From Agathobaculum sp. Marseille-P7918 (GTDB taxonomy: Bacteria; Bacillota; Clostridia; Oscillospirales; Butyricicoccaceae), in contig NZ_UYYD01000003.1 in the NCBI RefSeq assembly GCF_900625105.1, positions 62,001 through 126,000 of the forward strand: a stretch of 64,000 nt of DNA. The letters are read 5' to 3'. Numbering within the stretch: the stretch's first letter is position 1; every line of letters begins with the position of its first letter. The translations under genes and the position numbers were made by a program. The notes beneath the pieces were generated by a model. It was not told where the DNA came from. It saw only the letters and a program-made list of their open reading frames with translations, and searched no databases. Shown here piece after piece: positions 1 to 64,000 of the stretch.

Positions 1-920
1 TCTGCGGCAGCGACCTGGGTTCCTATCGCGGCGCGAACGCTTATGTATCCTATCCGCGTGTACCGGGCCACGAGTTTTCGGCGGAGATCATCGAGATCGA
101 TGACAACGACAAGGGCCTCAAGCCTGGCATGATCGTCACCTGCAACCCGTATTTCAACTGCGGCAGCTGCTATTCCTGCAAGCGCGGCCTGGTCAATGCC
201 TGCACGGACAACCAGACCATGGGCGTACAGCGCGAAGGCGCTTTTGCGGAGTACATCACCATGCCGATCGAGCGCATCTATGACGGCAAGGGCCTGGATC
301 CCAAGGTGCTGGCTCTGATCGAGCCGTTCTGCATCAGCTATCACGGCGTATCCCGTGCGGATGTCAAGCCGGGCGAGCGCGTGCTGGTTGTCGGCGCGGG
401 CACCATCGGCGTGCTGGCAGCGGTTGCGGCCAAGGCAAAGGGCGCTGAGGTTACCATCTGCGACGTAGCACCGGATAAGCTGGATTACGCTTACAAGACC
501 TTTGAGCTGGATCACAAGCTGCTCAACGAGTCGCCCGAGGCGTTTGAAAAGGGCGTTGCGGAGCTGACAAACGGCGACGGTTTTGACGTGACCATCGAAG
601 CGGTCGGTCTGCCGAACACCTTCCAGAACTGCATCGACGCTGCCTGCTTCGGCGCGCGCGTGGTTCTGATTGGCGTTTCCAAGCGCAACATTGAAGATTT
701 CTTCTTTACCATCATCCAGAAGAAGGAACTGAACATCTACGGTTCTCGCAACGCGATGAAGAAGGACTTCCTCGAACTGATCGATCTGGTCAAGGGCGGC
801 GGTGTAGCACTCGACAAGATCGTCACCAACACCTACAAGTGGACGGATGCTCCCAAGGCATTTGAGGAATTCGCGGCGAACGCCGGCAAGATGCTGAAGG
901 TTGTTATTGACTTCACCTGA
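1..920 (+). CDS. Zinc-dependent alcohol dehydrogenase, 5' end missing (hexonate 5-dehydrogenase-like)
   Basis: The frame is open from base 3, so the true start lies before the window; 305 codons are visible, and the medium-chain family is usually about 340. Visible features are the GHE motif for the catalytic zinc, a structural-zinc cysteine cluster (NCGSCYSCKRG) and the NAD-binding loop VVGAGTIGVLAA. The closest families that I recognise are L-galactonate, L-gulonate and L-idonate 5-dehydrogenases, which oxidise a hexonate to a keto-uronate. Its position ahead of a TRAP transporter, a tagaturonate reductase and an altronate dehydratase favours L-galactonate to D-tagaturonate. That substrate is inference from context; the enzyme class is secure. 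Confidence 0.85.
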   Translation, partial: CGSDLGSYRGANAYVSYPRVPGHEFSAEIIEIDDNDKGLKPGMIVTCNPYFNCGSCYSCKRGLVNACTDNQTMGVQREGAFAEYITMPIERIYDGKGLDPKVLALIEPFCISYHGVSRADVKPGERVLVVGAGTIGVLAAVAAKAKGAEVTICDVAPDKLDYAYKTFELDHKLLNESPEAFEKGVAELTNGDGFDVTIEAVGLPNTFQNCIDAACFGARVVLIGVSKRNIEDFFFTIIQKKELNIYGSRNAMKKDFLELIDLVKGGGVALDKIVTNTYKWTDAPKAFEEFAANAGKMLKVVIDFT

Positions 921-972
921 GCGGCAAGGCGACGGTGTGGGAAATAAAAGACAAGAGAAAAGGAGAATCACT

Positions 973-2034
973 ATGAAAGCAAACGTAAGCAAGAGACTGC
1001 TGGCCATGCTGCTGTGCGGCGCGATGGCAGCGAGCCTGACCGCGTGCGGCGGTTCGAGCAACGGGGACTCGACGGATGACAGCGCTTCTTCTGCCTCGGG
1101 CGATGTGATCGAACTCCAGATCGGTTTTGAGAACTCGATCTCCGAGCCGATCGGCCAGGGCATTGAGAAGTGGGCGGAACTGCTGGAAGAGGCTTCCGGC
1201 GGCACCATGACCATCACTCCTTACCCGGACAGCCAGCTGGGCAGCAAGAACGAGCTGATCGACTCCATGATGCTGGGCGAGCCGGTTTGCACGCTGGCTG
1301 ACGGCGCGTTCTACGCGGACTACGGCGTACCGGATTTCGGCATCGTATTCGGGCCGTTCCTGTTCGACAGCTGGGATCAGTGCTGGACCCTGATCGAGTC
1401 TGATTGGTATGCTGAGCAGTCTGCCAAGCTCGAAGAGAAGGGCCTGAAGATCCTGACCTCCGACTGGAAGTATGGCGCTCGTCACACCCTGACCGTATCC
1501 CCGGTCAACACGGTTGACGACCTGGCCGGCATGAAGATCCGCGTACCGAACAACCAGATCCAGTCCTACGGCTTTGACGTTCTGGGTGCGGTTTCCACCG
1601 GTATGGACCTGGGCGACGTTTACCAGGCTCTGCAGACCAAGACCATCGACGGCGCTGAGAACCCGATCGCTACCCTGTACGGCCGCAAGCTGCACGAGGT
1701 TGCCAAGTACCTGATCCTGGATGGCCACGTACTGAACTTCACCACTTGGGTTTGCTCCGCTGACTGGTTCAACAGCCTGACCGAGGAGCAGCAGAACTGG
1801 CTGATCGAGACCGGTAACGAAGCTGGTCAGTACAACAACCAGGTTCTGGACGAGCAGGAAGCTGATTACCTGCAGCAGATGAAGGACGAGGGCGTTACCG
1901 TTGTAGAGCCGACCGAAGAAGTTCTCCAGGGCTTCAAGGACAAGGCACAGGCGTTCTACGACATGGGCGACACCTTTGGCTGGTCCGACGGCCTGTATGA
2001 GACTGTTTGCGAAGCAATGGGCAAGCAGGCCTGA
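973..2034 (+). CDS. dctP: TRAP transporter solute-binding protein (DctP family), lipoprotein
   Basis: This 353-residue protein is the extracytoplasmic substrate-binding subunit of a TRAP transporter. The start at 973 has AAAGGAG upstream; an earlier in-frame start at 901 overlaps the previous gene and lacks a ribosome site. The N-terminus is a lipoprotein signal with the lipobox LTAC followed by GG and a Ser/Asp-rich linker, so it should be anchored outside the membrane. DctP-family sequence such as GMKIRVPNN and GAENP follows. It is followed by the two membrane subunits. The ligand is probably a sugar acid, judged from the neighbouring enzymes. Confidence 0.93.
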   Translation: MKANVSKRLLAMLLCGAMAASLTACGGSSNGDSTDDSASSASGDVIELQIGFENSISEPIGQGIEKWAELLEEASGGTMTITPYPDSQLGSKNELIDSMMLGEPVCTLADGAFYADYGVPDFGIVFGPFLFDSWDQCWTLIESDWYAEQSAKLEEKGLKILTSDWKYGARHTLTVSPVNTVDDLAGMKIRVPNNQIQSYGFDVLGAVSTGMDLGDVYQALQTKTIDGAENPIATLYGRKLHEVAKYLILDGHVLNFTTWVCSADWFNSLTEEQQNWLIETGNEAGQYNNQVLDEQEADYLQQMKDEGVTVVEPTEEVLQGFKDKAQAFYDMGDTFGWSDGLYETVCEAMGKQA

Positions 2035-2082
2035 TTGGAAGAATCCGATTATACACACATATAAAGAGATGAATTGACTTCC

Positions 2083-2120
2083 AACCGGCAGCGGCAATGC
2101 ATGTTCTGCCGCTGCCGGTT
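2083..2120 (+). promoter_or_regulatory. Intercistronic stem-loop between dctP and dctQ
   Basis: A perfect 14-bp stem (AACCGGCAGCGGCA at 2083-2096 pairing with 2107-2120) closes a 10-base loop. It is not followed by a long T run. In binding-protein operons such a structure usually protects the upstream mRNA or partly terminates transcription, so the binding protein is made in excess over the permease. That role is inferred. Confidence 0.65.
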
Positions 2121-2148
2121 ATTCATTTCCTAAGGAGGGTAAAAACAC

Positions 2149-2649
2149 ATGAAGCAAGGCAGTAAGCTGCGCGCGGTTGTGTGCAATCTGGATACGATTG
2201 TAGCCTCCGTGGTGCTGGCGATCCTGATTGTTCTGACCTTTGCGGGCGTTATTTTCCGCTATGTGCTCGGCGCACCGTTCACCTGGCTGGAAGAAGTGCA
2301 GACGTCCTGCATGGTATGGATCGTATTTGCAGCGGCGGGCGCGGCGTTCCGTGCCGGCAACCAGGTTGCAATTGAAATGATTGTCGATATGATGCCGAAG
2401 AAAGTGCAGAAGATCGCGGAAATCTTTATTTCCGTTGTGGTCGTTGTTGTTCTGGCTTACCTGTTCTATCAGAGCATCGGCTTTATCAACATCTTTGTTC
2501 AGAGCGGCCGTTCGACTCCGATGCTGAAGATCCCGTACGCATTTGTCTATGGCATTGCGCCGGTATCCTATGTATTGATGATCGTCAGCTATTTCTACGC
2601 TATGATCAAGGGCGTAAAATCCGAGGCAAAGGAGGCGCTTGAGTCATGA
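2149..2649 (+). CDS. dctQ: TRAP transporter small permease (DctQ family)
   Basis: This 166-residue membrane protein has about four hydrophobic segments. It carries DctQ signatures, including the FRYVLGAPFTWLEE stretch in the first third, followed by a segment with MVWIVFAAAGAAFR. An AAGGAGG site lies just upstream of the ATG. Its stop overlaps the start of the large permease (ATGA), so translation of the two subunits is probably coupled. The small subunit is required for sodium-driven uptake in this family and pairs with the large subunit encoded next. Confidence 0.93.
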   Translation: MKQGSKLRAVVCNLDTIVASVVLAILIVLTFAGVIFRYVLGAPFTWLEEVQTSCMVWIVFAAAGAAFRAGNQVAIEMIVDMMPKKVQKIAEIFISVVVVVVLAYLFYQSIGFINIFVQSGRSTPMLKIPYAFVYGIAPVSYVLMIVSYFYAMIKGVKSEAKEALES

Positions 2650-3935
2650 ATGGAGTACTTGCACTTGCGTCTATCATTATGCTCGTGCTGCTGTTCCTCA
2701 AGGTGCCGGTCTTTATTTCGGTGCTCGGCGGCGCAGCCGTATATTTTGTATTGAACCCCGGCGTAAATGCGATCGTATTCGCGCAGCAGGCAATCACCGG
2801 CGCGGAAAGCATTTCGCTTCTGGCAATCCCGTTCTTCGTATGCGCCGGTATCATGATGAACTACACCGGCGTTACCGCCCGAATCATGGGCTTCTGTGAA
2901 GTGCTGACCGGCCGTATGTACGGCGGCCTGGCACAGGTTAACGTTCTGCTGTCCACCCTGATGGGCGGCCTGTCCGGTTCCAACCTGGCTGACGCTGCAA
3001 TGGAAGCCAAGATGCTGGTTCCGGAAATGGAGAAGAAGGGCTTCTCCAAGGAATTCTCCACGGTTGTTACCGCGGCTTCCGCTATGATCACCCCGCTGAT
3101 CCCGCCTGGAATCTCGATGATTCTGTACGGCTGCATCGCGAACGTTTCGATCGGCGACCTGTTCATTTCCGGTCTGGGCGTAGGCGCGCTGCTGTGCATC
3201 ACCATGATGATCGTGGTTCGTTTCGTATCCAAGGCGCGTGGCTATGCTCCGCTGCGTACCACCCGCGTTACCGGTAAGGAATTCGGCGCGGCTCTCAAGC
3301 CGGCAATCCTGCCGCTCTGCCTGCCGATCATCATCATCGGCGGTATCCGTCTTGGCCTGTTCACCGCTACCGAAGCCGGTGCGGTTGCTATCATTTACTC
3401 CATGCTGCTTGGTCTGATCTACCACGAGATGCGTTGGGACGACCTCAAGCGTGGCTTCAAGGAAACCGTATGCACCACCTCTTCGATCATGCTGATCGTG
3501 GCCGCTGCCGGCGTGTTCTCTTGGGTACTGACCAAGGAACGTATCCCGCAGCAGCTGACTGAGTGGATCGTTGCCACCATCGACAACAAGTACATCTTCC
3601 TGCTGATCGTCAACATCTTCCTGCTGATCGTCGGCATGTTCATCGAAGGCAACGCTTCGATGATCATTCTGGTTCCGCTGCTGCACCCGATCGCTCTGGC
3701 GTACGGCATCAACGAGATCCAGTTCGCGATGACCTACATCTTCAACAACGCTATCGGCGCTCTGTCGCCCCCGATGGGCACTCTGATGTTCGTTACCTGC
3801 GGCATCACCGGTTGTAAGACGGGCAAGTTCATCAAGGAAGCAGTCCCGTTCTACCTGTTGCTGCTGGTCAACCTGCTTCTGATCACCTATGTACCGGTGT
3901 TCTCTACCGGTATCCTGTCCCTGTTCGGCGGCTGA
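2646..3935 (+). CDS. dctM: TRAP transporter large permease (DctM family)
   Basis: This 429-residue, multi-spanning protein is the transport channel of the TRAP system. Family features include the N-terminal LLFLKVPVFISVLGG, the central SGSNLADAAMEAKMLVPEM segment and the C-terminal IFNNAIGALSPPMGTLMF segment. The length is normal for the family (about 430). It starts inside the stop codon of dctQ (ATGA). With DctP and DctQ it completes a sodium-coupled secondary transporter, and the catabolic genes follow directly. Confidence 0.94.
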   Translation: MNGVLALASIIMLVLLFLKVPVFISVLGGAAVYFVLNPGVNAIVFAQQAITGAESISLLAIPFFVCAGIMMNYTGVTARIMGFCEVLTGRMYGGLAQVNVLLSTLMGGLSGSNLADAAMEAKMLVPEMEKKGFSKEFSTVVTAASAMITPLIPPGISMILYGCIANVSIGDLFISGLGVGALLCITMMIVVRFVSKARGYAPLRTTRVTGKEFGAALKPAILPLCLPIIIIGGIRLGLFTATEAGAVAIIYSMLLGLIYHEMRWDDLKRGFKETVCTTSSIMLIVAAAGVFSWVLTKERIPQQLTEWIVATIDNKYIFLLIVNIFLLIVGMFIEGNASMIILVPLLHPIALAYGINEIQFAMTYIFNNAIGALSPPMGTLMFVTCGITGCKTGKFIKEAVPFYLLLLVNLLLITYVPVFSTGILSLFGG

Positions 3936-4022
3936 TCGTTTTCGGTTCATCGATAAGGTTTTTGTCCGGTACGGCGGAGGTTTCTCCGCCGTTTCCGGGT
4001 TGATTCAATGAGGAGAATGATG

Positions 4023-5513
4023 ATGGAAAAGCTCAATTATGAAGTGCTGAAAAAGTCCGGCTACACGGGCTATATTCTGGAAAAGGCACCGGAAAAGATC
4101 CTCCAGTTCGGCGAGGGCAACTTCCTGCGTGCATTTGTGGACTATTGGTTTGATATGTCCAATGAAAAGGTTGGCTGGAACGGCAAGGCTGTTCTGGTGC
4201 AGCCGATCGCGCCCGGCCTTGCCAAGCAGATCAACGAGCAGCAGGGCCTGTACACCCTGTATCTGCGCGGCCGCGAGAACGGCGAGAAGGTAGACCGCAA
4301 GCGCGTGATCTCCTCGGTTTCCCGCTGCCTCAACCCCTATGAGAAGGCGGACTACGACGCGATGATGGAAGTCGCGGTTTCCGACGACCTCGAGTACATC
4401 GTGTCCAACACCACCGAGGCCGGTATCGTTTACGATCCTGCCTGCCAGAAGGACGACTGCCCGCCGTCTTCGTTCCCGGCCAAGCTGACCCAGGTGCTGT
4501 ACAAGCGCTGGCAGGCCGGCAAGAAGCCGCTGGTTATCCTGTCCTGCGAGCTGATCGACAACAACGGCAAGGAACTCGAGAAGTGCGTTGGCCAGTACAT
4601 CGAGCAGTGGGGTCTGGAAGCGGACTTCAAGGCTTGGTGCGGCGAGTGCACCTTCTGCTCGACGCTGGTTGACCGTATCGTTCCGGGCCGCATCAAGGAT
4701 CCGGCAGAGGCCGCCAAGATGGACGAGGAGAACGGCTATCACGACGAACTGATCGATGTCGGCGAAGTATTCGGCGTTTGGAACATCGAAGGTCCGGAAT
4801 GGCTGGCAGACAAGCTGCCCTTCAAGGCGGCTGGCCTGAACTGCATCGTTGTACCGGACGTTACCCCGTACAAGAAGCGCAAGGTTCGCATCCTCAACGG
4901 TGCGCACACCGGTTTTGTCCTCGGCGCTTACCTCGCGGGCTTCGACATCGTGCGCGACTGCATGCACAACGAGCACATCAAGGGCTTTATGAACAAGATG
5001 CTGCACGAGGAAGTCATTCCGACCCTGCCGCTTGACAAGAATGATCTGGAGAACTTCGCGGCAGCGGTAGAAGACCGCTTCAACAACCCGTTTGTTGACC
5101 ATGAACTGATGAGTATTTCGCTCAACTCCACCTCCAAGTGGAAGGCCCGCAACATGCCCAGCTTCCTCGAGTACATCGAGAAGGAAGGCAAGCTGCCGGT
5201 TTGCCTGACCATGTCGCTGGCTGCCTACATCGCGTTCTATTCGACCGATGTGCAGGAGCTGACCGACAAGGGTCTGGTCTGCAAGCGCGCGAAGGGCAAC
5301 ACCTATACCTGCTCGGATGATCGCTGGGCGCTCGAGTTCTACTGGAACCACAAGGACGACAGCGACGCCGATCTGGTACACGCTGTGCTGACCAACGAGC
5401 AGATGTGGGATCAGGATCTGACCAAGATCGACGGCGTAGAAGCTGCGGTTCTGGCCGACCTGACCAAGATCCGTACGGAAGGCGCGGAGGCCGCGTTCGC
5501 TTCCTGCCTGTAA
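4023..5513 (+). CDS. uxaB: Tagaturonate reductase (altronate oxidoreductase), UxaB type
   Basis: This is a 496-residue member of the long-chain mannitol dehydrogenase family. It carries the QFGEGNFLRAFVDYW motif near the N-terminus and the C-terminal catalytic segment KKRKVRILNGAHTG. UxaB reduces D-tagaturonate to D-altronate with NADH. Four ATG codons lie at 4008-4025. The AGGAG site at 4011-4015 sits inside the longest version, so 4023 (spacing 7) is the best start and 4020 the alternative. The altronate dehydratase gene follows after 15 bases, which supports the altronate rather than the mannonate branch. Confidence 0.88.
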   Translation: MEKLNYEVLKKSGYTGYILEKAPEKILQFGEGNFLRAFVDYWFDMSNEKVGWNGKAVLVQPIAPGLAKQINEQQGLYTLYLRGRENGEKVDRKRVISSVSRCLNPYEKADYDAMMEVAVSDDLEYIVSNTTEAGIVYDPACQKDDCPPSSFPAKLTQVLYKRWQAGKKPLVILSCELIDNNGKELEKCVGQYIEQWGLEADFKAWCGECTFCSTLVDRIVPGRIKDPAEAAKMDEENGYHDELIDVGEVFGVWNIEGPEWLADKLPFKAAGLNCIVVPDVTPYKKRKVRILNGAHTGFVLGAYLAGFDIVRDCMHNEHIKGFMNKMLHEEVIPTLPLDKNDLENFAAAVEDRFNNPFVDHELMSISLNSTSKWKARNMPSFLEYIEKEGKLPVCLTMSLAAYIAFYSTDVQELTDKGLVCKRAKGNTYTCSDDRWALEFYWNHKDDSDADLVHAVLTNEQMWDQDLTKIDGVEAAVLADLTKIRTEGAEAAFASCL

Positions 5514-5528
5514 GCGGGAGGACCTGAT

Positions 5529-7010
5529 ATGACAAAACTCATTCGCATCACCGAGCGGGATAATGTCGCGGTTGCGCTGCATCCCGTTGCAAAGGGCGAG
5601 ACCCTGACCGCGGGCAGCGTGACTGTCACCGCGGCCGAGGATATCCCGCAGGGCCATAAGATTGCGCTCGAGCCGATCGCAGAGGGCGCAGCGGTCGTCA
5701 AGTACGGTTACCCGATCGGCCACACGACCGCAGCGGTCGAGACCGGCATGTGGGTACATACCCATAACATGAAGACCAACCTGTCCGGCGAAGAGGAATA
5801 CACCTATACGCCGGATGTGCCGACCGTGTCGGCAGTTGAGCCGGAAACCTTTATGGGCTTCCGCCGCAAGGACGGCCGCGCTGCCGTCCGCAACGAGATC
5901 TGGATCATCCCGACCGTCGGCTGTGTCAACGACGTGGCAAAAAAGATGGTTGCGGACAATCAGGATCTGGTCACCGGCTCGATCGAAGGCCTGTATACCT
6001 TTACGCACCCCTATGGCTGCTCCCAGACCGGCGCTGACCATGCCCAGACCCGCAAGCTGCTCGCGGCGCTCGTGCGTCATCCGAACGCAGCGGCGGTACT
6101 CGTGCTCAGCCTCGGTTGCGAGAACTTGCAGCATGACCAGTTCCTGGAGGAGCTCGGCCCCTACGATGAGAACCGCGTCAAGTTCCTGACCTGCCAAGAC
6201 GTCGAAGACGAATTTGCAGCCGGCCGTGAGCTGCTCGAGCAGCTCGCCGCGTATGCGGCGCAGTTCACCCGCCAGCCCATCCCGGTCAGCGATCTGGTGA
6301 TCGGCATGAAGTGCGGCGGCTCGGACGGCCTGTCCGGCGTAACTGCCAACCCGACCGTCGGCGCGTTCAGCGATATGGTGATCGCCCGCGGCGGTTCGAC
6401 CGTGCTGACCGAGGTGCCCGAGATGTTCGGCGCCGAGGGGATGCTGCTCAGCCGCTGCGTCAACCGCACGGTATTTGACAAGGCAGCCAGCATGCTCAAC
6501 AACTTCAAGGATTATTTCATCAGCCATCACGAAACCGTGTACGAAAACCCGTCGCCCGGCAACAAGAAGGGCGGCATCACGACGCTCGAGGATAAGTCCT
6601 GCGGCTGCGTGCAGAAGGGCGGCACGGCTCCGATTGTGGACGTGATCGGCTATGGTGATCCGGTGACGGCGCACGGCCTGAATATGCTGTACGGCCCGGG
6701 CAACGACCTTGTTTCGGCCACGGCTATGACGGCGGCAGGCGCGCACATCGTGCTGTTCACCACCGGCCGCGGCACGCCGTTCAGCGCGCCCGCACCGACC
6801 ATCAAGATCGCCAGCAACAGCCAGCTCGCGGCCAAGAAGTCCGGCTGGATCGACTTTGACGCCGGCCCGGTGGCTGACGGCGAGCCGATCAAGGACGCTG
6901 CTGCGCGTCTGTTCGATCTGGTACTGCAGGTCGCAAGCGGCCAGAAGTCCAAGAGCGAGCAGCTCGGCTATCGTGAAATCGCGATCTTTAAAGATGGCGT
7001 AACGCTTTGA
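5529..7010 (+). CDS. uxaA: Altronate dehydratase, UxaA type
   Basis: This 493-residue protein has an N-terminal SAF domain (roughly residues 10-95) and the large UxaA/GarD catalytic region. Conserved pieces include FMGFRRKDGRAAVRNE, TFTHPYGCSQ and the late cysteine motif CGCVQKGGTAP. The enzyme removes water from D-altronate to give 2-keto-3-deoxygluconate. It is the last gene of the operon and is followed by strong hairpins. No KDG kinase or aldolase is visible in the window, so the pathway must be completed elsewhere. Confidence 0.92.
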   Translation: MTKLIRITERDNVAVALHPVAKGETLTAGSVTVTAAEDIPQGHKIALEPIAEGAAVVKYGYPIGHTTAAVETGMWVHTHNMKTNLSGEEEYTYTPDVPTVSAVEPETFMGFRRKDGRAAVRNEIWIIPTVGCVNDVAKKMVADNQDLVTGSIEGLYTFTHPYGCSQTGADHAQTRKLLAALVRHPNAAAVLVLSLGCENLQHDQFLEELGPYDENRVKFLTCQDVEDEFAAGRELLEQLAAYAAQFTRQPIPVSDLVIGMKCGGSDGLSGVTANPTVGAFSDMVIARGGSTVLTEVPEMFGAEGMLLSRCVNRTVFDKAASMLNNFKDYFISHHETVYENPSPGNKKGGITTLEDKSCGCVQKGGTAPIVDVIGYGDPVTAHGLNMLYGPGNDLVSATAMTAAGAHIVLFTTGRGTPFSAPAPTIKIASNSQLAAKKSGWIDFDAGPVADGEPIKDAAARLFDLVLQVASGQKSKSEQLGYREIAIFKDGVTL

Positions 7011-7047
7011 TACCTACCTAATTTCCTTTTCTACTTTCTTTGAACGG

Positions 7048-7079
7048 GAAGCGCCGCAGCGGGAACGCTGCGGCGCTTC
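7048..7079 (+). terminator. Stem-loop after the sugar-acid operon
   Basis: A perfect 14-bp, GC-rich stem (7048-7061 with 7066-7079) with a GGAA loop lies 37 bases after uxaA. The T tract is weak (TCTCTT), so it may act as a terminator together with the hairpins that follow. Confidence 0.6.
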
Positions 7080-7086
7080 TCTTGAT

Positions 7087-7224
7087 CTCGATCGGAACCA
7101 CGGTTCCGATCGAGCGAGGCTGTGCCGCGCAAAGCGCGGACACAGCTGGAGCGCGATTTTGCGCGGCAATGTGCATGCAAAATCGCTTTCTTGTATGAAA
7201 ATGCCCGGCAGAGCTGGGCATTTT
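7087..7224. repeat. Cluster of three further inverted repeats in a gene-free gap
   Basis: The gap between two convergent operons holds a 13-bp perfect palindrome (7087-7099 with 7102-7114), a CTGTG...CACAG hairpin around 7119-7144, and a 9-bp stem AAAATGCCC (7198-7206) with GGGCATTTT (7216-7224). No coding sequence fits. The cluster may be a REP-like element or stacked terminators. Confidence 0.55.
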
Positions 7225-7228
7225 GATG

Positions 7229-7256
7229 AAAAGAGCCGCCGGGAGGCGGCTCTTTT
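7229..7256. terminator. Bidirectional rho-independent terminator
   Basis: A 12-bp stem (7229-7240 with 7245-7256) with a GGGA loop is flanked by A and T runs on both sides. It lies 29 bases beyond the stop of the minus-strand ATPase gene, so it should end that operon and back up termination of the plus-strand one. Confidence 0.8.
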
Positions 7257-7284
7257 CTGTTGGATGCGCGCCAAGGCGCGATGA

Positions 7285-8787
7285 TTATTCCTGCGGCTGA
7301 TCGGCTTGGCGGGTCTGCTGGATCTCGTCCAGCAGATGCTTCTGCGTATCGTCGAACAGCAGGCGCTTGTTGTGCGCAAAGTACGCGTCGCACCCGAAAT
7401 TCTGGATGAACCATGAGGTAAAGTAGTTCGCGGTCAGCTCGGTGGCGAACAGCACCATCTCTTGGCTGTCGCCGATCGCCTCGTCGAGGAAGGCAAAGGC
7501 ATTGGCGAGCGCGCGGTCGGTTTGGTCGGCCGCGTCTGCGCGCGCCTGTACATCGGCTTGGAATTTCTCTTTGAGGTAGTCGAACGCGCGGCCGGAGGGG
7601 ATTTTTTCGAGCGAAAGCCCCTGCCGGAAGGCGTCCAGCCGTTCGATTTCGCGCGCGGCGACAAATAGTGCGTCGCGGTCGGTCGAGCCGGCGGCCCGAC
7701 GGCGGGACAGCGCCGCACGCTTGTCGTCGAGCAGCGTGCCGAGCGTCTTTTCGCCCTCGCGGATGCGGATGAGATCCTGATGCAACGCGTCAGTCAGGCC
7801 GTCGAGCCGGTAGGTTTCGCGCGCGGTGTCCGCGAGCCGGGACAGCAGCAGGCCCAAAACGCCCAGTTTTTCGTCAAACGGCGCGCCGGACAGTTCGGAG
7901 GCCCGCACGCGCTCCCAGGTGCCGTCCAAAATCTCCTCGACGCGGTAAACGCGCTTGTATTTGTCGTATAATTGCAGATAGTTGGCGAAATCGCTCGCCA
8001 CACGCGGCAGCTGCAAATACTGCTCGACGACCTGCCGGTCGACCGAAAGGCCAAGCGTTTCGTACACCTGCATCAGTTCGGACAGATCCTCCCAGCCGCG
8101 CGCGGTGACAAATTGCAGGCCGTCGGCCGTGGCTTCCACGCGGTAAAAATGGTCGCGCCGGATCTCCAGATAGGACAAAATCGCGCCATGGATACCGCGC
8201 CGGTAGGCGTATTCCTTCCAGACCGCGAAATCCTCCTCCACGTCGATGCGCTTGACGCGGTCGAGCGTCACGACGTCGAACTCGCGCACGGATTTGTTGT
8301 ATTCGGGCGGGTTGCCTGCGGCAACGACCACCCAGCCCGCGGGCAGCTGCTGGTTGCCGAAGGTCTTACACTGCAAAAATTGCAGCATCATGGGCGTGAG
8401 CGTTTCGGAAATGCAGTTGATCTCGTCGAGGAACAGGATGCCCTCGGAAACGCCCGTGCGCTCGATCTCGCGATACACCGAGGCAATGATCTCGCTCATC
8501 GTGTAGGCCGTGACCGCGTATTCCTGTCCGCCGAACTTCTCGTGTTCGATGTAGGGCAGGCCGAGCGCGGACTGGCGCGTGTGGTGGGTCAGTGTGTAGG
8601 ACACCAGTCCGACGCCGGTCTCGTCCGCGATCTGCTCCATGATCTGCGTCTTGCCGATGCCCGGCGGACCCATCAGCAGGATGGGGCGCTGCCGGATGGG
8701 CGGGATGCGGTATGCGCCGAACTCGTCGCGCGCGAGATAGGCGCGCAGCGCGTTTTTGATTTCGTTTTTGGCTCGTTTGATGTTCAT
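7285..8787 (-). CDS. MoxR-type AAA+ ATPase
   Basis: This 500-residue protein has Walker A GPPGIGKT at residues 40-47, Walker B ILFLDEINC and the MoxR-like segment LTPMMLQFLQ after it. The C-terminal 200 residues are helical and not recognised. MoxR ATPases act as chaperones that load or activate partner proteins, usually together with a VWA protein encoded next door, as here. The start at 8787 has AGGAGA upstream and overlaps the VWA stop codon (ATGA); a longer version would run into the upstream gene. Confidence 0.85.
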   Translation of the reverse strand: MNIKRAKNEIKNALRAYLARDEFGAYRIPPIRQRPILLMGPPGIGKTQIMEQIADETGVGLVSYTLTHHTRQSALGLPYIEHEKFGGQEYAVTAYTMSEIIASVYREIERTGVSEGILFLDEINCISETLTPMMLQFLQCKTFGNQQLPAGWVVVAAGNPPEYNKSVREFDVVTLDRVKRIDVEEDFAVWKEYAYRRGIHGAILSYLEIRRDHFYRVEATADGLQFVTARGWEDLSELMQVYETLGLSVDRQVVEQYLQLPRVASDFANYLQLYDKYKRVYRVEEILDGTWERVRASELSGAPFDEKLGVLGLLLSRLADTARETYRLDGLTDALHQDLIRIREGEKTLGTLLDDKRAALSRRRAAGSTDRDALFVAAREIERLDAFRQGLSLEKIPSGRAFDYLKEKFQADVQARADAADQTDRALANAFAFLDEAIGDSQEMVLFATELTANYFTSWFIQNFGCDAYFAHNKRLLFDDTQKHLLDEIQQTRQADQPQE

Positions 8788-10073
8788 ATCGGTTCTCCTA
8801 TCTCGTCCTCGCGCAGTACGGCGCGGATTGCCCACGGCGGGACGTTTTCGGGGTAGGCGCCGCCTTCGAGCATGACGAAGGCCGCGTCGTATTTGGGGCG
8901 CTTTTTGGGGTAAATCCCTAAGCCGTCGGTGAAGTAAATCAGCCCGCGCAGGTGGTGGAACGCGCCCTCGCTCACCAGTCGGTCCACATACTCAAACACC
9001 GGTCGAAAGTCGGTGGCCGATTGGCCGATCAGCTCGAAATGCTCCATGTAGTCGGCGAGGTCGCGGGCGTTTGTGATGCGCTTGTCCGCGCGGATCTGGT
9101 CGTCGCACTGGAGAATGCGCAGGTTGATGTGCCGGAAAAAGCTCTCGCTGTTCTGCAATAACTCATAGGTGCGCGTGAGAAAGCTGCGCACCAGCTCGCC
9201 CGAGGTGGACATCGAAGTATCGATCGCGATGACGAAATCCTCGATCTTGCGCACCTCGCGCGTCTCGAGCGGCTCGATGAGCGGCATGTTGCCGAAGTGC
9301 CGCAGGCCATAGGCATAGTAGCCGTAGTCAAAGGAATCCGCGTCCACCGCGACCTCCTCGCGCAGCGCGGCGAACCGCCGCAGGAAGGCGCGGTAGTCGG
9401 TGGTTTGCTGGGTGGTGACGGACAGCTGCTCGCGCACGGCTTCGCCGCCGGTCGCCTGATTCGAGAACACGGTCTCCATCGCGGTCTGCGTGCGCTCGGC
9501 GCGCTGCTGCCACTGTCTGTCCTGCTCGTCGTCGCCTTCTTCGGGCCAGAGCGTGTGCTCGTCCACGGCGAATACGCGGGCGAGTGTGGCGCAGTCGTAA
9601 GAGTTCAAGCGGTCGCGGCGGAACTGCCGGTAGACCGCCTCAGCGGTCAGCACGGGCATCTCGGCGCGCAGAGAGCGGTACAGGTTCTGCCGCCGCACGG
9701 ACGGCTTGTCCGCCTGCAAACAGCGGTAATCCAGCGTGTCCAGTATGCTTTCGACCGCAACATCACAGGCCAAATCCCATAGATCGCGGTCGCGGCCGCG
9801 CGTTTTGGCCGGGTGACGCAGCAGGCAGTGAAACACGCTGTGCAGATACGCGCGATTGACGCGCGGGCGGCCGCGCTCGAATTGCTGCGCGAGCCACGCG
9901 CCGTTGAAATACAGGCTGCGCGCGTCGGTCGCAAGGGTTGCCGTGTCAAACCCGTCCGAGACGGCCAGCGCGGACAGCGCCGCATCCAGAAAGGGCAGGT
10001 TCATATATAATTCGGTGCGGGCGGAGAACAAGATCTCGCGCCCGAGGGCGTTCCAGCGTTCGCTTTGGGGCAT
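8784..10073 (-). CDS. VWA-domain protein with a degenerate metallopeptidase-like N-terminal domain
   Basis: This 429-residue protein resembles the DUF2201/VWA-like family. The C-terminal VWA domain starts near residue 279 and carries a MIDAS motif DTSMS at 285-289. The N-terminal domain has HSVFH at 78-82 and another His at 87, where related zinc peptidases have HExxH. The catalytic Glu position is Ser79, so peptidase activity is unlikely. It lies between a leucine-rich-repeat protein and a MoxR ATPase with coupled stops and starts, which suggests that the three work as a unit. The target is unknown. Confidence 0.82.
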   Translation of the reverse strand: MPQSERWNALGREILFSARTELYMNLPFLDAALSALAVSDGFDTATLATDARSLYFNGAWLAQQFERGRPRVNRAYLHSVFHCLLRHPAKTRGRDRDLWDLACDVAVESILDTLDYRCLQADKPSVRRQNLYRSLRAEMPVLTAEAVYRQFRRDRLNSYDCATLARVFAVDEHTLWPEEGDDEQDRQWQQRAERTQTAMETVFSNQATGGEAVREQLSVTTQQTTDYRAFLRRFAALREEVAVDADSFDYGYYAYGLRHFGNMPLIEPLETREVRKIEDFVIAIDTSMSTSGELVRSFLTRTYELLQNSESFFRHINLRILQCDDQIRADKRITNARDLADYMEHFELIGQSATDFRPVFEYVDRLVSEGAFHHLRGLIYFTDGLGIYPKKRPKYDAAFVMLEGGAYPENVPPWAIRAVLREDEIGEPI

Positions 10074-10085
10074 GGAAAGCCTCCT

Positions 10086-11057
10086 TTACAGGTCGAAGGT
10101 TTTAGCGCGGCCCTTTGCCGCGGTTTTTCCCGTTGCGGCGAGCAGCACGGACAGCGCTGAGGTCTGTTCCTTTTCGCGGGCGGCATCGCAGGCCGCGTCC
10201 ACATCGGCGGCGGTCAGCACGCCGAGCGACAGCAGAAAGGAGATCGCCGCGCTTTCGCCTGCGGCAGCGCAGGCGCGCAGCAGCGCGCCGCCGTGCGCGC
10301 GTAAGCAGTCAAGGTAGGCGTCGCGCGCCGCGTCCGACAGGGCATAGGGCACGGCCAGCCGCCGCGCGGCGACCCGCGCCGCGACCGCAAAGTCGTGCCG
10401 CTCGAGCAGGCCGGACAGCGCAAGGTCGTACTGCCGGAAGCTCAGCACGCCCGCGTCAAAGCACTGGCGGTAGCCGTAGCCCGCGCCGTGGATGCGGCGC
10501 TGGAAGATGTGCGCGGGGGAGAGGTCCTCGAGTTCCTCGGTGTAGGCGGGAAACAGCAGGCGCGCGGGCGCGCCGCCTGCAAACTGCACATCCAGCTCGC
10601 CCGCGTGCTCGCCCAGCAGCTTTTGCAGGCAGGTGGGGGCGCCGGGATCGGCGTGCAGTATAATGGTGCGCAGCGCGCGGCAGTTCATCAGCGCGCCGCC
10701 GCCGAAGTCGGTGACGGACTGGGGCAGCGTGATAGTTTCCAGCCGGCGGCAGTTGTAAAACGCGTAGCTGCCCACGCTTTGCAGCGCGGCGGGCAGCGTG
10801 ACGGAGCGGATCGCGTTCGCATCGTGCGTTGGTGCTGGGCCGCCGCAGCTGACGCGCACGGAAAAGGTCTCGCGGCCGGACAGATCGGGCGTGCGCTCGC
10901 TGAGCGCGTAGGGGCCAAGCTGCACAACCGGCACGCCGTCTATCGCATCGGGCAGCGTGACTGCGTCGTCGCGTGTCTCGCACCGCAGGATCGCGATGCC
11001 GCCCGATACGCGCGCGCAGGTCAGCAAAAGATCGTTTTCGCCTTGAATCACCGGCAT
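10086..11057 (-). CDS. Leucine-rich-repeat (BspA-like) protein of the MoxR/VWA operon
   Basis: This 323-residue protein starts at 11057 behind AGGAGG. Residues of about 30-140 contain LRR_5/BspA-type repeats (SVTLPAALQSVGSYAFYNC, then ETITLPQSVTDFGGGALMNC). The C-terminal half is helix-rich and Ala/Arg-rich, with pieces that resemble ankyrin-type helices. No signal peptide or membrane segment is visible, so it is probably cytoplasmic. It is the first gene of the minus-strand operon and may supply binding specificity. That role is a guess. Confidence 0.75.
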   Translation of the reverse strand: MPVIQGENDLLLTCARVSGGIAILRCETRDDAVTLPDAIDGVPVVQLGPYALSERTPDLSGRETFSVRVSCGGPAPTHDANAIRSVTLPAALQSVGSYAFYNCRRLETITLPQSVTDFGGGALMNCRALRTIILHADPGAPTCLQKLLGEHAGELDVQFAGGAPARLLFPAYTEELEDLSPAHIFQRRIHGAGYGYRQCFDAGVLSFRQYDLALSGLLERHDFAVAARVAARRLAVPYALSDAARDAYLDCLRAHGGALLRACAAAGESAAISFLLSLGVLTAADVDAACDAAREKEQTSALSVLLAATGKTAAKGRAKTFDL

Positions 11058-11096
11058 GCGGGGCCCTCCTTTTTCAGATGATTTTCGTCTGGATTG

Positions 11097-11125
11097 ATTA
11101 TAGCACAGCCGCGGCGGGGCGGCAA
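11097..11125 (-). promoter_or_regulatory. Promoter of the LRR-VWA-MoxR operon
   Basis: On the minus strand TTGCCG (11120-11125) and TATAAT (11097-11102) are separated by 17 bases. They lie about 40 bases upstream of the first gene of the operon. Confidence 0.65.
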
Positions 11126-11208
11126 GGCGCGGAAAAGACCGGCGAAGGGGCACCTCTTATGATAATAAAATATCATGGTAATAATTTATATTTTTTCTCA
11201 AAAACCGC

Positions 11209-11237
11209 TTGACAAACGGGTGTACTGCGAATATACT
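11209..11237 (+). promoter_or_regulatory. Promoter of the tryptophan T-box leader
   Basis: A perfect TTGACA (11209-11214) and TATACT (11232-11237) are separated by 17 bases. Transcription should start near 11244, at the head of the T-box RNA. Confidence 0.85.
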
Positions 11238-11243
11238 GTGACC

Positions 11244-11540
11244 ATACCGACAAACCAATGACGAAGACGAGTAGCAGGGAGACCGAACCTCCAAGAGAGT
11301 CGCGGGCGGTGAGATCGCGGCAGGCAAGGACCCGGTGAATGGACTTTAGCAGGGCAAGGCGAACGGGGGCGACCCCAAGTAACTGCGACGGGGACTCCAC
11401 CCGTTATCCGGGGAGCACATATTGTTGGATATGTGAAAGAGAGCGGGCGCATTGCTGCGTCAACTTGGGTGGTACCGCAAGAGTTTGTATTTTTTCAAGC
11501 TCCTGTCCCATGGATTTTCATGGGACGGGAGCTTTTTATT
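11244..11540 (+). ncRNA. T-box riboswitch, tryptophan specifier
   Basis: The leader of about 300 bases has all main T-box parts. There is a stem I region with an AGTA-type motif (ACGAGTAGC near 11270). The specifier loop GTGAATGGAC has TGG at 11340-11342. The conserved T-box TTGGGTGGTACCGC (11465-11478) follows, and then an intrinsic terminator. A UGG specifier means that uncharged tRNA-Trp would bind, favour the antiterminator and switch on the downstream tryptophan synthase beta gene. The specifier and the gene function agree, which makes the assignment strong. Confidence 0.95.
11497..11540 (+). terminator. T-box regulated terminator
   Basis: A 15-16-bp stem (AAGCTCCTGTCCCATG pairing with CATGGGACGGGAGCTT, one mismatch) is followed by TTTTTATT. 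It is the OFF structure that competes with the T-box antiterminator. Confidence 0.9.
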
Positions 11541-11582
11541 TTGTTTTCCCACATAATTTTCATATAAAGGAGAGAACCTACC

Positions 11583-12953
11583 ATGGCAAAGATTCCGCAC
11601 AGATTGTATTTAACCGAAGATCAGATGCCCAAGCAGTGGTACAACCTGCGCGCTGACATGAAGCAGCAGCCCGATCCACTCCTGCACCCCGGTACGCATG
11701 AGCCGCTGCCCGAGGAGGCGCTCTACCCGATCTTCTGTGAAAAGCTCGCGCATCAGGAGCTGGACAGCACGACCCGGTATTTCGATATCCCCGAGCCTGT
11801 GCTCGACATGTATAAGCTGTACCGTCCGTCGCCCCTGTGCCGCGCATACAATCTGGAAAAGGCGCTCGATACCCCGGCGAAGATCTACTACAAGTTCGAG
11901 GGCAACAACACCTCGGGCAGCCACAAGCTCAACTCGGCCATCGCACAGGCGTATTACGCCAAGGAGCAGGGCCTCAAGGGCCTGACGACCGAGACCGGTG
12001 CGGGCCAGTGGGGCACGGCGCTCTCCGAAGCGTGCGCGTACTTCGGGCTGGACCTCAAAGTCTACATGGTCAAGGTTTCCTATGAGCAGAAGCCGTACCG
12101 CAAGGCGGTCATGCAGACCTTCGGCGCAAATGTCACGCCTTCGCCGTCCAACACCACCGAAGCGGGCCGTGCGATCCTCGCGGAAAATCCGAACACCGGC
12201 GGCTCGCTCGGCTGCGCGATCTCCGAGGCGGTCGAAGTGGCCACCACGCATGAGGGTTACCGCTATGTGCTCGGCTCGGTGCTCAATCAGGTGCTGCTGC
12301 ACCAGTCCATCATCGGTCTGGAGAGCAAGCAGGCGATGGAGATGCTGGACGAATATCCGGATATCGTCATCGGCTGCGCGGGCGGCGGCTCCAATCTGGG
12401 CGGCCTGATTGCGCCGTTCATGCAGGATAAGCTGCTGGGCAAGGCCGACCCGCGCATCATCGCGGTCGAGCCTGCGTCCTGCCCGTCGTTTACCCGCGGC
12501 AAGTACGCGTACGACTTCTGCGACACCGGTCATGTGACCCCGCTGGCGCGTATGTACACGCTGGGCAACGGATTCATGCCGGCGGCCAACCATGCGGGCG
12601 GCCTGCGGTATCACGGCATGAGCCCGATCCTCTCCAAGCTGTATCACGACGGCTATATGGAAGCGGTTTCCGCCAAGCAGACCGACGTGTTCGATGCGGC
12701 GGTGCAGTTCGCCAAGGTCGAGACCATCCTGCCCGCGCCCGAGTCCAGCCACGCGATCCGCTGCGCGATCGACGAGGCGCTCAAATGCAAGGAGACGGGC
12801 GAGGCCAAGACCATTCTGTTCGGCTTGACGGGCACGGGATACTTTGATATGTCGGCGTACGAAGCATACCATAACGGCACGATGACGAATCATGTGCCGA
12901 GCGACGAGGAATTGCAGATCGGCTTTGATACGCTGCCGGCTCAGCCGGAATAA
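11583..12953 (+). CDS. trpB: Tryptophan synthase beta chain, TrpB2 type
   Basis: This 456-residue PLP enzyme belongs to the long TrpB2 branch (classical TrpB is about 400). The PLP lysine is K115 in TSGSHKLN, and the phosphate-binding loop GCAGGGSNLGG is present. It joins indole and serine to make tryptophan. There is no trpA or other trp gene beside it, so it probably salvages free indole or works with enzymes encoded elsewhere. Expression is controlled by a tryptophan T-box directly upstream. A ribosome site (AAAGGAGAG) precedes the ATG. Confidence 0.92.
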   Translation: MAKIPHRLYLTEDQMPKQWYNLRADMKQQPDPLLHPGTHEPLPEEALYPIFCEKLAHQELDSTTRYFDIPEPVLDMYKLYRPSPLCRAYNLEKALDTPAKIYYKFEGNNTSGSHKLNSAIAQAYYAKEQGLKGLTTETGAGQWGTALSEACAYFGLDLKVYMVKVSYEQKPYRKAVMQTFGANVTPSPSNTTEAGRAILAENPNTGGSLGCAISEAVEVATTHEGYRYVLGSVLNQVLLHQSIIGLESKQAMEMLDEYPDIVIGCAGGGSNLGGLIAPFMQDKLLGKADPRIIAVEPASCPSFTRGKYAYDFCDTGHVTPLARMYTLGNGFMPAANHAGGLRYHGMSPILSKLYHDGYMEAVSAKQTDVFDAAVQFAKVETILPAPESSHAIRCAIDEALKCKETGEAKTILFGLTGTGYFDMSAYEAYHNGTMTNHVPSDEELQIGFDTLPAQPE

Positions 12954-12983
12954 ACCCCATTCCCTGCGGAGGTGAGGCCTGCC

Positions 12984-13319
12984 GTGGATATGGCGGAGCA
13001 TGTGCTCACGTTTGCCGTTTCCTGGGCGATCCTGTTATTTGAATATGTTGGCGTGGCGGTGATCGCGGTTGCCGGTGCACAGGGCGTCTGGCATTATGTG
13101 CGCCGCGACCCGCTCACGCGCCTGACGTTGGCCAAAGGGCTGGCGATGGGGCTGGAATTCAAACTGGGCAGCGAGATCCTGCGCACGGTGATCGTGCGCG
13201 AACTGCGGGAGATCGCGTTGGTCGGCGCAATCATCGTGCTGCGCGCCGCGCTGACCGTGCTCATCCACTGGGAAATCAAAAACGAAGAGCAGGCCGCGGA
13301 AACCTTGCCGCAAGCCTGA
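12984..13319 (+). CDS. DUF1622 family membrane protein
   Basis: This 111-residue protein has an N-terminal hydrophobic helix, then a conserved segment around LAKGLAMGLEFKLGSEILRTV, and a second helix near the C-terminus, as in DUF1622. The GTG at 12984 is preferred because GGAGGTG (12968-12974) is 9 bases upstream; the GTG at 12972 lies inside that site. It begins 30 bases after trpB and should share its T-box control. Its function is unknown; co-transcription hints at a link to tryptophan or indole, but this is only positional. Confidence 0.8.
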   Translation: MDMAEHVLTFAVSWAILLFEYVGVAVIAVAGAQGVWHYVRRDPLTRLTLAKGLAMGLEFKLGSEILRTVIVRELREIALVGAIIVLRAALTVLIHWEIKNEEQAAETLPQA

Positions 13320-13324
13320 ACAGG

Positions 13325-13355
13325 CCCGCCGGGAGCGTGTCTCCCGGCGGGTTTT
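13325..13355 (+). terminator. Terminator after trpB-DUF1622
   Basis: An 11-bp stem CCCGCCGGGAG (13325-13335) with CTCCCGGCGGG (13341-13351) is followed by TTTTC. Confidence 0.85.
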
Positions 13356-13431
13356 CTATAGGCGCCCGAGCGGGCGGCCGCCCTGCATCAAAAGCAGGAA
13401 AAAAGAAAATTAAAAAAATTTCAAAAAAAGA

Positions 13432-13460
13432 TTGACACATAGGGGATGATGTGGTATTCT
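13432..13460 (+). promoter_or_regulatory. Promoter of the tRNA-Arg gene
   Basis: TTGACA (13432-13437) and TATTCT (13455-13460) with a 17-base spacer lie 24 bases ahead of the tRNA. Confidence 0.8.
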
Positions 13461-13484
13461 AATTAGGCAGTCGAAACTGCGAAT

Positions 13485-13561
13485 GCGCCAGTAGCTCAGC
13501 TGGATAGAGTGTTTGGCTACGAACCAAAAGGTCGGGGGTTCGAATCCCTTCTGGCGTACCA
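13485..13561 (+). tRNA. tRNA-Arg (anticodon ACG), CCA encoded
   Basis: This is a 77-base cloverleaf. The acceptor stem GCGCCAG pairs with CTGGCGT, and the D-arm is AGCTCAGCTGGATAGAGT. The anticodon stem TTTGG/CCAAA closes the loop CTACGAA (anticodon ACG), and the T arm has GGTTCGAATCC. Discriminator A and CCA are encoded at 13558-13561. Confidence 0.96.
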
Positions 13562-13563
13562 CG

Positions 13564-13602
13564 AAAAACCGGTATTTCGTAAGAAATACCGGTTTTTCAT
13601 TT
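13564..13602 (+). terminator. Terminator after tRNA-Arg
   Basis: A 15-bp perfect stem AAAAACCGGTATTTC (13564-13578) pairs with 13583-13597 and is followed by more T residues. Confidence 0.9.
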
Positions 13603-13668
13603 TTGTGAGTCGTTTTGTGCCGCTGACCGGGCAAAAATAGCAATTTTTAACCGGCCGGTATGTTTTGG

Positions 13669-13697
13669 TTGCAAAGTGCGCAGGCATCCGGTATAAT
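13669..13697 (+). promoter_or_regulatory. Promoter of the que operon
   Basis: TTGCAA (13669-13674), a 17-base spacer and a perfect TATAAT (13692-13697) lie about 45 bases ahead of the riboswitch. A small hairpin TGTCTG/CAGACA follows at 13705-13719. Confidence 0.7.
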
Positions 13698-13743
13698 ATG
13701 TATTTGTCTGATACAGACAGACACCGCTTCCAGATATAGAATT

Positions 13744-13858
13744 GACAGTTCGAGACCATCCTGTCGTAAAACAAAACTAGGGACAACAATACGCGAAAAC
13801 TGCAAAAAATTATGTTGTTGACATCTCCGGTCTCATGAAAAGACACGGAGATTTTCTA
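13744..13858 (+). ncRNA. PreQ1-I riboswitch with downstream terminator
   Basis: The aptamer at 13744-13782 has P1 (GACAG with CTGTC), the loop TTCGAGACCATC and the A-rich tail GTAAAACAAAACTAGGG, which matches the compact preQ1-I pattern. Downstream, ATCTCCG(GTCT)...(AGAC)ACGGAGAT at 13823-13852 plus TTTTC forms an intrinsic terminator. Binding of preQ1 should stop transcription of queT-queF-queC. All three genes belong to the same metabolite, which supports the call. Confidence 0.88.
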
Positions 13859-13876
13859 TTATGGAGGTGAACGAAT

Positions 13877-14404
13877 ATGAAGAAGATAGAAAACATGAAC
13901 CGTGTGCAGAAAATGACCTTTTCCGCAATGGTAATGGCGCTTTACATCGTCATTCTTTCCGTCACGTCAAGCTTTTCTTTCGGCGCATACCAGATCCGCA
14001 TTGCAACGAGTCTGTATGCACTGGCTTATTTCTTCCCGTTCCTGGTTGTACCTCTTGGTCTCGCAAATTTTATATCGAATATGCTGTTCGGTGGCTTCGG
14101 CATTGTGGATATGCTGGGCGGCTGCATCGTGGGCATGATCACCACGGCCTGCATCGTCCTCATCCGCCGGAAAAACTGGAGCCGCATCTGGATCGCGGTG
14201 CCGATCATTTTTGTGCCCGGGCTGGGGGTCGCGACGTATCTGTCGTATTTCCTCGTTATGCCCTATCCGCTGATGGCGCTCAATCTGTGTATCGGACAGC
14301 TCATCCCGTCCATTGTGGGCGTGGTGCTGGTCAAAGCGCTCGAGCGCGTCTGGCAGCCGGTTCCGGCGGTGCAGATGGCGGACCGGCAGAAAACAGACAT
14401 TTGA
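13877..14404 (+). CDS. queT: QueT family queuosine-precursor transporter
   Basis: This 175-residue membrane protein has about five hydrophobic segments and family stretches such as [20 protein letters not shown] and [11 protein letters not shown]. QueT is the substrate-binding component of an ECF-type transporter that imports a queuosine precursor (preQ1 or preQ0). A preQ1-I riboswitch precedes it, and a strong site (GGAGGTGA) lies upstream of the ATG. The shared ECF energy module is not in the window. It is the first gene of the que operon. Confidence 0.92.
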
Positions 14405-14465
14405 AAAAATTTGCCGGAGGGGGCGCGCGGCTTTCTCCGGCAAACTGGAGCAAGGAGAAAATGAC

Positions 14466-14963
14466 ATGAGCGGAAGAGCCAAAGAAGAACTCGCAGGGGT
14501 TTCCCTGCTGGGCAACCAGAAGGTTTCCTACCCCACAGATTATGCGCCGGAAATGCTGGAGACCTTCCCGAACAAGCATCCGGAAAACGATTATTTTGTC
14601 AAATTCAACTGCCCGGAATTCACCAGCCTGTGCCCGATGACCGGTCAGCCGGATTTTGCCACGATTTATATTTCCTATGTGCCGGGGGAGCGCATGGTGG
14701 AGAGCAAGTCGCTCAAGCTGTATCTGTTCAGCTTCCGCAACCATGGCGATTTCCATGAGGATTGCGTCAACATCATCATGAAGGACCTGATCCGTCTGAT
14801 GGACCCGAAATACATTGAGGTCTGGGGCAAATTCACCCCGCGCGGCGGTATTTCCATCGATCCCTACTGCAATTACGGCAAAAAGGGCACCAAATGGGAG
14901 CAGGTCGCGTGGGAGCGCCTGACCCATCACGACCTCTATCCGGAAAAAGTGGATAACCGGTAA
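14466..14963 (+). CDS. queF: NADPH-dependent 7-cyano-7-deazaguanine reductase (QueF)
   Basis: This 165-residue, single-domain QueF of the Bacillus type reduces preQ0 to preQ1. The catalytic Cys56 lies in [12 protein letters not shown] and the general acid is Asp63. The NADPH motif [20 protein letters not shown] follows. The start at 14466 has AAGGAG upstream; a longer frame would overlap queT. It lies between the transporter and QueC, so preQ1 made here can feed back on the riboswitch. Confidence 0.95.
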
Positions 14964-14978
14964 AGGGGGAGAGACAAC

Positions 14979-15671
14979 ATGGCACAAAAAGCAATGGTCC
15001 TGTTCAGCGGCGGCGTGGACAGCACGACCTGTCTCGGCCTCGCGATCGAGAAATACGGCAAGGAAAACGTCATCCCGCTGTCCATCCACTATGGCCAGAA
15101 GCATGACAAGGAGATCGAGGCCGCAGAGCGTATCCTCGCGCACTACGGCATCCGCGGCATGGAGATCGACTTGTCCCCGCTTTTTGCATACAGCAACTGC
15201 TCGCTGCTGACGCATTCGGACGAGGCGATCCCGGAATCCTCCTATGCCGAGCAGCTGGCGGGCGGGGACGGCACACCGGTGTCCACCTATGTGCCGTTCC
15301 GCAACGGGCTGTTTCTGTCCAGTGCGGCAAGCCTTGCGCTGTCGCTCGACTGCTGCTGCGTGTACTATGGCGCGCATCAGGATGACGCGGCGGGCGCGGC
15401 CTATCCGGATTGCAGCGAGGACTTTTTTGAAAACATGAACCGCGCCATTTACGAGGGCAGCGGCAAGGCACTGCATCTGGAAGCGCCGTTCATCCGCAAG
15501 AACAAAGCGCAGGTCGTGGCGGAAGGGCTGCGGCTGGGCGTGCCGTACGAGCTGACGTGGAGCTGCTATCAGGGCAAGGACCGCCCGTGCGGCGTGTGCG
15601 GCACCTGCATCGACCGGCGCCGGGCGTTCGAGGCCAACGGCGTGCCCGATCCGGCCTTCCCGCAGGACTGA
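14979..15671 (+). CDS. queC: 7-cyano-7-deazaguanine synthase (QueC)
   Basis: This 230-residue enzyme makes preQ0 from 7-carboxy-7-deazaguanine and ammonia with ATP. The PP-loop SGGVDS is at residues 10-15, and the zinc-binding cysteines are in CYQGKDRPCGVCGTC near the C-terminus. QueD, QueE and FolE are not present in this window, so the earlier steps must be encoded elsewhere if this enzyme is used. A terminator follows directly. Confidence 0.95.
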   Translation: MAQKAMVLFSGGVDSTTCLGLAIEKYGKENVIPLSIHYGQKHDKEIEAAERILAHYGIRGMEIDLSPLFAYSNCSLLTHSDEAIPESSYAEQLAGGDGTPVSTYVPFRNGLFLSSAASLALSLDCCCVYYGAHQDDAAGAAYPDCSEDFFENMNRAIYEGSGKALHLEAPFIRKNKAQVVAEGLRLGVPYELTWSCYQGKDRPCGVCGTCIDRRRAFEANGVPDPAFPQD

Positions 15672-15680
15672 AAACCGAAG

Positions 15681-15712
15681 AAAGCCACCTGTTTTGAACA
15701 GGTGGCTTTTTT
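15681..15712 (+). terminator. Terminator after queC
   Basis: AAAGCCACCTGTT pairs with AACAGGTGGCTTT and is followed by TTTT. The A-rich other side lets it serve the converging sbcC gene as well. Confidence 0.9.
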
Positions 15713-15733
15713 GATGCGGTATTCGGACGAAAC

Positions 15734-18700
15734 TCAGCTGATGAGCCATTGCACATGGCTGCCGTCCTCGCCTTTGCGGACGAGCAGCTGGTTTTCGATC
15801 TCCTGCTTGAGTTCGGTCACATGCGAGATAATGCCGATCAGCTTGTCGCTGCCCGCCATCTGCTGCAGCACGCGCACGGCCTGATTGCGGGCGTGATCGT
15901 CGAGTGAGCCAAAGCCCTCGTCGATGAACATGATGTCCAGATGGATGGACGCGGCGCTTTGCTGGATCTGGTCCGCCATACCGAGCGCAAGCGACAGCGC
16001 CGCCATAAAGGATTCGCCGCCCGACAGCGTGCGCACTTCGCGCTCTTTGCCGGTCACGGCAGAATAGACCATCAGGTCGAGCCCGCGGTTTCTGCCCTCG
16101 CCGGCCTGCTCCGCCTGCGTCATGCGCAGCTCGAACTGCCCGGCGGACATCTCCTGAAACCGGGTGTTGGCCGCGTACAGGATGCGCTGCAGGTAGTAGC
16201 GCTGCACAAAGGTTTCGATGTCCATGCGCGCGCCGCTGACCTTGCCGGACAGGCGGCTGTACAGGCTGTCGATGCGGGTAAACGCCTGCGTCAGCCGGCG
16301 GCGCTCTTCCATTTTGGGTGCGAGCGCCTGATACACCGACCGGTCGGCCTGACAGACGGTTTTCACCTGTTCCAGCCACGCTTGCGCGTCTTGCAGCGCG
16401 GCTTCAGCAGCCGCCTGCGCAGCTTCCAGCTGCGGCAGCTGCGGCTTGGAATGGGTGCCGATCGCCTTTTGCGCCGTGTCCCGGGCGGCCTCCGCCGCGG
16501 CTTTGCGGGTGTTGTGCCGTTCGATGGCGGCTTGCAGCACTTCCGCCTCGCTTTTGGCGTAGGACACGGTGATTTCCTGCCACTGGGATTCGGTAAACGC
16601 CGTCCCGGCGAGCTGGCGCTCGTAAACCGTGCGCCGCGTGTCCCGTTCCTCGGTCTGGGCGGGCAGCTCTGCCTGATAGCGGGCAATCAGCGTTTTGGCG
16701 TTTTCCCGGTCGGTTTTGGCGCGCTCCGCTGCCGCATGCGCTGCGGTATAGGCGGCGTCCTTGGCCTGTTTTTCGCTTTCCGCGCGCGTAAGGTCCTGCT
16801 TGGCGGCGGACGCATCCGGATATTCCTGCTGCGCCAGCCAGCCGTCCAGCGCTTGGCGGCTTGCGGCCAGCGCAGCGTGGGCGTCGCTTTCCTGCCGGGC
16901 GGCTGCATCGACGGCCTGCCGCAGCCGCAGCTTGTCCGCTTCGGCGGTTTGCAGCGCGGCTTGCACCTCGGCAAGTGTTTTGGCGTTTGCCTGGATGGTT
17001 TTGCCGTCCTCTTGCAGGGCGGCAGTCCATGCGGCAAGCAGGGTTTGCGCCTGCGGCAGCGTCAGCACCGTGGGCGTATCCGGGATGCTTTGCGCCATGC
17101 GTGCGCGCAGCCGTTCCAGCGTCTGCGTCCATTGCGCCTGCTTTTCGCGCAGCAGATCGGCGGCCGCGGCGGCGCGGGTGGATGCCTGCTCCTGTTCCGC
17201 TTGCAGCTGGGCGACTTGCTCCGCGAGCGCGTCGATGACGTCGCGCGTCAGTTCGCGGTGCGCTTCGGAAAGCGTGCAGGGATGGGGATGCTCGCGTGAG
17301 CCGCAGACCGGGCATGGCTCGCCGTCCCGCAGCTTTTCTTTGGCAAGGAAGCCTGCCTGTGCATCCAGAAACGCGGTCTGCTTGGCGGTGTAGTCGGCGT
17401 TTGCGTCGAGGAAGCGACGGCGCGCCGCGGCGTAGGCCTCCTGCGCCTGCGCGTCTTGCTGCGTTTGCCGTGTCACGTCGCGGCTGCACTGCTGCGCTTC
17501 CGCGATCGCGTCGCCGATATCGGCGGCTTGCTGCTGTTTGACCTGCCACAGCGCCAGCTGGGTTCCTGCGTCCGCGAGCTGCTCGGACTGCCGCCGCCAT
17601 GCGGCCTCCTGCGTTTCAAAATCGGTCAGCGCCTGCTGCGCGGCTTGTGCGGTTTGGGAGGCGGTTTGCAGGGCGGCCTTCTTGGCCGTGACGTCCGCCT
17701 GCGCTGCGGCGATTTCCTGCAGGATTTTGAGCGCTTTGCGCACCCGCTCGGATACTTTGACGTAGGCGTCCTGCACGCCGTTCTGCGCGATTCTCGCGGC
17801 CGCTTCGGCCTGTTCGGCTTGGGCGGCGCGGTCGCAGAGCGCGGGCAGCGCCTGCTGCTGCGCGCTGCACTTCTGCTGCGTCTCCTGTGCGGTGCGTGCC
17901 GCATCCCAATAGCGCTGGTGCACCGCCTGAATTTCGTACGCTGCGCGGATATCCGCCATCAGTTGGGCGCTTTTGCGCAGTTCGGGTTCGGCGGCGGCGC
18001 AGTCCTGCAGCGTCTGCTCGGCTTTTTCCAGCTGCGCAAAGCTGTCCGACAGGGTTTTGGCGTGGTTGCAGGCGTCCCGCGCCTGATCGCGCTGGGCGCT
18101 TGCCTGCTCGTATGCCGCCTGCGCGGCAGCCTGATCGGCTTCCAGCTGCTCACACAGCGCGCGCAGCTCTTCCAGCAGCTGTTCCAGCTCGGTGACGCGC
18201 AGCTGGTCGGAGGAGCAGATGCTCTGCCGGAGCGCGGTCAGCGTTTGCGCCTGCGCGCAGCCTTCCGGCATCACGATGTGCTGCACCTCGGTCTGGCAGG
18301 CGGTGCGGATCGCGGCGATCTCGCCGCGTTTTGCGTCGCACCGTTTTTTGCATTCGTCCACGATCTGCTGATATAGCTCGGTGTGGAACAGCTTGCGGAA
18401 AATCTCTTTTTTCTTGTTGGAATCCGCGCGCAGCAGCTCCATGAATTCGCCCTGCGCGATCATGGCGATCTGCATGAACTGGGTTTTGGTCAGCCCGACG
18501 ATCTCGACCAGCTTGCCGTCGGTTTCTCTCTGGTTCTGGGAGTATTCCGAACCGTCCGGCAGGGTCAGCGAGACGGTCTCCTTTTCCTCCTTGGTGCCGG
18601 TGCCTTTTTTGAGCGGCCGGATATGGCGCGGCACGCGGCGCACGGTGTAGACGGTGGCCTCGCCGCCCGCAGTCTCGGAAAACGTCAGCTCGACAAAGGG

Positions 18701-18931
18701 CGGGGTGGTGTAATCGACAAACTGGCTTTGCAGCTCGGCGCCGTCCTTTTTGTTGCTGCCCGAGCTGGCTTCGCCGTACAGCGCGAACACGATCGCGTCG
18801 AAAATCGTGGTTTTGCCCGCACCCGTGTCGCCGGTGATCAAAAACAGGTTCTGGTTGGGGCGCGTAAAGTCGATGACGGTCTTTTGGCCGTAGGAGCCAA
18901 ACGCCTGCATGGTAAGCATCATCGGTCTCAT
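15734..18931 (-). CDS. sbcC: Exonuclease SbcCD, ATPase subunit SbcC
   Basis: This SMC-like protein of 1065 residues has Walker A (GDTGAGKTT) near the N-terminus, very long Gln/Ala-rich coiled coils, and a central zinc hook CPVCGSREHPHPC. The C-terminal half-ATPase carries the signature LSGGESFMAALSLALGMAD and Walker B DIMFIDEGFGSLDD. With SbcD it cuts DNA hairpins and blocked ends. The start at 18931 follows AGGAGGTG and overlaps the sbcD stop (ATGA). The coiled-coil half creates many open reading frames on the other strand, which are not genes. Confidence 0.95.
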   Translation of the reverse strand: MRPMMLTMQAFGSYGQKTVIDFTRPNQNLFLITGDTGAGKTTIFDAIVFALYGEASSGSNKKDGAELQSQFVDYTTPPFVELTFSETAGGEATVYTVRRVPRHIRPLKKGTGTKEEKETVSLTLPDGSEYSQNQRETDGKLVEIVGLTKTQFMQIAMIAQGEFMELLRADSNKKKEIFRKLFHTELYQQIVDECKKRCDAKRGEIAAIRTACQTEVQHIVMPEGCAQAQTLTALRQSICSSDQLRVTELEQLLEELRALCEQLEADQAAAQAAYEQASAQRDQARDACNHAKTLSDSFAQLEKAEQTLQDCAAAEPELRKSAQLMADIRAAYEIQAVHQRYWDAARTAQETQQKCSAQQQALPALCDRAAQAEQAEAAARIAQNGVQDAYVKVSERVRKALKILQEIAAAQADVTAKKAALQTASQTAQAAQQALTDFETQEAAWRRQSEQLADAGTQLALWQVKQQQAADIGDAIAEAQQCSRDVTRQTQQDAQAQEAYAAARRRFLDANADYTAKQTAFLDAQAGFLAKEKLRDGEPCPVCGSREHPHPCTLSEAHRELTRDVIDALAEQVAQLQAEQEQASTRAAAAADLLREKQAQWTQTLERLRARMAQSIPDTPTVLTLPQAQTLLAAWTAALQEDGKTIQANAKTLAEVQAALQTAEADKLRLRQAVDAAARQESDAHAALAASRQALDGWLAQQEYPDASAAKQDLTRAESEKQAKDAAYTAAHAAAERAKTDRENAKTLIARYQAELPAQTEERDTRRTVYERQLAGTAFTESQWQEITVSYAKSEAEVLQAAIERHNTRKAAAEAARDTAQKAIGTHSKPQLPQLEAAQAAAEAALQDAQAWLEQVKTVCQADRSVYQALAPKMEERRRLTQAFTRIDSLYSRLSGKVSGARMDIETFVQRYYLQRILYAANTRFQEMSAGQFELRMTQAEQAGEGRNRGLDLMVYSAVTGKEREVRTLSGGESFMAALSLALGMADQIQQSAASIHLDIMFIDEGFGSLDDHARNQAVRVLQQMAGSDKLIGIISHVTELKQEIENQLLVRKGEDGSHVQWLIS

Positions 18932-20079
18932 GCCTGCACCTCCTGTACGGTATTGATTACGTCGCGCAGCAGCGCCTGCTCGTCCGCGTCCAGATCGCTT
19001 AAAAAAGAGCTGCACAGGGCGAAGGGGTCGAGCGCGGCCGCGTCCACGGACTGCGCCTGATACGCGGCGCGGCGCAGCGTTTCGCGGCGGATCTCCAGCA
19101 GGTTGGGGAAGGCGGTGCGGAGGCGGTCCTGCATGTCGATGACGTCCAGATCGACCCTGTCGGTCAGGATGACGGTGACATAGTCCGCGCACGCCTGTGC
19201 GAGCACTTCGGACAGCGTGCCGCGCAGGATGCGCACTTCGTGCAGGGGCGTGAGCGGCAAAACCGAGGTCGCAACGCTGCCTTTTTCGCCCAGCTCAACC
19301 TGCACAACACCTTTTTGCTGTCCGGCCTCGCTGACCGAGCAGGCCAGCGGCGTGCCGCAGTAGCGGAAGCGGTCGTCGCCCACCCGCATGGGCTTGTGGA
19401 TGTGCCCGAGGGCGGCATAATCAAAGCGCTCCAGCACGTCGCCGCGGACCGAGTCGATGTTGCCGACGGTGACGATCTCGGAGTCCATGCGCTCGATGCT
19501 GTCGGCAGATGCGCCCACGGGCAGGTAGAACTGGTGGCTGACCAGCACGTTGCGCGCGGCGGGGTCGATCGCTGCGCGTTCGATCAGGCGGTGCAGCGTG
19601 TCGTCATAGGATAGGTTGTTGCCGTTTTCCTCCGTGCCGACGATGGCTTTGACCATGGACGGCTTGACAAAGGGCAGCAGATAGAAGTGCACCTCGCCGT
19701 ATGCGTCCCGCAGGGTCACCTGCTCGATCGTCTCGTCGGGCGTCTGCGGCGGCAGGCCGATCATATGGATTTTGTGCGGCTGCAGGACGCTGCGGAACAC
19801 GTTGAGACGGGGCGCACTGTCGTGGTTGCCGCTGATGATCATGATTTCGGCCTGCGGGGCGGCCTGCGTCAGGCCGGAGATCAGCCGGTCGAAGGTTTCT
19901 ACTGCTTCGGCGGAGGGGATGGCCTTGTCATACAGGTCCCCGGCGATGACGATGGCGTCCGGCTGCTCCTGCGCGGCATAGGCAATGATCTGGTCAAAAA
20001 CATAGGATTGGTCGGCGAGCAAATCGCGGCCGAACAGCCGCGCGCCGATGTGCAAATCGGATAGGTGAAACAGTTTCAT
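18928..20079 (-). CDS. sbcD: Exonuclease SbcCD, nuclease subunit SbcD
   Basis: This 383-residue metallophosphoesterase has the Mre11/SbcD motifs DLHIG, GDLYD, GNHDS and GHIHK in order. It supplies the nuclease activity of SbcCD in double-strand break and hairpin repair. The ATG at 20079 has AAGGAG upstream; the frame remains open far beyond it but with no family sequence. It is translationally coupled to sbcC. Confidence 0.95.
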   Translation of the reverse strand: MKLFHLSDLHIGARLFGRDLLADQSYVFDQIIAYAAQEQPDAIVIAGDLYDKAIPSAEAVETFDRLISGLTQAAPQAEIMIISGNHDSAPRLNVFRSVLQPHKIHMIGLPPQTPDETIEQVTLRDAYGEVHFYLLPFVKPSMVKAIVGTEENGNNLSYDDTLHRLIERAAIDPAARNVLVSHQFYLPVGASADSIERMDSEIVTVGNIDSVRGDVLERFDYAALGHIHKPMRVGDDRFRYCGTPLACSVSEAGQQKGVVQVELGEKGSVATSVLPLTPLHEVRILRGTLSEVLAQACADYVTVILTDRVDLDVIDMQDRLRTAFPNLLEIRRETLRRAAYQAQSVDAAALDPFALCSSFLSDLDADEQALLRDVINTVQEVQA

Positions 20080-20119
20080 CTGCTTTTTCTCCTTGTCGGG
20101 ACAAATACGCTTTGTGTCC

Positions 20120-20148
20120 ATTATACCAGAGCGTGCCGCGGGCTTCAA
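20120..20148 (-). promoter_or_regulatory. Promoter of sbcDC
   Basis: On the minus strand TTGAAG (20143-20148) and TATAAT (20120-20125) are separated by 17 bases, about 40 bases ahead of sbcD. Confidence 0.65.
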
Positions 20149-20306
20149 TTGCCCGCGGTTGTGCCGTGCGAGCGGGAGGGGCGGTGCAGCAGATGCCAGT
20201 CCCATTTGCCGGGAAAATGTGTTATAATAGCAATAGATCGGCGGCAAAGGGCCGGTTATTTCAGGGAAACAGGTAAAATTATCCAATCGAGAGAGGGAAG
20301 TCCAAA

Positions 20307-20732
20307 ATGCATGTGATGCTCTGTCTGGATGACAACAACGGCATGCTGTTCCACCATCGGCGGCAAAGCCGGGACCGTGCGCTGCGCGCACACATGCTGC
20401 ACCTGTGCGGCTCCCAGCCCCTGTGGGTGAACGACTATTCTGCGGGGCAGTTTGCGCAGGCAGAGCGCGCGCGGCTGCGCGTAGATGCCCGGTTTCTGGA
20501 TCTGGCGGGGGCAGGGGCGTTCTGCTTTGTCGAAGATCAGGAGATCGCGCCGTACTGGGCGAAGGTGGAGGATTTGATCCTGTTTCGATGGAACCGCGTC
20601 TATCCGGCGGACCGGTATTTTGCTCTGCCGCCCGAGGATTCCGGCTGGACGCTTTGCCGAACGGAGGAATTTGCCGGCTTTTCCCATCCCAAAATCGCAA
20701 AGGAAGTTTATAAAAGATGCAAAAAATCGTAA
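20307..20732 (+). CDS. Conserved-looking protein of unknown function, 141 aa
   Basis: I do not recognise a domain. The protein is soluble, without signal or membrane segments, and starts MHVMLCLDDNNGMLFHHRR; it is rich in Arg, Trp and aromatic residues. AGAGGGAAG lies upstream of the ATG, and GC-rich codon use agrees with the neighbours. Its end overlaps the start of the following nuclease gene by 16 bases, which suggests one operon. TATAAT at 20223-20228 may belong to its promoter. Similar proteins in clostridia may carry doubtful names, so I give none. Confidence 0.65.
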   Translation: MHVMLCLDDNNGMLFHHRRQSRDRALRAHMLHLCGSQPLWVNDYSAGQFAQAERARLRVDARFLDLAGAGAFCFVEDQEIAPYWAKVEDLILFRWNRVYPADRYFALPPEDSGWTLCRTEEFAGFSHPKIAKEVYKRCKKS

Positions 20733-21583
20733 CAAACCTGTGTTCGGCGCTGCTGCTGGTCGGCTTGCTGCTTTCGGGCTGCGCGGTGCCGCAGTCGCAG
20801 CAGGCCAGCATTTCGCTGGCGGACATCCCGGCGTACAGCGGGGAGGCGTATGTCGAGATCGACGGCAATGAGCCGGATTTCCCGGCGGAAGATCAGGCCG
20901 CGGAGTCGTTTGAAACCTATGCACCGCTCGACAGTCTGGGGCGGTGCGGCACGGCCTATGCCTGTATTTCCACCGACCTGATGCCGACTGAGGAACGCGG
21001 CTCGATCGGGCAGGTCAAGCCGTCCGGCTGGCAGACGGTCAAATATGACTTCGTGGACGGCAAATACCTGTATAACCGCTGCCACCTGATCGGCTATCAG
21101 CTGACGGCCGAAAACGCCAACAAGGAGAATCTGATCACCGGCACACGGTATCTCAACGTCGAGGGCATGCTGCCGTTTGAAAACATGGTGGCCGACTATA
21201 TCAAGGAGACCGGCAACCATGTGCTGTATCGCGTTACGCCGGTGTTCGAGGGTGACAATCTGGTCGCGTCCGGGGTGCAGATGGAAGCCCTTTCGGTGGA
21301 GGACGAAGGGGACGGCATCTGCTATAACGTGTACTGCTATAACGTGCAGCCGGGCGTTGTGATCGATTATGCCACCGGAGACAGCCGCGCGGCGGATACG
21401 GAGCAAACCGACGCGGCGGAGGAGCCGGAATATGTGCTCAACACCAACTCCAAAAAGATCCATCTGCCCACCTGTGCCAGTGTGGACAGCATCAGCGAGG
21501 CCAACAAGCAATTCTATACCGGGGATTATGCGGACCTGCTGTCACAGGGGTATTCGCTCTGCGGCAACTGTCTGGGCAAGTAA
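20717..21583 (+). CDS. Secreted DNA/RNA non-specific endonuclease lipoprotein
   Basis: This 288-residue protein has a lipoprotein signal with lipobox LLSGC ending at Cys22. The middle part (about residues 70-210) resembles the DNA-entry type nuclease family (Endonuclea_NS_2), with YLYNRCHLIGYQLTAE holding the catalytic histidine and a following NKENLITGTRYLN segment. The C-terminus carries a small Cys-rich module (NSKKIHLPTCASV...GYSLCGNC), typical of a metal- or DNA-binding tail. It probably degrades external nucleic acid at the cell surface. It overlaps the gene before it by 16 bases. Confidence 0.82.
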   Translation: MQKIVTNLCSALLLVGLLLSGCAVPQSQQASISLADIPAYSGEAYVEIDGNEPDFPAEDQAAESFETYAPLDSLGRCGTAYACISTDLMPTEERGSIGQVKPSGWQTVKYDFVDGKYLYNRCHLIGYQLTAENANKENLITGTRYLNVEGMLPFENMVADYIKETGNHVLYRVTPVFEGDNLVASGVQMEALSVEDEGDGICYNVYCYNVQPGVVIDYATGDSRAADTEQTDAAEEPEYVLNTNSKKIHLPTCASVDSISEANKQFYTGDYADLLSQGYSLCGNCLGK

Positions 21584-21605
21584 CTGCCGCGCCGAAAAAC
21601 AAAAG

Positions 21606-21648
21606 CCCGCCCTTCTGCGTACGATGCGCAGAAGGGCGGGTTTCTTTT
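21606..21648. terminator. Bidirectional terminator between convergent genes
   Basis: A 14-bp stem CCCGCCCTTCTGCG (21606-21619) pairs with 21627-21640. A runs precede it and T runs follow, so it can serve both the nuclease gene and the CorC-type gene. Confidence 0.85.
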
Positions 21649-21662
21649 GTAAAAAACTGTGG

Positions 21663-22925
21663 TCAGTCGGCAGGCGCTTGGTCTTTTTCGTGCTCGACCA
21701 CTTTGATAAGCGTGACATGACGGTCGTCCGCATCCTGAACAATGAAGTCCAGATTTTTGTAGCAAAGCGATTCGCCCTGCTTGGGGATGTGTTCCAGCTG
21801 GTCTATCATCCAGCCGTTGACCGTGGTATAGGCATCCGCGATCTCGTCGTCCTCGTAGCCGAAATTGGCAAGGACGTCTTCAAAATCCGCGGCGCCGCGC
21901 GCCAGATATTCGTGACTGCCGGTTTTCCAGAACTGTTCCACGACGCGGTCGTGTTCGTCCCAGATTTCGCCGACCAGCTCTTCCAGCACGTCCTCGAGCG
22001 TCACAATGCCCAGCGTGCCGCCGTATTCATCCGCGACCACGGCAATATGAGACTTGTTCTTTTGCAGCATTTTGAGCAGCTCGCCGATCTTCATGGTCTT
22101 GGCGACAAAGATGGGCGGTTTGACGATGATGTCGATCGACCGGTTTGTGGGTGCGATCTCGTTGTAGAAGTCCTTTTCGTGGATAATGCCCACGATGTTG
22201 TCGATGGAGTCGCGATACACCGGCAGACGGGAGAAACCGGTTTCCTTGAACAGCTTGGCGATCGTCTGGTTGTCCGTATCTTCCGCAATGCCGACGATGT
22301 TGACGCGCGGGGTAAAGATTTCCACCACTTCCACGTCGCTGAACTCGATCGCGCTGCGGATGAGGTCGCCTTCCTCTTCGTCGATACCGCCTTCGCTTTC
22401 GGCCTCATCGACCATGGTCAGCAGCTCTTCTTCGGAGATCGAGGTGTCCTCCGAGGTCTTGAACACCAGCGAGAGCAGCTTTTTCCACTGCACAAACAGG
22501 AAATTGATCGGGGTGAGGATGTAAATCAGCATCTGAATGTTCGGCGCGGAAAAACGCGCAAACAGTTCCGGGGATTCCTTGGCCAGCGTTTTGGGGGAAA
22601 TCTCGCCGAAGATCAGAACGATGACGGTGGTGACAATAGTGGATATGGTGGGGCCGGTTTCCTCGTCGAACCAGCGGATGAACAAAACCGTGGCAACGGA
22701 CGCGGATGCGATATTGACGATATTGTTGCCGATCAGGATGGTGGATAACAGCTTATCATATTGATCGGACAGCTTCAGAACAAGCGCGGCCCGCTTATCG
22801 CCTTTTTCCGCCAGACTCTTCACGCGGATGCGGTTGAGCGAAGAAAACGCGGTTTCCGTGGAGGAAAAGAACGCGGACAGGATAAGACAGATGACAATAA
22901 TTACTATACCTACTGATGTATTCAT
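21663..22925 (-). CDS. CNNM/CorC family transporter-like protein (HlyC/CorC, MpfA type)
   Basis: This 420-residue protein has an N-terminal CNNM (DUF21) membrane domain of about 150 residues (FFSSTETAFSSLNRIRVKSLAE, then LIGNNIVNIASAS). Two CBS domains follow (around PRVNIVGIAEDTD and PPIFVAKTMKIGELL), with a CorC_HlyC domain at the end (EYLARGAADFEDV). Members act in Mg2+ or Co2+ efflux or resistance; in Firmicutes the MpfA group exports magnesium. It is preceded by a promoter, a 20-residue Asp-Pro leader peptide and a C-rich stretch, which suggests attenuation control. Confidence 0.9.
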   Translation of the reverse strand: MNTSVGIVIIVICLILSAFFSSTETAFSSLNRIRVKSLAEKGDKRAALVLKLSDQYDKLLSTILIGNNIVNIASASVATVLFIRWFDEETGPTISTIVTTVIVLIFGEISPKTLAKESPELFARFSAPNIQMLIYILTPINFLFVQWKKLLSLVFKTSEDTSISEEELLTMVDEAESEGGIDEEEGDLIRSAIEFSDVEVVEIFTPRVNIVGIAEDTDNQTIAKLFKETGFSRLPVYRDSIDNIVGIIHEKDFYNEIAPTNRSIDIIVKPPIFVAKTMKIGELLKMLQKNKSHIAVVADEYGGTLGIVTLEDVLEELVGEIWDEHDRVVEQFWKTGSHEYLARGAADFEDVLANFGYEDDEIADAYTTVNGWMIDQLEHIPKQGESLCYKNLDFIVQDADDRHVTLIKVVEHEKDQAPAD

Positions 22926-22965
22926 GGTTTTTTCCTTTCAAAGTGTTTTTGGGGTGGGGGTCAAG

Positions 22966-23028
22966 CTATTCCAAAAAAACTTCGATCGGTCTAAACGGTA
23001 ATCGACCAGCAGGATCCGGGTCAGACAT
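22966..23028 (-). CDS. Putative MgtL-like leader peptide, 20 aa
   Basis: The transcribed leader of the CNNM/CorC gene contains a 21-codon frame reading MSDPDPAGRLPFRPIEVFLE. It has AGGAT about 8 bases upstream of the ATG and starts about 40 bases after the predicted transcription start. The Asp-Pro-Asp-Pro run at residues 3-6 and further prolines at 11 and 14 recall the MgtL leader of enterobacterial mgtA, where such residues destabilise the ribosome at low magnesium. The stop is followed by a C-rich, G-poor stretch before the main gene. The link to magnesium sensing is inference. Confidence 0.55.
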   Translation of the reverse strand: MSDPDPAGRLPFRPIEVFLE

Positions 23029-23076
23029 AAAAAATATCCTTTCTGCCTTGGTTGTGAGGCACACATATTTTTGTAT

Positions 23077-23105
23077 ATTATACATAAATTGATATATTTC
23101 GTCAA
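23077..23105 (-). promoter_or_regulatory. Promoter of the leader peptide and CNNM/CorC gene
   Basis: On the minus strand TTGACG (23100-23105) and a perfect TATAAT (23077-23082) are 17 bases apart. They give a leader of about 145 bases before the main ATG at 22925. Confidence 0.85.
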
Positions 23106-23198
23106 GAATATGGCAATATATTTACCGTAAATTCTATCGAATGGGTGGTACAAAATATGCAGAGCGGTATGCAAATCATGCAGCCGTGCAGGCGGCGG

Positions 23199-23690
23199 GC
23201 AATCATTTGCTCTTGCGCTTTTTTGATGCCGCGGTATTATGGGGGATGCTTGTTTGACCCGTAAGAAAACATCCAACCGGCAGATGGTCCCGCAGGGCAT
23301 GGCAACACCTTACGGGGCCATCGCCCCGGCACAAAGGAGGAAAAACATGTCCCTTTCCGATCAGAAACTCACAGGGTTCAGCAAAAAGATCACGCAGCTG
23401 GCCGACCAGCCGAACATGCAGCCGCAGGAGCTCAAGGCCTACTTTGACAGCAGTCCGGAGGAGCTGCGGCAGGCGCACAACGGCCTGTGCGACGCGCTAT
23501 GCGCGTCGGACGCTGCGGCCGGACTGGGCTTTGCGCGCTCCGCAGGCGTGCCAGCGGACACCGTGCAGGCCGCGGTCGAGAATGTGCAGCAGCAGGTGCG
23601 CGACGCGGTCGTCGGCAGCATCCCGTCCGGCAGCGTGGACGGCGACAAGCTCGCGCAGGACGTGCGCGACCGGTTTGCCGCGATCGAGAG
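23199..23690 (+). repeat. Left copy of a long inverted repeat (outer pair)
   Basis: About 490 bases repeat in inverted orientation at 32080-32572. They include an exact run of about 90 bases across the ribosome site and first codons of genes A and B, and scattered single-base differences elsewhere. The repeat holds the promoter, the 5' leader and the conserved N-terminal coding part of each gene. Its outer limit falls in the loop of the terminator hairpin at the right-hand copy. Confidence 0.9.
23213..23240 (+). promoter_or_regulatory. Promoter of gene A (repeated for gene B)
   Basis: TTGCGC (23213-23218) and TATTAT (23235-23240) are 16 bases apart and lie inside the inverted repeat, so gene B has the same promoter. 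The following leader has a GGATG/CATCC hairpin. Confidence 0.55.
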
Positions 23691-24099
23691 CGCAGCGGCA
23701 AACGAGGCGAGCGCCCGGGCGAGTGCAGACAGCCAGATGCAGAGCCTGCTTAGTACCCATACCAGCCAGATCGCGCAGAAGTGTGAGGTGTATATTGGCA
23801 CTTATACCGGCGACGGAAGCGAAGAGCGCACCATTCCGCTTGGATTCACCCCTAAAGCGGTACTGCTGATGACTACATGTGGCTATTCTGCTTTCGAGTT
23901 CGGATTTGCAAAGTATATGTATGGCGGCTTTGCCACGGCAAACGTGCCAGTTCAATTCTCATATGAAGATTCTATATATACGGTCGTGAAAATTGTTAAT
24001 AACGGATTTCAAGTTTTCAAAGGATCGACCGATGACGGAAAAAACTATGTTCAATCGAATTTGAATAGCTACCAATTTGTATATTTGGCATTCAAATAA
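23347..24099 (+). CDS. Phage-tail-like protein A with variable C-terminus
   Basis: This 250-residue protein starts at 23347 behind AAAGGAGG. The frame remains open upstream, but that part is not conserved in frame in copy B. Residues 1-115 are nearly identical to protein B and resemble tail-fibre N-termini (KLTGFSKKITQLADQP, FDSSPEELRQAHNGL), with a short coiled coil after them. The C-terminal third begins EVYIGTYTGDGSEERTIPLGF, a pattern common in phage receptor-binding or collar domains, and then diverges from B. No other phage genes are near. A surface or secreted adhesin role is a guess. Confidence 0.65.
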   Translation: MSLSDQKLTGFSKKITQLADQPNMQPQELKAYFDSSPEELRQAHNGLCDALCASDAAAGLGFARSAGVPADTVQAAVENVQQQVRDAVVGSIPSGSVDGDKLAQDVRDRFAAIESAAANEASARASADSQMQSLLSTHTSQIAQKCEVYIGTYTGDGSEERTIPLGFTPKAVLLMTTCGYSAFEFGFAKYMYGGFATANVPVQFSYEDSIYTVVKIVNNGFQVFKGSTDDGKNYVQSNLNSYQFVYLAFK

Positions 24100-24103
24100 C
24101 AAG

Positions 24104-24136
24104 AAAAGAGGCTGTTGCAATGCAACAGCCTCTTTT
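24104..24136. terminator. Bidirectional terminator between gene A and S1
   Basis: AAAAGAGGCTGTTGCA (24104-24119) pairs with TGCAACAGCCTCTTTT (24121-24136). It separates two convergent genes. Confidence 0.88.
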
Positions 24137-24156
24137 GTGGTGAACAGGAAAGACTA

Positions 24157-26661
24157 TTAGCCCTTGATCGGGGTAGTGTCATCCAGCTCGTTGTTCACAT
24201 CGATGAAGATTGCGAGCAGATCGTAAGTGCCGTCGTTGTTCTGAGTGTCAGCAACGTAAACCGCGTTCTTCTCGTAGGAACCTTCAACATTGTGATCGGT
24301 TGCAACGCGGATGCTGCCGCCTTCAACGCCCTCAACATCTTCCGTGTTCACGTAGATGATCTTGGTGTCGTCGGTGATGTTGTACTCGCCGTTGTTGCCA
24401 TAGAAGGTAACGGTCTCGCCGTCATAAGCCTTTACAGCAGACTGGGTATCGAGTACGGTGATCTCGTCGTCAACAACCTTGATGAAGTCGCCCTTCGCAG
24501 CATCCATGGTGCGGCTCTCAACCTTAACGGTTTCAACGTCAGAGCCGGTCCATACGCTGTAGGAAGCATAGTACTTGCTGTCCTCGCGGGTGATGCCCAG
24601 CGTAGCAACAACATAGCCGTAAACGTCATCCGAAGATGCGCCCGGAACGTCAGCTACTTCCAGAGCAGCCAGTTCAACGTACTGATAGCCGCTGGACTCG
24701 TTGGAGTAAGCGATACCAGTTGCAGCAACTTCCTTCCAAGCCTTGACCTGAGCGCCAGTCAGAACAGTGATGTCGCCATCGCTATCCTTAACGAAGACAA
24801 CCGCGTTGTCGTTGACACGCACGCCGCCGATGCGATCGTCGCCAGTCTTATCGCCAGATGCTACGGGCTTCGAAGCGTCAAAGTCGGTGTCATCGCCATT
24901 AGCGGAGATATTGCTCAGCATGTATTCGTCGCCATCCATGTCGAACGCATACAGGCCGTACTGAGCCTTCTTCGCGTCCTCGTCGGCATCCTTAGCAACA
25001 GCCGCAACAAGCGCGTTGTAGATCGTGTTGGCTTCCTTTTCGTCAGCATCGCCCTTAGCGTCGCCGTCGCTGATTACGATTTCCTTGGAAGTGCCGTCAG
25101 CGAATACTGCACGAGCGGTCAGGGTGTCGTCGCCGTAGCTCGTATCCAGCTTAACGCCGTTCAGGTAAACAACGTCGTCCATGGAGATCGCGCCGTCAGA
25201 CTCCTCAATGTAGTAGATGTAGCCGTTGACAACAACTGCGTCTACAGTGCTGCCCAGAGTTACGTCAGCAGCAACAGGCTGGGTCTCGCCATAGGTCTTA
25301 CCGTCGTTTGCCAGCGTGTAAACAGTGCCGTCGATGGTGATGTCGTCGCCGTTCTTAACTTCGACCTTGCCGGTGACTACGTCAGCCTTGGCAAAGGATT
25401 CCTTGTTGTTGTAGTCGTTGACGGACTTAACAACCCAGTCGTCCTTGGCATAGCCGTCGTACAGCTCGATATCGTCGATATCATAACCGGTGTCGATGGT
25501 TACGCGGGAAGAACCAACATAGGAAATCTGAGCAACTCGGAAATCAGAATCCGGAGTCAGCTTGTATACGTCGCCATCCTCGTTCAGAGTAACGGTTACC
25601 GGCTGAGCGGACTGATTCTTATCCATGTCGAGGCCGCCAAAATCGCAGCCATTAGCAACATCATAGGTGGTGCCGTTGACCTTGATTTCCTTCTTGGAAG
25701 CGCTGTAATCAGTGATATCGCCGAAGATGGTGTCGATGTAGGTCAGATCGCCGATCTCGAAGATGCCATAGATGGTAGCCTTGCCGTTAGCGGTGGAAGC
25801 AGCCTTGTACAGAACGCGAACTTCACGGCCAACCAGCTCGCTGCGATCAACGGTGTAATCGTTGAAACGTACGGAAACAGTGTCGCCGTTGGTGTTCTTC
25901 AGAGTACCCAGCTTGATCACGCCGTCATTGGTGTAGCCCTCAACGGTGGTCTCAACAGAGTTCAGATCCATGTACTTCTCGCCGATGGTCGGGTTCTTAA
26001 CACCGAGTACATTCAGGTTGGTGTACTCGCCGTCGCGCAGAACTACGGTCGGAGCAAAGATTGCATTGTACATCAGCTGAGCAGCGTACTGACGGGGCAT
26101 GCCCTGCGTGGTGCCGCAGTTAACGTCTTCCAGCAGGCCGTTCTCGTCAGCCAGAGCAGTGGTCTTGGCGCCCCAGCCAGTGCCAACCAGGCCAGCGTTA
26201 TCCGCATTGTAACCCAGGGTTACGAGCAGCATCTTGGCAGCTTCCTGCGTGGTAACGGTAGCGTCCGGATCAAAGCTGGTCGCGGACTTACCGGCGATGA
26301 TGCCGAGGGACTGGCAGTACTTGATGTAGCCACGAGCCCAGTGGTCGGTAATGTCGGTGAAAGTGGTAGCGTCGTTGTTGTACGCAGAAGCGTCAGAACG
26401 ACCGGTGCGGATAACGTAGATCATCTTCGCCATCTCCGCACGAGTTACGGTTGCGTCAGGCTGGAAGGAACCATCGGTATAACCGTTGATTACGCCCAGA
26501 GCAACCAGAGTATCCACGACGTCGGTATCGACTGCGAAGTCGGCCTCATCCGTGAATGCTGCGCCAGCAAACATGGTGAACGCACAAGCGAACGCCAGTA
26601 CCAGCGCGAGAACCTTTTTCTGATTCACTTTTGCCAAAAAGAAAAAACTGTTTTGATTCAT
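24157..26661 (-). CDS. SLH-domain S-layer protein S1, probably silent copy
   Basis: This intact protein of about 834 residues has a signal peptide and three N-terminal SLH domains (GYTDGSFQPDATVTRAEMAK, then FTDITDHWARGYIKYCQSLG, then a weaker third). They would bind the cell-wall polymer. A long beta-rich Asp/Val-rich body follows. The first 217 or so codons match S2 almost exactly, and the rest is only related. Unlike S2 it has no ribosome site. ATG 26661 and GTG 26628 both lack one, and no promoter lies in the 38 bases between it and the recombinase gene. It would be read only by run-through, or after inversion. Confidence 0.85.
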   Translation of the reverse strand: MNQNSFFFLAKVNQKKVLALVLAFACAFTMFAGAAFTDEADFAVDTDVVDTLVALGVINGYTDGSFQPDATVTRAEMAKMIYVIRTGRSDASAYNNDATTFTDITDHWARGYIKYCQSLGIIAGKSATSFDPDATVTTQEAAKMLLVTLGYNADNAGLVGTGWGAKTTALADENGLLEDVNCGTTQGMPRQYAAQLMYNAIFAPTVVLRDGEYTNLNVLGVKNPTIGEKYMDLNSVETTVEGYTNDGVIKLGTLKNTNGDTVSVRFNDYTVDRSELVGREVRVLYKAASTANGKATIYGIFEIGDLTYIDTIFGDITDYSASKKEIKVNGTTYDVANGCDFGGLDMDKNQSAQPVTVTLNEDGDVYKLTPDSDFRVAQISYVGSSRVTIDTGYDIDDIELYDGYAKDDWVVKSVNDYNNKESFAKADVVTGKVEVKNGDDITIDGTVYTLANDGKTYGETQPVAADVTLGSTVDAVVVNGYIYYIEESDGAISMDDVVYLNGVKLDTSYGDDTLTARAVFADGTSKEIVISDGDAKGDADEKEANTIYNALVAAVAKDADEDAKKAQYGLYAFDMDGDEYMLSNISANGDDTDFDASKPVASGDKTGDDRIGGVRVNDNAVVFVKDSDGDITVLTGAQVKAWKEVAATGIAYSNESSGYQYVELAALEVADVPGASSDDVYGYVVATLGITREDSKYYASYSVWTGSDVETVKVESRTMDAAKGDFIKVVDDEITVLDTQSAVKAYDGETVTFYGNNGEYNITDDTKIIYVNTEDVEGVEGGSIRVATDHNVEGSYEKNAVYVADTQNNDGTYDLLAIFIDVNNELDDTTPIKG
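25969..26619 (-). repeat. Inner inverted repeat, S1 copy (5' coding region)
   Basis: This 651-base stretch aligns without gaps to 29188-29838 of S2 in inverted orientation. Sampled 60-base blocks differ at between one and about six positions. Similarity begins sharply at the fifth S2 codon (AAAAAGGTTCTCGC) and does not extend into upstream sequence. Confidence 0.9.
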
Positions 26662-26695
26662 ACTGCCATAATAAGCAGATCGGATGCATTCGTCA

Positions 26696-26713
26696 ACGTC
26701 AATCCATTGACGT
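26696..26713. repeat. 18-bp palindrome across the recombinase stop codon
   Basis: The minus strand reads ACGTCAATGGATTGACGT: 7-bp perfect arms around a 4-base centre, overlapping the recombinase stop codon. The shape is that of a short recombinase or regulator site. I found no second copy by eye, so a crossover role is unproven. Confidence 0.35.
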
Positions 26714-27751
26714 ATCAAATAGTTGATCCAAGTGTGTGGCCATCTGTATCTTGTCGCTGTATGTCACATGGGCGTAGGTGTTGGCGGTGGTTGTAATATT
26801 GGCGTGCCCCAGCCATTCCTGGATCTGTTTGAGGGAAAACCCTTCCCGCAGCAGCAATGTTGCCGCAGAATGCCTCAAATCATGGAAGCGAATATGCGGC
26901 AGCCCTACATTCCGGCACAGCTTGGCAAATTCCTGTGAGATATAATCCGGCCGCAGCGGTTTTCCGTTATCCCGGCGGCAAACATAGTCGCTGTGATGGT
27001 AATCCGTGCCGTATCGCAGCTGCATTTCCTGCTGATGCTGCCGCAATTGCAGCAGATATTCCCGCATACCCTGCATCAGCGGCAGGGTGCGGTAGCTGGA
27101 ATCGGTTTTCACGCGGTCGCTGTAAGTTACTTTTCCGTTGCTGGAAATGGCGGTGTGATTGATTAAAACGGAATTGCTCTCAAAATCGATGGCCTGCCAT
27201 CTTAGGCCGGCAGCTTCGCTGCGGCGCAGGCCGTACATCGCCGCCAAGACAAACGCGGGTTCGGCGGGAGATGATTTGGCCGCTTTCAAAAACTGATGGA
27301 GCTGATGCTGGTCAAATGTGCGGCTGATGTATTTTACTTTTTTGGGCAGCATGACATGATCGGACGGATTGTGGTCGATCATGCCGCGGATCACAGCATA
27401 CCGCAGACATTTATGCACGATGGAATAGACCTTGATAATCGAGGTCGGCGAATACCCTTCCCGATATTTGGTATCGACAAAATCCTGAAAATCCGACAGG
27501 ACAGCCGATTGTACAGTCACCCGGCGCGGCCCGAAAAAAGGTTCGATATGCCGGCGGAACATATGCCAATAGCTGTCCAGCGTATTATGACGGATCTGCG
27601 TGGCCATCACATGCAGCCAATCCCGCATAAAATCGGTCAAAAAAATTTCCGGAGGCCTGGTATTGCATGACGGAAACGCGGCATCCAAAGAAGTGGAATT
27701 AAATGCAACATAAATGCAGCCATTTCTTTCAATATATGCCGGTTTCCTCAT
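26699..27751 (-). CDS. Tyrosine recombinase (phage/ICE integrase family)
   Basis: This 350-residue recombinase has an N-terminal SAM-like DNA-binding domain (about residues 35-130) and a complete catalytic set: R176 in GLRRSEA, K215, H290-R293 in HDLRH, H316 in WLGHAN and the nucleophile Y326. The start at 27751 has AAGGAG at a 6-base spacing. No excisionase or other mobile-element genes accompany it. It lies between two inverted S-layer genes and runs straight into S1, which suggests that it acts on this locus rather than on a mobile element; that is inference. Confidence 0.9.
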   Translation of the reverse strand: MRKPAYIERNGCIYVAFNSTSLDAAFPSCNTRPPEIFLTDFMRDWLHVMATQIRHNTLDSYWHMFRRHIEPFFGPRRVTVQSAVLSDFQDFVDTKYREGYSPTSIIKVYSIVHKCLRYAVIRGMIDHNPSDHVMLPKKVKYISRTFDQHQLHQFLKAAKSSPAEPAFVLAAMYGLRRSEAAGLRWQAIDFESNSVLINHTAISSNGKVTYSDRVKTDSSYRTLPLMQGMREYLLQLRQHQQEMQLRYGTDYHHSDYVCRRDNGKPLRPDYISQEFAKLCRNVGLPHIRFHDLRHSAATLLLREGFSLKQIQEWLGHANITTTANTYAHVTYSDKIQMATHLDQLFDTSMD

Positions 27752-27831
27752 GCAGTGCTCCTTACCTCTGGAAAGTTATCTCTGTGTTTGATGCAATCCA
27801 CCATGTCCGTCTTTGTCCTGTATGCCGCGGA

Positions 27832-28827
27832 TCATATTGGTTTTGCGTAGCCGTTTGGGTGTGTACGATGCCATGCCCATGCACTGGATATAATTGTGTT
27901 CAAATCGCTGTTGGCAGGCTTCCATCCCAAAATCGTCTGGGCAAGTTGGGTGGACGCGACCAGCATGGCAGGATCGCCTGCCCGGCGCGGCTGCTCGCAC
28001 ACCGGGATTTCGCGGCCGGTGATGCGCCGCACGACATCAATGATCTCGCGCACGGAAAAGCCTGTCCCGCTGCCCAGATTGACGATCAGGTTGTCCCCGC
28101 CGCGCAGCAGGTGCTGCATGGCAAGGATATGCGCCTGCGCCAGATCGCACACATGCACATAATCCCGGATGCAGGTGCCGTCCGGGGTGGGGTAGTCCGT
28201 CCCGAACAGCGAGATCGCAGACCGCTGACCGAGCGCCACCTGCAATACCAACGGAATCAGATGTGTTTCCGGGCAATGCGCTTCGCCGATCTGCCCGTCC
28301 GGCTGCGCCCCGCAGGCATTGAAATACCGCAGCGCGGCAAACCGAAGGCCATGCGCGCCGGATACCCAGTGCATCATCTGTTCCATCGCCAGTTTGGTGG
28401 CGCCGTAACAGTTGGTGGGCTGGGTTGGATCGCTCTCCCGAATCGGAAGGTGCTGCGCTTCTCCATATACCGCGGCGCTGGAGGAAAAGACAATGGTCTG
28501 CACGCCGTGCGCCAGCATGCTTTCCAGCAAAACCTGGGTGCCATATAAGTTGTTATGATAATATTGCAGGGGCTGCGTCATGCTTTGCCCCACTTGGGAG
28601 AGCGCAGCAAAATGAATCACGGCAGAAACCGATTCTCTGCAAAAAATTTCATCCAAAAACGTGCGGTCGCGCATATCACCCTGATAAAACCGCGCGCAGG
28701 CAGGCACAGCCGCCCGGAACCCGGTGCACAGATTATCCGCCACCGCGATCTCAAACCCTGCCGCAGCCAGTGCATGCGCCGTATGCGAGCCGACATATCC
28801 GGCGCCGCCTGTAATCAAGATGGACAT
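27832..28827 (-). CDS. galE: UDP-glucose 4-epimerase
   Basis: This 331-residue short-chain dehydrogenase has the NAD motif GGAGYVGSH at residues 7-15, Ser-Ser-Ser plus YGATK as the catalytic Ser and YxxxK pair, and typical GalE length. It interconverts UDP-glucose and UDP-galactose. It has its own promoter and lies between the two S-layer genes, ahead of the recombinase. Supplying galactose for S-layer or wall glycans is plausible because glycan genes follow at 32.6-38.1 kb. Confidence 0.93.
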   Translation of the reverse strand: MSILITGGAGYVGSHTAHALAAAGFEIAVADNLCTGFRAAVPACARFYQGDMRDRTFLDEIFCRESVSAVIHFAALSQVGQSMTQPLQYYHNNLYGTQVLLESMLAHGVQTIVFSSSAAVYGEAQHLPIRESDPTQPTNCYGATKLAMEQMMHWVSGAHGLRFAALRYFNACGAQPDGQIGEAHCPETHLIPLVLQVALGQRSAISLFGTDYPTPDGTCIRDYVHVCDLAQAHILAMQHLLRGGDNLIVNLGSGTGFSVREIIDVVRRITGREIPVCEQPRRAGDPAMLVASTQLAQTILGWKPANSDLNTIISSAWAWHRTHPNGYAKPI

Positions 28828-28898
28828 AGCAACCTTCCTTCCCAGCCTGCCGGATCGGGGCGGCTGCGTGGCCGCCCGGAAAGAGACAGGATAGTGGT

Positions 28899-28927
28899 AT
28901 TATACCCTGTCCCGTTCGAAACAGCAA
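28899..28927 (-). promoter_or_regulatory. Promoter of galE and the recombinase
   Basis: On the minus strand TTGCTG (28922-28927) and TATAAT (28899-28904) are 17 bases apart, about 70 bases ahead of galE. Confidence 0.7.
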
Positions 28928-29096
28928 GTATAATATAATAAGGTATACACCGGCGTTTTTTCAGTAAAACGGCCAGGAGAGGCCCCGGCAATTCAATGGC
29001 GGAGCATGTACTCTATCTCCTTGCAAGACAATGGAAAACGACAAAAATTACAGTATGTCACAATATTACACCCATGTTACATTCGCGGCACTTTGC

Positions 29097-29125
29097 TTGA
29101 CCGGTCCAAAAACCTGTGGTATCAT
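29097..29125 (+). promoter_or_regulatory. Promoter of the expressed S-layer gene S2
   Basis: TTGACC (29097-29102) and TATCAT (29120-29125) are 17 bases apart. A short leader with a GCGAAAGCTC element and the strong ribosome site AAGGAGG follow. Nothing comparable precedes S1. Confidence 0.75.
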
Positions 29126-29175
29126 AAACACCATAAAGGGCGAAAGCTCAAAAAAATTTAAGGAGGAAAAACCCC

Positions 29176-31590
29176 ATGAAGAATCTCAAAAAGGTTCTCG
29201 CACTGGTACTGGCGTTCGCTTGCGCGTTCACCATGTTCGCTGGTGCGGCATTCACGGACGAGGCCGACTTTGCAGTCGATACCGAGGTCGTGGATACCCT
29301 GGTTGCACTGGGCGTAATCGAAGGTTATACCGACGGTTCCTTCCAGCCGGACGCAACCGTAACTCGTGCGGAGATGGCGAAGATGATCTACGTCGTCCGC
29401 ACCGGTCGTTCTGACGCTTCTGCGTACAACAACGACGCTACCACTTTCACCGACATTACCGATCACTGGGCTCGCGGCTACATCAAGTACTGCCAGTCCC
29501 TCGGTATCATCGCCGGCAAGTCCGCGACCAGCTTTGATCCGGACGCTACCGTTACCACTCAGGAAGCTGCCAAGATGCTGCTCGTAACCCTGGGTTACAA
29601 TGCAGACAAGGCTGGCCTGGTTGGCACTGGCTGGGGCGCTAAGACCACCGCTCTGGCTGACGAGAACGGCCTGCTGAAGGACGTTAACTGCGGCACCACG
29701 CAGGGTATGCCCCGTCAGTACGCTGCTCAGCTGATCTACAACTCCATCTTCTCCTACACTGTTGTTCTGCGCGACGGTGAGTACACCAACATGAACCTGC
29801 TCGGTGCTAAGAACCCGACCATCGGCGAGAAGTACATGAGCCTGGTTAAGGACGAGTGGGTACTCGACGGCTACAAGGATAAGAAGGCTGTCTTCACCGC
29901 TAATGCGAACACCAAGGACAAGTCCGTTAAGTTCGAGGACTACACCGTTGATAAGTCTGAGCTGGTTGACAAGGCTGTAACCGTTCTGTACAAGATGGAC
30001 ACCAAGACCGACAAGGCTACCATCTACGGCATGTTCAAGGCTGACGACAACACCTACATGGACACCATCGTTGGTCAGATCACTGATCGCAGCAAGACCG
30101 ACACCATCAAGGTTGGCGGCACCAAGTACGACATCGCTGACGATGCTTCCAAGGCTGTTAAGGAGTGGGCTGACAGCAAGTCTGCACAGCCGGCTACCGT
30201 AGTTCTGGATAAGAACGGCGACGTTTACGACATTACCAAGGACACCGATTTTGCGGTTGGCAAGGTTACCTTCGTTGGCACCAAGACCGTTACCGTTGGC
30301 GGCAAGAGCTACAATGTTGAAGACGTTGACATGTACGACGGCATGGCTAAGGATGACTGGGCTGTTGTTTCTGTAAGCGACTACACCAACAACACCGTAT
30401 TCACCAAGGCTACTGTTGTTTCCGGCAAGGTTGACGTTGTAAATGGCGATGACTACACCATCGACGGCACTGTTTACACCAAGGCAAACGATAGCTTCGT
30501 GAAGTCTATCAGCGGCCTCGAGCTGGGCAACAAGGTTGATGTTGTTGTAGTGAACGGCTACATCTACAATGCTGAGAAGGTTTCCGGCATTGCTTCTCTG
30601 GAAGAGGTTGTTTACATTAACGGCACCAAGACCGACAACAACTACGGCAAGAAGACCGTTAAGGCACAGGCAATCTTCGCTAACGGCACCACTGCTGAAA
30701 TCAAGGTTGTTGACATCGAGGGCACCAAGGGCGACGCTCTGTACAATGCAGTAGATGCTGACGACACCAGCAAGAAGTTCAATGGCCTGTATGCGTTCGA
30801 TCTGGACGACGACGAGTACACCCTGAATGCGATTACCTCCGGCACCGACAAGGATGACTTCGAAGTTGCTGAAGGCACGACCGCAACCGCTGGCGATGAC
30901 AAGATCTCCGGCCTGCGCGTCAACGACGATGCTGTTGTATTCGTAGTTGACAAGGATGGCGACGTTTCCGTTAAGACCGGCAAGGAAGTTGCCGCTTGGA
31001 ACGCAGTAACTGTTGAGAAGGTTAACGCTTTCGCAAACAAGACCAATGGCGTTGCTTACGTTGAACTGGCTGCAGTTGTTATGAAGTCCAATCAGGATAT
31101 CCCGGGCTCTTCTTCTGACGCTGTTTACGGTTATGTTGTAAAGACCCTGGGCTCCACCAAGGAAGACAACACCACCTACAACTCTTACGAAGTTTGGACC
31201 TCCACCGGCCTGCAGACCATCAAGGTTAAGGCTGCGAACGACTTCGGCGCTGCCAAGAAGGACTTCGTGAAGTTCGAGAACGACAAGCTGACCAAGTCCA
31301 CCGCTAAGGTTGCTGCTATCACCGGCCTGGCTGGCGACAGCGTATACTTCGACAACGACTCTGTCAACGAGTACGTTATCACCGACGACACTCAGATCGT
31401 CTACATCAACGTAGAGGATGTTGAGGGCGTTGAAGGCGGTTCTCTGGTTGTTGCTGACGATCTCGACGGTGACAACACCAAGGAGAAGAACGTTGCATTC
31501 GAGGCTGAGACCACCAAGAACAGCGACGGCGCTTACGAACTGAAGGTTGTCTTCGTTGACGTTAACAACGACATTCAGAACGTTATCTAA
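29176..31590 (+). CDS. SLH-domain S-layer protein S2, expressed copy
   Basis: This 804-residue protein has a signal peptide ending near AGAAF and three N-terminal SLH domains that should bind the secondary wall polymer. The body is long, repetitive, beta-rich and rich in Asp, Lys, Val and Thr. Codon use is strongly narrowed (GGC, AAG, GTT, ACC), as in very highly expressed genes. The promoter and AAGGAGG site are good. The first 650 bases match S1 in inverted orientation; the C-terminal parts are related but distinct (both contain NVEDVEG/NTEDVEG-like and FVDVNN-like ends). It is probably the main surface-layer protein in this DNA configuration. Confidence 0.88.
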   Translation: MKNLKKVLALVLAFACAFTMFAGAAFTDEADFAVDTEVVDTLVALGVIEGYTDGSFQPDATVTRAEMAKMIYVVRTGRSDASAYNNDATTFTDITDHWARGYIKYCQSLGIIAGKSATSFDPDATVTTQEAAKMLLVTLGYNADKAGLVGTGWGAKTTALADENGLLKDVNCGTTQGMPRQYAAQLIYNSIFSYTVVLRDGEYTNMNLLGAKNPTIGEKYMSLVKDEWVLDGYKDKKAVFTANANTKDKSVKFEDYTVDKSELVDKAVTVLYKMDTKTDKATIYGMFKADDNTYMDTIVGQITDRSKTDTIKVGGTKYDIADDASKAVKEWADSKSAQPATVVLDKNGDVYDITKDTDFAVGKVTFVGTKTVTVGGKSYNVEDVDMYDGMAKDDWAVVSVSDYTNNTVFTKATVVSGKVDVVNGDDYTIDGTVYTKANDSFVKSISGLELGNKVDVVVVNGYIYNAEKVSGIASLEEVVYINGTKTDNNYGKKTVKAQAIFANGTTAEIKVVDIEGTKGDALYNAVDADDTSKKFNGLYAFDLDDDEYTLNAITSGTDKDDFEVAEGTTATAGDDKISGLRVNDDAVVFVVDKDGDVSVKTGKEVAAWNAVTVEKVNAFANKTNGVAYVELAAVVMKSNQDIPGSSSDAVYGYVVKTLGSTKEDNTTYNSYEVWTSTGLQTIKVKAANDFGAAKKDFVKFENDKLTKSTAKVAAITGLAGDSVYFDNDSVNEYVITDDTQIVYINVEDVEGVEGGSLVVADDLDGDNTKEKNVAFEAETTKNSDGAYELKVVFVDVNNDIQNVI
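29188..29838 (+). repeat. Inner inverted repeat, S2 copy (5' coding region)
   Basis: This is the partner of 25969-26619, of the same length (651 bases). The two face away from each other and flank the recombinase, galE and the S2 promoter, a segment of about 2.57 kb. Confidence 0.9.
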
Positions 31591-31653
31591 GTTCTCCCTT
31601 TGATTTGATGCAGCATTTCTTGATGATTTGCTGAATTGAATAAGGAAAGAAAT

Positions 31654-31686
31654 CGCCCATACCGGAAACGGTATGGGCGGTTTTTT
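31654..31686. terminator. Bidirectional terminator between S2 and gene B
   Basis: CGCCCATACCG (31654-31664) pairs with CGGTATGGGCG (31669-31679) around GAAA. A T run of six follows on the plus strand; the minus-strand side is only modestly T-rich. Confidence 0.85.
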
Positions 31687-32425
31687 ATTTCAATGCGATA
31701 TAATGATACACTTCATCAGATGTATTGGTGCATACACTGGAATACAGGCCGGAAAGGATTTTATTATAAACCTGAAATCCGTTTTGCACAATCGATAGGA
31801 TTGGGTAGATATTGCCCTCGTGATGATAGGCCGCAGGGACGTTCTGAAAAGCTAACCCACCGTAAAAACGATATGAATCACCATTTTCGTGGGTAATAAT
31901 GCCGTGCGAAGTCATTAACAAAACGGCTTTCGGCATAAAACCGAGAGAAATCGTGCGGGTTTCGGTGTCATCTCCGGTATAAGTGCCGACATATACTTCG
32001 CATTTGGTTGCGATCTGCGTGGTGTTGGTGCTGATCTGGCTCTGCATCTGACTGCGGATTGTGGCTTCCTCCTCCGCCTTGTTTTCGATTGCAGCGAACC
32101 GGTCGCGCACATCCTGTGCGAGCTTGTCGCCGTCCACGCTGCCGGACGGGATGCTGCCGACGACCGCGTCGCGCACCTGCTGCTGCACATTCTCGACCGC
32201 GGCCTGTACGGTGTCCGCGGGAACGCCCGCGGAGCGTGCAAAGCCAAGCCCGGCCGCGGCGTCCGACGCGCATAGCGCGTCGCACAGACCGTTGTGCGCC
32301 TGCCGCAGCTCCTCCGGGCTGCTGTCAAAGTAAGCTTTGAGCTCCTGCGGCTGCATGCTCGGCTGGTCGGCCAGCTGCGTGATCTTTTTGCTGAACCCTG
32401 TGAGTTTCTGATCGGAAAGGGACAT
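31685..32425 (-). CDS. Phage-tail-like protein B with variable C-terminus
   Basis: This 246-residue paralogue of protein A is in the opposite orientation. The N-terminal 115 residues are nearly identical to A, and the upstream promoter and AAAGGAGG site are also shared. The C-terminal domain starts with the same EVYVGTYTGD pattern and then differs in sequence. With S2 it forms the mirror image of the A-S1 pair on the left. Its role is unknown; the C-terminal pattern is typical of phage receptor-binding domains. Confidence 0.65.
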   Translation of the reverse strand: MSLSDQKLTGFSKKITQLADQPSMQPQELKAYFDSSPEELRQAHNGLCDALCASDAAAGLGFARSAGVPADTVQAAVENVQQQVRDAVVGSIPSGSVDGDKLAQDVRDRFAAIENKAEEEATIRSQMQSQISTNTTQIATKCEVYVGTYTGDDTETRTISLGFMPKAVLLMTSHGIITHENGDSYRFYGGLAFQNVPAAYHHEGNIYPILSIVQNGFQVYNKILSGLYSSVCTNTSDEVYHYIALK

Positions 32426-32572
32426 GTTTTTCCTCCTTTGTGCCGGGGCGGCGGTCCGCAAAGCGCTGCCGCGCCCTGCGGAACCGTCTGCCGGTTGGAT
32501 GTTTTCTTACGGGTCAAACAAGCATCCCCCATAATACCGCGGCATCAAAAAAGCGCAAGAGCAAATGATTGC
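32080..32572 (-). repeat. Right copy of the long inverted repeat (outer pair)
   Basis: This is the partner of 23199-23690. The outer end lies next to the loop of the terminator hairpin of the following glycan gene, so the left copy has only one arm of that hairpin. Confidence 0.9.
32531..32558 (-). promoter_or_regulatory. Promoter of gene B
   Basis: On the minus strand TTGCGC (32553-32558) and TATTAT (32531-32536) are 16 bases apart, identical to the promoter of gene A. Confidence 0.55.
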
Positions 32573-32585
32573 TCTTGCGCTTTTT
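32548..32585. terminator. Terminator of the O-antigen ligase-like gene
   Basis: A 15-bp perfect stem AAAAAGCGCAAGAGC (32548-32562) pairs with 32571-32585. It lies 40 bases beyond the stop of the minus-strand gene and overlaps the promoter of gene B. Confidence 0.85.
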
Positions 32586-32624
32586 GCGTGTCAGATTTGC
32601 CCGGCAAAAGATTGCCGTCCAGCG

Positions 32625-35384
32625 TTATTGTTTGATATAGGTCAGATGATTGATGGTGGTACCGGCCTTGATCGTCAGCGCGATCTGGCTCTCCGAGCCG
32701 GTGCCCCATTCGTCATATACGCTGCAGAGACCGGTTGCCGCATCCAGCGTCAGCGCGCTGCCGTTCACCGTCACCGCAGTAACGCCGCTGAGGTTGTCCG
32801 CATCGATCTGAAGCGCATAGTTGCCGCTGTTGCCGACCAAGGTCGTAAACAGCACGGTGCAGTCGGTTTGCGCGGTAAAGGAGCCGTTTTCACCCCAAGT
32901 TACCGAACCCTCCTGTACAGATGCACAGTCCGGCACGGCGTTGCTGTCCGCATCGGGCATAAAGCGGGTGTCCATGCCGACATCGGAGAAAATGTCCAGC
33001 GCTTCCACGGTGTCATACGGGTCGAGCGCGTCCGCCGCCAGCAGATGGTTGAGGAAGGCGTTGTTTTTGGTCGTCAGCAGGACGTCGTCGAGCTGGTCGT
33101 CATTGACCTGACGCAGCCGGTCATAGCCGGTCACCATGCGGTTGATATAGGAGTCGTCCATCAAAAGCTGAACGCTGTCCATGTTGGAAACCGGGTCGAG
33201 CATGGTCTGATACAGGTCAAACATTTGCTGCCAGACGTCGGCATCCGCGCGCATATAGGCGATGCCGCGGTCGAGCACATTGAGCGCCTGATCGTACTGG
33301 CCTGCGGAGCAATAATACTGCGCCAGCGGGATGGTGATCGAGTTGGACTCGACCTGTGCCAGATCGGCGGCGTATTGGTCGGCCACACCGGCTTCGTTGC
33401 CGCCGGAGAGCAGGTAGGACAGCTTGTAGTCGTTCTTTTCAAACAGGTCGATGGAGGCGCAGGTCTTGAGATCGTCGATCGTCAGATTGTCGCCCGTAAA
33501 GATGGTCTGCGCGATCAGGTTGAGGCCGATCAGCACGATAAAGATCGCGGAGAACGCGGTGACCGGCCAGCGTACTGCACCGCCCGTGCTTTTCTGCGGC
33601 AGCTTGAGCCGCAGGCTGTCGCCGCAGTACAATACCACCAGCGCCAGCACGGCAAAGAACATCGGCAGGCACGCGCCAACCGACCAGATGACGTCGGTCA
33701 CTGCCTGACCAAACATCTGCAGGACGCAGGCGGCCAGCAGCATCACGGCCAGCGGCTTTTCCTTGCGGCTCTTGACGAGCGCCCAGACCGCAGTGCCGAG
33801 GATTGCCAGAAATGCAGCCAGACCCAGCACACCCAGATCGCAAAGCGCTTCCACATAGTGGTTGTGCGCATATTTGGTTTCGTAGTAGTAATCCTGTACC
33901 GAGACAACGCCGTTTTCAAAGCCGCCCAAACCGCGGCCAAAGACCGGCGAGGTCAGCCAGAGCTTGATGGCGTCCTGCCAGTATACGCGGCGCTGCACCA
34001 CGTTGCCGTTGGCGGACAGGTCCTGAATACGGTCGGCGATGAAGGCGGGCAGCAGCTTGTAGCCCAGCTTGATGCTGCCGTTCTGCGCGCCGGTGTACGA
34101 GGCGCTTTCCATGGTCACGCCCGGCTCGCTGCACGAGAAATAGAAGAACACAAGCTCGCTGTCCTCGGGCACGGTGAAGGTGACCGGTGCGTCGGACGAG
34201 CCGCTGGCCAGATCGGTTTCGTTGTTCTGGATCAGGTTGTTGGTGTTCTTATAGGCCACGCGCACCTGCACCGGTGCGGAAGTCTGCATGCTCAGCGTGT
34301 ATTCGCCGGCGGAGAGATTGGCGGTACGGCGGAAATCACCCTCAGTGCCGAAGGTATAGGAGCCGGTGACGTTCAGTGCGGCAATCAGGTAAATGATGCC
34401 GACGACAATGATGCCCGCGATGATGCCGATCATCAGCTTGCCCTTGCCGGCCAGCGCCGCGGTGACCTTTTCGCGTGCATAGACTTCCAGGACACAGGCG
34501 AGCGCGCAGCCCACAACCAGCATGATTAGGGGCAGGGGGGAGCCGGTCACAGTATCGCCGAAGCCCTTGACCGAAACCGCGCCGACGATCAGTGCGACCG
34601 CGGCGGTCTGCACCAGCAGAAGGAACAGGCCGGTGCGGTTTTCCTTGGGGCTGAGCGCCAGCATCAGCAGGCAGGCGACGACGAACACGCCGAGCGAGCC
34701 CATGGAGAAGGCCAGCAGATAGGAAACGGCGTTGATCATCAGCAGGATCGTGCACAGCACCTTCTGACGGCGGGTTTCCGAGGAAAGCACGAGCCAGAGC
34801 GACAGCAGGCAGGCGATGGACATCAGGCCCGCATAGGTGTTCGGGTTGCCGAAAATGGTGTTCAGGCGGGAATAGAAGGTCGCGCCGACCTCGCCGTAGC
34901 CCGGACCGACCGCTTCCATCAGCGCGCGGAACGGGCGCATCAGGATGTTGCTGGATGCCGCGTCGATGGACAGGATGCCGACCGGTGCGGCAGCGCAAGC
35001 GAGCACCGCGGCCGTCCGCCGCAGGGAGAGCTTGCTTTCCTTGGCATACAGCACAATGGCCATCAGGATGGCAAAGGAAATCAGCAGGCAGGAAAATTCT
35101 GCGATCGCAAATTTACCGGATTTTGCGTATAACGTGGAAATGCCCGCCAGCAGGATATAGGCGAAGATGGCGAACGCGGGCGGCGTCATCAGCCGCTTGA
35201 CGCGCTGCTTGTCCGCAAACACCAGCATGCACACAATGGCGGCGCCGCCGAGCAGGCCGACCACCTTTTCGGTGAAGTAGTTGCCGTTGTTGGTGAAACA
35301 GGTCGCCAGAAAGACGACGATCGCGGCGGAAATATACAGCCACCAGCGAACTTTGGGGGCGGATTGGACTGCTTTTTGTTTCAT
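32625..35384 (-). CDS. O-antigen ligase/polymerase family membrane protein with TPR-like tail
   Basis: This 919-residue protein has about 10-12 membrane segments. The hallmark of the Wzy/WaaL (PF04932) family follows a long external loop: GRGLGGFENG and then KYAHNHYVEALCDLGVLG. Residues of about 650-780 look like TPR helices (LAQYYCSAGQYDQALNVLDRG), and a beta-rich C-terminal domain may lie outside the cell. Such proteins join or polymerise lipid-linked glycans. It follows a glycosyltransferase gene on the same strand, with a priming sugar transferase divergent to them, so it probably makes a wall or S-layer glycan. Confidence 0.85.
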   Translation of the reverse strand: MKQKAVQSAPKVRWWLYISAAIVVFLATCFTNNGNYFTEKVVGLLGGAAIVCMLVFADKQRVKRLMTPPAFAIFAYILLAGISTLYAKSGKFAIAEFSCLLISFAILMAIVLYAKESKLSLRRTAAVLACAAAPVGILSIDAASSNILMRPFRALMEAVGPGYGEVGATFYSRLNTIFGNPNTYAGLMSIACLLSLWLVLSSETRRQKVLCTILLMINAVSYLLAFSMGSLGVFVVACLLMLALSPKENRTGLFLLLVQTAAVALIVGAVSVKGFGDTVTGSPLPLIMLVVGCALACVLEVYAREKVTAALAGKGKLMIGIIAGIIVVGIIYLIAALNVTGSYTFGTEGDFRRTANLSAGEYTLSMQTSAPVQVRVAYKNTNNLIQNNETDLASGSSDAPVTFTVPEDSELVFFYFSCSEPGVTMESASYTGAQNGSIKLGYKLLPAFIADRIQDLSANGNVVQRRVYWQDAIKLWLTSPVFGRGLGGFENGVVSVQDYYYETKYAHNHYVEALCDLGVLGLAAFLAILGTAVWALVKSRKEKPLAVMLLAACVLQMFGQAVTDVIWSVGACLPMFFAVLALVVLYCGDSLRLKLPQKSTGGAVRWPVTAFSAIFIVLIGLNLIAQTIFTGDNLTIDDLKTCASIDLFEKNDYKLSYLLSGGNEAGVADQYAADLAQVESNSITIPLAQYYCSAGQYDQALNVLDRGIAYMRADADVWQQMFDLYQTMLDPVSNMDSVQLLMDDSYINRMVTGYDRLRQVNDDQLDDVLLTTKNNAFLNHLLAADALDPYDTVEALDIFSDVGMDTRFMPDADSNAVPDCASVQEGSVTWGENGSFTAQTDCTVLFTTLVGNSGNYALQIDADNLSGVTAVTVNGSALTLDAATGLCSVYDEWGTGSESQIALTIKAGTTINHLTYIKQ

Positions 35385-35450
35385 TCTATAACCTCCATGC
35401 TACGCCGCCGGCAGCGCGGCGGTATGATCTGTGTCCGGTGGGCCGTGGGC

Positions 35451-36572
35451 TTATTCCGAAAGCCCGGCGGCCTGACGGTATAATCCGGTCAGTTCTGCAA
35501 ACACCGGCTGGATATCAAATGGTAAAACGGCTTGCCGCGCGGCCTGTCCCATGGTGCGGCGGCGCTGCGGGTCGCCGAGCCGGTGCACCGCGCCGGAAAA
35601 GGCGTCCGCGTCCCCGAAGGGGTACAGCAGACCGGTCACGCCCGGTTCAACCAGATCCTGATGCCCTTTCACATCGCTGGCGATCACGGGCAGACCGCAG
35701 GCCATGGCCTCCATAATATTGAAGGGCAGGCCTTCGCTGCGGCTGGACGAGACACACAGGTCCGCAGCCTGATAATACGCTTTCATATTCTGCACAAAAC
35801 CGGGGAAGCGCACACGCGGCGCAACGCCCAGTTGTTCGGCAAGGGCCTTGCATTCCTCCAGCTTGTCGCCGCGGCCGGGCAGCAGCAGCACAGTGTCGTC
35901 CGGCAGCTTAGGCATCGCCTGAATCAGTGTGGACTGGCTTTTGCGCCCGGAGAACTCCGCCGCATACACCAGAACCACCGCGTCGGCGTCCAGCCCGAGC
36001 TGCGCCCGCATCTGCGCCTTGCCCGCCCCATCCGGCGGGGTGAAGTGCGCGGTGTCGATGCCCATGCCGCGCGTTGCGCACAGGTGTTTGCCAAGCCTGT
36101 ATTGCTGCGCGATCGCCGCGTCCTGCCGGTTCATGGTCAGCAGCCAGTCGGTGACCGGTGCGGTGAGCCGCTCTGCGGAGAGCAGCACAAGCCGTTTGGG
36201 CAGCGGCGTTGCGCGGTCAAACAGGTAGCCGTGCACGGTGTTCATCACAACCGGGCGGTCTTTCATGGTCAGTAAAGCCAGCCGCGCGAAAAACGCGGCA
36301 AGCGAGGTATGCAGGCTGACGAAGTCGTAGTGCTCCTCCCGGATCAGCCGGCGCAGCGTGCGGGCGGCGGTCAGGTTACGCGGGGAGGACATGCGCTTTT
36401 CCAGCGGCAGCGGGATCAGACGGCTGACGCCTTCGAGCGTGCAGGGTGTACCGCCGGCAGCGGCATGCACTTCGCAGCCCTGCTGCACAAACCAGCGCAG
36501 ATACGGCTGATGGAACGACGCAAGATGGCCGAAGGAGGAAGCAATATACAGAATTTTCCGTTTTTCCCGCAT
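35451..36572 (-). CDS. Glycosyltransferase, GT4 family
   Basis: This protein of about 373 residues has the two-domain GT-B layout. The N-terminal part begins KILYIASSFGHLASFHQPYL; the C-terminal part has the nucleotide-sugar site SRSEGLPFNIMEAMACGLPV. It adds a sugar to a lipid-linked chain on the cytoplasmic side. The ATG at 36572 is used here; a GTG at 36584 with a weak GAAAG site is possible. It lies 66 bases upstream of the ligase/polymerase gene and is probably co-transcribed with it. Confidence 0.87.
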   Translation of the reverse strand: MREKRKILYIASSFGHLASFHQPYLRWFVQQGCEVHAAAGGTPCTLEGVSRLIPLPLEKRMSSPRNLTAARTLRRLIREEHYDFVSLHTSLAAFFARLALLTMKDRPVVMNTVHGYLFDRATPLPKRLVLLSAERLTAPVTDWLLTMNRQDAAIAQQYRLGKHLCATRGMGIDTAHFTPPDGAGKAQMRAQLGLDADAVVLVYAAEFSGRKSQSTLIQAMPKLPDDTVLLLPGRGDKLEECKALAEQLGVAPRVRFPGFVQNMKAYYQAADLCVSSSRSEGLPFNIMEAMACGLPVIASDVKGHQDLVEPGVTGLLYPFGDADAFSGAVHRLGDPQRRRTMGQAARQAVLPFDIQPVFAELTGLYRQAAGLSE

Positions 36573-36769
36573 GAACCATATCACATTCTTTCAATAAAAA
36601 ACGCAGGCGACCCATTCCGCCCGCGTGAAACATTCCTATTGGAATATTACTCCAAACGGCATCTTTTGTCAAGTAAAAGGGCGGATTAGGTGGAAATTTC
36701 CTGCAAAGTATGGTATCATAAATGTAATTATCCGCAATTTCGTATTCGCTGTTTCGGGAGGCACGGCAT

Positions 36770-38146
36770 TTGATTAAGGAAAATCAGAGGACACTCAACC
36801 AGATCAACGGATTGACCGATGTTCTCATCTTATTCCCCTGCATGCTTTTGGCATATTTTATCCGCTTTTTCGTTTTCAATGGGGACCCGGGCCACATCGG
36901 CCTGTCATATTACCTTTATACCGTCCTGTGCATGGCGCCGCTGTTCTGGCTGCTGTACGGCCTGATGGGGTTGTATGAATCCTTTCGCGCGAAGAATTTC
37001 CTGACCGAGTTCAGCCTGCTGCTGCGCTGCAATTTGCTGCTGTTCGGCCTGCTGCTCGCGTTCTTCTTTGTCTTTAAGGAGTTCCATCTGTCTCGCTGGA
37101 CGCTGTTCATCTTTTTCGCGCTGGCGACGATCGCGGTTTCGATCAAGCGATGGCTGCTGCGGCGGCTGCTGCGCGCGTTCCGTGAAAAGGGCTATAACCT
37201 CAAACATGTGCTGCTGGTGGGCTGCGGGGAGCAGGCGCGCGCCTATTATGACGCGATCCAGCGGGACCGCACGCTGGGGTTTTGTGTGGATCATTATCTC
37301 GGGCCGCACGATTGCCTGCCCGGCCTGTCCTATCTGGGCACCTATGAGGCATGCGCCCGAGTGCTCGACCGCATCAATCCGGACGAAGTGGTCATTGCGC
37401 TGGAAGCGGACGAGTATATGTACCTCAAGGACATCATTGCCAGCAGTGAAAAAAACGGCGTCAAGGTTTCCCTCATCCCGTTTTATACCAAATATATGCC
37501 GTCCCATCCGGTGATCGACGAGGTGGGCGGCGTCTCGCTGGTCAATATCCGTCACATTCCGCTCGACAATATTGGCAATGCGTTCCTCAAGCGGGCAATG
37601 GATATCATCGGTTCGCTGCTGCTTATCGTGTTCACTTCGCCCCTGATGCTGTTTGCCGCGATCGGGGTCAAGCTGTCCTCGCCGGGGCCGATTTTGTTCC
37701 GGCAGGAGCGGGTCGGGCTGAATAAAAAGCCGTTTAATATGTATAAGTTCCGTTCGATGCGGGTCAACGACCGGCAGACGACCGGCTGGAGCACCGACCG
37801 CGACCCGCGCAAAACCAAGTTCGGCGCGTTTATCCGCAAATTCTCGATCGACGAGCTGCCGCAGTTTTTCAACGTCCTCAAAGGGGACATGAGTCTGGTC
37901 GGACCGCGGCCCGAACTGCCCTTTTTCGTCAACCAGTTCAAGGAAAGCGTGCCGCTTTATATGGTCAAGCATCAGGTGCGTCCGGGCATCACCGGCTGGG
38001 CGCAGGTCAACGGCTTCCGGGGCGATACATCCATTCAGGGGCGGATCGAGCACGATATCTATTATATTGAGAACTGGTCGCTGCTGTTTGACATCAAAAT
38101 CCTGTTTATGACCATCTTCCGTTTTGCAAACAGTGAGAAAATATAA
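36770..38146 (+). CDS. Polyprenyl-phosphate sugar phosphotransferase (WbaP/CpsE type)
   Basis: This 458-residue protein has four or five N-terminal membrane helices, a CoA-binding-like middle domain (VLLVGCGEQARAYYDAI) and a C-terminal bacterial sugar transferase domain. The latter has the signatures LFRQERVGLNKKPFNMYKFR, DELPQFFNVLKGDMSLVGPRPE and GITGWAQVNG. It starts glycan synthesis by placing a sugar phosphate on undecaprenyl phosphate. The start is a TTG with GGGAGG 8 bases upstream. It is divergent from the glycosyltransferase and ligase genes. Confidence 0.93.
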   Translation: MIKENQRTLNQINGLTDVLILFPCMLLAYFIRFFVFNGDPGHIGLSYYLYTVLCMAPLFWLLYGLMGLYESFRAKNFLTEFSLLLRCNLLLFGLLLAFFFVFKEFHLSRWTLFIFFALATIAVSIKRWLLRRLLRAFREKGYNLKHVLLVGCGEQARAYYDAIQRDRTLGFCVDHYLGPHDCLPGLSYLGTYEACARVLDRINPDEVVIALEADEYMYLKDIIASSEKNGVKVSLIPFYTKYMPSHPVIDEVGGVSLVNIRHIPLDNIGNAFLKRAMDIIGSLLLIVFTSPLMLFAAIGVKLSSPGPILFRQERVGLNKKPFNMYKFRSMRVNDRQTTGWSTDRDPRKTKFGAFIRKFSIDELPQFFNVLKGDMSLVGPRPELPFFVNQFKESVPLYMVKHQVRPGITGWAQVNGFRGDTSIQGRIEHDIYYIENWSLLFDIKILFMTIFRFANSEKI

Positions 38147-38206
38147 GGGATAATTTTGCGATTTGTGAGAAAAAGTTGTTATACGACTGGAATTTGGCAG
38201 TTTCTC

Positions 38207-38235
38207 TTGCATTTTGTCAAGACATAAGGTATAAT
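38207..38235 (+). promoter_or_regulatory. Promoter of the AGCS symporter leader
   Basis: TTGCAT (38207-38212) and a perfect TATAAT (38230-38235) are 17 bases apart. They give an untranslated leader of about 160 bases. Confidence 0.8.
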
Positions 38236-38241
38236 TATACG

Positions 38242-38370
38242 CATAACGCGGATATCGGCACAACGGCGTGCCGGTGCTTCGCGGCTCCCATTTGCGGGGA
38301 TTTACGGGATGTTTGCGGCATCCTGTCTGGAAAGGGAGCGAAGCTTCGGCTTCGCTCCCTTTGCATTTTC
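38242..38370 (+). ncRNA. Structured leader with terminator, class unknown (candidate riboswitch)
   Basis: Successive hairpins can be drawn: CGGCAC/GTGCCG (38256-38273), TCCC/GGGA (38286-38300) and CGGGATG/CATCCTG (38305-38325). A 14-bp terminator-like stem with a TTCG loop follows (38331-38362, then GCATTTTC). The loops of the second and third hairpins share TTTGCGG. I could not match it to the glycine, T-box, SAM or other classes that I know. Position ahead of an amino-acid/sodium symporter suggests attenuation by an amino acid or ion. Confidence 0.5.
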
Positions 38371-38400
38371 ATTCACAAAACAGGGGAAGGGGTTCATTTC

Positions 38401-39786
38401 ATGGAGACATTTTCCAACATTGTAACCGCGATCGACAACTGGATCTGGGGCCTGCCGATGATCGTGCTGCTGCTTGGCACGCATCTGTTCATGACGGTGC
38501 GCACCGGGTTCATCCAGCGCAAAACCTTCACCGGCATCCGCCTGTCCGTGACCAAGGACCCGGATTCGCCGGGCGATGTCAGCCAGTTTCAAGCGCTGAC
38601 GACCGCGCTGGCTTCCACCATCGGCACGGGCAATATCGTCGGCGTCGGCACGGCGGTGTTCCTCGGCGGCCCGGGCGCGGTGCTCTGGTGCTGGCTGACC
38701 GGTGTGTTCGGCATCGCGACCAAGTACGCGGAGAGCCTGATCGCGGTCAAGTACCGCGTGCAGACCAAGGACGGACGCATGCAGGGCGGCGCGATGTACG
38801 CGCTTGAGCGCGGCCTGCACATGAAGTGGCTGGGCGTGCTGTTTGCGGCGCTGGCCATGCTCGCCTCCTTCGGCATTGGCTGCGGCACGCAGATCAACGC
38901 CATTTCCGAGATCATTCAGGGCAACAGCCCGATTTACATCCCGCCGATCGCGATTGGCATCGTCTTTGCGGCGATCACGGCCGTGGTCATCATCGGCGGC
39001 ATTCAGTCGATCGCAACCGTGTGCGAAAAGCTGGTGCCGTTCATGGCGGCGTTCTATGTGCTGGGCTGCCTGATTATTCTGGGCATCAACTGGGATTTCA
39101 TCCTGCCTGCGCTCAAGGCGATCTTCACGCTGGCGTTCCAGCCGGGTGCGGTCGCGGGCGGTCTGGTCGGCGGCGGCCTGCGCATCGCGATGCAGTATGG
39201 TGTTGCGCGCGGCCTGTTCTCCAATGAATCCGGTATGGGTTCCGCGCCGCTGGTCGCAAGCGCGGCGCAGACGCGCAATCCTGTGCGTCAGGCGCTGGTT
39301 TCTTCGACCGGCACGTTCTGGGATACGGTTGTGGTGTGCCTGATGACCGGCCTGGTGCTGGTGACGACCATCATGAAAAATCCCAACATCAATATGGACA
39401 TGATCGAAAACGGCGGCCAGATGACCACGGCGGCGTTTTCGCAGATCCCGGTGGTCGGCCCGCTGATTCTGGTGGTCGGCATCATCACGTTCGCGTATTC
39501 CACGATCCTCGGCTGGTCGTATTACGGCGAGCGCTGCTGCGAATACCTGTTCGGCCGCAAGGGTATGCTGCCGTACAAGCTGCTGTTCATCGCGGTGATT
39601 GTGATCGGTCCGGTCATTTCGCTCGATCTGGCGTGGACGATCGCAAACACGCTCAACGCGCTCATGGCGATCCCGAACCTCGTGGCGGTGCTGCTGCTGA
39701 GCGGTGTGATTGCATCCGAGACCAAGCATTATCTCAACCATCTGGACGAAAAGGACGAAACGGAAATTCCGGTCGTGGACAAATAA
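38401..39786 (+). CDS. Amino acid/sodium symporter (AGCS family)
   Basis: This 461-residue protein has about eleven membrane segments and matches the alanine/glycine:cation symporter family, including GTGNIVGVGTAVFLGGPGA and the late GLFSNESGMGSAPLVAS motif. It imports alanine or glycine with sodium. The start at 38401 follows AGGGGAAGGGG, and the longer frame overlaps the leader RNA. A structured leader with a terminator precedes it, so expression is probably controlled by attenuation. Confidence 0.93.
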   Translation: METFSNIVTAIDNWIWGLPMIVLLLGTHLFMTVRTGFIQRKTFTGIRLSVTKDPDSPGDVSQFQALTTALASTIGTGNIVGVGTAVFLGGPGAVLWCWLTGVFGIATKYAESLIAVKYRVQTKDGRMQGGAMYALERGLHMKWLGVLFAALAMLASFGIGCGTQINAISEIIQGNSPIYIPPIAIGIVFAAITAVVIIGGIQSIATVCEKLVPFMAAFYVLGCLIILGINWDFILPALKAIFTLAFQPGAVAGGLVGGGLRIAMQYGVARGLFSNESGMGSAPLVASAAQTRNPVRQALVSSTGTFWDTVVVCLMTGLVLVTTIMKNPNINMDMIENGGQMTTAAFSQIPVVGPLILVVGIITFAYSTILGWSYYGERCCEYLFGRKGMLPYKLLFIAVIVIGPVISLDLAWTIANTLNALMAIPNLVAVLLLSGVIASETKHYLNHLDEKDETEIPVVDK

Positions 39787-39795
39787 AACGAGAAG

Positions 39796-39829
39796 AAAGC
39801 CGCTCGGTTTGCAGAGCGGCTTTTTTCTG
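39796..39829 (+). terminator. Terminator after the AGCS symporter
   Basis: AAAGCCGCTC (39796-39805) pairs with GAGCGGCTTT (39814-39823) and is followed by a T run. Confidence 0.88.
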
Positions 39830-39904
39830 CCATAAGATGGCAAAAAGGCACTTTTTTCGACAAGACTATTGAAAATCCGCGTAAAATTGTTGTATAAATA
39901 ATAT

Positions 39905-41902
39905 ATGTTGTATTGGGAAAAGACGCGCCTGACGGCGCAGGGGGCGAAGGACAGTCGCCTTGGAACACGATGGACGGTATGGCTGCGGGCGCAGGGCCTG
40001 CCGTATCACTATGACGAGCGCTGCCACTGGATTTTGACAGGCGTGCTTTCGGTTTTTATCTGCTGGATGTGTGCGCTCATCCTGCCGGAGTCGCTGCCGT
40101 ATCTGTGCCGGTCTCCGCTGTTGCTGCTGCTCAATTGGCTGCCCGTGCTGCTGGTACTGGTTGCGGTTGCCGGTGCGGTGCGCAATGTGTTCGGCGCGGC
40201 GGTCATCACGCTGGCGGTATGCGGCGTGCTCAACTTTGCCAACGAACTGAAAATTGAGGCGCGGGACGATCCGGTGTCGCCGCAGGACCTGACCATGGCG
40301 CGCGAAGCGCTGACGGCCGCGGGCAGTTATGATCTGCATGTGGACAAAGGCGTGGTGGCATCGTTTGCCATCGCGTTTTTGCTGCTGCTCGTGGGCGCGG
40401 CGTTGCTGCGTCCGCGCAGGGCGCAGGGCGCGGAGGCCGTCCGCAAGGAGGCGGTGCGGCGCGCGGCGTCGTTTGTGGGCAGTCTGGCGGCGCTGGCCGG
40501 CCTGACCGTGACGGTCTATGCCTCTTCCGATGTGTTGTCGGCCCTGCCATGCAGCAACCGCTTCCATATGACAACGCTGTGTCAGGAAACCGGCTTTCAC
40601 TATACGTTTTTGCATCTGGTGACGCAAAACCATCTGCAAAAGCCGGACGGCTTTTCCAAATCCGCAACCGAGGACGCCATTGCGGCGACCGATACCGAAC
40701 CGGCGCAGGCAAAGCCGGTCAACGTGATTTTTGTGATGAGCGAAGCGTTCAGCGACGTCACGGATGACGACGCGTTTGCGTGGACGGGCAATAACGACCC
40801 GCTGCTGCATTTCCATGCGCTGGCGCAGTCGGAAAACGCGATCACGGGGCATCTGGTCGTGCCGAACTACGGCGGCGGCACGGCAAACACTGAGTTTGAC
40901 GTGCTCACCGGCATGCAGACCGCGATGCTGTCGGACGCGAGCGTTTCGGCGTTCCGCGTGATGCATAAGGCGACCGGCTCGGTCTTTCGCGTGGCCGAGG
41001 AAAACGGCTGGCAGACCGCGTTCATCCATCCCGGCAAGGCATGGTTTTACAATCGGCAGAACACCTATCGGTGGTTGGGCGCGCAGGAGATCATTTTTGA
41101 GGATGCGTTCACGCAGGCGACGTATAAGGGCGGTTATGTGTCGGATGCGTCGCTGACCAACTATGTGATCTCGGATTTTGAGCAGCGGCTGGAGCAGGGT
41201 GTGCCGCAGTTTACTTATGTGACCACCATCCAGAACCATATGGCGTACACCCCGCAGAAATATGAGCAGGAGGGCGCGCTGCCCGCGCTGGAACTGGCGG
41301 AGGAGCTGCCGGAGGACGCCGCGTCCATGCTGCAAGTGTACAGCTATGGCGTGCGGGATGCGGATACCATGCTGGGACGGCTGGTGTACTATTTTGAGCG
41401 CCGCAAGGAGCCGGTGCTGCTCGTTTGGTTTGGCGATCATATGCCCAGTCTGGGGCAGGATTATCTGTGCTACCAAGCGCTTGGTAAGGACATGACCGCT
41501 GACCGCAGCAGCGAAGCGTGGCTGGATGCCTATGCGCCGCCGTTTTTGCTCTGGGCAAATGACGCGGCCGCGGAGATGCTGGATTTCGATACGCTGGCCG
41601 AGCGGCTGGGCTTGCCGGAGGACGGCAAGCTGAGCGCAAGCTTTCTCGGCGCGGCGGTGCTGGACGCCGTGGGCTGCGGACAGAGCGATGCGTTTTTCGC
41701 CTTTGTCAACGAATTGCGGCGCGATCTGCCGGTCGTGCAGCGCGGCACGGCGGTGGACGCGCAGGACGGCTATTTGTCCGAACCGGATGGCGACGCCGCG
41801 CGGGCAATCCAAGAGTATCAGGACCGCATTTACTATCGGATGAAATACGAGACGGTGGAGGATACCGCATCGCAATCGGAAGCGGCAGAATCCCAACCGT
41901 AA
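39905..41902 (+). CDS. LTA synthase-like sulfatase-family phosphoglycerol transferase
   Basis: This 665-residue protein has four or five N-terminal membrane segments (to about residue 215) and an outer sulfatase-fold domain. NVIFVMSEAFSDV provides metal ligands, the nucleophile threonine lies in GGGTANTEFD, and WFGDHMPSLG gives the late Asp-His pair. Members build or modify teichoic acids with glycerol phosphate. No ribosome site lies before the ATG at 39905. TATAAA at 39892-39897 (with TTGAAA 18 bases further upstream) would start the RNA almost at the ATG, so the message may be leaderless. Confidence 0.87.
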   Translation: MLYWEKTRLTAQGAKDSRLGTRWTVWLRAQGLPYHYDERCHWILTGVLSVFICWMCALILPESLPYLCRSPLLLLLNWLPVLLVLVAVAGAVRNVFGAAVITLAVCGVLNFANELKIEARDDPVSPQDLTMAREALTAAGSYDLHVDKGVVASFAIAFLLLLVGAALLRPRRAQGAEAVRKEAVRRAASFVGSLAALAGLTVTVYASSDVLSALPCSNRFHMTTLCQETGFHYTFLHLVTQNHLQKPDGFSKSATEDAIAATDTEPAQAKPVNVIFVMSEAFSDVTDDDAFAWTGNNDPLLHFHALAQSENAITGHLVVPNYGGGTANTEFDVLTGMQTAMLSDASVSAFRVMHKATGSVFRVAEENGWQTAFIHPGKAWFYNRQNTYRWLGAQEIIFEDAFTQATYKGGYVSDASLTNYVISDFEQRLEQGVPQFTYVTTIQNHMAYTPQKYEQEGALPALELAEELPEDAASMLQVYSYGVRDADTMLGRLVYYFERRKEPVLLVWFGDHMPSLGQDYLCYQALGKDMTADRSSEAWLDAYAPPFLLWANDAAAEMLDFDTLAERLGLPEDGKLSASFLGAAVLDAVGCGQSDAFFAFVNELRRDLPVVQRGTAVDAQDGYLSEPDGDAARAIQEYQDRIYYRMKYETVEDTASQSEAAESQP

Positions 41903-41943
41903 AAAAGGCTTGTTGTCAGCATTTTCTGACAACAAGCCTTTTT
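41902..41943. terminator. Bidirectional terminator
   Basis: An 18-bp stem (41902-41919 with 41926-41943) has A and T runs at its two ends. It serves the LTA-synthase-like gene and the converging lipoprotein gene. Confidence 0.92.
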
Positions 41944-41955
41944 CTATGTTCTGCG

Positions 41956-42606
41956 TTATTCCGGAATGGTGTCGGAAAACGTCACGGTAAACGCTTCGGT
42001 GAACAGATCGCCCTTAAAGCGGGATGGATCGGCAAAATCCTTTGCCGCGTCATATACATACAGCTCGCTTTTGTCGCGGAAGGTGCGCACCAAAATCGGG
42101 ATTTCCTCGCCGTACACGATGGACACGGCCTCGGACTGTGTGCCGATGCCGACTGCAAGTCCTCCTGCTGCGATCTCTTCCGGTAGGCCGGGGGCGCTGG
42201 AAGTGTAACCCGAGCTGCTTTCGCCGCTCTCGCGCAGTACATGCGTGAATCCCTGTCCGTCCCCCTTGTCGGTCAGCGCGAAGGCGCCGGTGGGGGAGAT
42301 CGGCGTATCGTTGTAAATTCGTCCTGAGCCGCTGTCGGCAGGCTCCCATTCGAGCGCGTCGTTCAGAATATAACGGGTGGTGGTGATACAGCGCAGATTT
42401 TCGTCGGCCTGATATTCATAGGCAATGAACTCCTGCGGGTTAATATTCGCGAGTGAGAGCACACGGTATTGCTCGTCGCTGCACTGCATCGGCGCAAGTT
42501 GCATGTCCGCAGCCGGTACTGCGCCGCTGTCTGCCGTCGGTTGACAGCCGGCAAAGATGCCGCACAGCAATAGGCACGCAAGCGGTAGAATGATCCGTTT
42601 TTTCAT
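41956..42606 (-). CDS. Lipoprotein of unknown function
   Basis: This 216-residue protein has a lipoprotein signal with lipobox IFAGC, after which it is probably extracellular and lipid-anchored. No catalytic domain is recognised; the body has beta-type pieces (ENLRCITTTRYILND, EEIPILVRTFRDKSELYVY). The start at 42606 has AAGGGAGGG upstream. It has its own promoter and a terminator at the other end, so it is a single-gene unit. Confidence 0.75.
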   Translation of the reverse strand: MKKRIILPLACLLLCGIFAGCQPTADSGAVPAADMQLAPMQCSDEQYRVLSLANINPQEFIAYEYQADENLRCITTTRYILNDALEWEPADSGSGRIYNDTPISPTGAFALTDKGDGQGFTHVLRESGESSSGYTSSAPGLPEEIAAGGLAVGIGTQSEAVSIVYGEEIPILVRTFRDKSELYVYDAAKDFADPSRFKGDLFTEAFTVTFSDTIPE

Positions 42607-42657
42607 GGTGATCCCTCCCTTGTGCATCAGGTCAGATGGCTTTGCTATCCTACCCTC

Positions 42658-42685
42658 AGTATAGCAGAACACAAGGGGTTGTCAA
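42658..42685 (-). promoter_or_regulatory. Promoter of the lipoprotein gene
   Basis: On the minus strand a perfect TTGACA (42680-42685) and TATACT (42658-42663) are 16 bases apart. Confidence 0.8.
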
Positions 42686-42696
42686 TTTGGAGCAGC

Positions 42697-42726
42697 AAAA
42701 AACGCCGAAAACATTCGGCGTTTTTT
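42697..42726. terminator. Terminator of the M16 peptidase gene
   Basis: AAAAAACGCCGAA (42697-42709) pairs with TTCGGCGTTTTTT (42714-42726), just beyond the stop of the minus-strand gene. Confidence 0.9.
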
Positions 42727-42737
42727 AATCATCTGTA

Positions 42738-43985
42738 TTATTGCAGCAGCGCGCGATAGGTTTCCGCGCGGTCAGGCTGGCCGACCACCGCGAGCGAGAC
42801 CTGCTCGAAATCGAAAATGCGGCGTGCCAGCTGGAGGATATCCTCTGCGGTGACCCGATCGTACGCGGCGAGCACCTGTTCGACCGCGGCCACCTGTCCG
42901 CGCAGCAGTTCGCTGCGGCCGATGGTCATCATGCGTGTGCCCGTGCTTTCCAGACCCATCAGCAGCGTGGTCTTGACCTGTTCGCGGCAGCGGGAAAGCT
43001 CGTCGGCTGCCGGACCGTTTTCGCAGAACTCATGCAGCTCGCGCACGATCAGCTCGAGCGCCTTCTGCTCGGTTTCCGCGCCCAGACCGGTGTAGATCGA
43101 GAACAGGCCGGTGTCCAGATGCGGCGTGGTGAAGGTGTAGATCGAGTAACACAGACCGTTCTGCTCGCGCACGCCCTGGAACAGGCGGGAGGACATGCCG
43201 CCGCCGAGAATCGAGCTGAGCAGGTTCATGGCAAAGCGGTCCTCGCTCAGCAGGGATACGCCCGGGAAGGACAGACAGAGGTGATTCTGCTCGATGTCCT
43301 TTTCGCGCAGCATCAGGCTGGGCTGGTAGACGGCGGGCGTAACCTCGTTGCGGCCTTCGCCCTCCATGTGGGAGAACAGATCGGCGATATAGTCAAGGTC
43401 GTCCTCGGTGAAGTGGCCGGAGACCGCGACCACGGTGTCCGCAGGGCGGTAATAGCGATGCATATAGTCGTGCATCGCTTCTGAATTGATGGTTTGCAGG
43501 GTTTCGGCGGTGCCAAGGATCGGACGGCCGAGCGCGGAGCCCTCATAGCATTTTTCAAACAGCTTGTCGATCGCAACGTCCTCGGGCGAATCCTCGTACA
43601 TGTCGATCTCTTCCATCACCACGCCGCGCTCGAGGTCGATGTCCTCCTGCGCAAAGCGCGAGTGCATGAACATATCCGCCAGAATGGAGATGCCGGTTTT
43701 GAGGCGCTTGTCCAGCACCTTCATATAATAGCAGGTGCATTCCTTGTCGGTAAAGGCGTTGGCCTGTCCACCCAGCGCGTCGATTGCGATGGCGATATGC
43801 TGCGCGGAACGCTTTTCCGTGCCTTTGAAGATCATGTGCTCGATAAAATGTGAAATACCGTTCAGTGCGGCCGGTTCATACCGGCTGCCGTTGCCCACCC
43901 AGATGCCGACGGAAGCCGTCCGCACGGTGTCCAGTTTTTCCGAGATCAGGCATACCCCGTTGGGAAGAACACGTTTGACATACAT
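42738..43985 (-). CDS. M16 family zinc peptidase (processing-protease-like)
   Basis: This 415-residue peptidase has the inverted zinc motif HFIEH at residues 46-50 and the downstream acidic ligand region MEEIDMYEDSPEDVAID. The second half is the inactive M16 domain (LSSILGGGMSSRLFQGVREQ). It resembles the YmxG/MlpA group of bacilli and clostridia, a single-chain cytoplasmic processing-type peptidase. The natural substrate is not known. It stands alone between two terminators. Confidence 0.92.
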   Translation of the reverse strand: MYVKRVLPNGVCLISEKLDTVRTASVGIWVGNGSRYEPAALNGISHFIEHMIFKGTEKRSAQHIAIAIDALGGQANAFTDKECTCYYMKVLDKRLKTGISILADMFMHSRFAQEDIDLERGVVMEEIDMYEDSPEDVAIDKLFEKCYEGSALGRPILGTAETLQTINSEAMHDYMHRYYRPADTVVAVSGHFTEDDLDYIADLFSHMEGEGRNEVTPAVYQPSLMLREKDIEQNHLCLSFPGVSLLSEDRFAMNLLSSILGGGMSSRLFQGVREQNGLCYSIYTFTTPHLDTGLFSIYTGLGAETEQKALELIVRELHEFCENGPAADELSRCREQVKTTLLMGLESTGTRMMTIGRSELLRGQVAAVEQVLAAYDRVTAEDILQLARRIFDFEQVSLAVVGQPDRAETYRALLQ

Positions 43986-44019
43986 AGTGCTGTTTTCCTC
44001 TTTCTGTTAGCATAAAGAA

Positions 44020-44047
44020 GGGGGTATGATCGCGGTATCATACCCCC
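44020..44047. terminator. Terminator of the LCP gene
   Basis: GGGGGTATGAT (44020-44030) pairs with ATCATACCCCC (44037-44047). It lies 18 bases beyond the LCP stop on the minus strand. Confidence 0.75.
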
Positions 44048-44065
44048 TGTACGGATCATATTGTT

Positions 44066-45277
44066 TTAATAATACACCCGATTGCCGGATTCGTCCAGAT
44101 GATAACGGTCTCCGTCGGAATCATAATAATCTCCCGTTTCCGCATCGTACCAGCCGCCCTCTTCCGCAAGGGAAGCGGGATCGACGCTGCTGTCGGAAGA
44201 GGAGGAATCGCTCGTGGTGGCCGGCGAGGTGGGCGGCGTGTCGTAATCCGTGCCGTCCAGCGGGCCGGAAGACGTATTCGTATCACTCGAGCCGGTTGTG
44301 GCATGTGCGGAAGAGGTGTCTCCCGGGAACACGTCGTTATAGATGTATTCATGGATATGGTCGGCGGCAACGTCCAGATCATACAGAATATACTCGCTGG
44401 AAGAACCGTAGTAATTCCATTCGCCGTCCAGCGGGACGCGGGTGTGCTCGAGCGTCGGCACACCGTCCTTGACCGCGCCGACAATCAGCGGGGCGATCTC
44501 GGTGGGCGAAAGCGAAGTCGTCACATAGGGAACCAGTTTCTGCATCAGTCCGATCAGTTCGCTGGCGCTCATTTCCTGCACCTTGGTGAACATGGCCTCC
44601 AGCACGATGCTCTGCCGCTCCACGCGCGCCCAGTCGTCGCCCGTGCCGCCCTTGCGGATGCGGCCGTAGCACAGCGCCTGTACGCCGTCGAGCGTTTGCA
44701 GCCCGGCGCCGTCCACGCCCTGAAATTCCTTGCCTTGCTCAATGCCGTAGTCCCGGATGACACGGTTGAGCTCGTCTACTTCGTTGGATTGTACGTCGAT
44801 CTCCACGCCGTCCAGCGCGTCGATGATCTCGACCAGCTGCTCGAAATTGACTGCGATATACTCGGTGATATCCGTGCCGAAGTTCTCGTTGATCGTGCGG
44901 ATGGCAAGACTCGGCCCGCCGAGAAAATACGCGGCGTTGAGCTTGTCCTCGCCATGATCGTCAATGTTGACGAGCGAGTCGCGCATCAGACTAATCAGTT
45001 TGATCTTGCCTCGGGTGTTGTCGATGGTCACGATCATCATGCAGTCGGAATGGCTCTGGGTATCGCCTTCGCGCGTATCCAGACCAAACAGCGCAATATT
45101 GGTGATGTTTTCGTCCGCCTTGACGCCGGCCGCCAGATCTTTGCCGTGCAGCGAAGAGTCATAGGTGTAGCCGAAGAACGAACGATAGGCATACAGGCCC
45201 AGACAGAAGATGATGGACAAGATGACCAGAACGGTCAGCACGCGGACGAGCCTGCGCTGGAAGCGTTTGAAAGACAT
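44066..45277 (-). CDS. LytR-CpsA-Psr (LCP) family wall polymer transferase
   Basis: This 403-residue protein has a short cytoplasmic tail, one membrane helix (about residues 12-33) and an outer LCP domain. Typical pieces are LFGLDTREGDTQSHSD (Asp and Arg for phosphate and Mg2+), KLISLMRDSLVNI and DALDGVEIDV. LCP enzymes move lipid-linked glycans such as teichoic acids or capsules onto peptidoglycan. A Ser/Thr/Asp-rich tail ends in a tyrosine-rich piece (YDAETGDYYDSDGDRYHLDE). It starts 4 bases after pyruvate kinase and is probably co-transcribed with it. Confidence 0.92.
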   Translation of the reverse strand: MSFKRFQRRLVRVLTVLVILSIIFCLGLYAYRSFFGYTYDSSLHGKDLAAGVKADENITNIALFGLDTREGDTQSHSDCMMIVTIDNTRGKIKLISLMRDSLVNIDDHGEDKLNAAYFLGGPSLAIRTINENFGTDITEYIAVNFEQLVEIIDALDGVEIDVQSNEVDELNRVIRDYGIEQGKEFQGVDGAGLQTLDGVQALCYGRIRKGGTGDDWARVERQSIVLEAMFTKVQEMSASELIGLMQKLVPYVTTSLSPTEIAPLIVGAVKDGVPTLEHTRVPLDGEWNYYGSSSEYILYDLDVAADHIHEYIYNDVFPGDTSSAHATTGSSDTNTSSGPLDGTDYDTPPTSPATTSDSSSSDSSVDPASLAEEGGWYDAETGDYYDSDGDRYHLDESGNRVYY

Positions 45278-45281
45278 AAAA

Positions 45282-46745
45282 TCAATCCTGTACGAACTGC
45301 GCGAACGACCGCTCGGTCAGCTGATGCACGCGCAGCGTGTTGGTGTAGTTGACGTGGCCAACCGGCATGCCGGCGGTGATGGTGATGATATCGCCGACGC
45401 GCAGATCGACAGCGCTGATGGCAGCCTGCTCGGACAGGTCATACAGCTGGGTGCCCGAAGTCGGGTGGTCGGGAACCATCACAGGCTTGACGCCCCAGGA
45501 CATGCTCAGACGGTGGAAGGTCTTTTCGTTCGGGGTCGCCGCGATGATCGGTGCGCCCGGACGGTAGGTCGATACCGCACGCGCGGTCGAGCCGGACTCG
45601 GTGAATGCAACGATGCACTTGGCGCCGAGGTCTGCGGTGGTCGAGCAGGTCGCGTGGGAGATGGCCAGCGTCTTGAGGTCGCCGGATACGTTCATGTTCT
45701 GGAACTCCAGACGGGTCGCGCGGCGGCGGTCATAATGGATGGTCTTTTCCGCGTTCTCCGCGATCATGCTCATGGTCTTGACGGTCTCCACCGGATACTT
45801 GCCGACCGAGGTCTCGCCGGACAGCATGATGGCGCTGGTGCCGTCGTAAACCGCGTTGGCAACGTCGGAAACCTCCGCACGGGTCGGGCGCGGGTTCTTG
45901 GCCATCGACTCAAGCATCTGGGTCGCGGTTACAACGCGCTTGCCGCGGGAGATGCAGGTCTTGATGATGTTCTTCTGGATTTCCGGCAGTACTTCGAACG
46001 GAACCTCTACGCCGAGGTCGCCGCGGGCAACCATGACGCCGTTGGCCTCGTCGAGGATTTCCTGAATGTTGTTGACGCCTTCCATATTTTCGATCTTGCA
46101 GATGATCTCCACGTCTTCTTTGCCGTGCGCCTTGAGGATCGCCTTGATGTCGCGCACGTCCTGTGCCGAGCGGGTGAAGGAAGCGGCGATGAAGTCGATA
46201 CCCTGTTCGAGGCCGAACTCAATGTCCTCGCGGTCCTTGTCGGAGACAAACTGCATGTTCAGCTTGATGCCGGGCACGTTGATGGACTTGCGGTTGGAGA
46301 GCGGGCCGCCGTTGAGGGCGCGGCAGACGATATCCGTGCCGTCCTTGATCTCAATGACTTCGAACGCAACCAGACCGTCGTCGATCAGGATGCGGGTGCC
46401 GGGCTGTACGTCTGCCGGCAGGCCTTCGTAGGTGATGGAAACGATGGTGTTGTCGCCTTCGACATCGCGGGTGGTCAGGGTGAATTCCTGGCCCTCGACG
46501 ATTTCGATCTTGCCTTCCTTATAGGTCTTGGTGCGGATCTCCGGACCCTTGGTGTCGAGCATGATGCCGACCGGCAGGCCGAGCTCCTTGCGCGCTGCCT
46601 TGACAGCGTCCATACGGGCCTTGTGCTCCTCGTGCGAGCCGTGGCTGAAGTTCATACGGGCGACATTCATGCCAGCCTTGATCATTTCAGGAAGAACCGC
46701 GTCGGTCGCAGGGCCGAGCGTACAAATAATTTTCGTTTTACGCAT
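45282..46745 (-). CDS. pyk: Pyruvate kinase
   Basis: This 487-residue enzyme converts phosphoenolpyruvate and ADP to pyruvate and ATP. Motifs include TKIICTLGPATD at the start, NVARMNFSHGSHEEH, MLDTKGPEIRT, MVARGDLGVEVPFE and TATQMLESM. The length is standard, without the extra C-terminal PEP-utiliser domain of some bacilli. AGAGGATA lies upstream of the ATG. The following LCP gene starts 4 bases after the stop. Confidence 0.97.
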   Translation of the reverse strand: MRKTKIICTLGPATDAVLPEMIKAGMNVARMNFSHGSHEEHKARMDAVKAARKELGLPVGIMLDTKGPEIRTKTYKEGKIEIVEGQEFTLTTRDVEGDNTIVSITYEGLPADVQPGTRILIDDGLVAFEVIEIKDGTDIVCRALNGGPLSNRKSINVPGIKLNMQFVSDKDREDIEFGLEQGIDFIAASFTRSAQDVRDIKAILKAHGKEDVEIICKIENMEGVNNIQEILDEANGVMVARGDLGVEVPFEVLPEIQKNIIKTCISRGKRVVTATQMLESMAKNPRPTRAEVSDVANAVYDGTSAIMLSGETSVGKYPVETVKTMSMIAENAEKTIHYDRRRATRLEFQNMNVSGDLKTLAISHATCSTTADLGAKCIVAFTESGSTARAVSTYRPGAPIIAATPNEKTFHRLSMSWGVKPVMVPDHPTSGTQLYDLSEQAAISAVDLRVGDIITITAGMPVGHVNYTNTLRVHQLTERSFAQFVQD

Positions 46746-46902
46746 CGAAACATATCCTCTCTGGTATTATCGCGTTTTGTACTCTGATATTTTTTTAACA
46801 GCACTATTTTAGCAGTTTTCTGTTCTGTTTGCAATCGCTGGGCACGTTGTGGTGATATTTTCATGCTTTTCGACAAAAAAGACAGCGCCTGATGCAAACA
46901 TC

Positions 46903-46931
46903 TTGTGTTTTATGATATGGTCTTGTATAAT
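46903..46931 (+). promoter_or_regulatory. Promoter of the nucleotidyltransferase gene
   Basis: TTGTGT (46903-46908) and TATAAT (46926-46931) are 17 bases apart. The leader of about 115 bases to the ATG contains a GGCGGC/GCCGCC hairpin and a 6-codon open frame that starts at 46966; neither has a clear role. Confidence 0.65.
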
Positions 46932-47051
46932 AATGAAGTATTCCAGACAGGGGAACAGATTAAACATGGAAAAACGCCTGTTTTGATGGAGAAAAGATTG
47001 GATAATAATGTATTCGGCGGCGCTGCCGCCGCAGAGAAGGAGAAGTGCACA

Positions 47052-47972
47052 ATGGCAAAGCCGTTTTTGGTGATTATGGCCGCGGGTATGGGCTCGCGTT
47101 ACGGCGGACTCAAGCAGATTGACCCGGTCGGCCCGAACGGGCAGATCATTCTGGACTATTCGATTTATGACGCGCATCGCGCGGGATTTGAGCGGGTGGT
47201 TTTCATCATCCGGCCCGAACTGCACGAGGCGTTTGAGCAGGCCATCGGCCGCAAGGCGCGCCGCTTTATGCAGGTGGATTATGCTTACCAGACGACGGAC
47301 AACCTGCCCGAGGGTCTGCACGCGCCGGAAGGCCGCGAAAAGCCGCTGGGCACGGCGCATGCGGTCTGGTGCGCGAGCGAAGCGACCGCGGGTGCTCCGA
47401 TCGCCGTGATCAATGCGGATGATTTTTACGGCGCGGATGCGTTCCGGAAAATGTATGACTATTTAATAAACGCACAGGACGACGAAAAGTTCCGCTACTG
47501 CATGGTCGGTTACCGTGTGGAAAATACGCTGACCGAAAACGGTACGGTGTCGCGCGGCGTGTGCACTGCGGATGAAAACGGCCTGCTGACCGGCATCATC
47601 GAGCGCACCGCGATTTCGCGCGCGGCGGACGGCCGCATCGTGTACGCGGCGGACGGCGACGAGCCGGCGGGCGAGATCCCGGCGGGCACGCCGGTGTCGC
47701 TCAACCTGTGGGGCTTTACCCCGTCCTTCCTGCCCACGCTGGAGGACGGCCTGCGCCGCTTTTTCGCGGAAAAACTGCCTCAGAACCCGATGAAGGGCGA
47801 GTATTATCTGCCGTTTGCGGTCGATGAGCTGATCCAGGCCGGACGCGCGACCGCGCAGGTGCTGACGACGACCGCGCGCTGGTTCGGCGTCACCTACCGG
47901 GAGGATAAGCCGACCGTGTGCGCCGCCATCGCGGAGATGACCCGGCAGGGCGAATATCCGGAAGACCTGTAA
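47052..47972 (+). CDS. Sugar-nucleotidyltransferase-like protein
   Basis: This 306-residue protein has the nucleotidyltransferase signature MAAGMGSRYGGLKQIDPVG at the N-terminus and an NADDFYG metal/nucleotide site in the middle. It presumably couples a nucleotide to a sugar or choline phosphate; the substrate cannot be read from the sequence. The start at 47052 has GAAGGAGAA upstream; an in-frame ATG at 46986 is less likely. A short gene of unknown function follows after 14 bases. Confidence 0.85.
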   Translation: MAKPFLVIMAAGMGSRYGGLKQIDPVGPNGQIILDYSIYDAHRAGFERVVFIIRPELHEAFEQAIGRKARRFMQVDYAYQTTDNLPEGLHAPEGREKPLGTAHAVWCASEATAGAPIAVINADDFYGADAFRKMYDYLINAQDDEKFRYCMVGYRVENTLTENGTVSRGVCTADENGLLTGIIERTAISRAADGRIVYAADGDEPAGEIPAGTPVSLNLWGFTPSFLPTLEDGLRRFFAEKLPQNPMKGEYYLPFAVDELIQAGRATAQVLTTTARWFGVTYREDKPTVCAAIAEMTRQGEYPEDL

Positions 47973-47986
47973 GCGGGAGGAAGACC

Positions 47987-48496
47987 ATGGATTTTTCGGC
48001 AGAATTTGTTGCGCTGCGCGACCGCATGGTGCAGGCGCTGGACAAGGCATTTGTCACCACGCAGAATACCGAAGTGGCCGGGCGGGTCGCGGCGTCGTTC
48101 AGCCAGTTCGATGCGATCAGCCATAAAAAGCTGCTGGGTCTGGTGTCGCTGAACGCTTCCAGCCATGCGCATGAATACCGGTTGCTGTTTGCCGCGCCGG
48201 AACTGGACGAAGCGGCGCTGGAGGACTGGTGGGAATACGCCAAGCGGGCGGAGCAGGAACTGGTGCAGCCGGATACGGCACACGATTTTTCCATCCTGTC
48301 GCTGATTCTGGTCACGCAGCAAGCCGGGCGGGATGTGCAGAAAAAACTGCGCCGGCTGAGCGCGGAGCGCCAGTTTGAAGGCGGCAAGCACGGCTGGTCG
48401 TCGGTACATATTGCGGTGGTGGATCTTGGGGCACACAAGGTGTATACCAATCGCATGGGAGGTCCGCTGAAGAATATTTTGCAGCCGATTGTGTGA
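47987..48496 (+). CDS. Protein of unknown function, 169 aa
   Basis: No domain is recognised. It is soluble, with an alpha-helical N-terminal half and a C-terminal piece KHGWSSVHIAVVDLG. GGGAGGAAG precedes the ATG, and codon use matches the neighbours, so it is a real gene. It is the second gene of the nucleotidyltransferase operon. Confidence 0.65.
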   Translation: MDFSAEFVALRDRMVQALDKAFVTTQNTEVAGRVAASFSQFDAISHKKLLGLVSLNASSHAHEYRLLFAAPELDEAALEDWWEYAKRAEQELVQPDTAHDFSILSLILVTQQAGRDVQKKLRRLSAERQFEGGKHGWSSVHIAVVDLGAHKVYTNRMGGPLKNILQPIV

Positions 48497-48504
48497 AAAA
48501 ATAC

Positions 48505-48533
48505 TTGAAATTGCGGCGTTTTTGTGATATAGT
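48505..48533 (+). promoter_or_regulatory. Promoter of secG
   Basis: TTGAAA (48505-48510) and TATAGT (48528-48533) are 17 bases apart, overlapping the region just after the previous gene. Confidence 0.7.
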
Positions 48534-48606
48534 ATCGTGTACGCAAATATAGCGTGCCGTGACCGGCACGATAATGAAATGAAAAAACAGTGGAGGAATC
48601 GATATC

Positions 48607-48843
48607 ATGACTACCGCACAAATTGCACTTTCGATCATCATGATCGTTGCCAGCCTGTTCCTGATCGTTGTGGTACTGCTGCAGAGCGGTGCACAGCAGG
48701 GTCTGGGCGCGATCTCCGGCGGCGCGGAAACCTTTTTCGGCGCAGGCAAGGCGACCGCAGCTGATAAGGTGTTTGCCCGCCTGACTTCGGTTGTCGGCGT
48801 AGTGTTCGTAATCGCTGCGCTCGTACTCAATCTGGTTCACTGA
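48607..48843 (+). CDS. secG: Preprotein translocase subunit SecG
   Basis: This 78-residue protein has two membrane helices separated by the conserved stretch LLQSGAQQGLGAISGGAETFFG. SecG assists SecYE in protein export. The usual clostridial neighbours rnr and smpB are not downstream; instead a small membrane protein starts one base after the stop. Confidence 0.95.
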   Translation: MTTAQIALSIIMIVASLFLIVVVLLQSGAQQGLGAISGGAETFFGAGKATAADKVFARLTSVVGVVFVIAALVLNLVH

Positions 48844-48844
48844 G

Positions 48845-49066
48845 ATGGCAACGGTACAGCGCGCGCTGCTGCTGGTGTTTGCGGTTCTCGCGGCACTGAC
48901 GATTTTGCAGCAGGTGCGGTACGGCATGATTTGCGGCCGCGCGGAGGGAGAGGACAAACAAGACGATCCCAAAGCGAAGGCATGTCAGCGAAGCGCGATG
49001 ATTTGCGCGATCGCGGCGGCGGTATGTCTGGGCGTCAATATCGTGCTCGGCATGCTCAGCCGGTGA
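48845..49066 (+). CDS. Small membrane protein downstream of secG, 73 aa
   Basis: It has two hydrophobic helices (residues of about 5-22 and 50-70) with a charged loop KQDDPKAKA between them. It begins one base after secG, so it is co-translated. There is no recognised family. Its size and topology resemble SecG itself but the SecG motif is missing. Confidence 0.7.
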   Translation: MATVQRALLLVFAVLAALTILQQVRYGMICGRAEGEDKQDDPKAKACQRSAMICAIAAAVCLGVNIVLGMLSR

Positions 49067-49083
49067 GCGGACTGCGACAAGTG

Positions 49084-49118
49084 AAAACGGTGCAATCGTG
49101 GGATTGCACCGTTTTTTT
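49084..49118 (+). terminator. Terminator after secG operon
   Basis: AAAACGGTGCAATC (49084-49097) pairs with GATTGCACCGTTTT (49102-49115) and is followed by a T run. Confidence 0.92.
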
Positions 49119-49239
49119 CTGCTTGAGGCGGTGCGGGTGCCCGGCGGCATACCGCTTTGGTTTGATGCCGGAATATGGTATACTGCATACAGGACGACAA
49201 GTGGTTTCGCTGTTTTACAGCGCATAAGGGGTTTTGAAG

Positions 49240-49674
49240 ATGAAAAAACAGGCGAATGTCTGCCGCGTGCTGGTGGTGGACGGACAGGGCGGCGGCATCG
49301 GCGGCCAGCTGGTCAAACTGCTGCGGCCGGTCCTGCCGGCGTATTGTGAACTGATCTGCGTCGGCACCAATTCACTGGCGACGAGCGCGATGCTCAAGGC
49401 GGGGGCAAGCCGCGGGGCAACAGGGGAGAACGCGGTTTTGTTCAACGCCGCGCGCGCGGACGTCATTCTCGGGCCGATCGGGATCGTCGCGGCCAACGGG
49501 ATATTGGGGGAGGTGTCTCCCAAAATGGCGCAAGCCATTTCGGGCGCGGAGGCGCAAAAAATTCTGATCCCGTCCTCGGCCTGCGGCATTCTGGTGGCGG
49601 GCACGGAGGATTGCCGGCTGGAGGAATACCTGCGCCGCGCGGTGCAGATGCTGCTGCGGGTCGTGGCGGAATGA
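49240..49674 (+). CDS. DUF3842 family protein
   Basis: This 144-residue protein has the family's N-terminal nucleotide-binding-like loop LVVDGQGGGIGGQLV and the segments ICVGTNSLATSAMLKAGA and GPIGIVAANGILGEVSP. Its function is unknown. The ATG at 49240 has AAGGGG about 9 bases upstream. The following kinase-like gene overlaps its stop (ATGA). Confidence 0.85.
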   Translation: MKKQANVCRVLVVDGQGGGIGGQLVKLLRPVLPAYCELICVGTNSLATSAMLKAGASRGATGENAVLFNAARADVILGPIGIVAANGILGEVSPKMAQAISGAEAQKILIPSSACGILVAGTEDCRLEEYLRRAVQMLLRVVAE

Positions 49675-50309
49675 GCGGAGCGGATCAGGCGCTGCGGCGG
49701 CGCGAGGTTGCCGGATATGGCCCGCTTTTGCTGCAAATCGAAGCGCAAATGCGGCAAAAACAGCCGCTGCTGATCGCGATCGACGGTCGCTGCGGCAGTG
49801 GAAAGACCCAGCTTTCGGCGTTGCTGCAAACACAGTTCCCATGCCGTGTGTTTCATACCGATCACTATTACCTGCCGGTCGCGCAGCGTCCGGCGGACTG
49901 GCGGCAGCGTCCGGCCGGCAATATGGATCTGGAACGGCTGCGGACCGAAGTTTTGCTGCCTGCGCAGCGGGGCGAGACCGTGCGCCAGCGTATCTTTGAC
50001 TGTGCCGCGCAGCGCCTCGGCGAGCCGCAGACCGTGCCGCCGGCGCCGCTCACTGTCGTAGAAGGCAGTTATTCGCTGCACCCTGCTCTGAACGGCGCAT
50101 ACGACATGCGGATTTTTCTGACCTGCTCGGACACGGTGCAGCAAGCGCGGCTGCAAGCGCGCGAGGGCGAGCATTACGACATGTTCCGGCAGGTTTGGAT
50201 CCCGATGGAGGAGCTGTATTATGCGCGGTGCCGTCTGCTGGATACGCATCCGATCCTTGTGGACACCACTTGCTTTTTCTGCGAATCGACGGATTCGCTT
50301 TCCAAATAA
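49671..50309 (+). CDS. Uridine kinase-like P-loop protein
   Basis: This 212-residue protein has Walker A IDGRCGSGKTQL, a substrate-region FHTDHYYLPVAQRP and VVEGSYSLHP, as in the uridine kinase/phosphoribulokinase group. It phosphorylates a small hydroxyl compound; the substrate is unknown. It is translationally coupled to DUF3842 and followed by an ECF S component, so a vitamin-type substrate is possible. That is weak inference. Confidence 0.8.
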   Translation: MSGADQALRRREVAGYGPLLLQIEAQMRQKQPLLIAIDGRCGSGKTQLSALLQTQFPCRVFHTDHYYLPVAQRPADWRQRPAGNMDLERLRTEVLLPAQRGETVRQRIFDCAAQRLGEPQTVPPAPLTVVEGSYSLHPALNGAYDMRIFLTCSDTVQQARLQAREGEHYDMFRQVWIPMEELYYARCRLLDTHPILVDTTCFFCESTDSLSK

Positions 50310-50319
50310 ATGCGATATT

Positions 50320-50341
50320 GCTGTCAGGAAGACAGCTTTTT
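50320..50341 (+). terminator. Small terminator after the kinase gene
   Basis: GCTGTC (50320-50325), loop AGGAA, GACAGC (50331-50336) and TTTTT follow the stop after 10 bases. Confidence 0.7.
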
Positions 50342-50428
50342 CCCTTGGCACCTCCGAAAAAAGCCAGGAAGGCTATGCCGTTTCAGAAGAAACCGGCGCG
50401 CAAAGACTTTTGTAAGGAGCGTTACATC

Positions 50429-50995
50429 ATGCGAAAATCCATCCATCAACTGGTCCTGGCGGCGCTGTTTCTGGCGCTGGGACTGATTCTCCCGTTTTTT
50501 ACCGGACAGATTCCGCAGATCGGCAACATGCTGCTGCCGATGCACATTCCGGTGCTGCTCTGCGGTTTGATCTGCGGCTGGCAGTATGGTGCGGCCATCG
50601 GCTTTGTCCTGCCGCTTTTGCGCTATGTGCTGTTCGGCATGCCGCCGATCTTCCCGACCGGCGTTGCCATGGCATTTGAACTGGCAACCTATGGCTTGGT
50701 CGTCGGCTTTCTGTATGCGCGCTCGCCCTGGAAGTGCATCATCGCGCTGTATCGTTCGCTGCTCGCGGCGATGGTGCTCGGCCGCATCGTCTGGGGCGTG
50801 GCCGAGGTCGTCTTGCTGGGCCTGTCCGGACAGGCGTTCACCTGGCAGCTGTTCCTGAGCGGCGCGCTGCTGACCGCGATTCCGGGTATCGTGCTGCAGC
50901 TGATTTTCATCCCGGCGCTGATGGTCGCGCTGGACCGCACCGGACTGGTGCGCTTTTCGCGCAAGGATGCGGCGGATCTCACAAAATCCGCTTGA
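50429..50995 (+). CDS. ECF transporter S component
   Basis: This 188-residue protein has five or six membrane segments and the N-terminal ECF substrate-component pattern, including LPFFTGQIPQIGNMLLPMH and IPVLLCGLICGWQYG. It captures a vitamin or similar micronutrient for the shared ECF module, which is not in this window. The substrate is not assigned; the upstream sequence of about 120 bases contains no riboswitch that I recognise. TAAGGAG lies before the ATG. Confidence 0.85.
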   Translation: MRKSIHQLVLAALFLALGLILPFFTGQIPQIGNMLLPMHIPVLLCGLICGWQYGAAIGFVLPLLRYVLFGMPPIFPTGVAMAFELATYGLVVGFLYARSPWKCIIALYRSLLAAMVLGRIVWGVAEVVLLGLSGQAFTWQLFLSGALLTAIPGIVLQLIFIPALMVALDRTGLVRFSRKDAADLTKSA

Positions 50996-51014
50996 AAAAC
51001 TGCATAGGAGCAAA

Positions 51015-51062
51015 CGATCCCCGTCGAACCGGCAGGTTGTGCCGCCGGTTCGACGGGGATCG
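51015..51062. terminator. Long stem-loop between convergent genes
   Basis: A 19-bp perfect stem (51015-51033 with 51044-51062) closes a 10-base loop. There is no T run on either side, so it may block rather than simply terminate transcription. Confidence 0.7.
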
Positions 51063-51087
51063 TGTCGTTATTGGAATGTGAGATGTT

Positions 51088-51747
51088 TCACAGCGCGTCG
51101 ATGTTGATGCAGGAAACGTGGGGAATCTGGGACAGCCGGAACAGCATGTCTGAAGTGGAGATGCTGCGCTGCTGCACGCCGAGGTACAGCTCGAAGCGCA
51201 CGCGGATATGTTCTTCGTCAACGGCGCGGCTGGAAAAGTTGCTGATGTTGGCCTGCTGCAGTTCGAGCGCCTGACAAATGGTTTGCAGGCAGTCGTCTTG
51301 GCGGCCGTATAGGAACGAAATCTCAAAGCGCGGGAATTTGAACATGCGCAGTGCGATCATCGCCACGGCAAAGCCGCTGAGGGATACGATATATTGTCCT
51401 GCACCGACGGCAAGGCCCAGACAGGCCGACACCCAAAGGGTGGCGGCGGTGGTCAGGCCGCGTACCGAGCGGCCTTCCTTCATAATGGTGCCGGCGCCGA
51501 GAAAACCGATGCCGGAAATGACTTGCGCACCCAGGCGGGCGGGATCGGAGTTTGCTGTGCCGACAAACTCGCCCACCGTCTGTCCGCCCAGCAGCATGAC
51601 CACGGCGGCGCCGATGGTGACCAGCATATGGGTGCGCACGCCGGCGGGATGGTGTGCGCGGGCGCGCTCCCAGCCGATGCCTCCGCCAATGCACAGCGCA
51701 AGCAACAGTCGAAGCGCGGTATTGCCCAGCAGGATAAGATGATCCAT
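51088..51747 (-). CDS. MgtC/SapB family membrane protein
   Basis: This 219-residue protein has four or five membrane segments with the family pattern GGGIGWERARAHHPAGVRTH and GIGFLGAGTIMKEG, plus a C-terminal cytoplasmic ACT-like domain. MgtC proteins affect Mg2+ or phosphate physiology and ATP synthase in pathogens; in commensals the role is unclear. It starts 5 bases after the PHP gene and is part of the same minus-strand operon. Confidence 0.92.
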   Translation of the reverse strand: MDHLILLGNTALRLLLALCIGGGIGWERARAHHPAGVRTHMLVTIGAAVVMLLGGQTVGEFVGTANSDPARLGAQVISGIGFLGAGTIMKEGRSVRGLTTAATLWVSACLGLAVGAGQYIVSLSGFAVAMIALRMFKFPRFEISFLYGRQDDCLQTICQALELQQANISNFSSRAVDEEHIRVRFELYLGVQQRSISTSDMLFRLSQIPHVSCINIDAL

Positions 51748-51752
51748 GCCGT

Positions 51753-52724
51753 TTACCCCCTTTTGTGGATAAAAAGCGGATTGGTAAACGCGATATGTTG
51801 GCCGGTGCGGCCGTAATAGGTGCCGATCAGATCGGCACGCAGCCAGCCCGGCGCGGCGGACAGGTGCAGGCGCTGGTGCGGCTGCACGGGGCAGACCGCG
51901 AGCACGCGGCCGTTTTGCACCAGACGGAGTTCCTGCATCTGCACCTGACTGCGGTCCCAGTCGTTTGGCAGGGTGTCTGGATCGACCGTCAGTTCAATTT
52001 CCAGCTCGCCGGATGCCACTTCGTCGCCGATTTCCCATGCGCGTCCGTCCGCATCCGTGCCGCGCATGGTCAGCAGCGGGCCGGCCGCAAGGCAGACCCG
52101 GCCGCCGCGGATTGCATCCATGATGGATTGCTGCGACAGCGGCGCGTCCGTGCCCACATAGGTGTGCGCGTAGGCGAAGGTGTCCTCGCGGTGCCAGTCG
52201 CGGCCGCTGGTGGCGGTCAGACGGCAGCCGCGGTCGAGCAGCTGCTCCCACAGCGCGAAGGCGCGCAGACTTTGGATCTTGCGCGGCGCATCGTCGCGCG
52301 ACCAGACTTCGAGGTAATCGACCGCGGTCCAGTCGGCCACCTGAAACTCCCAATGATAGCCGGTGTTGACCGGATTGGACAGTGCAAACGGGTGCGCGAT
52401 GCCGACGATGCCGCCGTTTTTGTGAACGGATGCGATCGCCGCATCAATTTCGGGCGGCCGCACGCCGCGCCAGTCGGTGTAGCCTTGCTCGCCCAGTACC
52501 AGCATATGGCCGAAATACGTCGTCCATTCGATGCCGGCCACGCCGACAAGCCCCTCACGCTCGAGCGCGGGATAAAACTCGCGCAGGCCGGAGGCGGTGT
52601 TGTGGTCGGTCAGCGCCACGGCGGCAAACCCGCGGTTGTGCGCTGCCTGCACCAGACCGGAGACCGTGAAATCGCCGTCGCTGTGTTCGGTGTGGGTGTG
52701 CAGTTCAACCGGATACCACTTCAT
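51753..52724 (-). CDS. PHP-domain metallohydrolase (CehA/McbA-like)
   Basis: This 323-residue protein has PHP metal ligands in ELHTHTEHSDGD at the N-terminus, LTDHNT and the later GIAHPFAL and SGRDWH motifs. The C-terminal part is beta-rich. CehA-type members hydrolyse phosphoesters, but the substrate here is unknown. It overlaps the preceding gene by 20 bases and is followed closely by mgtC. Confidence 0.85.
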   Translation of the reverse strand: MKWYPVELHTHTEHSDGDFTVSGLVQAAHNRGFAAVALTDHNTASGLREFYPALEREGLVGVAGIEWTTYFGHMLVLGEQGYTDWRGVRPPEIDAAIASVHKNGGIVGIAHPFALSNPVNTGYHWEFQVADWTAVDYLEVWSRDDAPRKIQSLRAFALWEQLLDRGCRLTATSGRDWHREDTFAYAHTYVGTDAPLSQQSIMDAIRGGRVCLAAGPLLTMRGTDADGRAWEIGDEVASGELEIELTVDPDTLPNDWDRSQVQMQELRLVQNGRVLAVCPVQPHQRLHLSAAPGWLRADLIGTYYGRTGQHIAFTNPLFIHKRG

Positions 52725-53181
52725 CGTGCAGCCTCCCTTCGATGCGCAGTGTGCCGCGGCACACGGGCGAAATAATTTCGTGCAAATGCAGCATGCCGGA
52801 CCACGGTCCGTCCAGCCGGTCGGGCGGCGTAAAGCCGCGGGACGCGGACGTGGTGGTCAGGATGTGCTCCTGATCGGTGTCCCAGCGGTGGGCGTTTCCG
52901 ACATACTGCCCGTCCTTGTCCAGCGAGATCGTGATCAGGTTTTTGACCGGCAGAAACCGGTCGGCCTGCATGGGCTGCAATTCGCGCGGATAGCAGTCAT
53001 AGTAGCGCGTAAGCGCTTTTTCAACCGCCGGACGGCAGATTTCGTCCGCCGTTTCCTTGCCGGGGGAAAAGGTGAAATACAGACGGATTTCCGCTGTGCC
53101 GTCCGGACAGGTGAAGGCAAACGGCACATCGTGCTGCGCGTCCTGCGGCGACCAGCAGTAATCCTGCTCAAACAGTACCAT
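52705..53181 (-). CDS. Protein of unknown function, 158 aa
   Basis: No known domain is seen. The protein looks beta-rich (DGTAEIRLYFTFSPG, LITISLDKDGQYVGNAHRW), without signal peptide. The start at 53181 has AAAGGAGGG upstream. The ends overlap both neighbours (14 and 20 bases), so it is tightly coupled to the MBL and PHP hydrolases. The overlap and the mix of hydrolases suggest that the three act on the same material. Confidence 0.65.
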   Translation of the reverse strand: MVLFEQDYCWSPQDAQHDVPFAFTCPDGTAEIRLYFTFSPGKETADEICRPAVEKALTRYYDCYPRELQPMQADRFLPVKNLITISLDKDGQYVGNAHRWDTDQEHILTTTSASRGFTPPDRLDGPWSGMLHLHEIISPVCRGTLRIEGRLHDEVVSG

Positions 53182-54181
53182 CGGTTGGTCCCTCCTTTGC
53201 ATAATACGGGGTGCAGCGCGCGGGCGTTTCGGCAAAGCAGCACAGCGCGCAGGGCAGTTTGCCATCCTGCGTGCCGAACGCCTGTGCCAACAGGCCGGTG
53301 GTGTAGACCTGTACCGGTCGGCCGCGCTCGGTCAGATATTGCGCTGCGCGTGCCTGCACTTCATCGCAGGCGCTGGTAAAGGTGCGCGCCTCGTCCGCGC
53401 ACATGAGGAACACCTGCGGGTCGCAGGCATCGACCAGACTTTGCGGCATGCCGTCTTTCTGGCCGTGGTGGGTCAGCTTGAGCACCTGTGCGCGCGGAAA
53501 ATCCGCGGCGGCGCAGCGCGCATCCCAGCCGCTGCACAGATCGCCGGTCAGCATGGCGCGCCAGTCGCCGCATTGCAGGCTGCACGCGAGACTGCAGGTG
53601 TTTTCCACCTTGTCAAACGCGCGCATCGCATCGCGCTGGGCGGCGGGGGCGTCCATGCGGCAGAACGCCTCGTACTCCGTGCGGCGACGCTCGATCTGCG
53701 CTGCATCCATGCCGAACAGGCGGATTTCGCAGCCCGGCCACAGGGGTTCGTAAGCGTTTGTCGCGGCGCGTTCGCGCACGGGCACGCCGCGCGCGGCAAG
53801 GATCTGCCGCAGCTGCTCCAAATGCTGCAAACCGGTGGTGAACAGCCTGAGGCTCAGGTCGTCCGGGCATTCGGGCAGCGCCGCGGCAATGGCGCGCTCC
53901 GCGCTGGTTCGCGGCCAGCAGTTGACCCAGAATGCGCCGATGGGGAATTGCTCCGCCGCCTCCACCAGACCGCTCAGATGGTCGTTGTGCAGGTGGGTGC
54001 AGATCATGCAGTCAATCTGTCGCACGCCCTTCTGATGCAGAAAGTCCGCCAGACGGATGGTGCCGGGCTGGTCATAGGCCGCATCGCTGCTGCCCGGGCC
54101 GCCGTCGATGACCAGACAGTGCGCCCCGTCGAGAAGGACGATCGCCTCGCCGTAACCGACGCTTAAAAAGTACAGTTCCAT
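53168..54181 (-). CDS. Metallo-beta-lactamase-fold hydrolase (ComEC-like domain)
   Basis: This 337-residue protein has the MBL motif HLHNDH at residues 63-68, VIDGGPG before it, an ATP-free ComEC-like layout and LTGDL/LKLTHHGQKDG further on. There are no membrane segments or signal, so it is probably cytoplasmic. The substrate is unknown. The start at 54181 follows CGGAGGAAC; it begins the MBL-unknown-PHP-MgtC operon. Confidence 0.83.
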   Translation of the reverse strand: MELYFLSVGYGEAIVLLDGAHCLVIDGGPGSSDAAYDQPGTIRLADFLHQKGVRQIDCMICTHLHNDHLSGLVEAAEQFPIGAFWVNCWPRTSAERAIAAALPECPDDLSLRLFTTGLQHLEQLRQILAARGVPVRERAATNAYEPLWPGCEIRLFGMDAAQIERRRTEYEAFCRMDAPAAQRDAMRAFDKVENTCSLACSLQCGDWRAMLTGDLCSGWDARCAAADFPRAQVLKLTHHGQKDGMPQSLVDACDPQVFLMCADEARTFTSACDEVQARAAQYLTERGRPVQVYTTGLLAQAFGTQDGKLPCALCCFAETPARCTPYYAKEGPTDGTV

Positions 54182-54248
54182 AATGTTCCTCCGTGGAAAA
54201 CAGACACATGGGCGGCCCGGTTGCCGGACCACCCATGTGATTCTTTGA

Positions 54249-55766
54249 TTAGCGGACCGATGCGGTCTTTTCCTGATTGCGTTCAGCCATGACCAGCGCC
54301 ACGCGCTCCTCCTCGGTGTGCGTGGAGGGCGGGGTGATCAGGCTGACAACGATGCAGAAGATAAAGGTCACGATCGTTACCGGAAGCGCCGGGCCGGCGA
54401 AGGTGTCGGTGATCCAGGCGTTGAACGGCTGGTAAACCAGATAGATCACGCCGAATACGATGCCGCTTGCCATGGTGGCAACGCCGCCCTGCCAGGTTGC
54501 ACGCTTCCAGAAGCGGCCGACCAGCAGCGCGACCGCCATGCCGGGCGTGAACGAGCCGATAACGTTGTTGATGTAGCTCATGATGTCGTTGGCGAAGATG
54601 GTCATGCCGAACGCGCCAACCAGCATGATGACCAGAATGATACGGGAATACTTCGGGATATCCTTGTCCTCAACCGGCTTTTTGAAGATCAGGGCATACA
54701 CGTCGGTCAGGAAGGTGGTAACGCCCGCGATGGCGTCCGAGTCTGCCGAGGACATGATGGCGGACAGGCCGGCGATCAGGCAGACCAGACCGATGGCGGG
54801 CGGGAATACCGTGGTCGCCATGTAAGCGAAGGTGAAGTCCGGGTTGGCCAGAACGCTTTCCGCGCCGGTGTTGGTGGCGATGGTGAAGCCGGACATGCCG
54901 ACGATGGCCGGCAGGATCGAGAAGCAGCCAACGACTGCCGCCGCGATCAGGATGGCCTTACGGGCCGTCGCAGGGGTCTTGGCGGTGTAGACACGCATGT
55001 GTGCGGTCGGGCCTGCCATTGCGCCGTAATAGGAAGCGAGCGCCACGGCCAGCACGCCGAGCACACCCTTGGAGCCCAGACCGAACGCGGTCATCGCACC
55101 CGGGTTGCCTGCTGCTTCATACGCAGCACGGATGTTGTCGAAGCCGCCTGCGGCCGGAATCGCCAGAATGGCGATCAGAACGAAGCCGCCGAACAGCAGC
55201 ACTGCCTGAATGGCATCCGTCCAGACAACGGCCATGTAGCCGCCGACGAAAACGTAAACGCCGAAGGCCAGAACGGTGATGATTTTTGCCGGGATCATGT
55301 CCATGCCGATCAGGTATGCCAGATAGTTGGCGCCGCCGTTGATGGCGCTGCCGACCCATACGATCGAAACGATGAAGATGACGACCGACATGAATTTGCG
55401 CATGTACGGGCTGCCGTCGTAGTAGAACTGCAGCTCTTCGCAGAGCGTACGGAACTTATGCTTGCGAACGTGCGAGAAGCAGAATGCAACGGTCACCAGA
55501 CCGATTGCGTTGGCCAGCGGATACACCGCGCCCAGCCAGCCGTCGCGGAAGCCGTTTGCCGTGGCGCCGACCGAAGTGCCCGTGCCGACTGCTGTTGCCG
55601 CCGCAGTGCAGATCAGCAGAAGCAGGCCAACATTTCGGCCGCCCATCAAGTAGTCTTCGCCTTGTGTGCTGCCCTTTTTGCTGGTCAGATAGGCAATGAG
55701 TATCATCAGTGCGATGTATACAAAAAAGCCTATGACAAAAAGTACCGCATATTGTCCTGATACCAT
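54249..55766 (-). CDS. Sodium:solute symporter (SSS family)
   Basis: This 505-residue protein has about thirteen membrane segments and SSS-family patterns such as LMGGRNVGLLLLICTAAATAVGTG and a late GLSAIMSSADSDAIAG. It imports a solute with sodium; the substrate is not assigned. The start at 55766 follows AAAGGAGAAA. A GTCTATAC operator lies just downstream of its promoter, and a GntR/UTRA regulator is divergent to it, so it is probably controlled by that regulator. Confidence 0.9.
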   Translation of the reverse strand: MVSGQYAVLFVIGFFVYIALMILIAYLTSKKGSTQGEDYLMGGRNVGLLLLICTAAATAVGTGTSVGATANGFRDGWLGAVYPLANAIGLVTVAFCFSHVRKHKFRTLCEELQFYYDGSPYMRKFMSVVIFIVSIVWVGSAINGGANYLAYLIGMDMIPAKIITVLAFGVYVFVGGYMAVVWTDAIQAVLLFGGFVLIAILAIPAAGGFDNIRAAYEAAGNPGAMTAFGLGSKGVLGVLAVALASYYGAMAGPTAHMRVYTAKTPATARKAILIAAAVVGCFSILPAIVGMSGFTIATNTGAESVLANPDFTFAYMATTVFPPAIGLVCLIAGLSAIMSSADSDAIAGVTTFLTDVYALIFKKPVEDKDIPKYSRIILVIMLVGAFGMTIFANDIMSYINNVIGSFTPGMAVALLVGRFWKRATWQGGVATMASGIVFGVIYLVYQPFNAWITDTFAGPALPVTIVTFIFCIVVSLITPPSTHTEEERVALVMAERNQEKTASVR

Positions 55767-55796
55767 AAGATTTCTCCTTTCATCCCTCATTAAGTG

Positions 55797-55804
55797 GTAT
55801 AGAC
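55797..55804 (-). promoter_or_regulatory. HutC-type operator in front of the SSS symporter
   Basis: The minus strand reads GTCTATAC, which fits the GTMTAKAC core of HutC-subfamily GntR regulators. It lies 13 bases downstream of the -10 box, near the transcription start, where repressor binding would block initiation. The assignment is based on pattern only. Confidence 0.5.
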
Positions 55805-55817
55805 AACCTACATTCTC

Positions 55818-55846
55818 TTTATAGCATAAGCCCACAAAGTTGTAAA
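55818..55846 (-). promoter_or_regulatory. Promoter of the SSS symporter
   Basis: On the minus strand TTTACA (55841-55846) and TATAAA (55818-55823) are 17 bases apart, about 50 bases ahead of the ATG. Confidence 0.6.
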
Positions 55847-55939
55847 TACCTCTCATAAAAATTTGTCGAAACGACGTTTTTTGAGGAACAAACTTATCCA
55901 ATATGAACAGTAAAAAACTGGGTGCTCACAATGGGCGGC

Positions 55940-55967
55940 TTGCACTTTTGTCAAAATCATATATAAT
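55940..55967 (+). promoter_or_regulatory. Promoter of the GntR regulator
   Basis: TTGCAC (55940-55945) and TATAAT (55962-55967) are 16 bases apart, about 65 bases ahead of the regulator. Confidence 0.65.
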
Positions 55968-56033
55968 AGTACATATCCAAAAAACGGCGCGGTTTTGTCT
56001 GGGCAATGCGTGCGACAGGGGGAGGAACCATAC

Positions 56034-56750
56034 ATGCAGCAAAAATCTTCTGCCTTACGCGCAAAAGAGGCTTTTTTGGCCTTGTATCAAGCGGGGGAAT
56101 TTGAACCGGGCGGCAAGCTGCCGTCCGAGGTCCATATGGCGGAGCGGCTGGGCGTGAGCCGGGAAACCTGGCGCAAGGCGCTGAGTCTGCTGCGCAGCGA
56201 TGGGCTGCTGGTTTCCAAGCACGGTTCGGGCACCTATCTGCTCGAGCGGCCGCGCCGCATTGCCAATGATCTGGCCCAGCTGCAAAGCATGACCAAAATG
56301 ATCGCGGCGGCGGGCATCCATGAGAATGAGTCGCATGTGGAAGGGGCGGTCGGCCGCGCGCCGGCGGACGTCACCCGCTTTTTCGAAGCGCCAGTGGATG
56401 AGGAATTTTTCATCCTTCAGCGGGTGCGCCACGCGGATTGCGGCATCATTTCGGCCAGCCGGAGTTATCTGCCGCTCAAGTATGCGCAGGAGCTGCGCGA
56501 GCAGATCCCGCCCTCGATTTTCGCGTATCTCGAGCGGGCGCATGGCATCCGCATCAGCCGCGCGCTGACCGAATTGTTCATCCCGCCGCAGGACGATCCG
56601 CTGCGGGCGCTGCTGCGGCTGCCGCAGGGCCGCGAAGCGTTTGGCTTCCGGCAGTATCACTATGATTCGCGCGGCAATCCGTTGCTGTATTCTCTGGATT
56701 ACCTGCGCAGCGACCTGTTTCACTTCACCATCATGCGCACCCGGCCGTAA
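56034..56750 (+). CDS. GntR family transcriptional regulator with UTRA domain
   Basis: This 238-residue protein has an N-terminal winged helix (KLPSEVHMAERLGVSRETWRKALSLLRSDG, given in two parts: KLPSEVHMAERLG and VSRETWRKALSLL) and a C-terminal UTRA ligand domain from about residue 85. This is the HutC/FarR layout. It is divergent from the SSS symporter and has a matching operator in the shared region, so it probably represses that transporter until the solute appears. The start at 56034 follows GGGGGAGG. Confidence 0.9.
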   Translation: MQQKSSALRAKEAFLALYQAGEFEPGGKLPSEVHMAERLGVSRETWRKALSLLRSDGLLVSKHGSGTYLLERPRRIANDLAQLQSMTKMIAAAGIHENESHVEGAVGRAPADVTRFFEAPVDEEFFILQRVRHADCGIISASRSYLPLKYAQELREQIPPSIFAYLERAHGIRISRALTELFIPPQDDPLRALLRLPQGREAFGFRQYHYDSRGNPLLYSLDYLRSDLFHFTIMRTRP

Positions 56751-56782
56751 GACGAGCAGCTGGGCTTGTCAGGTAAAAAACA

Positions 56783-56822
56783 GCCGCCGTGCGGTCGGAA
56801 ACGACCGTGCGGCGGCATTTTT
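56783..56822. terminator. Terminator between convergent genes
   Basis: GCCGCC/GGCGGC and GGTCG/CGACC stack around a GAAA loop (56783-56816) with T residues after it. The GTGC/GTGC part between them is mispaired. Confidence 0.75.
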
Positions 56823-56838
56823 GTGACAAAATCGGCGC

Positions 56839-57681
56839 TCAGGCGAATTGCTGTGTGAGCAGAGACCGCACGCCCTCCCATTCGGTTTGGTGCAGACAGC
56901 ACAAGCTGGCGTGCGGGACGGTGCGTGCGCTGCCGTCCATGCGGCGGGCGGGCAGATCGCGCGCCTCATTGTGCGCGGCGGCAAAATCCGAAAGCGTGAC
57001 AAACACCATGTCCGCGACCTCGCTGCCGGGGGCAAACGGCGGAATGCCGTCGATGCGGGCGAGAAAAGCGAAGGCAAGCTCGTCGTCAAAGCCGCCGTCT
57101 TCGCCGCGCGCATACTGCTGGCGATAGCTGCCCGCCGGAAGGATTTCGTCCGGCCGCAAAAGCAGGCCGCTTTCCTCGCGCGCTTCGCGCAGCATGGCGG
57201 TTTCGGGTGTTTCGCCGGGATCGATGTGGCCGGTGGCGGACAGGTCAAAACCGCCGGGGTAGAGCGGGCGGTCAAACTGGCGCTGCTGTAACCACAGACC
57301 AGGGATTCCGTCCCGGACGCCGACCGTCCACAGGTGGCAGACATGGTGAAACAGCCCCTGGGCATGGACAACCGCGCGCGGGCGCTCGCCGCAGGGGCGG
57401 CCGTCTGCATCATATACCGTGAGCAGCTCGCCGCTGCTCTGTGCGTTGATCAGTGCCTGCTTTTGCACGCGGCTGAGCTTTTTGATGGCGGCTTCCCGCT
57501 GCATGGCTTCGCTTTGCGTCGGGAAGGTTTCGCTGTATACCAGTGTGACCGGGCCGCGCCCGCGGGTGTATTTTGCGCCCTTTCCACTGTTGTGCGCGGC
57601 CAGACGGGCGGTCAGGTCGTTGGTCCAACCGCAGTACAGCGTATCATCCGCGCAGCGCAGGATATAGGTGTAATTGTTCAT
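56839..57681 (-). CDS. GIY-YIG nuclease-like/Nudix hydrolase fusion
   Basis: This 280-residue protein joins two domains. Residues 1-80 form a UPF0213-type GIY-YIG domain (YTYILRCADDTLYCGWT, then REAAIKKLS). Residues 85-280 form an IDI-like Nudix hydrolase with a complete Nudix box at 151-173 (G151, E157, R165-E166, E169-E170). Both halves keep their usual key residues. The start overlaps the stop of the flavodoxin gene (ATGA). The function of the fusion is unknown; nucleotide or nucleic-acid damage is a reasonable guess. Confidence 0.85.
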   Translation of the reverse strand: MNNYTYILRCADDTLYCGWTNDLTARLAAHNSGKGAKYTRGRGPVTLVYSETFPTQSEAMQREAAIKKLSRVQKQALINAQSSGELLTVYDADGRPCGERPRAVVHAQGLFHHVCHLWTVGVRDGIPGLWLQQRQFDRPLYPGGFDLSATGHIDPGETPETAMLREAREESGLLLRPDEILPAGSYRQQYARGEDGGFDDELAFAFLARIDGIPPFAPGSEVADMVFVTLSDFAAAHNEARDLPARRMDGSARTVPHASLCCLHQTEWEGVRSLLTQQFA

Positions 57682-58094
57682 TGGTGCGAGCGGATATCCC
57701 GCTGGGCGACGACCTTGCAGCCTTGGCTGGCGATCAGGGCGCGCACTTTGTCGTGGCTTTTGTCGCTGCTGCCGCTGGCGGAGACCAGCAGAACCTCCAC
57801 CTCTTTGCCGGCGGGCAGCAGATGGACCACAGTATTGAACGGCGGGGCGGGGAAGCCGGCCCAGACCGGCGCCATCAGCACGATGCGGTCGTAACCCGAC
57901 AGATCGAGGGAATGCTGCAGAGGCACGCACTTCTGGCGGATGGCAGCGGGACAGCCGCGGGTGAAGGCGGTCAGCATGTTATATTTTTTCACCGGCACGG
58001 CTTGCAGCAGGTCGGCGCCGCGTGCATTCGCTTCCGCGCGGGCGAACGACCGCGTCGCGCCGCCGAGCGTGAAATAGACAACGGCGGTTTTCAT
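57678..58094 (-). CDS. Flavodoxin-like protein
   Basis: This 138-residue protein has a short-chain flavodoxin layout. It begins KTAVVYFTLGGATRSFA, where the third and fourth positions of the usual FMN phosphate loop (TGNT) are changed, and VLMAPVWAGFPAPPFNT provides the second loop. It probably carries FMN and transfers electrons or reduces quinone-like compounds. It is translationally coupled to the GIY-YIG/Nudix gene. Confidence 0.78.
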   Translation of the reverse strand: MKTAVVYFTLGGATRSFARAEANARGADLLQAVPVKKYNMLTAFTRGCPAAIRQKCVPLQHSLDLSGYDRIVLMAPVWAGFPAPPFNTVVHLLPAGKEVEVLLVSASGSSDKSHDKVRALIASQGCKVVAQRDIRSHQ

Positions 58095-58160
58095 GGGACA
58101 TACACTCCTTGTTGTCGTCAGAGAATCAGAATATTGTTAATCATAGTATATCACAAAACA

Positions 58161-58192
58161 AAAGCAGCGGACGCATGATCCGCTGCTTTTTT
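58161..58192. terminator. Terminator near the acidic membrane protein gene
   Basis: AAAGCAGCGGA (58161-58171) pairs with TCCGCTGCTTT (58179-58189), flanked by A and T runs. On the minus strand it ends the PspC pair ahead of the flavodoxin gene. Confidence 0.85.
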
Positions 58193-58197
58193 GTGAG

Positions 58198-58638
58198 TTA
58201 TTCTGCATTGTTTTCCGCATCGGCCTTCGCGCGGTCGCGCTCGGCTTTGCGCTTTTTGTACAGCCGGCTGCCGATAATGTAACCGACCACGGCAAACGCA
58301 ATGGCCAGAATGGTGGCGTTCGGCGGATTGAAATGCGCCATTTCGAGTACGCCGGACAGGATATAGCCGATCGCTACGCCGAAAGCGGTGTAGTGGAAGA
58401 CAACACGCGGCATGCCGAAGATCTTGACGTCGGCGGGATCGATGTCCTCTTCCTCTTCTTCCGTCTCTTCCGGCTGCGCCTCGGTATCGTCGTCCGCGGC
58501 TTGGATGGCTTCGCTGTCGTCGGTTTCCGCGGTCAGCGCGGATGCTTCGTTTTCTTCCAAAACGGTTTCCACTTCTGCCGGGACGGACTGCACTGGCTCG
58601 GCCTGTTCTTCGGTCAGCGGCTGCTGGTTTTCGCTCAT
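58198..58638 (-). CDS. Acidic membrane protein, 146 aa
   Basis: The first 80 residues are extremely acidic and probably unstructured (runs of Glu and Asp, for example EETEEEEEDIDPADV). Two membrane helices follow (about residues 85-105 and 110-128), and the tail is basic (YKKRKAERDRAK). No family is recognised. The ATG at 58638 is preferred over a GTG three codons earlier. It lies 31 bases after a PspC gene and may help in envelope stress; this is position only. Confidence 0.7.
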   Translation of the reverse strand: MSENQQPLTEEQAEPVQSVPAEVETVLEENEASALTAETDDSEAIQAADDDTEAQPEETEEEEEDIDPADVKIFGMPRVVFHYTAFGVAIGYILSGVLEMAHFNPPNATILAIAFAVVGYIIGSRLYKKRKAERDRAKADAENNAE

Positions 58639-58669
58639 AGGGGGCACATCCTCTCGTTTGGGAGGGGTT

Positions 58670-58867
58670 TTACTGGACAGAACTCTGCGTCGGGATGATG
58701 ATGGCGGCGAGAATATAGGCTAAAATGCCGGTGCCGCCGAAGCAGCAGAGAAATGCCCAGGCAAGGCGGATGAGTGTGGGGTCAAGGCCGAAATACTCGG
58801 CAATACCCGCGCATACGCCGCACAGCATGCGGTCGGACTCACTGCGGTACAATTTCTTGCCATTCAT
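58670..58867 (-). CDS. PspC domain protein
   Basis: This 65-residue protein is a bare PspC domain: KKLYRSESDRMLCGVCAGIA, then AEYFGLDPTLIRLAW and one membrane helix. PspC proteins sense or signal envelope stress. It is followed on the same strand by the acidic membrane protein and preceded by the DUF4097 operon, whose products are related to envelope-stress clusters. Confidence 0.92.
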   Translation of the reverse strand: MNGKKLYRSESDRMLCGVCAGIAEYFGLDPTLIRLAWAFLCCFGGTGILAYILAAIIIPTQSSVQ

Positions 58868-58945
58868 AGTAAAAACTCCTTTTCATCTATCATACGTTGT
58901 TTTTGAAGGTTCGTCAAGGGGGAGCCGGTCAAAGGGACGGTTGGG

Positions 58946-59983
58946 TCAAAAACCGATGGGCACTCCGCTGGTATCTTCCAGCAGCAGGTCGAGCGTGCCG
59001 CTGCTGACCTCAGCGCGCAGCTGCGGGCAGCCGTGTTCCTTGCCGGGCTGGGACGCGTGGGTCGCGCCTGCGTTGCCGCCGGCGATGGCCTTGCCGTTGA
59101 GCAGGATCGTGCCGCCTGCCGCATCCACTTGATAACGCAGCACGGATGGGTCCGTATATCCCCCGACCAGAGTCGCGGCGATGCTGCCGTCGCCAAGCGA
59201 GATATCCAGCGTGCCGTCCTCGCTCATCTGACCGATTTTCAGCTGATCCGCGGAGAACTTTCCGTTTTGCACCGTGATAGTATACTTGTCGCTGCATAGC
59301 TTTTCCGCGTTGAGCGTGCCGTCTGCGATCTGGATTTCCAGATGATCGGCGGCGAAGGCGCCGGAACCGGAAATATCGACCGTCTGATCGCCCACATTCA
59401 GGAATATGCGGGAATAGGACAGGGTATACGGCACATAAATCACGCATTGCTCCGCGCCGTTGGGCGTGAGCGTCAGCGACCAGGTGCTGCCGTCGATTGT
59501 ACTGCTTTCGATATCCGCGCCGGATACGTCAAAGGTTCTGGTATCGCTGACGATGTTGATCGTGCTGCTGCCATCCGAAACACCGGAAAAATCAAAGTTC
59601 AGCGCGGAGATGGCGTCCATACTGCGCGGGATGGTGATATCGCTGGCGATCGTCTCATGGCGTTTTTCCAGCCAGTCGTCCACCCAGTCGGTGTCGAACT
59701 CGTTGAGGACATCATCGACCTTGTCGTTCACTGCGGCCTCGATCTGGTCGGAAAATGTGTCGTCATCAAACCAGCCGGCGTGCCGGACGCCATCTTCCCA
59801 CCAAACATGGTAGGAGACACGGTCCTGCACAAAGTTGGTCGCGGCGCGCAGCGTTTCGCTGACCGGATGCAGCGCGCCGTTGTAATACGAGCCGTACAGC
59901 TGGCCGCCCGCGGCCCAGCCGCCCAGCATCATGCAGCCGCCGATCCCGACGACCGCGCAGCAGGCGAGAATCAGTTTTTTCAT
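58946..59983 (-). CDS. DUF4097 family protein with signal peptide
   Basis: This 345-residue protein has an N-terminal signal or anchor (LILACCAVVGIGGCMMLGGW) and a C-terminal beta-helix of the DUF4097 type (VSDTRTFDVSGADIESSTI, GDGSIAATLVGGYTD). Such proteins are found at the surface with DUF1700 and PadR partners. It starts in the stop codon of DUF1700 (ATGA). Its role is unknown, probably in envelope signalling. Confidence 0.85.
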   Translation of the reverse strand: MKKLILACCAVVGIGGCMMLGGWAAGGQLYGSYYNGALHPVSETLRAATNFVQDRVSYHVWWEDGVRHAGWFDDDTFSDQIEAAVNDKVDDVLNEFDTDWVDDWLEKRHETIASDITIPRSMDAISALNFDFSGVSDGSSTINIVSDTRTFDVSGADIESSTIDGSTWSLTLTPNGAEQCVIYVPYTLSYSRIFLNVGDQTVDISGSGAFAADHLEIQIADGTLNAEKLCSDKYTITVQNGKFSADQLKIGQMSEDGTLDISLGDGSIAATLVGGYTDPSVLRYQVDAAGGTILLNGKAIAGGNAGATHASQPGKEHGCPQLRAEVSSGTLDLLLEDTSGVPIGF

Positions 59984-60639
59984 TTCGCTTCACCTCCGGT
60001 TTTCCGGGTGCGGCCGCGGATTTTGTCGATCGGCCAGCGCAGGATCGCGACCAAAAGACGGAACAGCGGCGGCACAAACAGGACGCACAGCTTGATCATG
60101 AGCAGGGTCACCAGAATGCCCAGCGCGAACAGCGCAAGGCCGCAGCCGAGCGTCATCACCGCGCTGGCAGGCATGGCCCACAGAACAAACGAAAACCCGC
60201 ACAGCACAACGCCCGCGGCCAGCAGGCAGAGCGGCACAACGATGATGAACGCCGCGGCGATCAGCACGATCGACAGCAGCACGCCGAGCACGGCGGCAAT
60301 CACGCCGAGCAGCGCGCCCGCGAGCGGGATGCCGACCGGGATCGCCAGCAGCACCAGCACGAGCAGCAGCCACGGGCTGACGCCGCGCCAGCGGCGTTTG
60401 GCCGTTTGCGCCGCCGCACCGTCGGCAGCGGACGGCACAGCGGTCAGCTCCCGGTAATCCGCGAGGATCTGCGCGGCGACCTGCTCGGGCGCGCCCAGAT
60501 CGGCGATGACCTTTTGCTCGTTTTCCGGTCCGGCGTCGTCAAAATATTCCTCATAATAGCGCAGGGCGCTGGCGCGTTCCTCCTCGGGCAGGACGGAAAG
60601 CGCCCGCCGCAGCGCAGCCATATATTCGCTTCTGTTCAT
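59980..60639 (-). CDS. DUF1700 family membrane protein
   Basis: This 219-residue protein has the DUF1700 N-terminus (MNRSEYMAALRRALSVLPEE, then ALRYYEEYFDDAGPENEQKV), followed by four or five hydrophobic helices. It overlaps both neighbours in the PadR-DUF1700-DUF4097 operon, a set common in Firmicutes. The function is not established. Confidence 0.92.
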   Translation of the reverse strand: MNRSEYMAALRRALSVLPEEERASALRYYEEYFDDAGPENEQKVIADLGAPEQVAAQILADYRELTAVPSAADGAAAQTAKRRWRGVSPWLLLVLVLLAIPVGIPLAGALLGVIAAVLGVLLSIVLIAAAFIIVVPLCLLAAGVVLCGFSFVLWAMPASAVMTLGCGLALFALGILVTLLMIKLCVLFVPPLFRLLVAILRWPIDKIRGRTRKTGGEAK

Positions 60640-60953
60640 TGGCTATCCCCTCCAAAAAAGATCGCGTCGATGCCGTTGCGGTAGTTCTGCCAGTCGATGC
60701 GGTGCTGCCGCAGCCGGGCGCGGCCGTGCTCGGTGATTTTGTAATATCGCCGGTTGCGTCCGGCATAGGCTTCGTCGTAGGTAGTCAGGCAGCCGTCCTT
60801 TTGCAGGCGGCGCAGCACGGGATACAGCGTTGATTCGGAAATTTCCAGTACTTTTTGCACATCTTGCGTGATGCGGTAGCCGTAGGTGCTCTCCCGCTCG
60901 ACCACCGCGAGCACAATGCCGTCGAGCAGGGAGGAGGCGATGGGATATGACAT
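60636..60953 (-). CDS. PadR family transcriptional regulator
   Basis: This 105-residue winged-helix protein has ESTLYPVLRRLQKDGCLTTY (recognition helix and wing) followed by RRYYKITEHGRARL. It is the first gene of its operon and is coupled to DUF1700 by ATGA. A perfect 9-bp inverted repeat overlaps its own -10 box, so self-repression is likely. Confidence 0.93.
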   Translation of the reverse strand: MSYPIASSLLDGIVLAVVERESTYGYRITQDVQKVLEISESTLYPVLRRLQKDGCLTTYDEAYAGRNRRYYKITEHGRARLRQHRIDWQNYRNGIDAIFFGGDSQ

Positions 60954-60984
60954 GGGAAATCACCTCTCTTTTGTGTTTGCAACA

Positions 60985-61005
60985 ATATTATATGAGATAT
61001 AATAT
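60985..61005. promoter_or_regulatory. PadR operator candidate
   Basis: ATATTATAT (60985-60993) and ATATAATAT (60997-61005) form perfect 9-bp arms around GAG. They overlap the -10 box of the PadR promoter. AT-rich sequence of this kind can be palindromic by chance, but the length and position are good. Confidence 0.6.
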
Positions 61006-61015
61006 AGCGTGTCAA
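60987..61015 (-). promoter_or_regulatory. Promoter of the PadR operon
   Basis: On the minus strand a perfect TTGACA (61010-61015) and a perfect TATAAT (60987-60992) are 17 bases apart. Confidence 0.9.
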
Positions 61016-61089
61016 CTGGCATTTCAAAAAAAGGTGTGAAGGAATTGTAAATTTTGTAGGAACGGTGCGCGGAAAAGCGCGTTTCCGCA

Positions 61090-61118
61090 TTGTATTTGCG
61101 CGTCAAATGGCGTATAAT
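61090..61118 (+). promoter_or_regulatory. Promoter of ddl
   Basis: TTGTAT (61090-61095) and TATAAT (61113-61118) are 17 bases apart, about 50 bases ahead of ddl. Confidence 0.7.
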
Positions 61119-61168
61119 GTTATCCGTATGAGTAGAAGGCAATCACAAGAAGGGGCGAATGAGGAAAT

Positions 61169-62239
61169 ATGAAACTGGCTGTATTATTCGGCGGCATTTC
61201 GAGTGAGCACGATATTTCGTGCTTGTCCGCTGCGTCCATTCTGCGCAATTTGGACAAAAACAAGTATGAGATCTACGCGGTTGGCATTACGCAGGAGGGC
61301 AAGTGGTATTACTGTCCGACCTGCGACGCGGACCGCATCGAAAACGGTTCGTGGGAGCGCATGGCGGACAAGGTGCCGGCGGTGCTGTCGCCGGACCGCG
61401 GGGTACATGGGCTGCTTCTGCTGCACGAGGGGAAAACCGAAGCGGTCCGGATGGACTGCGTGTTCCCGGTGCTGCACGGCGTCGGCGGCGAGGACGGCAC
61501 GATGCAGGGCCTTTTGGAACTGGCGGGCATCCCGTATGTCGGCTGCGGCGTCGCGGCCAGCGCCAACTCGATGGATAAGTCGATCACCAAGGCGATTGTG
61601 GAGACGTCCGGCGTGCGGCAGGCAAGATATTATCTTGCCCTGCGCCATGACTTTGAGCGCAGCGCGGAAGGCGTTGTCCGCGCTGCGGCCGAGGCGCTCG
61701 GCTCGTTCCCGGTGTTCGTCAAGCCCTGCTCGCAGGGTTCGTCGGTCGGCGTTGCCAAGGCGGGCGATCTGCTTGAGCTGGCCGCGGGTCTGACCGAGGC
61801 GTTCAAGCTGGACAGCAAGGTGCTGGTCGAGGAATTCATCGACGGGCACGAAGTCGAGTGCGCGGTGCTCGGCAACCAGCGTCCGGTCGCGTCCACGGTG
61901 GGCGAGATCGCGCCGACGCAGGAATTTTATACATTCGACGCCAAATATAAGGATGAAAGCTCCAAGCTGTACATCCCGGCGCATATCACCGAGGAGCAGC
62001 TGGAAACCGTGCGGCAGAATGCGCTGCGCGTTTACACCGCGCTCGGCTGCCGCGGCCTGTCCCGCGTGGACTTCTTTGTCACGCACAAGGACGGCGAAGT
62101 GGTGTTCAACGAACTCAACTCGATTCCGGGCTTCACTTCGATCAGCATGTATCCCAAGCTGTTCGATTATGAGGGCATCCGCTATCCCGACCTGCTCGAC
62201 CGTCTGATCGAGCTGGCGCTGGAGGAGCATCATGGATAA
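61169..62239 (+). CDS. ddl: D-alanine--D-alanine ligase
   Basis: This 356-residue ATP-grasp enzyme makes the D-Ala-D-Ala end of the peptidoglycan precursor. Motifs include VLFGGISSEHDISCLSAASI at the N-terminus, VFPVLHGVGGEDGTMQGLLE, VKPCSQGSSVGVAKA and NELNSIPGFTSISMYPKL. The C-terminal length is normal. The stop overlaps murI by 8 bases, so the two wall genes are coupled. Confidence 0.95.
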   Translation: MKLAVLFGGISSEHDISCLSAASILRNLDKNKYEIYAVGITQEGKWYYCPTCDADRIENGSWERMADKVPAVLSPDRGVHGLLLLHEGKTEAVRMDCVFPVLHGVGGEDGTMQGLLELAGIPYVGCGVAASANSMDKSITKAIVETSGVRQARYYLALRHDFERSAEGVVRAAAEALGSFPVFVKPCSQGSSVGVAKAGDLLELAAGLTEAFKLDSKVLVEEFIDGHEVECAVLGNQRPVASTVGEIAPTQEFYTFDAKYKDESSKLYIPAHITEEQLETVRQNALRVYTALGCRGLSRVDFFVTHKDGEVVFNELNSIPGFTSISMYPKLFDYEGIRYPDLLDRLIELALEEHHG

Positions 62240-63029
62240 CCGTGCAATCGGCGTTTTTGATTCCGGTTTGGGTGGCCTGACCGCCGTGCGGCGGTTACAC
62301 GCGCTCATGCCGGACGAGGACATCATTTACTTCGGCGATACCGGCCGCGTGCCCTACGGTACGCGCGGACGGGATACCATTATCAAATACGCGCGGCAGG
62401 ACGTCGCGTTTCTGCGGCAGTTCGACCTCAAGGCCATCATCATCGCGTGCAACACGGTCTCGTCGGTGGCGCTTGACCTGCTCAGTCGGGAAAACGACAT
62501 CCCGATCATCGGCACGGTCGAACCCGCGTGCCGCCGCGCGATGACCCAGACCCTGAACGGCAAAGTCGGCGTGATCGGTACGGCCGCGACCGTGCGGTCG
62601 GGCGCATACGAGCGCTATCTGCACCATGCGGACGGCAGCCTGACGCTGTATACGCAGGCGTGCCCGCTGTTTGTGCCGCTCGTGGAAAACGGCCGCGTGC
62701 AGCGCGGGGACGTGGTGATCGAAACCGTGGTGGCTGAGTATCTCGCACCGCTCAAACAAGCGGGCGTGGATACGCTGATTCTGGGCTGCACGCACTATCC
62801 GCTGCTGGAGGACGTGATCGGGGACTTTATGGGCCCGGACGTGACGCTCATCGACTCGGGCGCGGAGGCGGCCAACCTCGCTTCGACCCAGTTTGACCCG
62901 GCGGAAGGCCCGGGCGAGACGCGCTATTTCGTTTCGGACGACCCGGACGGATTTGACCAGCTGGCCGGTCTGTTTTTGCAGGAGCAAGTGGACGTCGGCG
63001 CGGGATTGGTCGATATTTCGAGTTATTGA
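62232..63029 (+). CDS. murI: Glutamate racemase
   Basis: This 265-residue enzyme converts L- to D-glutamate for peptidoglycan. Both catalytic cysteines are visible (IIACNTVSS and LGCTHYPLL), and the N-terminal GVFDSGLGGLTAVRRL is standard. It follows ddl directly, overlapping by 8 bases. Confidence 0.96.
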   Translation: MDNRAIGVFDSGLGGLTAVRRLHALMPDEDIIYFGDTGRVPYGTRGRDTIIKYARQDVAFLRQFDLKAIIIACNTVSSVALDLLSRENDIPIIGTVEPACRRAMTQTLNGKVGVIGTAATVRSGAYERYLHHADGSLTLYTQACPLFVPLVENGRVQRGDVVIETVVAEYLAPLKQAGVDTLILGCTHYPLLEDVIGDFMGPDVTLIDSGAEAANLASTQFDPAEGPGETRYFVSDDPDGFDQLAGLFLQEQVDVGAGLVDISSY

Positions 63030-63053
63030 TATCAGGCATGGACGGAGTGTATT

Positions 63054-63491
63054 ATGAAAAAGGACGTTTGGCTTTCGATTTCCTCCAAGCAGCAGTTTGC
63101 CGACTGCGATGAGGAGCGGATCGATTTGGTGACCGCGGCGACGCTCTATGAGCGCGGCGGCAAATATTACATCGCCTATGAGGAGAGCGAGCTGACCGGT
63201 CTGGAAGGCACCAAGACCACGGTCAAGCTGGACGGCAAGACGGTCGCGCTCATCCGCACGGGCGCATTTCCTTCGCACATGCTGTTTGCCGAGGATGAGC
63301 GGCATGTTGGATTGTATCAGACACCGGTCGGCGCGGAAATGACGGTTTCCACCCATACCTCGCGTGTGCGCAACACCGTGGGGGAAAACGGCGGCGAACT
63401 GGTGATTGATTATACGGTGGAAGTGGATCATTCGCTCATGGGCGAGCATCATTTTGAAATGGTGGTATCCACCCAGCCGGCACAGGTTTGA
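63054..63491 (+). CDS. DUF1934 family protein (calycin-like)
   Basis: This 145-residue protein has the DUF1934 beta-barrel pattern (YYIAYEESELTGLEGTKTTV, then LVIDYTVEVDHSLMGEHHF). In Firmicutes it is almost always next to argS or murI, as here. The biochemical role is not known. Confidence 0.88.
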   Translation: MKKDVWLSISSKQQFADCDEERIDLVTAATLYERGGKYYIAYEESELTGLEGTKTTVKLDGKTVALIRTGAFPSHMLFAEDERHVGLYQTPVGAEMTVSTHTSRVRNTVGENGGELVIDYTVEVDHSLMGEHHFEMVVSTQPAQV

Positions 63492-63515
63492 GAAAAATAA
63501 ACGGAGAGTGAACAG

Positions 63516-64000
63516 ATGAACGCATATGAATTTGCGCGCGCCGAGGCCACCCGCGTGGTCGAGGCGGCTTACCATAAAGCAGTGGCGGCGGGCCAGCTGC
63601 CCGAGGGCGATATCCCGCCCGTTGCGGTCGAAACCCCGAAGGACGCCTCCAACGGCGACTGGGCTTCCACCTTTGCCATGCAGTGCGCCAAGCCCCTGCG
63701 CATGGCGCCCCGCAAGATCGCCGAGGCGATCGTGGCCAACCTCGATCTCGCGGACAGCTGCTTTGACACGGTCGATATCGCTGGCCCCGGTTTTATGAAC
63801 TTCACGCTCGGCCAGAGCTGGTATGAAAAGGCCGTCAAGGGCGTATTTGAGATGGGCGACAATTACGGCCGCACCCAGACCAAGACCCCGGAAAAGGTGA
63901 TGGTCGAGTTTGTGTCCGCCAACCCCACCGGTCCGATGCACATGGGCAACGCGCGCGGCGGCGTGCTGGGCGACTGCCTGTCGTCCGTTTTGGACTGGTC
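63516..64000 (+). CDS. argS: Arginine--tRNA ligase, 3' end cut off
   Basis: The first 161 codons of a class I arginyl-tRNA synthetase are visible. The N-terminal additional domain (residues of about 5-95) is followed by MVEFVSANPTGPMHMGNARG, which contains the HIGH-type motif HMGN. The KMSKS part lies beyond the window. ACGGAGAG lies upstream of the ATG, and DUF1934 precedes it. The tRNA-Arg gene found earlier (13.5 kb) is a substrate. Confidence 0.95.
   Translation, partial: MNAYEFARAEATRVVEAAYHKAVAAGQLPEGDIPPVAVETPKDASNGDWASTFAMQCAKPLRMAPRKIAEAIVANLDLADSCFDTVDIAGPGFMNFTLGQSWYEKAVKGVFEMGDNYGRTQTKTPEKVMVEFVSANPTGPMHMGNARGGVLGDCLSSVLDW

Follow-up and report, generated by a model that had tools for sequence, protein, structure and literature searches.

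Signs of a coat switch by segment inversion between SLH-protein genes in Agathobaculum and a second genus

Introduction

Switching of coat genes by DNA inversion is best known from pathogens, such as those with the sap, vsa and vpma systems. The sap system of Campylobacter fetus depends on RecA and is not known to have a dedicated recombinase; its invertible segment carries secretion genes, and its proteins are not known to have a signal peptide. Dworkin and Blaser are said to have described, in 1996, how one promoter, itself on a segment that inverts, serves the S-layer genes of this species. The Agathobaculum locus considered here resembles sap in its putative S-layer genes and in a single promoter that would serve them from a predicted invertible segment. 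It differs in that the proteins are of the SLH type with a signal-peptide-like start, and in that the segment holds a recombinase gene and a galE-like gene. The S-layer proteins encoded by slpA and slpB of Lactobacillus acidophilus are non-SLH, and the cwpV/RecV switch of Clostridioides difficile is an on/off inversion upstream of genes that is not known to exchange alternative coding bodies. Such bodies are what the Agathobaculum switch would exchange.

Passages of one report on L. acidophilus describe how inversion of the slp segment interchanges the active and silent S-layer genes, slpB being without a promoter (PMC6015585). For C. difficile, two others describe phase-variable surface or flagellar genes and the inversion of a switch sequence by RecV (PMC2784873, PMC8890394); to that extent the likeness lies in phase-variable surface genes in a clostridium. 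In the vsa system of Mycoplasma pulmonis (HvsR), a promoter, ribosome-binding site and 5′ coding part are placed before a silent 3′ body; the coding sequence moved in vsa is its initial 714 nt, and the sites proposed for Xer1, the recombinase of the vpma system, lie in 5′ untranslated regions (PMC2268961). Parts of the literature present vsa and the vpma system of M. agalactiae (Xer1) as site-specific inversions with recombinase genes in the vicinity (PMC2268961, PMC4534519). As far as these excerpts go, the Agathobaculum locus shares with vsa and vpma one promoter, silent surface genes and a nearby recombinase gene. However, those systems vary mycoplasma lipoprotein antigens, whereas here the proteins are of the SLH type and the crossover would be confined to some 65 nt that encode part of the signal peptide. 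We take the locus to be, probably, a further form of the type of switch seen in vsa and sap, so far unreported in the literature searched: our searches found no paper on a coat switch in Agathobaculum or Butyricicoccus, and the main text of a paper on gut invertons (PMC11892184) contains neither these genera nor the terms S-layer, SLH or surface layer.

Results and discussion

The window is a 64,000-nt stretch of the genome of Agathobaculum sp. Marseille-P7918 (positions 62,001 to 126,000 of contig NZ_UYYD01000003.1). Within it, the silent SLH gene body S1 (24157..26628, minus strand, in frame from GTG 26628-26626) and the expression-site SLH gene S2 (29176..31590, plus strand, 804 aa) point away from each other. 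Each has two stretches of the SLH domain PF00395 (E 8.9e-23 for S1 and 1.3e-22 for S2) and an N terminus that is hydrophobic and signal-peptide-like, as judged by reading the sequence; we infer that the two proteins may form the S-layer. A sequence-only reading of this DNA had noted that their 5′ coding parts are near-identical and inverted. This is indeed seen as an inner inverted repeat of 658 nt (25969-26626 and 29181-29838), 93% complementary when compared base by base, with arms 2554 nt apart. No other DNA matches to the arms occur in the whole 2.83-Mb genome, which rules out a chance repeat. The same reading had placed a complete tyrosine recombinase and a galE-like gene between S1 and S2, and domain searches confirmed both. 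The recombinase (26699..27751, minus strand, 350 aa) matches Phage_integrase (PF00589, E 7.1e-29) and its stop codon lies 79 nt ahead of the S1 copy of the island described below. Residues R176, K215, H290, R293, H316 and Y326, read from the sequence and motif positions, are present; R, K, HxxR, H and Y are what we take to be the catalytic motif of tyrosine recombinases. Its identity with the housekeeping enzymes XerC and XerD was rejected, with scores of 112 and 92 bits against NCBIfam equivalog cut-offs of 335 and 330, respectively. The galE-like gene (27832..28827, minus strand) encodes an NAD-dependent epimerase and lies within the predicted invertible segment.

Upstream of S2 stand promoter hexamers (TTGACC-17-TATCAT, 29097..29125, plus strand) and the Shine-Dalgarno sequence AAGGAGG (29160..29166, plus strand), followed by the ATG at 29176; the ribosome site belongs to S2, as had been proposed. 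Relatives have comparable hexamers, at much the same spacing, in front of their active copies. At the position matching the start of S2, S1 has neither an ATG nor a Shine-Dalgarno sequence, and its reading frame is intact over about 820 codons. The further claim that S2 has the only good promoter did not survive: hexamers 5′ of silent S1 (TTGACG-17-TATTAT, 26668..26696, minus strand), with no evident Shine-Dalgarno after them, score 10.5, equal to those of S2. Weak translation of S1 is possible because GTG, TTG and ATG codons occur upstream in frame, none with an evident Shine-Dalgarno. We dropped promoterlessness as the mark of silence, since hexamers at p<=0.05, judged by base shuffles, occur in the flanks of 6 of the 30 silent copies. 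The mark is the missing start, and for S1 the term start-less is more apt than promoterless.

On the strength of these features and of the comparisons below, we think it probable that the locus is an SLH S-layer switch with one expression site, worked by inversion of a segment between two islands, most likely by the tyrosine recombinase that the segment encodes. The promoter, Shine-Dalgarno sequence, start codon and first four codons (ATGAAGAATCTC) would serve whichever body stands behind them, at present S2, with S1 a complete body that would lack a usable start. A putative crossover site stands at the head of both genes, in inverted orientation; it spans some 65 nt of signal-peptide coding sequence and begins AAAAAGGTTCTCGC (S1 copy 26555..26619, minus strand, starting AAAAAGGTTCTCGCGCTGG; S2 copy 29188..29252, plus strand, starting AAAAAGGTTCTCGCACTGG). 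Recombination at both sites would flip a segment of about 2.57 kb (predicted minimal extent 26620..29187) containing the recombinase, the galE-like gene, the promoter, the ribosome-binding site and the start codon, after which S1 would be joined in frame to the expression signals and S2 would be start-less. An inversion made in silico bears out the earlier suggestion that the start signals would be joined to S1, which stays in frame at 824 aa.

We then compared 87 genomes of the family Butyricicoccaceae, Agathobaculum included. The 5′ site was found in 57 copies in 26 of the 87; the system comprises several copies and extends into another genus. Unlike the two-gene slpA/slpB system, there are 2 to 7 copies per genome where several were found, with the recombinase mostly tracking them. 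GGAGG and ATGAAGAATCT[CGT] precede 26 copies, 30 are without them and one is unreadable (G030, no upstream DNA). A ribosome-binding site with a ATGAAGAATCT start occurs in none of the 30 silent copies, one of which (in G008) has an AGGAG-like stretch; these 30, in 14 genomes of two genera, share the start-less layout and its edge. Exactly one copy is active in each of the 10 genomes that have silent copies plus a located active copy (G000 to G005, G008, G011, G024 and G045); an active copy was not found in four more genomes with silent copies (G007, G013, G021 and G046), which are 81-86% complete. Neighbouring copies are oppositely oriented in 17 of 18 pairs on contigs of G000, G001, G002, G004, G005 and G045, against neither of two pairs in the recombinase-less G026 and G027 (both hand counts). 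A scan of viral contigs with the site pattern gave no matches.

Active and silent copies are alike over a stretch with sharp edges. Before the fifth codon they show no relationship, with a mean identity of 0.29 at positions -30..0 (n=24); the mean is 0.98 at 0..65 (n=21) and 0.70 at 65..150 (n=19), where they diverge again; across relatives, the common region narrows to about 65 nt inside signal-peptide coding sequence. In the recombinase-less G026, G027 and G050, the identity of promoter-bearing paralogues at -30..0 is 0.97-1.0. Between the two islands in the window, identity over 60 nt is 92%, which ranks last among the 18 active-silent pairs of full length, so exchange in this strain may be rare or old. 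Conservation of the island between species was dropped as evidence of recombination: at fourfold third positions the island stands at 0.67 versus 0.51 elsewhere in recombinase-bearing genomes, and at 0.85 versus 0.67 in recombinase-less ones, so this conservation is not specific to the recombinase. Over nt 0-60, 21 of 25 copies have their best match within their own genome (8 of 25 over nt 0-30, ties counted as misses), which adds little because later windows give 17-19 of 25.

That the enzyme of inversion is the tyrosine recombinase within the segment seems most likely, on correlative grounds. Of the 14 genomes with silent copies, 11 have it at E<=1e-75, as against none of the 12 that have the site and no silent copy seen (Fisher p 4.9e-5 by hand tally, 1.2e-4 leaving out G030), although such tests overstate independence because the genomes share ancestry. 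The three genomes with silent copies and no recombinase at this threshold (G021, G024 and G046) are 82-83% complete. The gene adjoins an S copy in the window, in G007:C23, in G011:C22 and in G045, which belongs to another genus, is the sole carrier outside the genus among the 87 genomes and has the recombinase between its active copy and a silent copy. In G002-G005 and G008 the gene lies on another contig or (G005) far off. The gene mostly tracks silent copies, but in several relatives it is encoded away from the S genes, a refinement of the earlier notion of a built-in recombinase.

These distant positions would also suit a real switch driven by RecA-dependent homologous recombination over the shared 5′ repeats, with the recombinase a passenger, an alternative that we consider unlikely. 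The window does offer 658 nt of 93% homology, a search for a dyad core site in the island found none above shuffles (p 0.2-0.75), and the recombinase occurs without the site in three genomes (G006, 94% complete; G014, 76%; G022, 97%). The G006 gene looks intact: decay through an internal stop was ruled out, the stop at residue 348 being the natural end. Against RecA stand the family-wide association of recombinase with silent copies and the fact that active and silent copies of several relatives are alike over only about 65 nt, falling to 0.6-0.8 thereafter. Moreover, the 8-mer just left of the island in silent copies differs by recombinase group, GC[CA]AT being found in 17 of 17 silent copies in group-B genomes and 0 of 8 in group A, a pattern picked after looking and a count that leaves out five silent copies of G021, G024 and G046.

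Different bodies occupy one expression site in G004 and G005, two close relatives. The flanks of the two are 96.7% identical over about 5.9 kb aligned and the expression sites are identical (60 of 60 nt). The active body of G004 matches silent copy 4 of G005, taken as its reverse complement, at 98.3% over 2.7 kb, with the change-over in the first 50 nt of the island. The active body of G005 was not found in the G004 assembly, as would be expected if silent bodies were copied into the expression site by gene conversion, without reciprocal inversion. However, that body may be unassembled, because only three sites are assembled in G004 and its contig ends inside the third. Gene conversion also needs no alternation of orientation, yet 17 of 18 neighbouring pairs alternate, and we judge it improbable; inversion is the process that we infer. 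The pattern among relatives is the one that the earlier proposal would lead one to expect: the one-active rule, the opposite pairs, the sharp island edges, the swapped body and a recombinase that mostly tracks silent copies. G004 and G005 do differ by more than a single inversion. The relatives give strong support to a switch akin to known ones, here of SLH proteins and probably by inversion. That there is no switch, and that S1 and S2 go back to an inverted duplication long ago, with S1 dead or weakly expressed from its own promoter-like sequence, is very improbable: both arms, partner genes included, do make one large palindrome, TTGACG-17-TATTAT and start codons in frame lie upstream in S1, and the arms have drifted by 7% with the window's islands the least identical active-silent pair, but the S1 frame is intact over some 820 codons, the same start-less layout and edge recur in 30 copies, 14 genomes and two genera, and one body is silent in one relative and at the expression site in another.

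Signs of a coat switch, with up to seven copies, are present in Agathobaculum and one further genus, named cultured strains included. The switch may be used for evasion of phages or host immunity. If it is real, it provides an explanation, open to testing, for a possible escape of these commensals from phages or antibodies, a single genome sequence reveals only one of several coats, and a 32-nt pattern becomes available for counting coat states in long-read data.

An outer inverted repeat (23199..23698, comprising the 5′ half and leader of a partner gene, and 32074..32572) takes in a further pair of genes, both tail-fibre-like. Partner gene 1 (23347..24096, plus strand, 250 aa) converges with S1 and matches phrog_14469 (E 6.9e-15); partner gene 2 (31688..32425, minus strand, 246 aa) converges with S2 (E 7.7e-15). 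A search of the PDB gave no match for the partner at E<=0.001. It is conceivable, if doubtful, that recombinase-linked coat variation in these two gut-commensal genera often involves a unit of a start-less SLH gene and its own convergent partner, tail-fibre-like, whose N terminus is constant and whose head varies. With such a two-gene cassette, the coat would change type in step with a fibre-like binding protein matched to it, and the partner might recognise or decorate its own coat, or act on phages or rivals.

Distant relatives of the recombinase (40-44%; G087, G263, G132, G415 and G090) were rejected as similar switches: their ORFs read like ordinary integrases, and the fetched stretches hold no match to S1, S2 or the partner at E<=1e-3 and no inverted repeats of >=30 nt bar one 41-nt pair in L138. 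Among group-B recombinase loci apart from S genes, the five examined have no convincing inverted repeat; the neighbours at such loci look, by reading, like other SLH-type proteins.

The putative S-layer locus and its start signals

The window's host belongs to Agathobaculum in the GTDB sense, a genus of gut butyrate producers, and its genome has 2.83 Mb in 36 contigs. The SLH gene locus runs in the order partner 1 (+), S1 (-), recombinase (26699..27751, -), a galE-like gene (-), S2 (+), partner 2 (-), a Wzy_C gene (-) and a gene (-) labelled glycosyltransferase-like by reading. This order agrees with the sequence-only reading, which had placed a tyrosine recombinase and galE between two SLH genes with near-identical inverted 5′ parts; those parts form an inner inverted repeat of 658 nt at 93% identity. 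An outer inverted repeat (117 + 384 nt, 93%) has roughly the same symmetry centre, at ~27.9 kb, which makes the whole locus a single large palindrome centred on the recombinase and galE-like genes. By reading, the outer repeat starts (23199-23240 and 32530-32590) within a stem-loop 3′ of the Wzy_C gene, placing the edge of the duplication in a palindrome.

S1 and S2 match inward from around codon 2 or 3 of S2, with no match outside. S2 is preceded by TTGACC-17-TATCAT and AAGGAGG and starts with ATG, and the corresponding place in S1 has neither an ATG nor a Shine-Dalgarno sequence; S1 has no obvious translation start. The earlier proposal that S2 holds the only good S-layer promoter and ribosome site thus stands for the ribosome site but not for the promoter, since near-consensus hexamers upstream of S1 (TTGACG-17-TATTAT, 26668-26696, -) score equally, and S1 may therefore be transcribed from its own hexamers. 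These could yield an untranslated or leaderless transcript, and there is an in-frame ATG at 26661. Promoter-like hexamers (p<=0.05) occur in six of 30 silent flanks, namely those of the window and of genomes G001, G003, G021 (two) and G045.

A short island shared by active and silent copies

What the comparison shows directly is a single start, many bodies lacking one, an island with sharp edges, and one expression site that carries two different bodies. The island is a ~65-nt site within the signal-peptide coding sequence (26555..26619, -, and 29188..29252, + in the window). Active and silent copies have a mean identity of 0.29 in the preceding 30 nt (24 pairs), agree at 0.98 within the 65 nt themselves (21 pairs) and drop to 0.70 in the following 85 nt (19 pairs); a 6-nt identity profile shows the edges too. 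In G026, G027 and G050, three multi-copy genomes that lack the recombinase, all copies that could be read come with an RBS and start of their own, and identity over the 30 nt preceding the island is 0.97-1.0. The first 60 nt show a mean identity of 0.98 within genomes versus 0.88 between them; over this length 21 of 25 copies find their best match in the same genome (the G004/G005 pair excluded), which adds little as evidence because the count is 17-19 of 25 for later windows and, with ties taken as misses, 8 of 25 for nt 0-30. Of 18 full-length active-silent pairs, the S1/S2 island pair has the lowest identity (0.92), and exchange at this locus may therefore be rare or old.

Matches to S2 were found in all 25 genus genomes, weak SLH-only matches included. 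A 32-nt degenerate site pattern derived from observed 5′ ends is present in 20 of these 25 and occurs at 57 places in 26 of 87 family genomes; the exactness of these matches is not evidence in itself, since most of the sequences went into making the pattern, and the reversed control pattern gave no match in the 87 genomes. The upstream signature of an active copy (GGAGG, 4-13 nt, ATGAAGAATCT[CGT]) accompanies 26 of the 57 copies and is absent from 30, the remaining one (G030) being unreadable at a contig start that lacks upstream DNA; of the three G027 copies, two lie at the ends of contigs and could represent a single copy counted twice. In the 10 genomes where an active copy could be located alongside silent ones, there is exactly one, and no active copy was located in four silent-copy genomes (G007, G013, G021 and G046). 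Contig ends lie within ~400 bases of an island in G003, G004, G008, G011, G013, G021, G024, G027, G030 and G046, a pattern expected of repeats or mixed orientations. On a stretch of G002 (L043, ~10944-13115), a pair of oppositely oriented regions that resemble S-protein C termini lacks the 5′ island and may represent orphan bodies.

The recombinase and the proposed inversion

The recombinase is of the integrase type, and its profile scores are far under the XerC and XerD cut-offs. At E<=1e-75 it is present in 14 of 87 family genomes: 11 of the 14 with silent copies versus none of the 12 with the site and no silent copy seen, G030 with its unreadable copy among them (hand-tallied; Fisher p 4.9e-5, or 1.2e-4 without G030, both too small because the genomes share ancestry). 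Among genomes at least 90% complete the counts are 8/8 and 0/8. Outside the genus, G045 is alone among the 87 in carrying it; one of its seven S copies is active, and the recombinase gene sits between this one and a silent copy. We propose that site-specific inversion is the work of the recombinase, whose gene lies inside the segment in the window; in relatives where the gene is elsewhere, the enzyme would act in trans. As the sequence-only reading had anticipated, inversion in silico within the island joins the start signals to S1, giving an uninterrupted 824-residue protein that starts MKNLKKVLALVL. Inversion could instead be driven by RecA homologous recombination, and the sap inversion of Campylobacter fetus is RecA-dependent; we consider this an unlikely but live rival here. 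One-way gene conversion of the bodies, the other live rival, is more doubtful still.

Counting against a link between recombinase and site, three carriers lack the site (G006, G014 and G022), and the G006 gene is intact up to residue 347. That gene (G006:C6:3516-4559, L067; 71% identity) may have another target, or the S locus may be lost or unassembled. By identity to the window's protein alone, the recombinases form group A (window, G006, G007 and G045; 61-77%) and group B (53-59%). GC[CA]AT, a pattern picked post hoc, occurs within 8 nt of the island's left edge in 17/17 silent copies of group-B genomes and 0/8 of group-A genomes, and we infer that it may be part of the recombinase's site. 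Group-B genes often adjoin other large surface-type genes, SLH-like by reading (L064, L065, L068, L071, L072 and L079), and this holds for G022 too, a genome lacking the S site; group B may have further targets. In an order sample of 394 genomes, 12 match at E<=1e-75; five of these lie outside the family (40-44% identical), with no S1, S2 or partner match on the stretches fetched.

Two bodies at one expression site

G004 and G005 (the latter 4.0 Mb in one contig) share a flank at 96.7% over ~5.9 kb, through the start of the active gene. Past a point within the island, the active gene of G004 follows the silent fourth copy of G005, matching its reverse complement at 98.3% over 2.7 kb. The 60 nt before the G004 island match the G005 active copy at 60/60 versus 35% for the silent copy, and the 116 nt after it match the active copy at 53% versus 100% for the silent one. 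On this sequence comparison, the junction is as predicted for an inversion between copies 1 and 4. The difference is not one single clean inversion, because the block between copies 2 and 3 has the same orientation in both genomes, the G005 locus holds no long match to the 3′ part of G004's second gene, and the G005 active body was not found in the G004 assembly, where a contig ends inside the third copy.

The arrangement resembles Mycoplasma pulmonis vsa, in which, according to passages of PMC2268961, a promoter, RBS and 5′ coding part are set before silent bodies. As an S-layer system it resembles sap, going by a paper title, and Lactobacillus acidophilus slp, going by passages of PMC6015585. 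The open-access literature searched held no report of such a coat switch in these bacteria.

Partner genes

The partners (23347-24096, +, and 31688-32425, -) combine a constant N terminus with a variable head, and such genes are convergent with S copies in many relatives; the stretches fetched from G002, G004, G005 and G023 held none. The window's genome has only two partner matches, both in the window. The N terminus matches the phage tail-fibre family phrog_14469 (E ~7e-15). A structure prediction (mean pLDDT 79.6, pTM 0.46) shows a long helix together with a beta-rich head modelled with confidence; its matches in a viral library are to tail-fibre and H-type lectin proteins, at E 1e-5 to 2e-3 and TM-scores that are low (0.24-0.30), and solved structures yielded no match at 0.001. 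GGAGG precedes the partner start in 28 of 29 examples, and inversion at the S island should not silence the partners because they have their own start signals. Six partners in G001 are near-identical in the first ~65 residues and differ in the C-terminal part.
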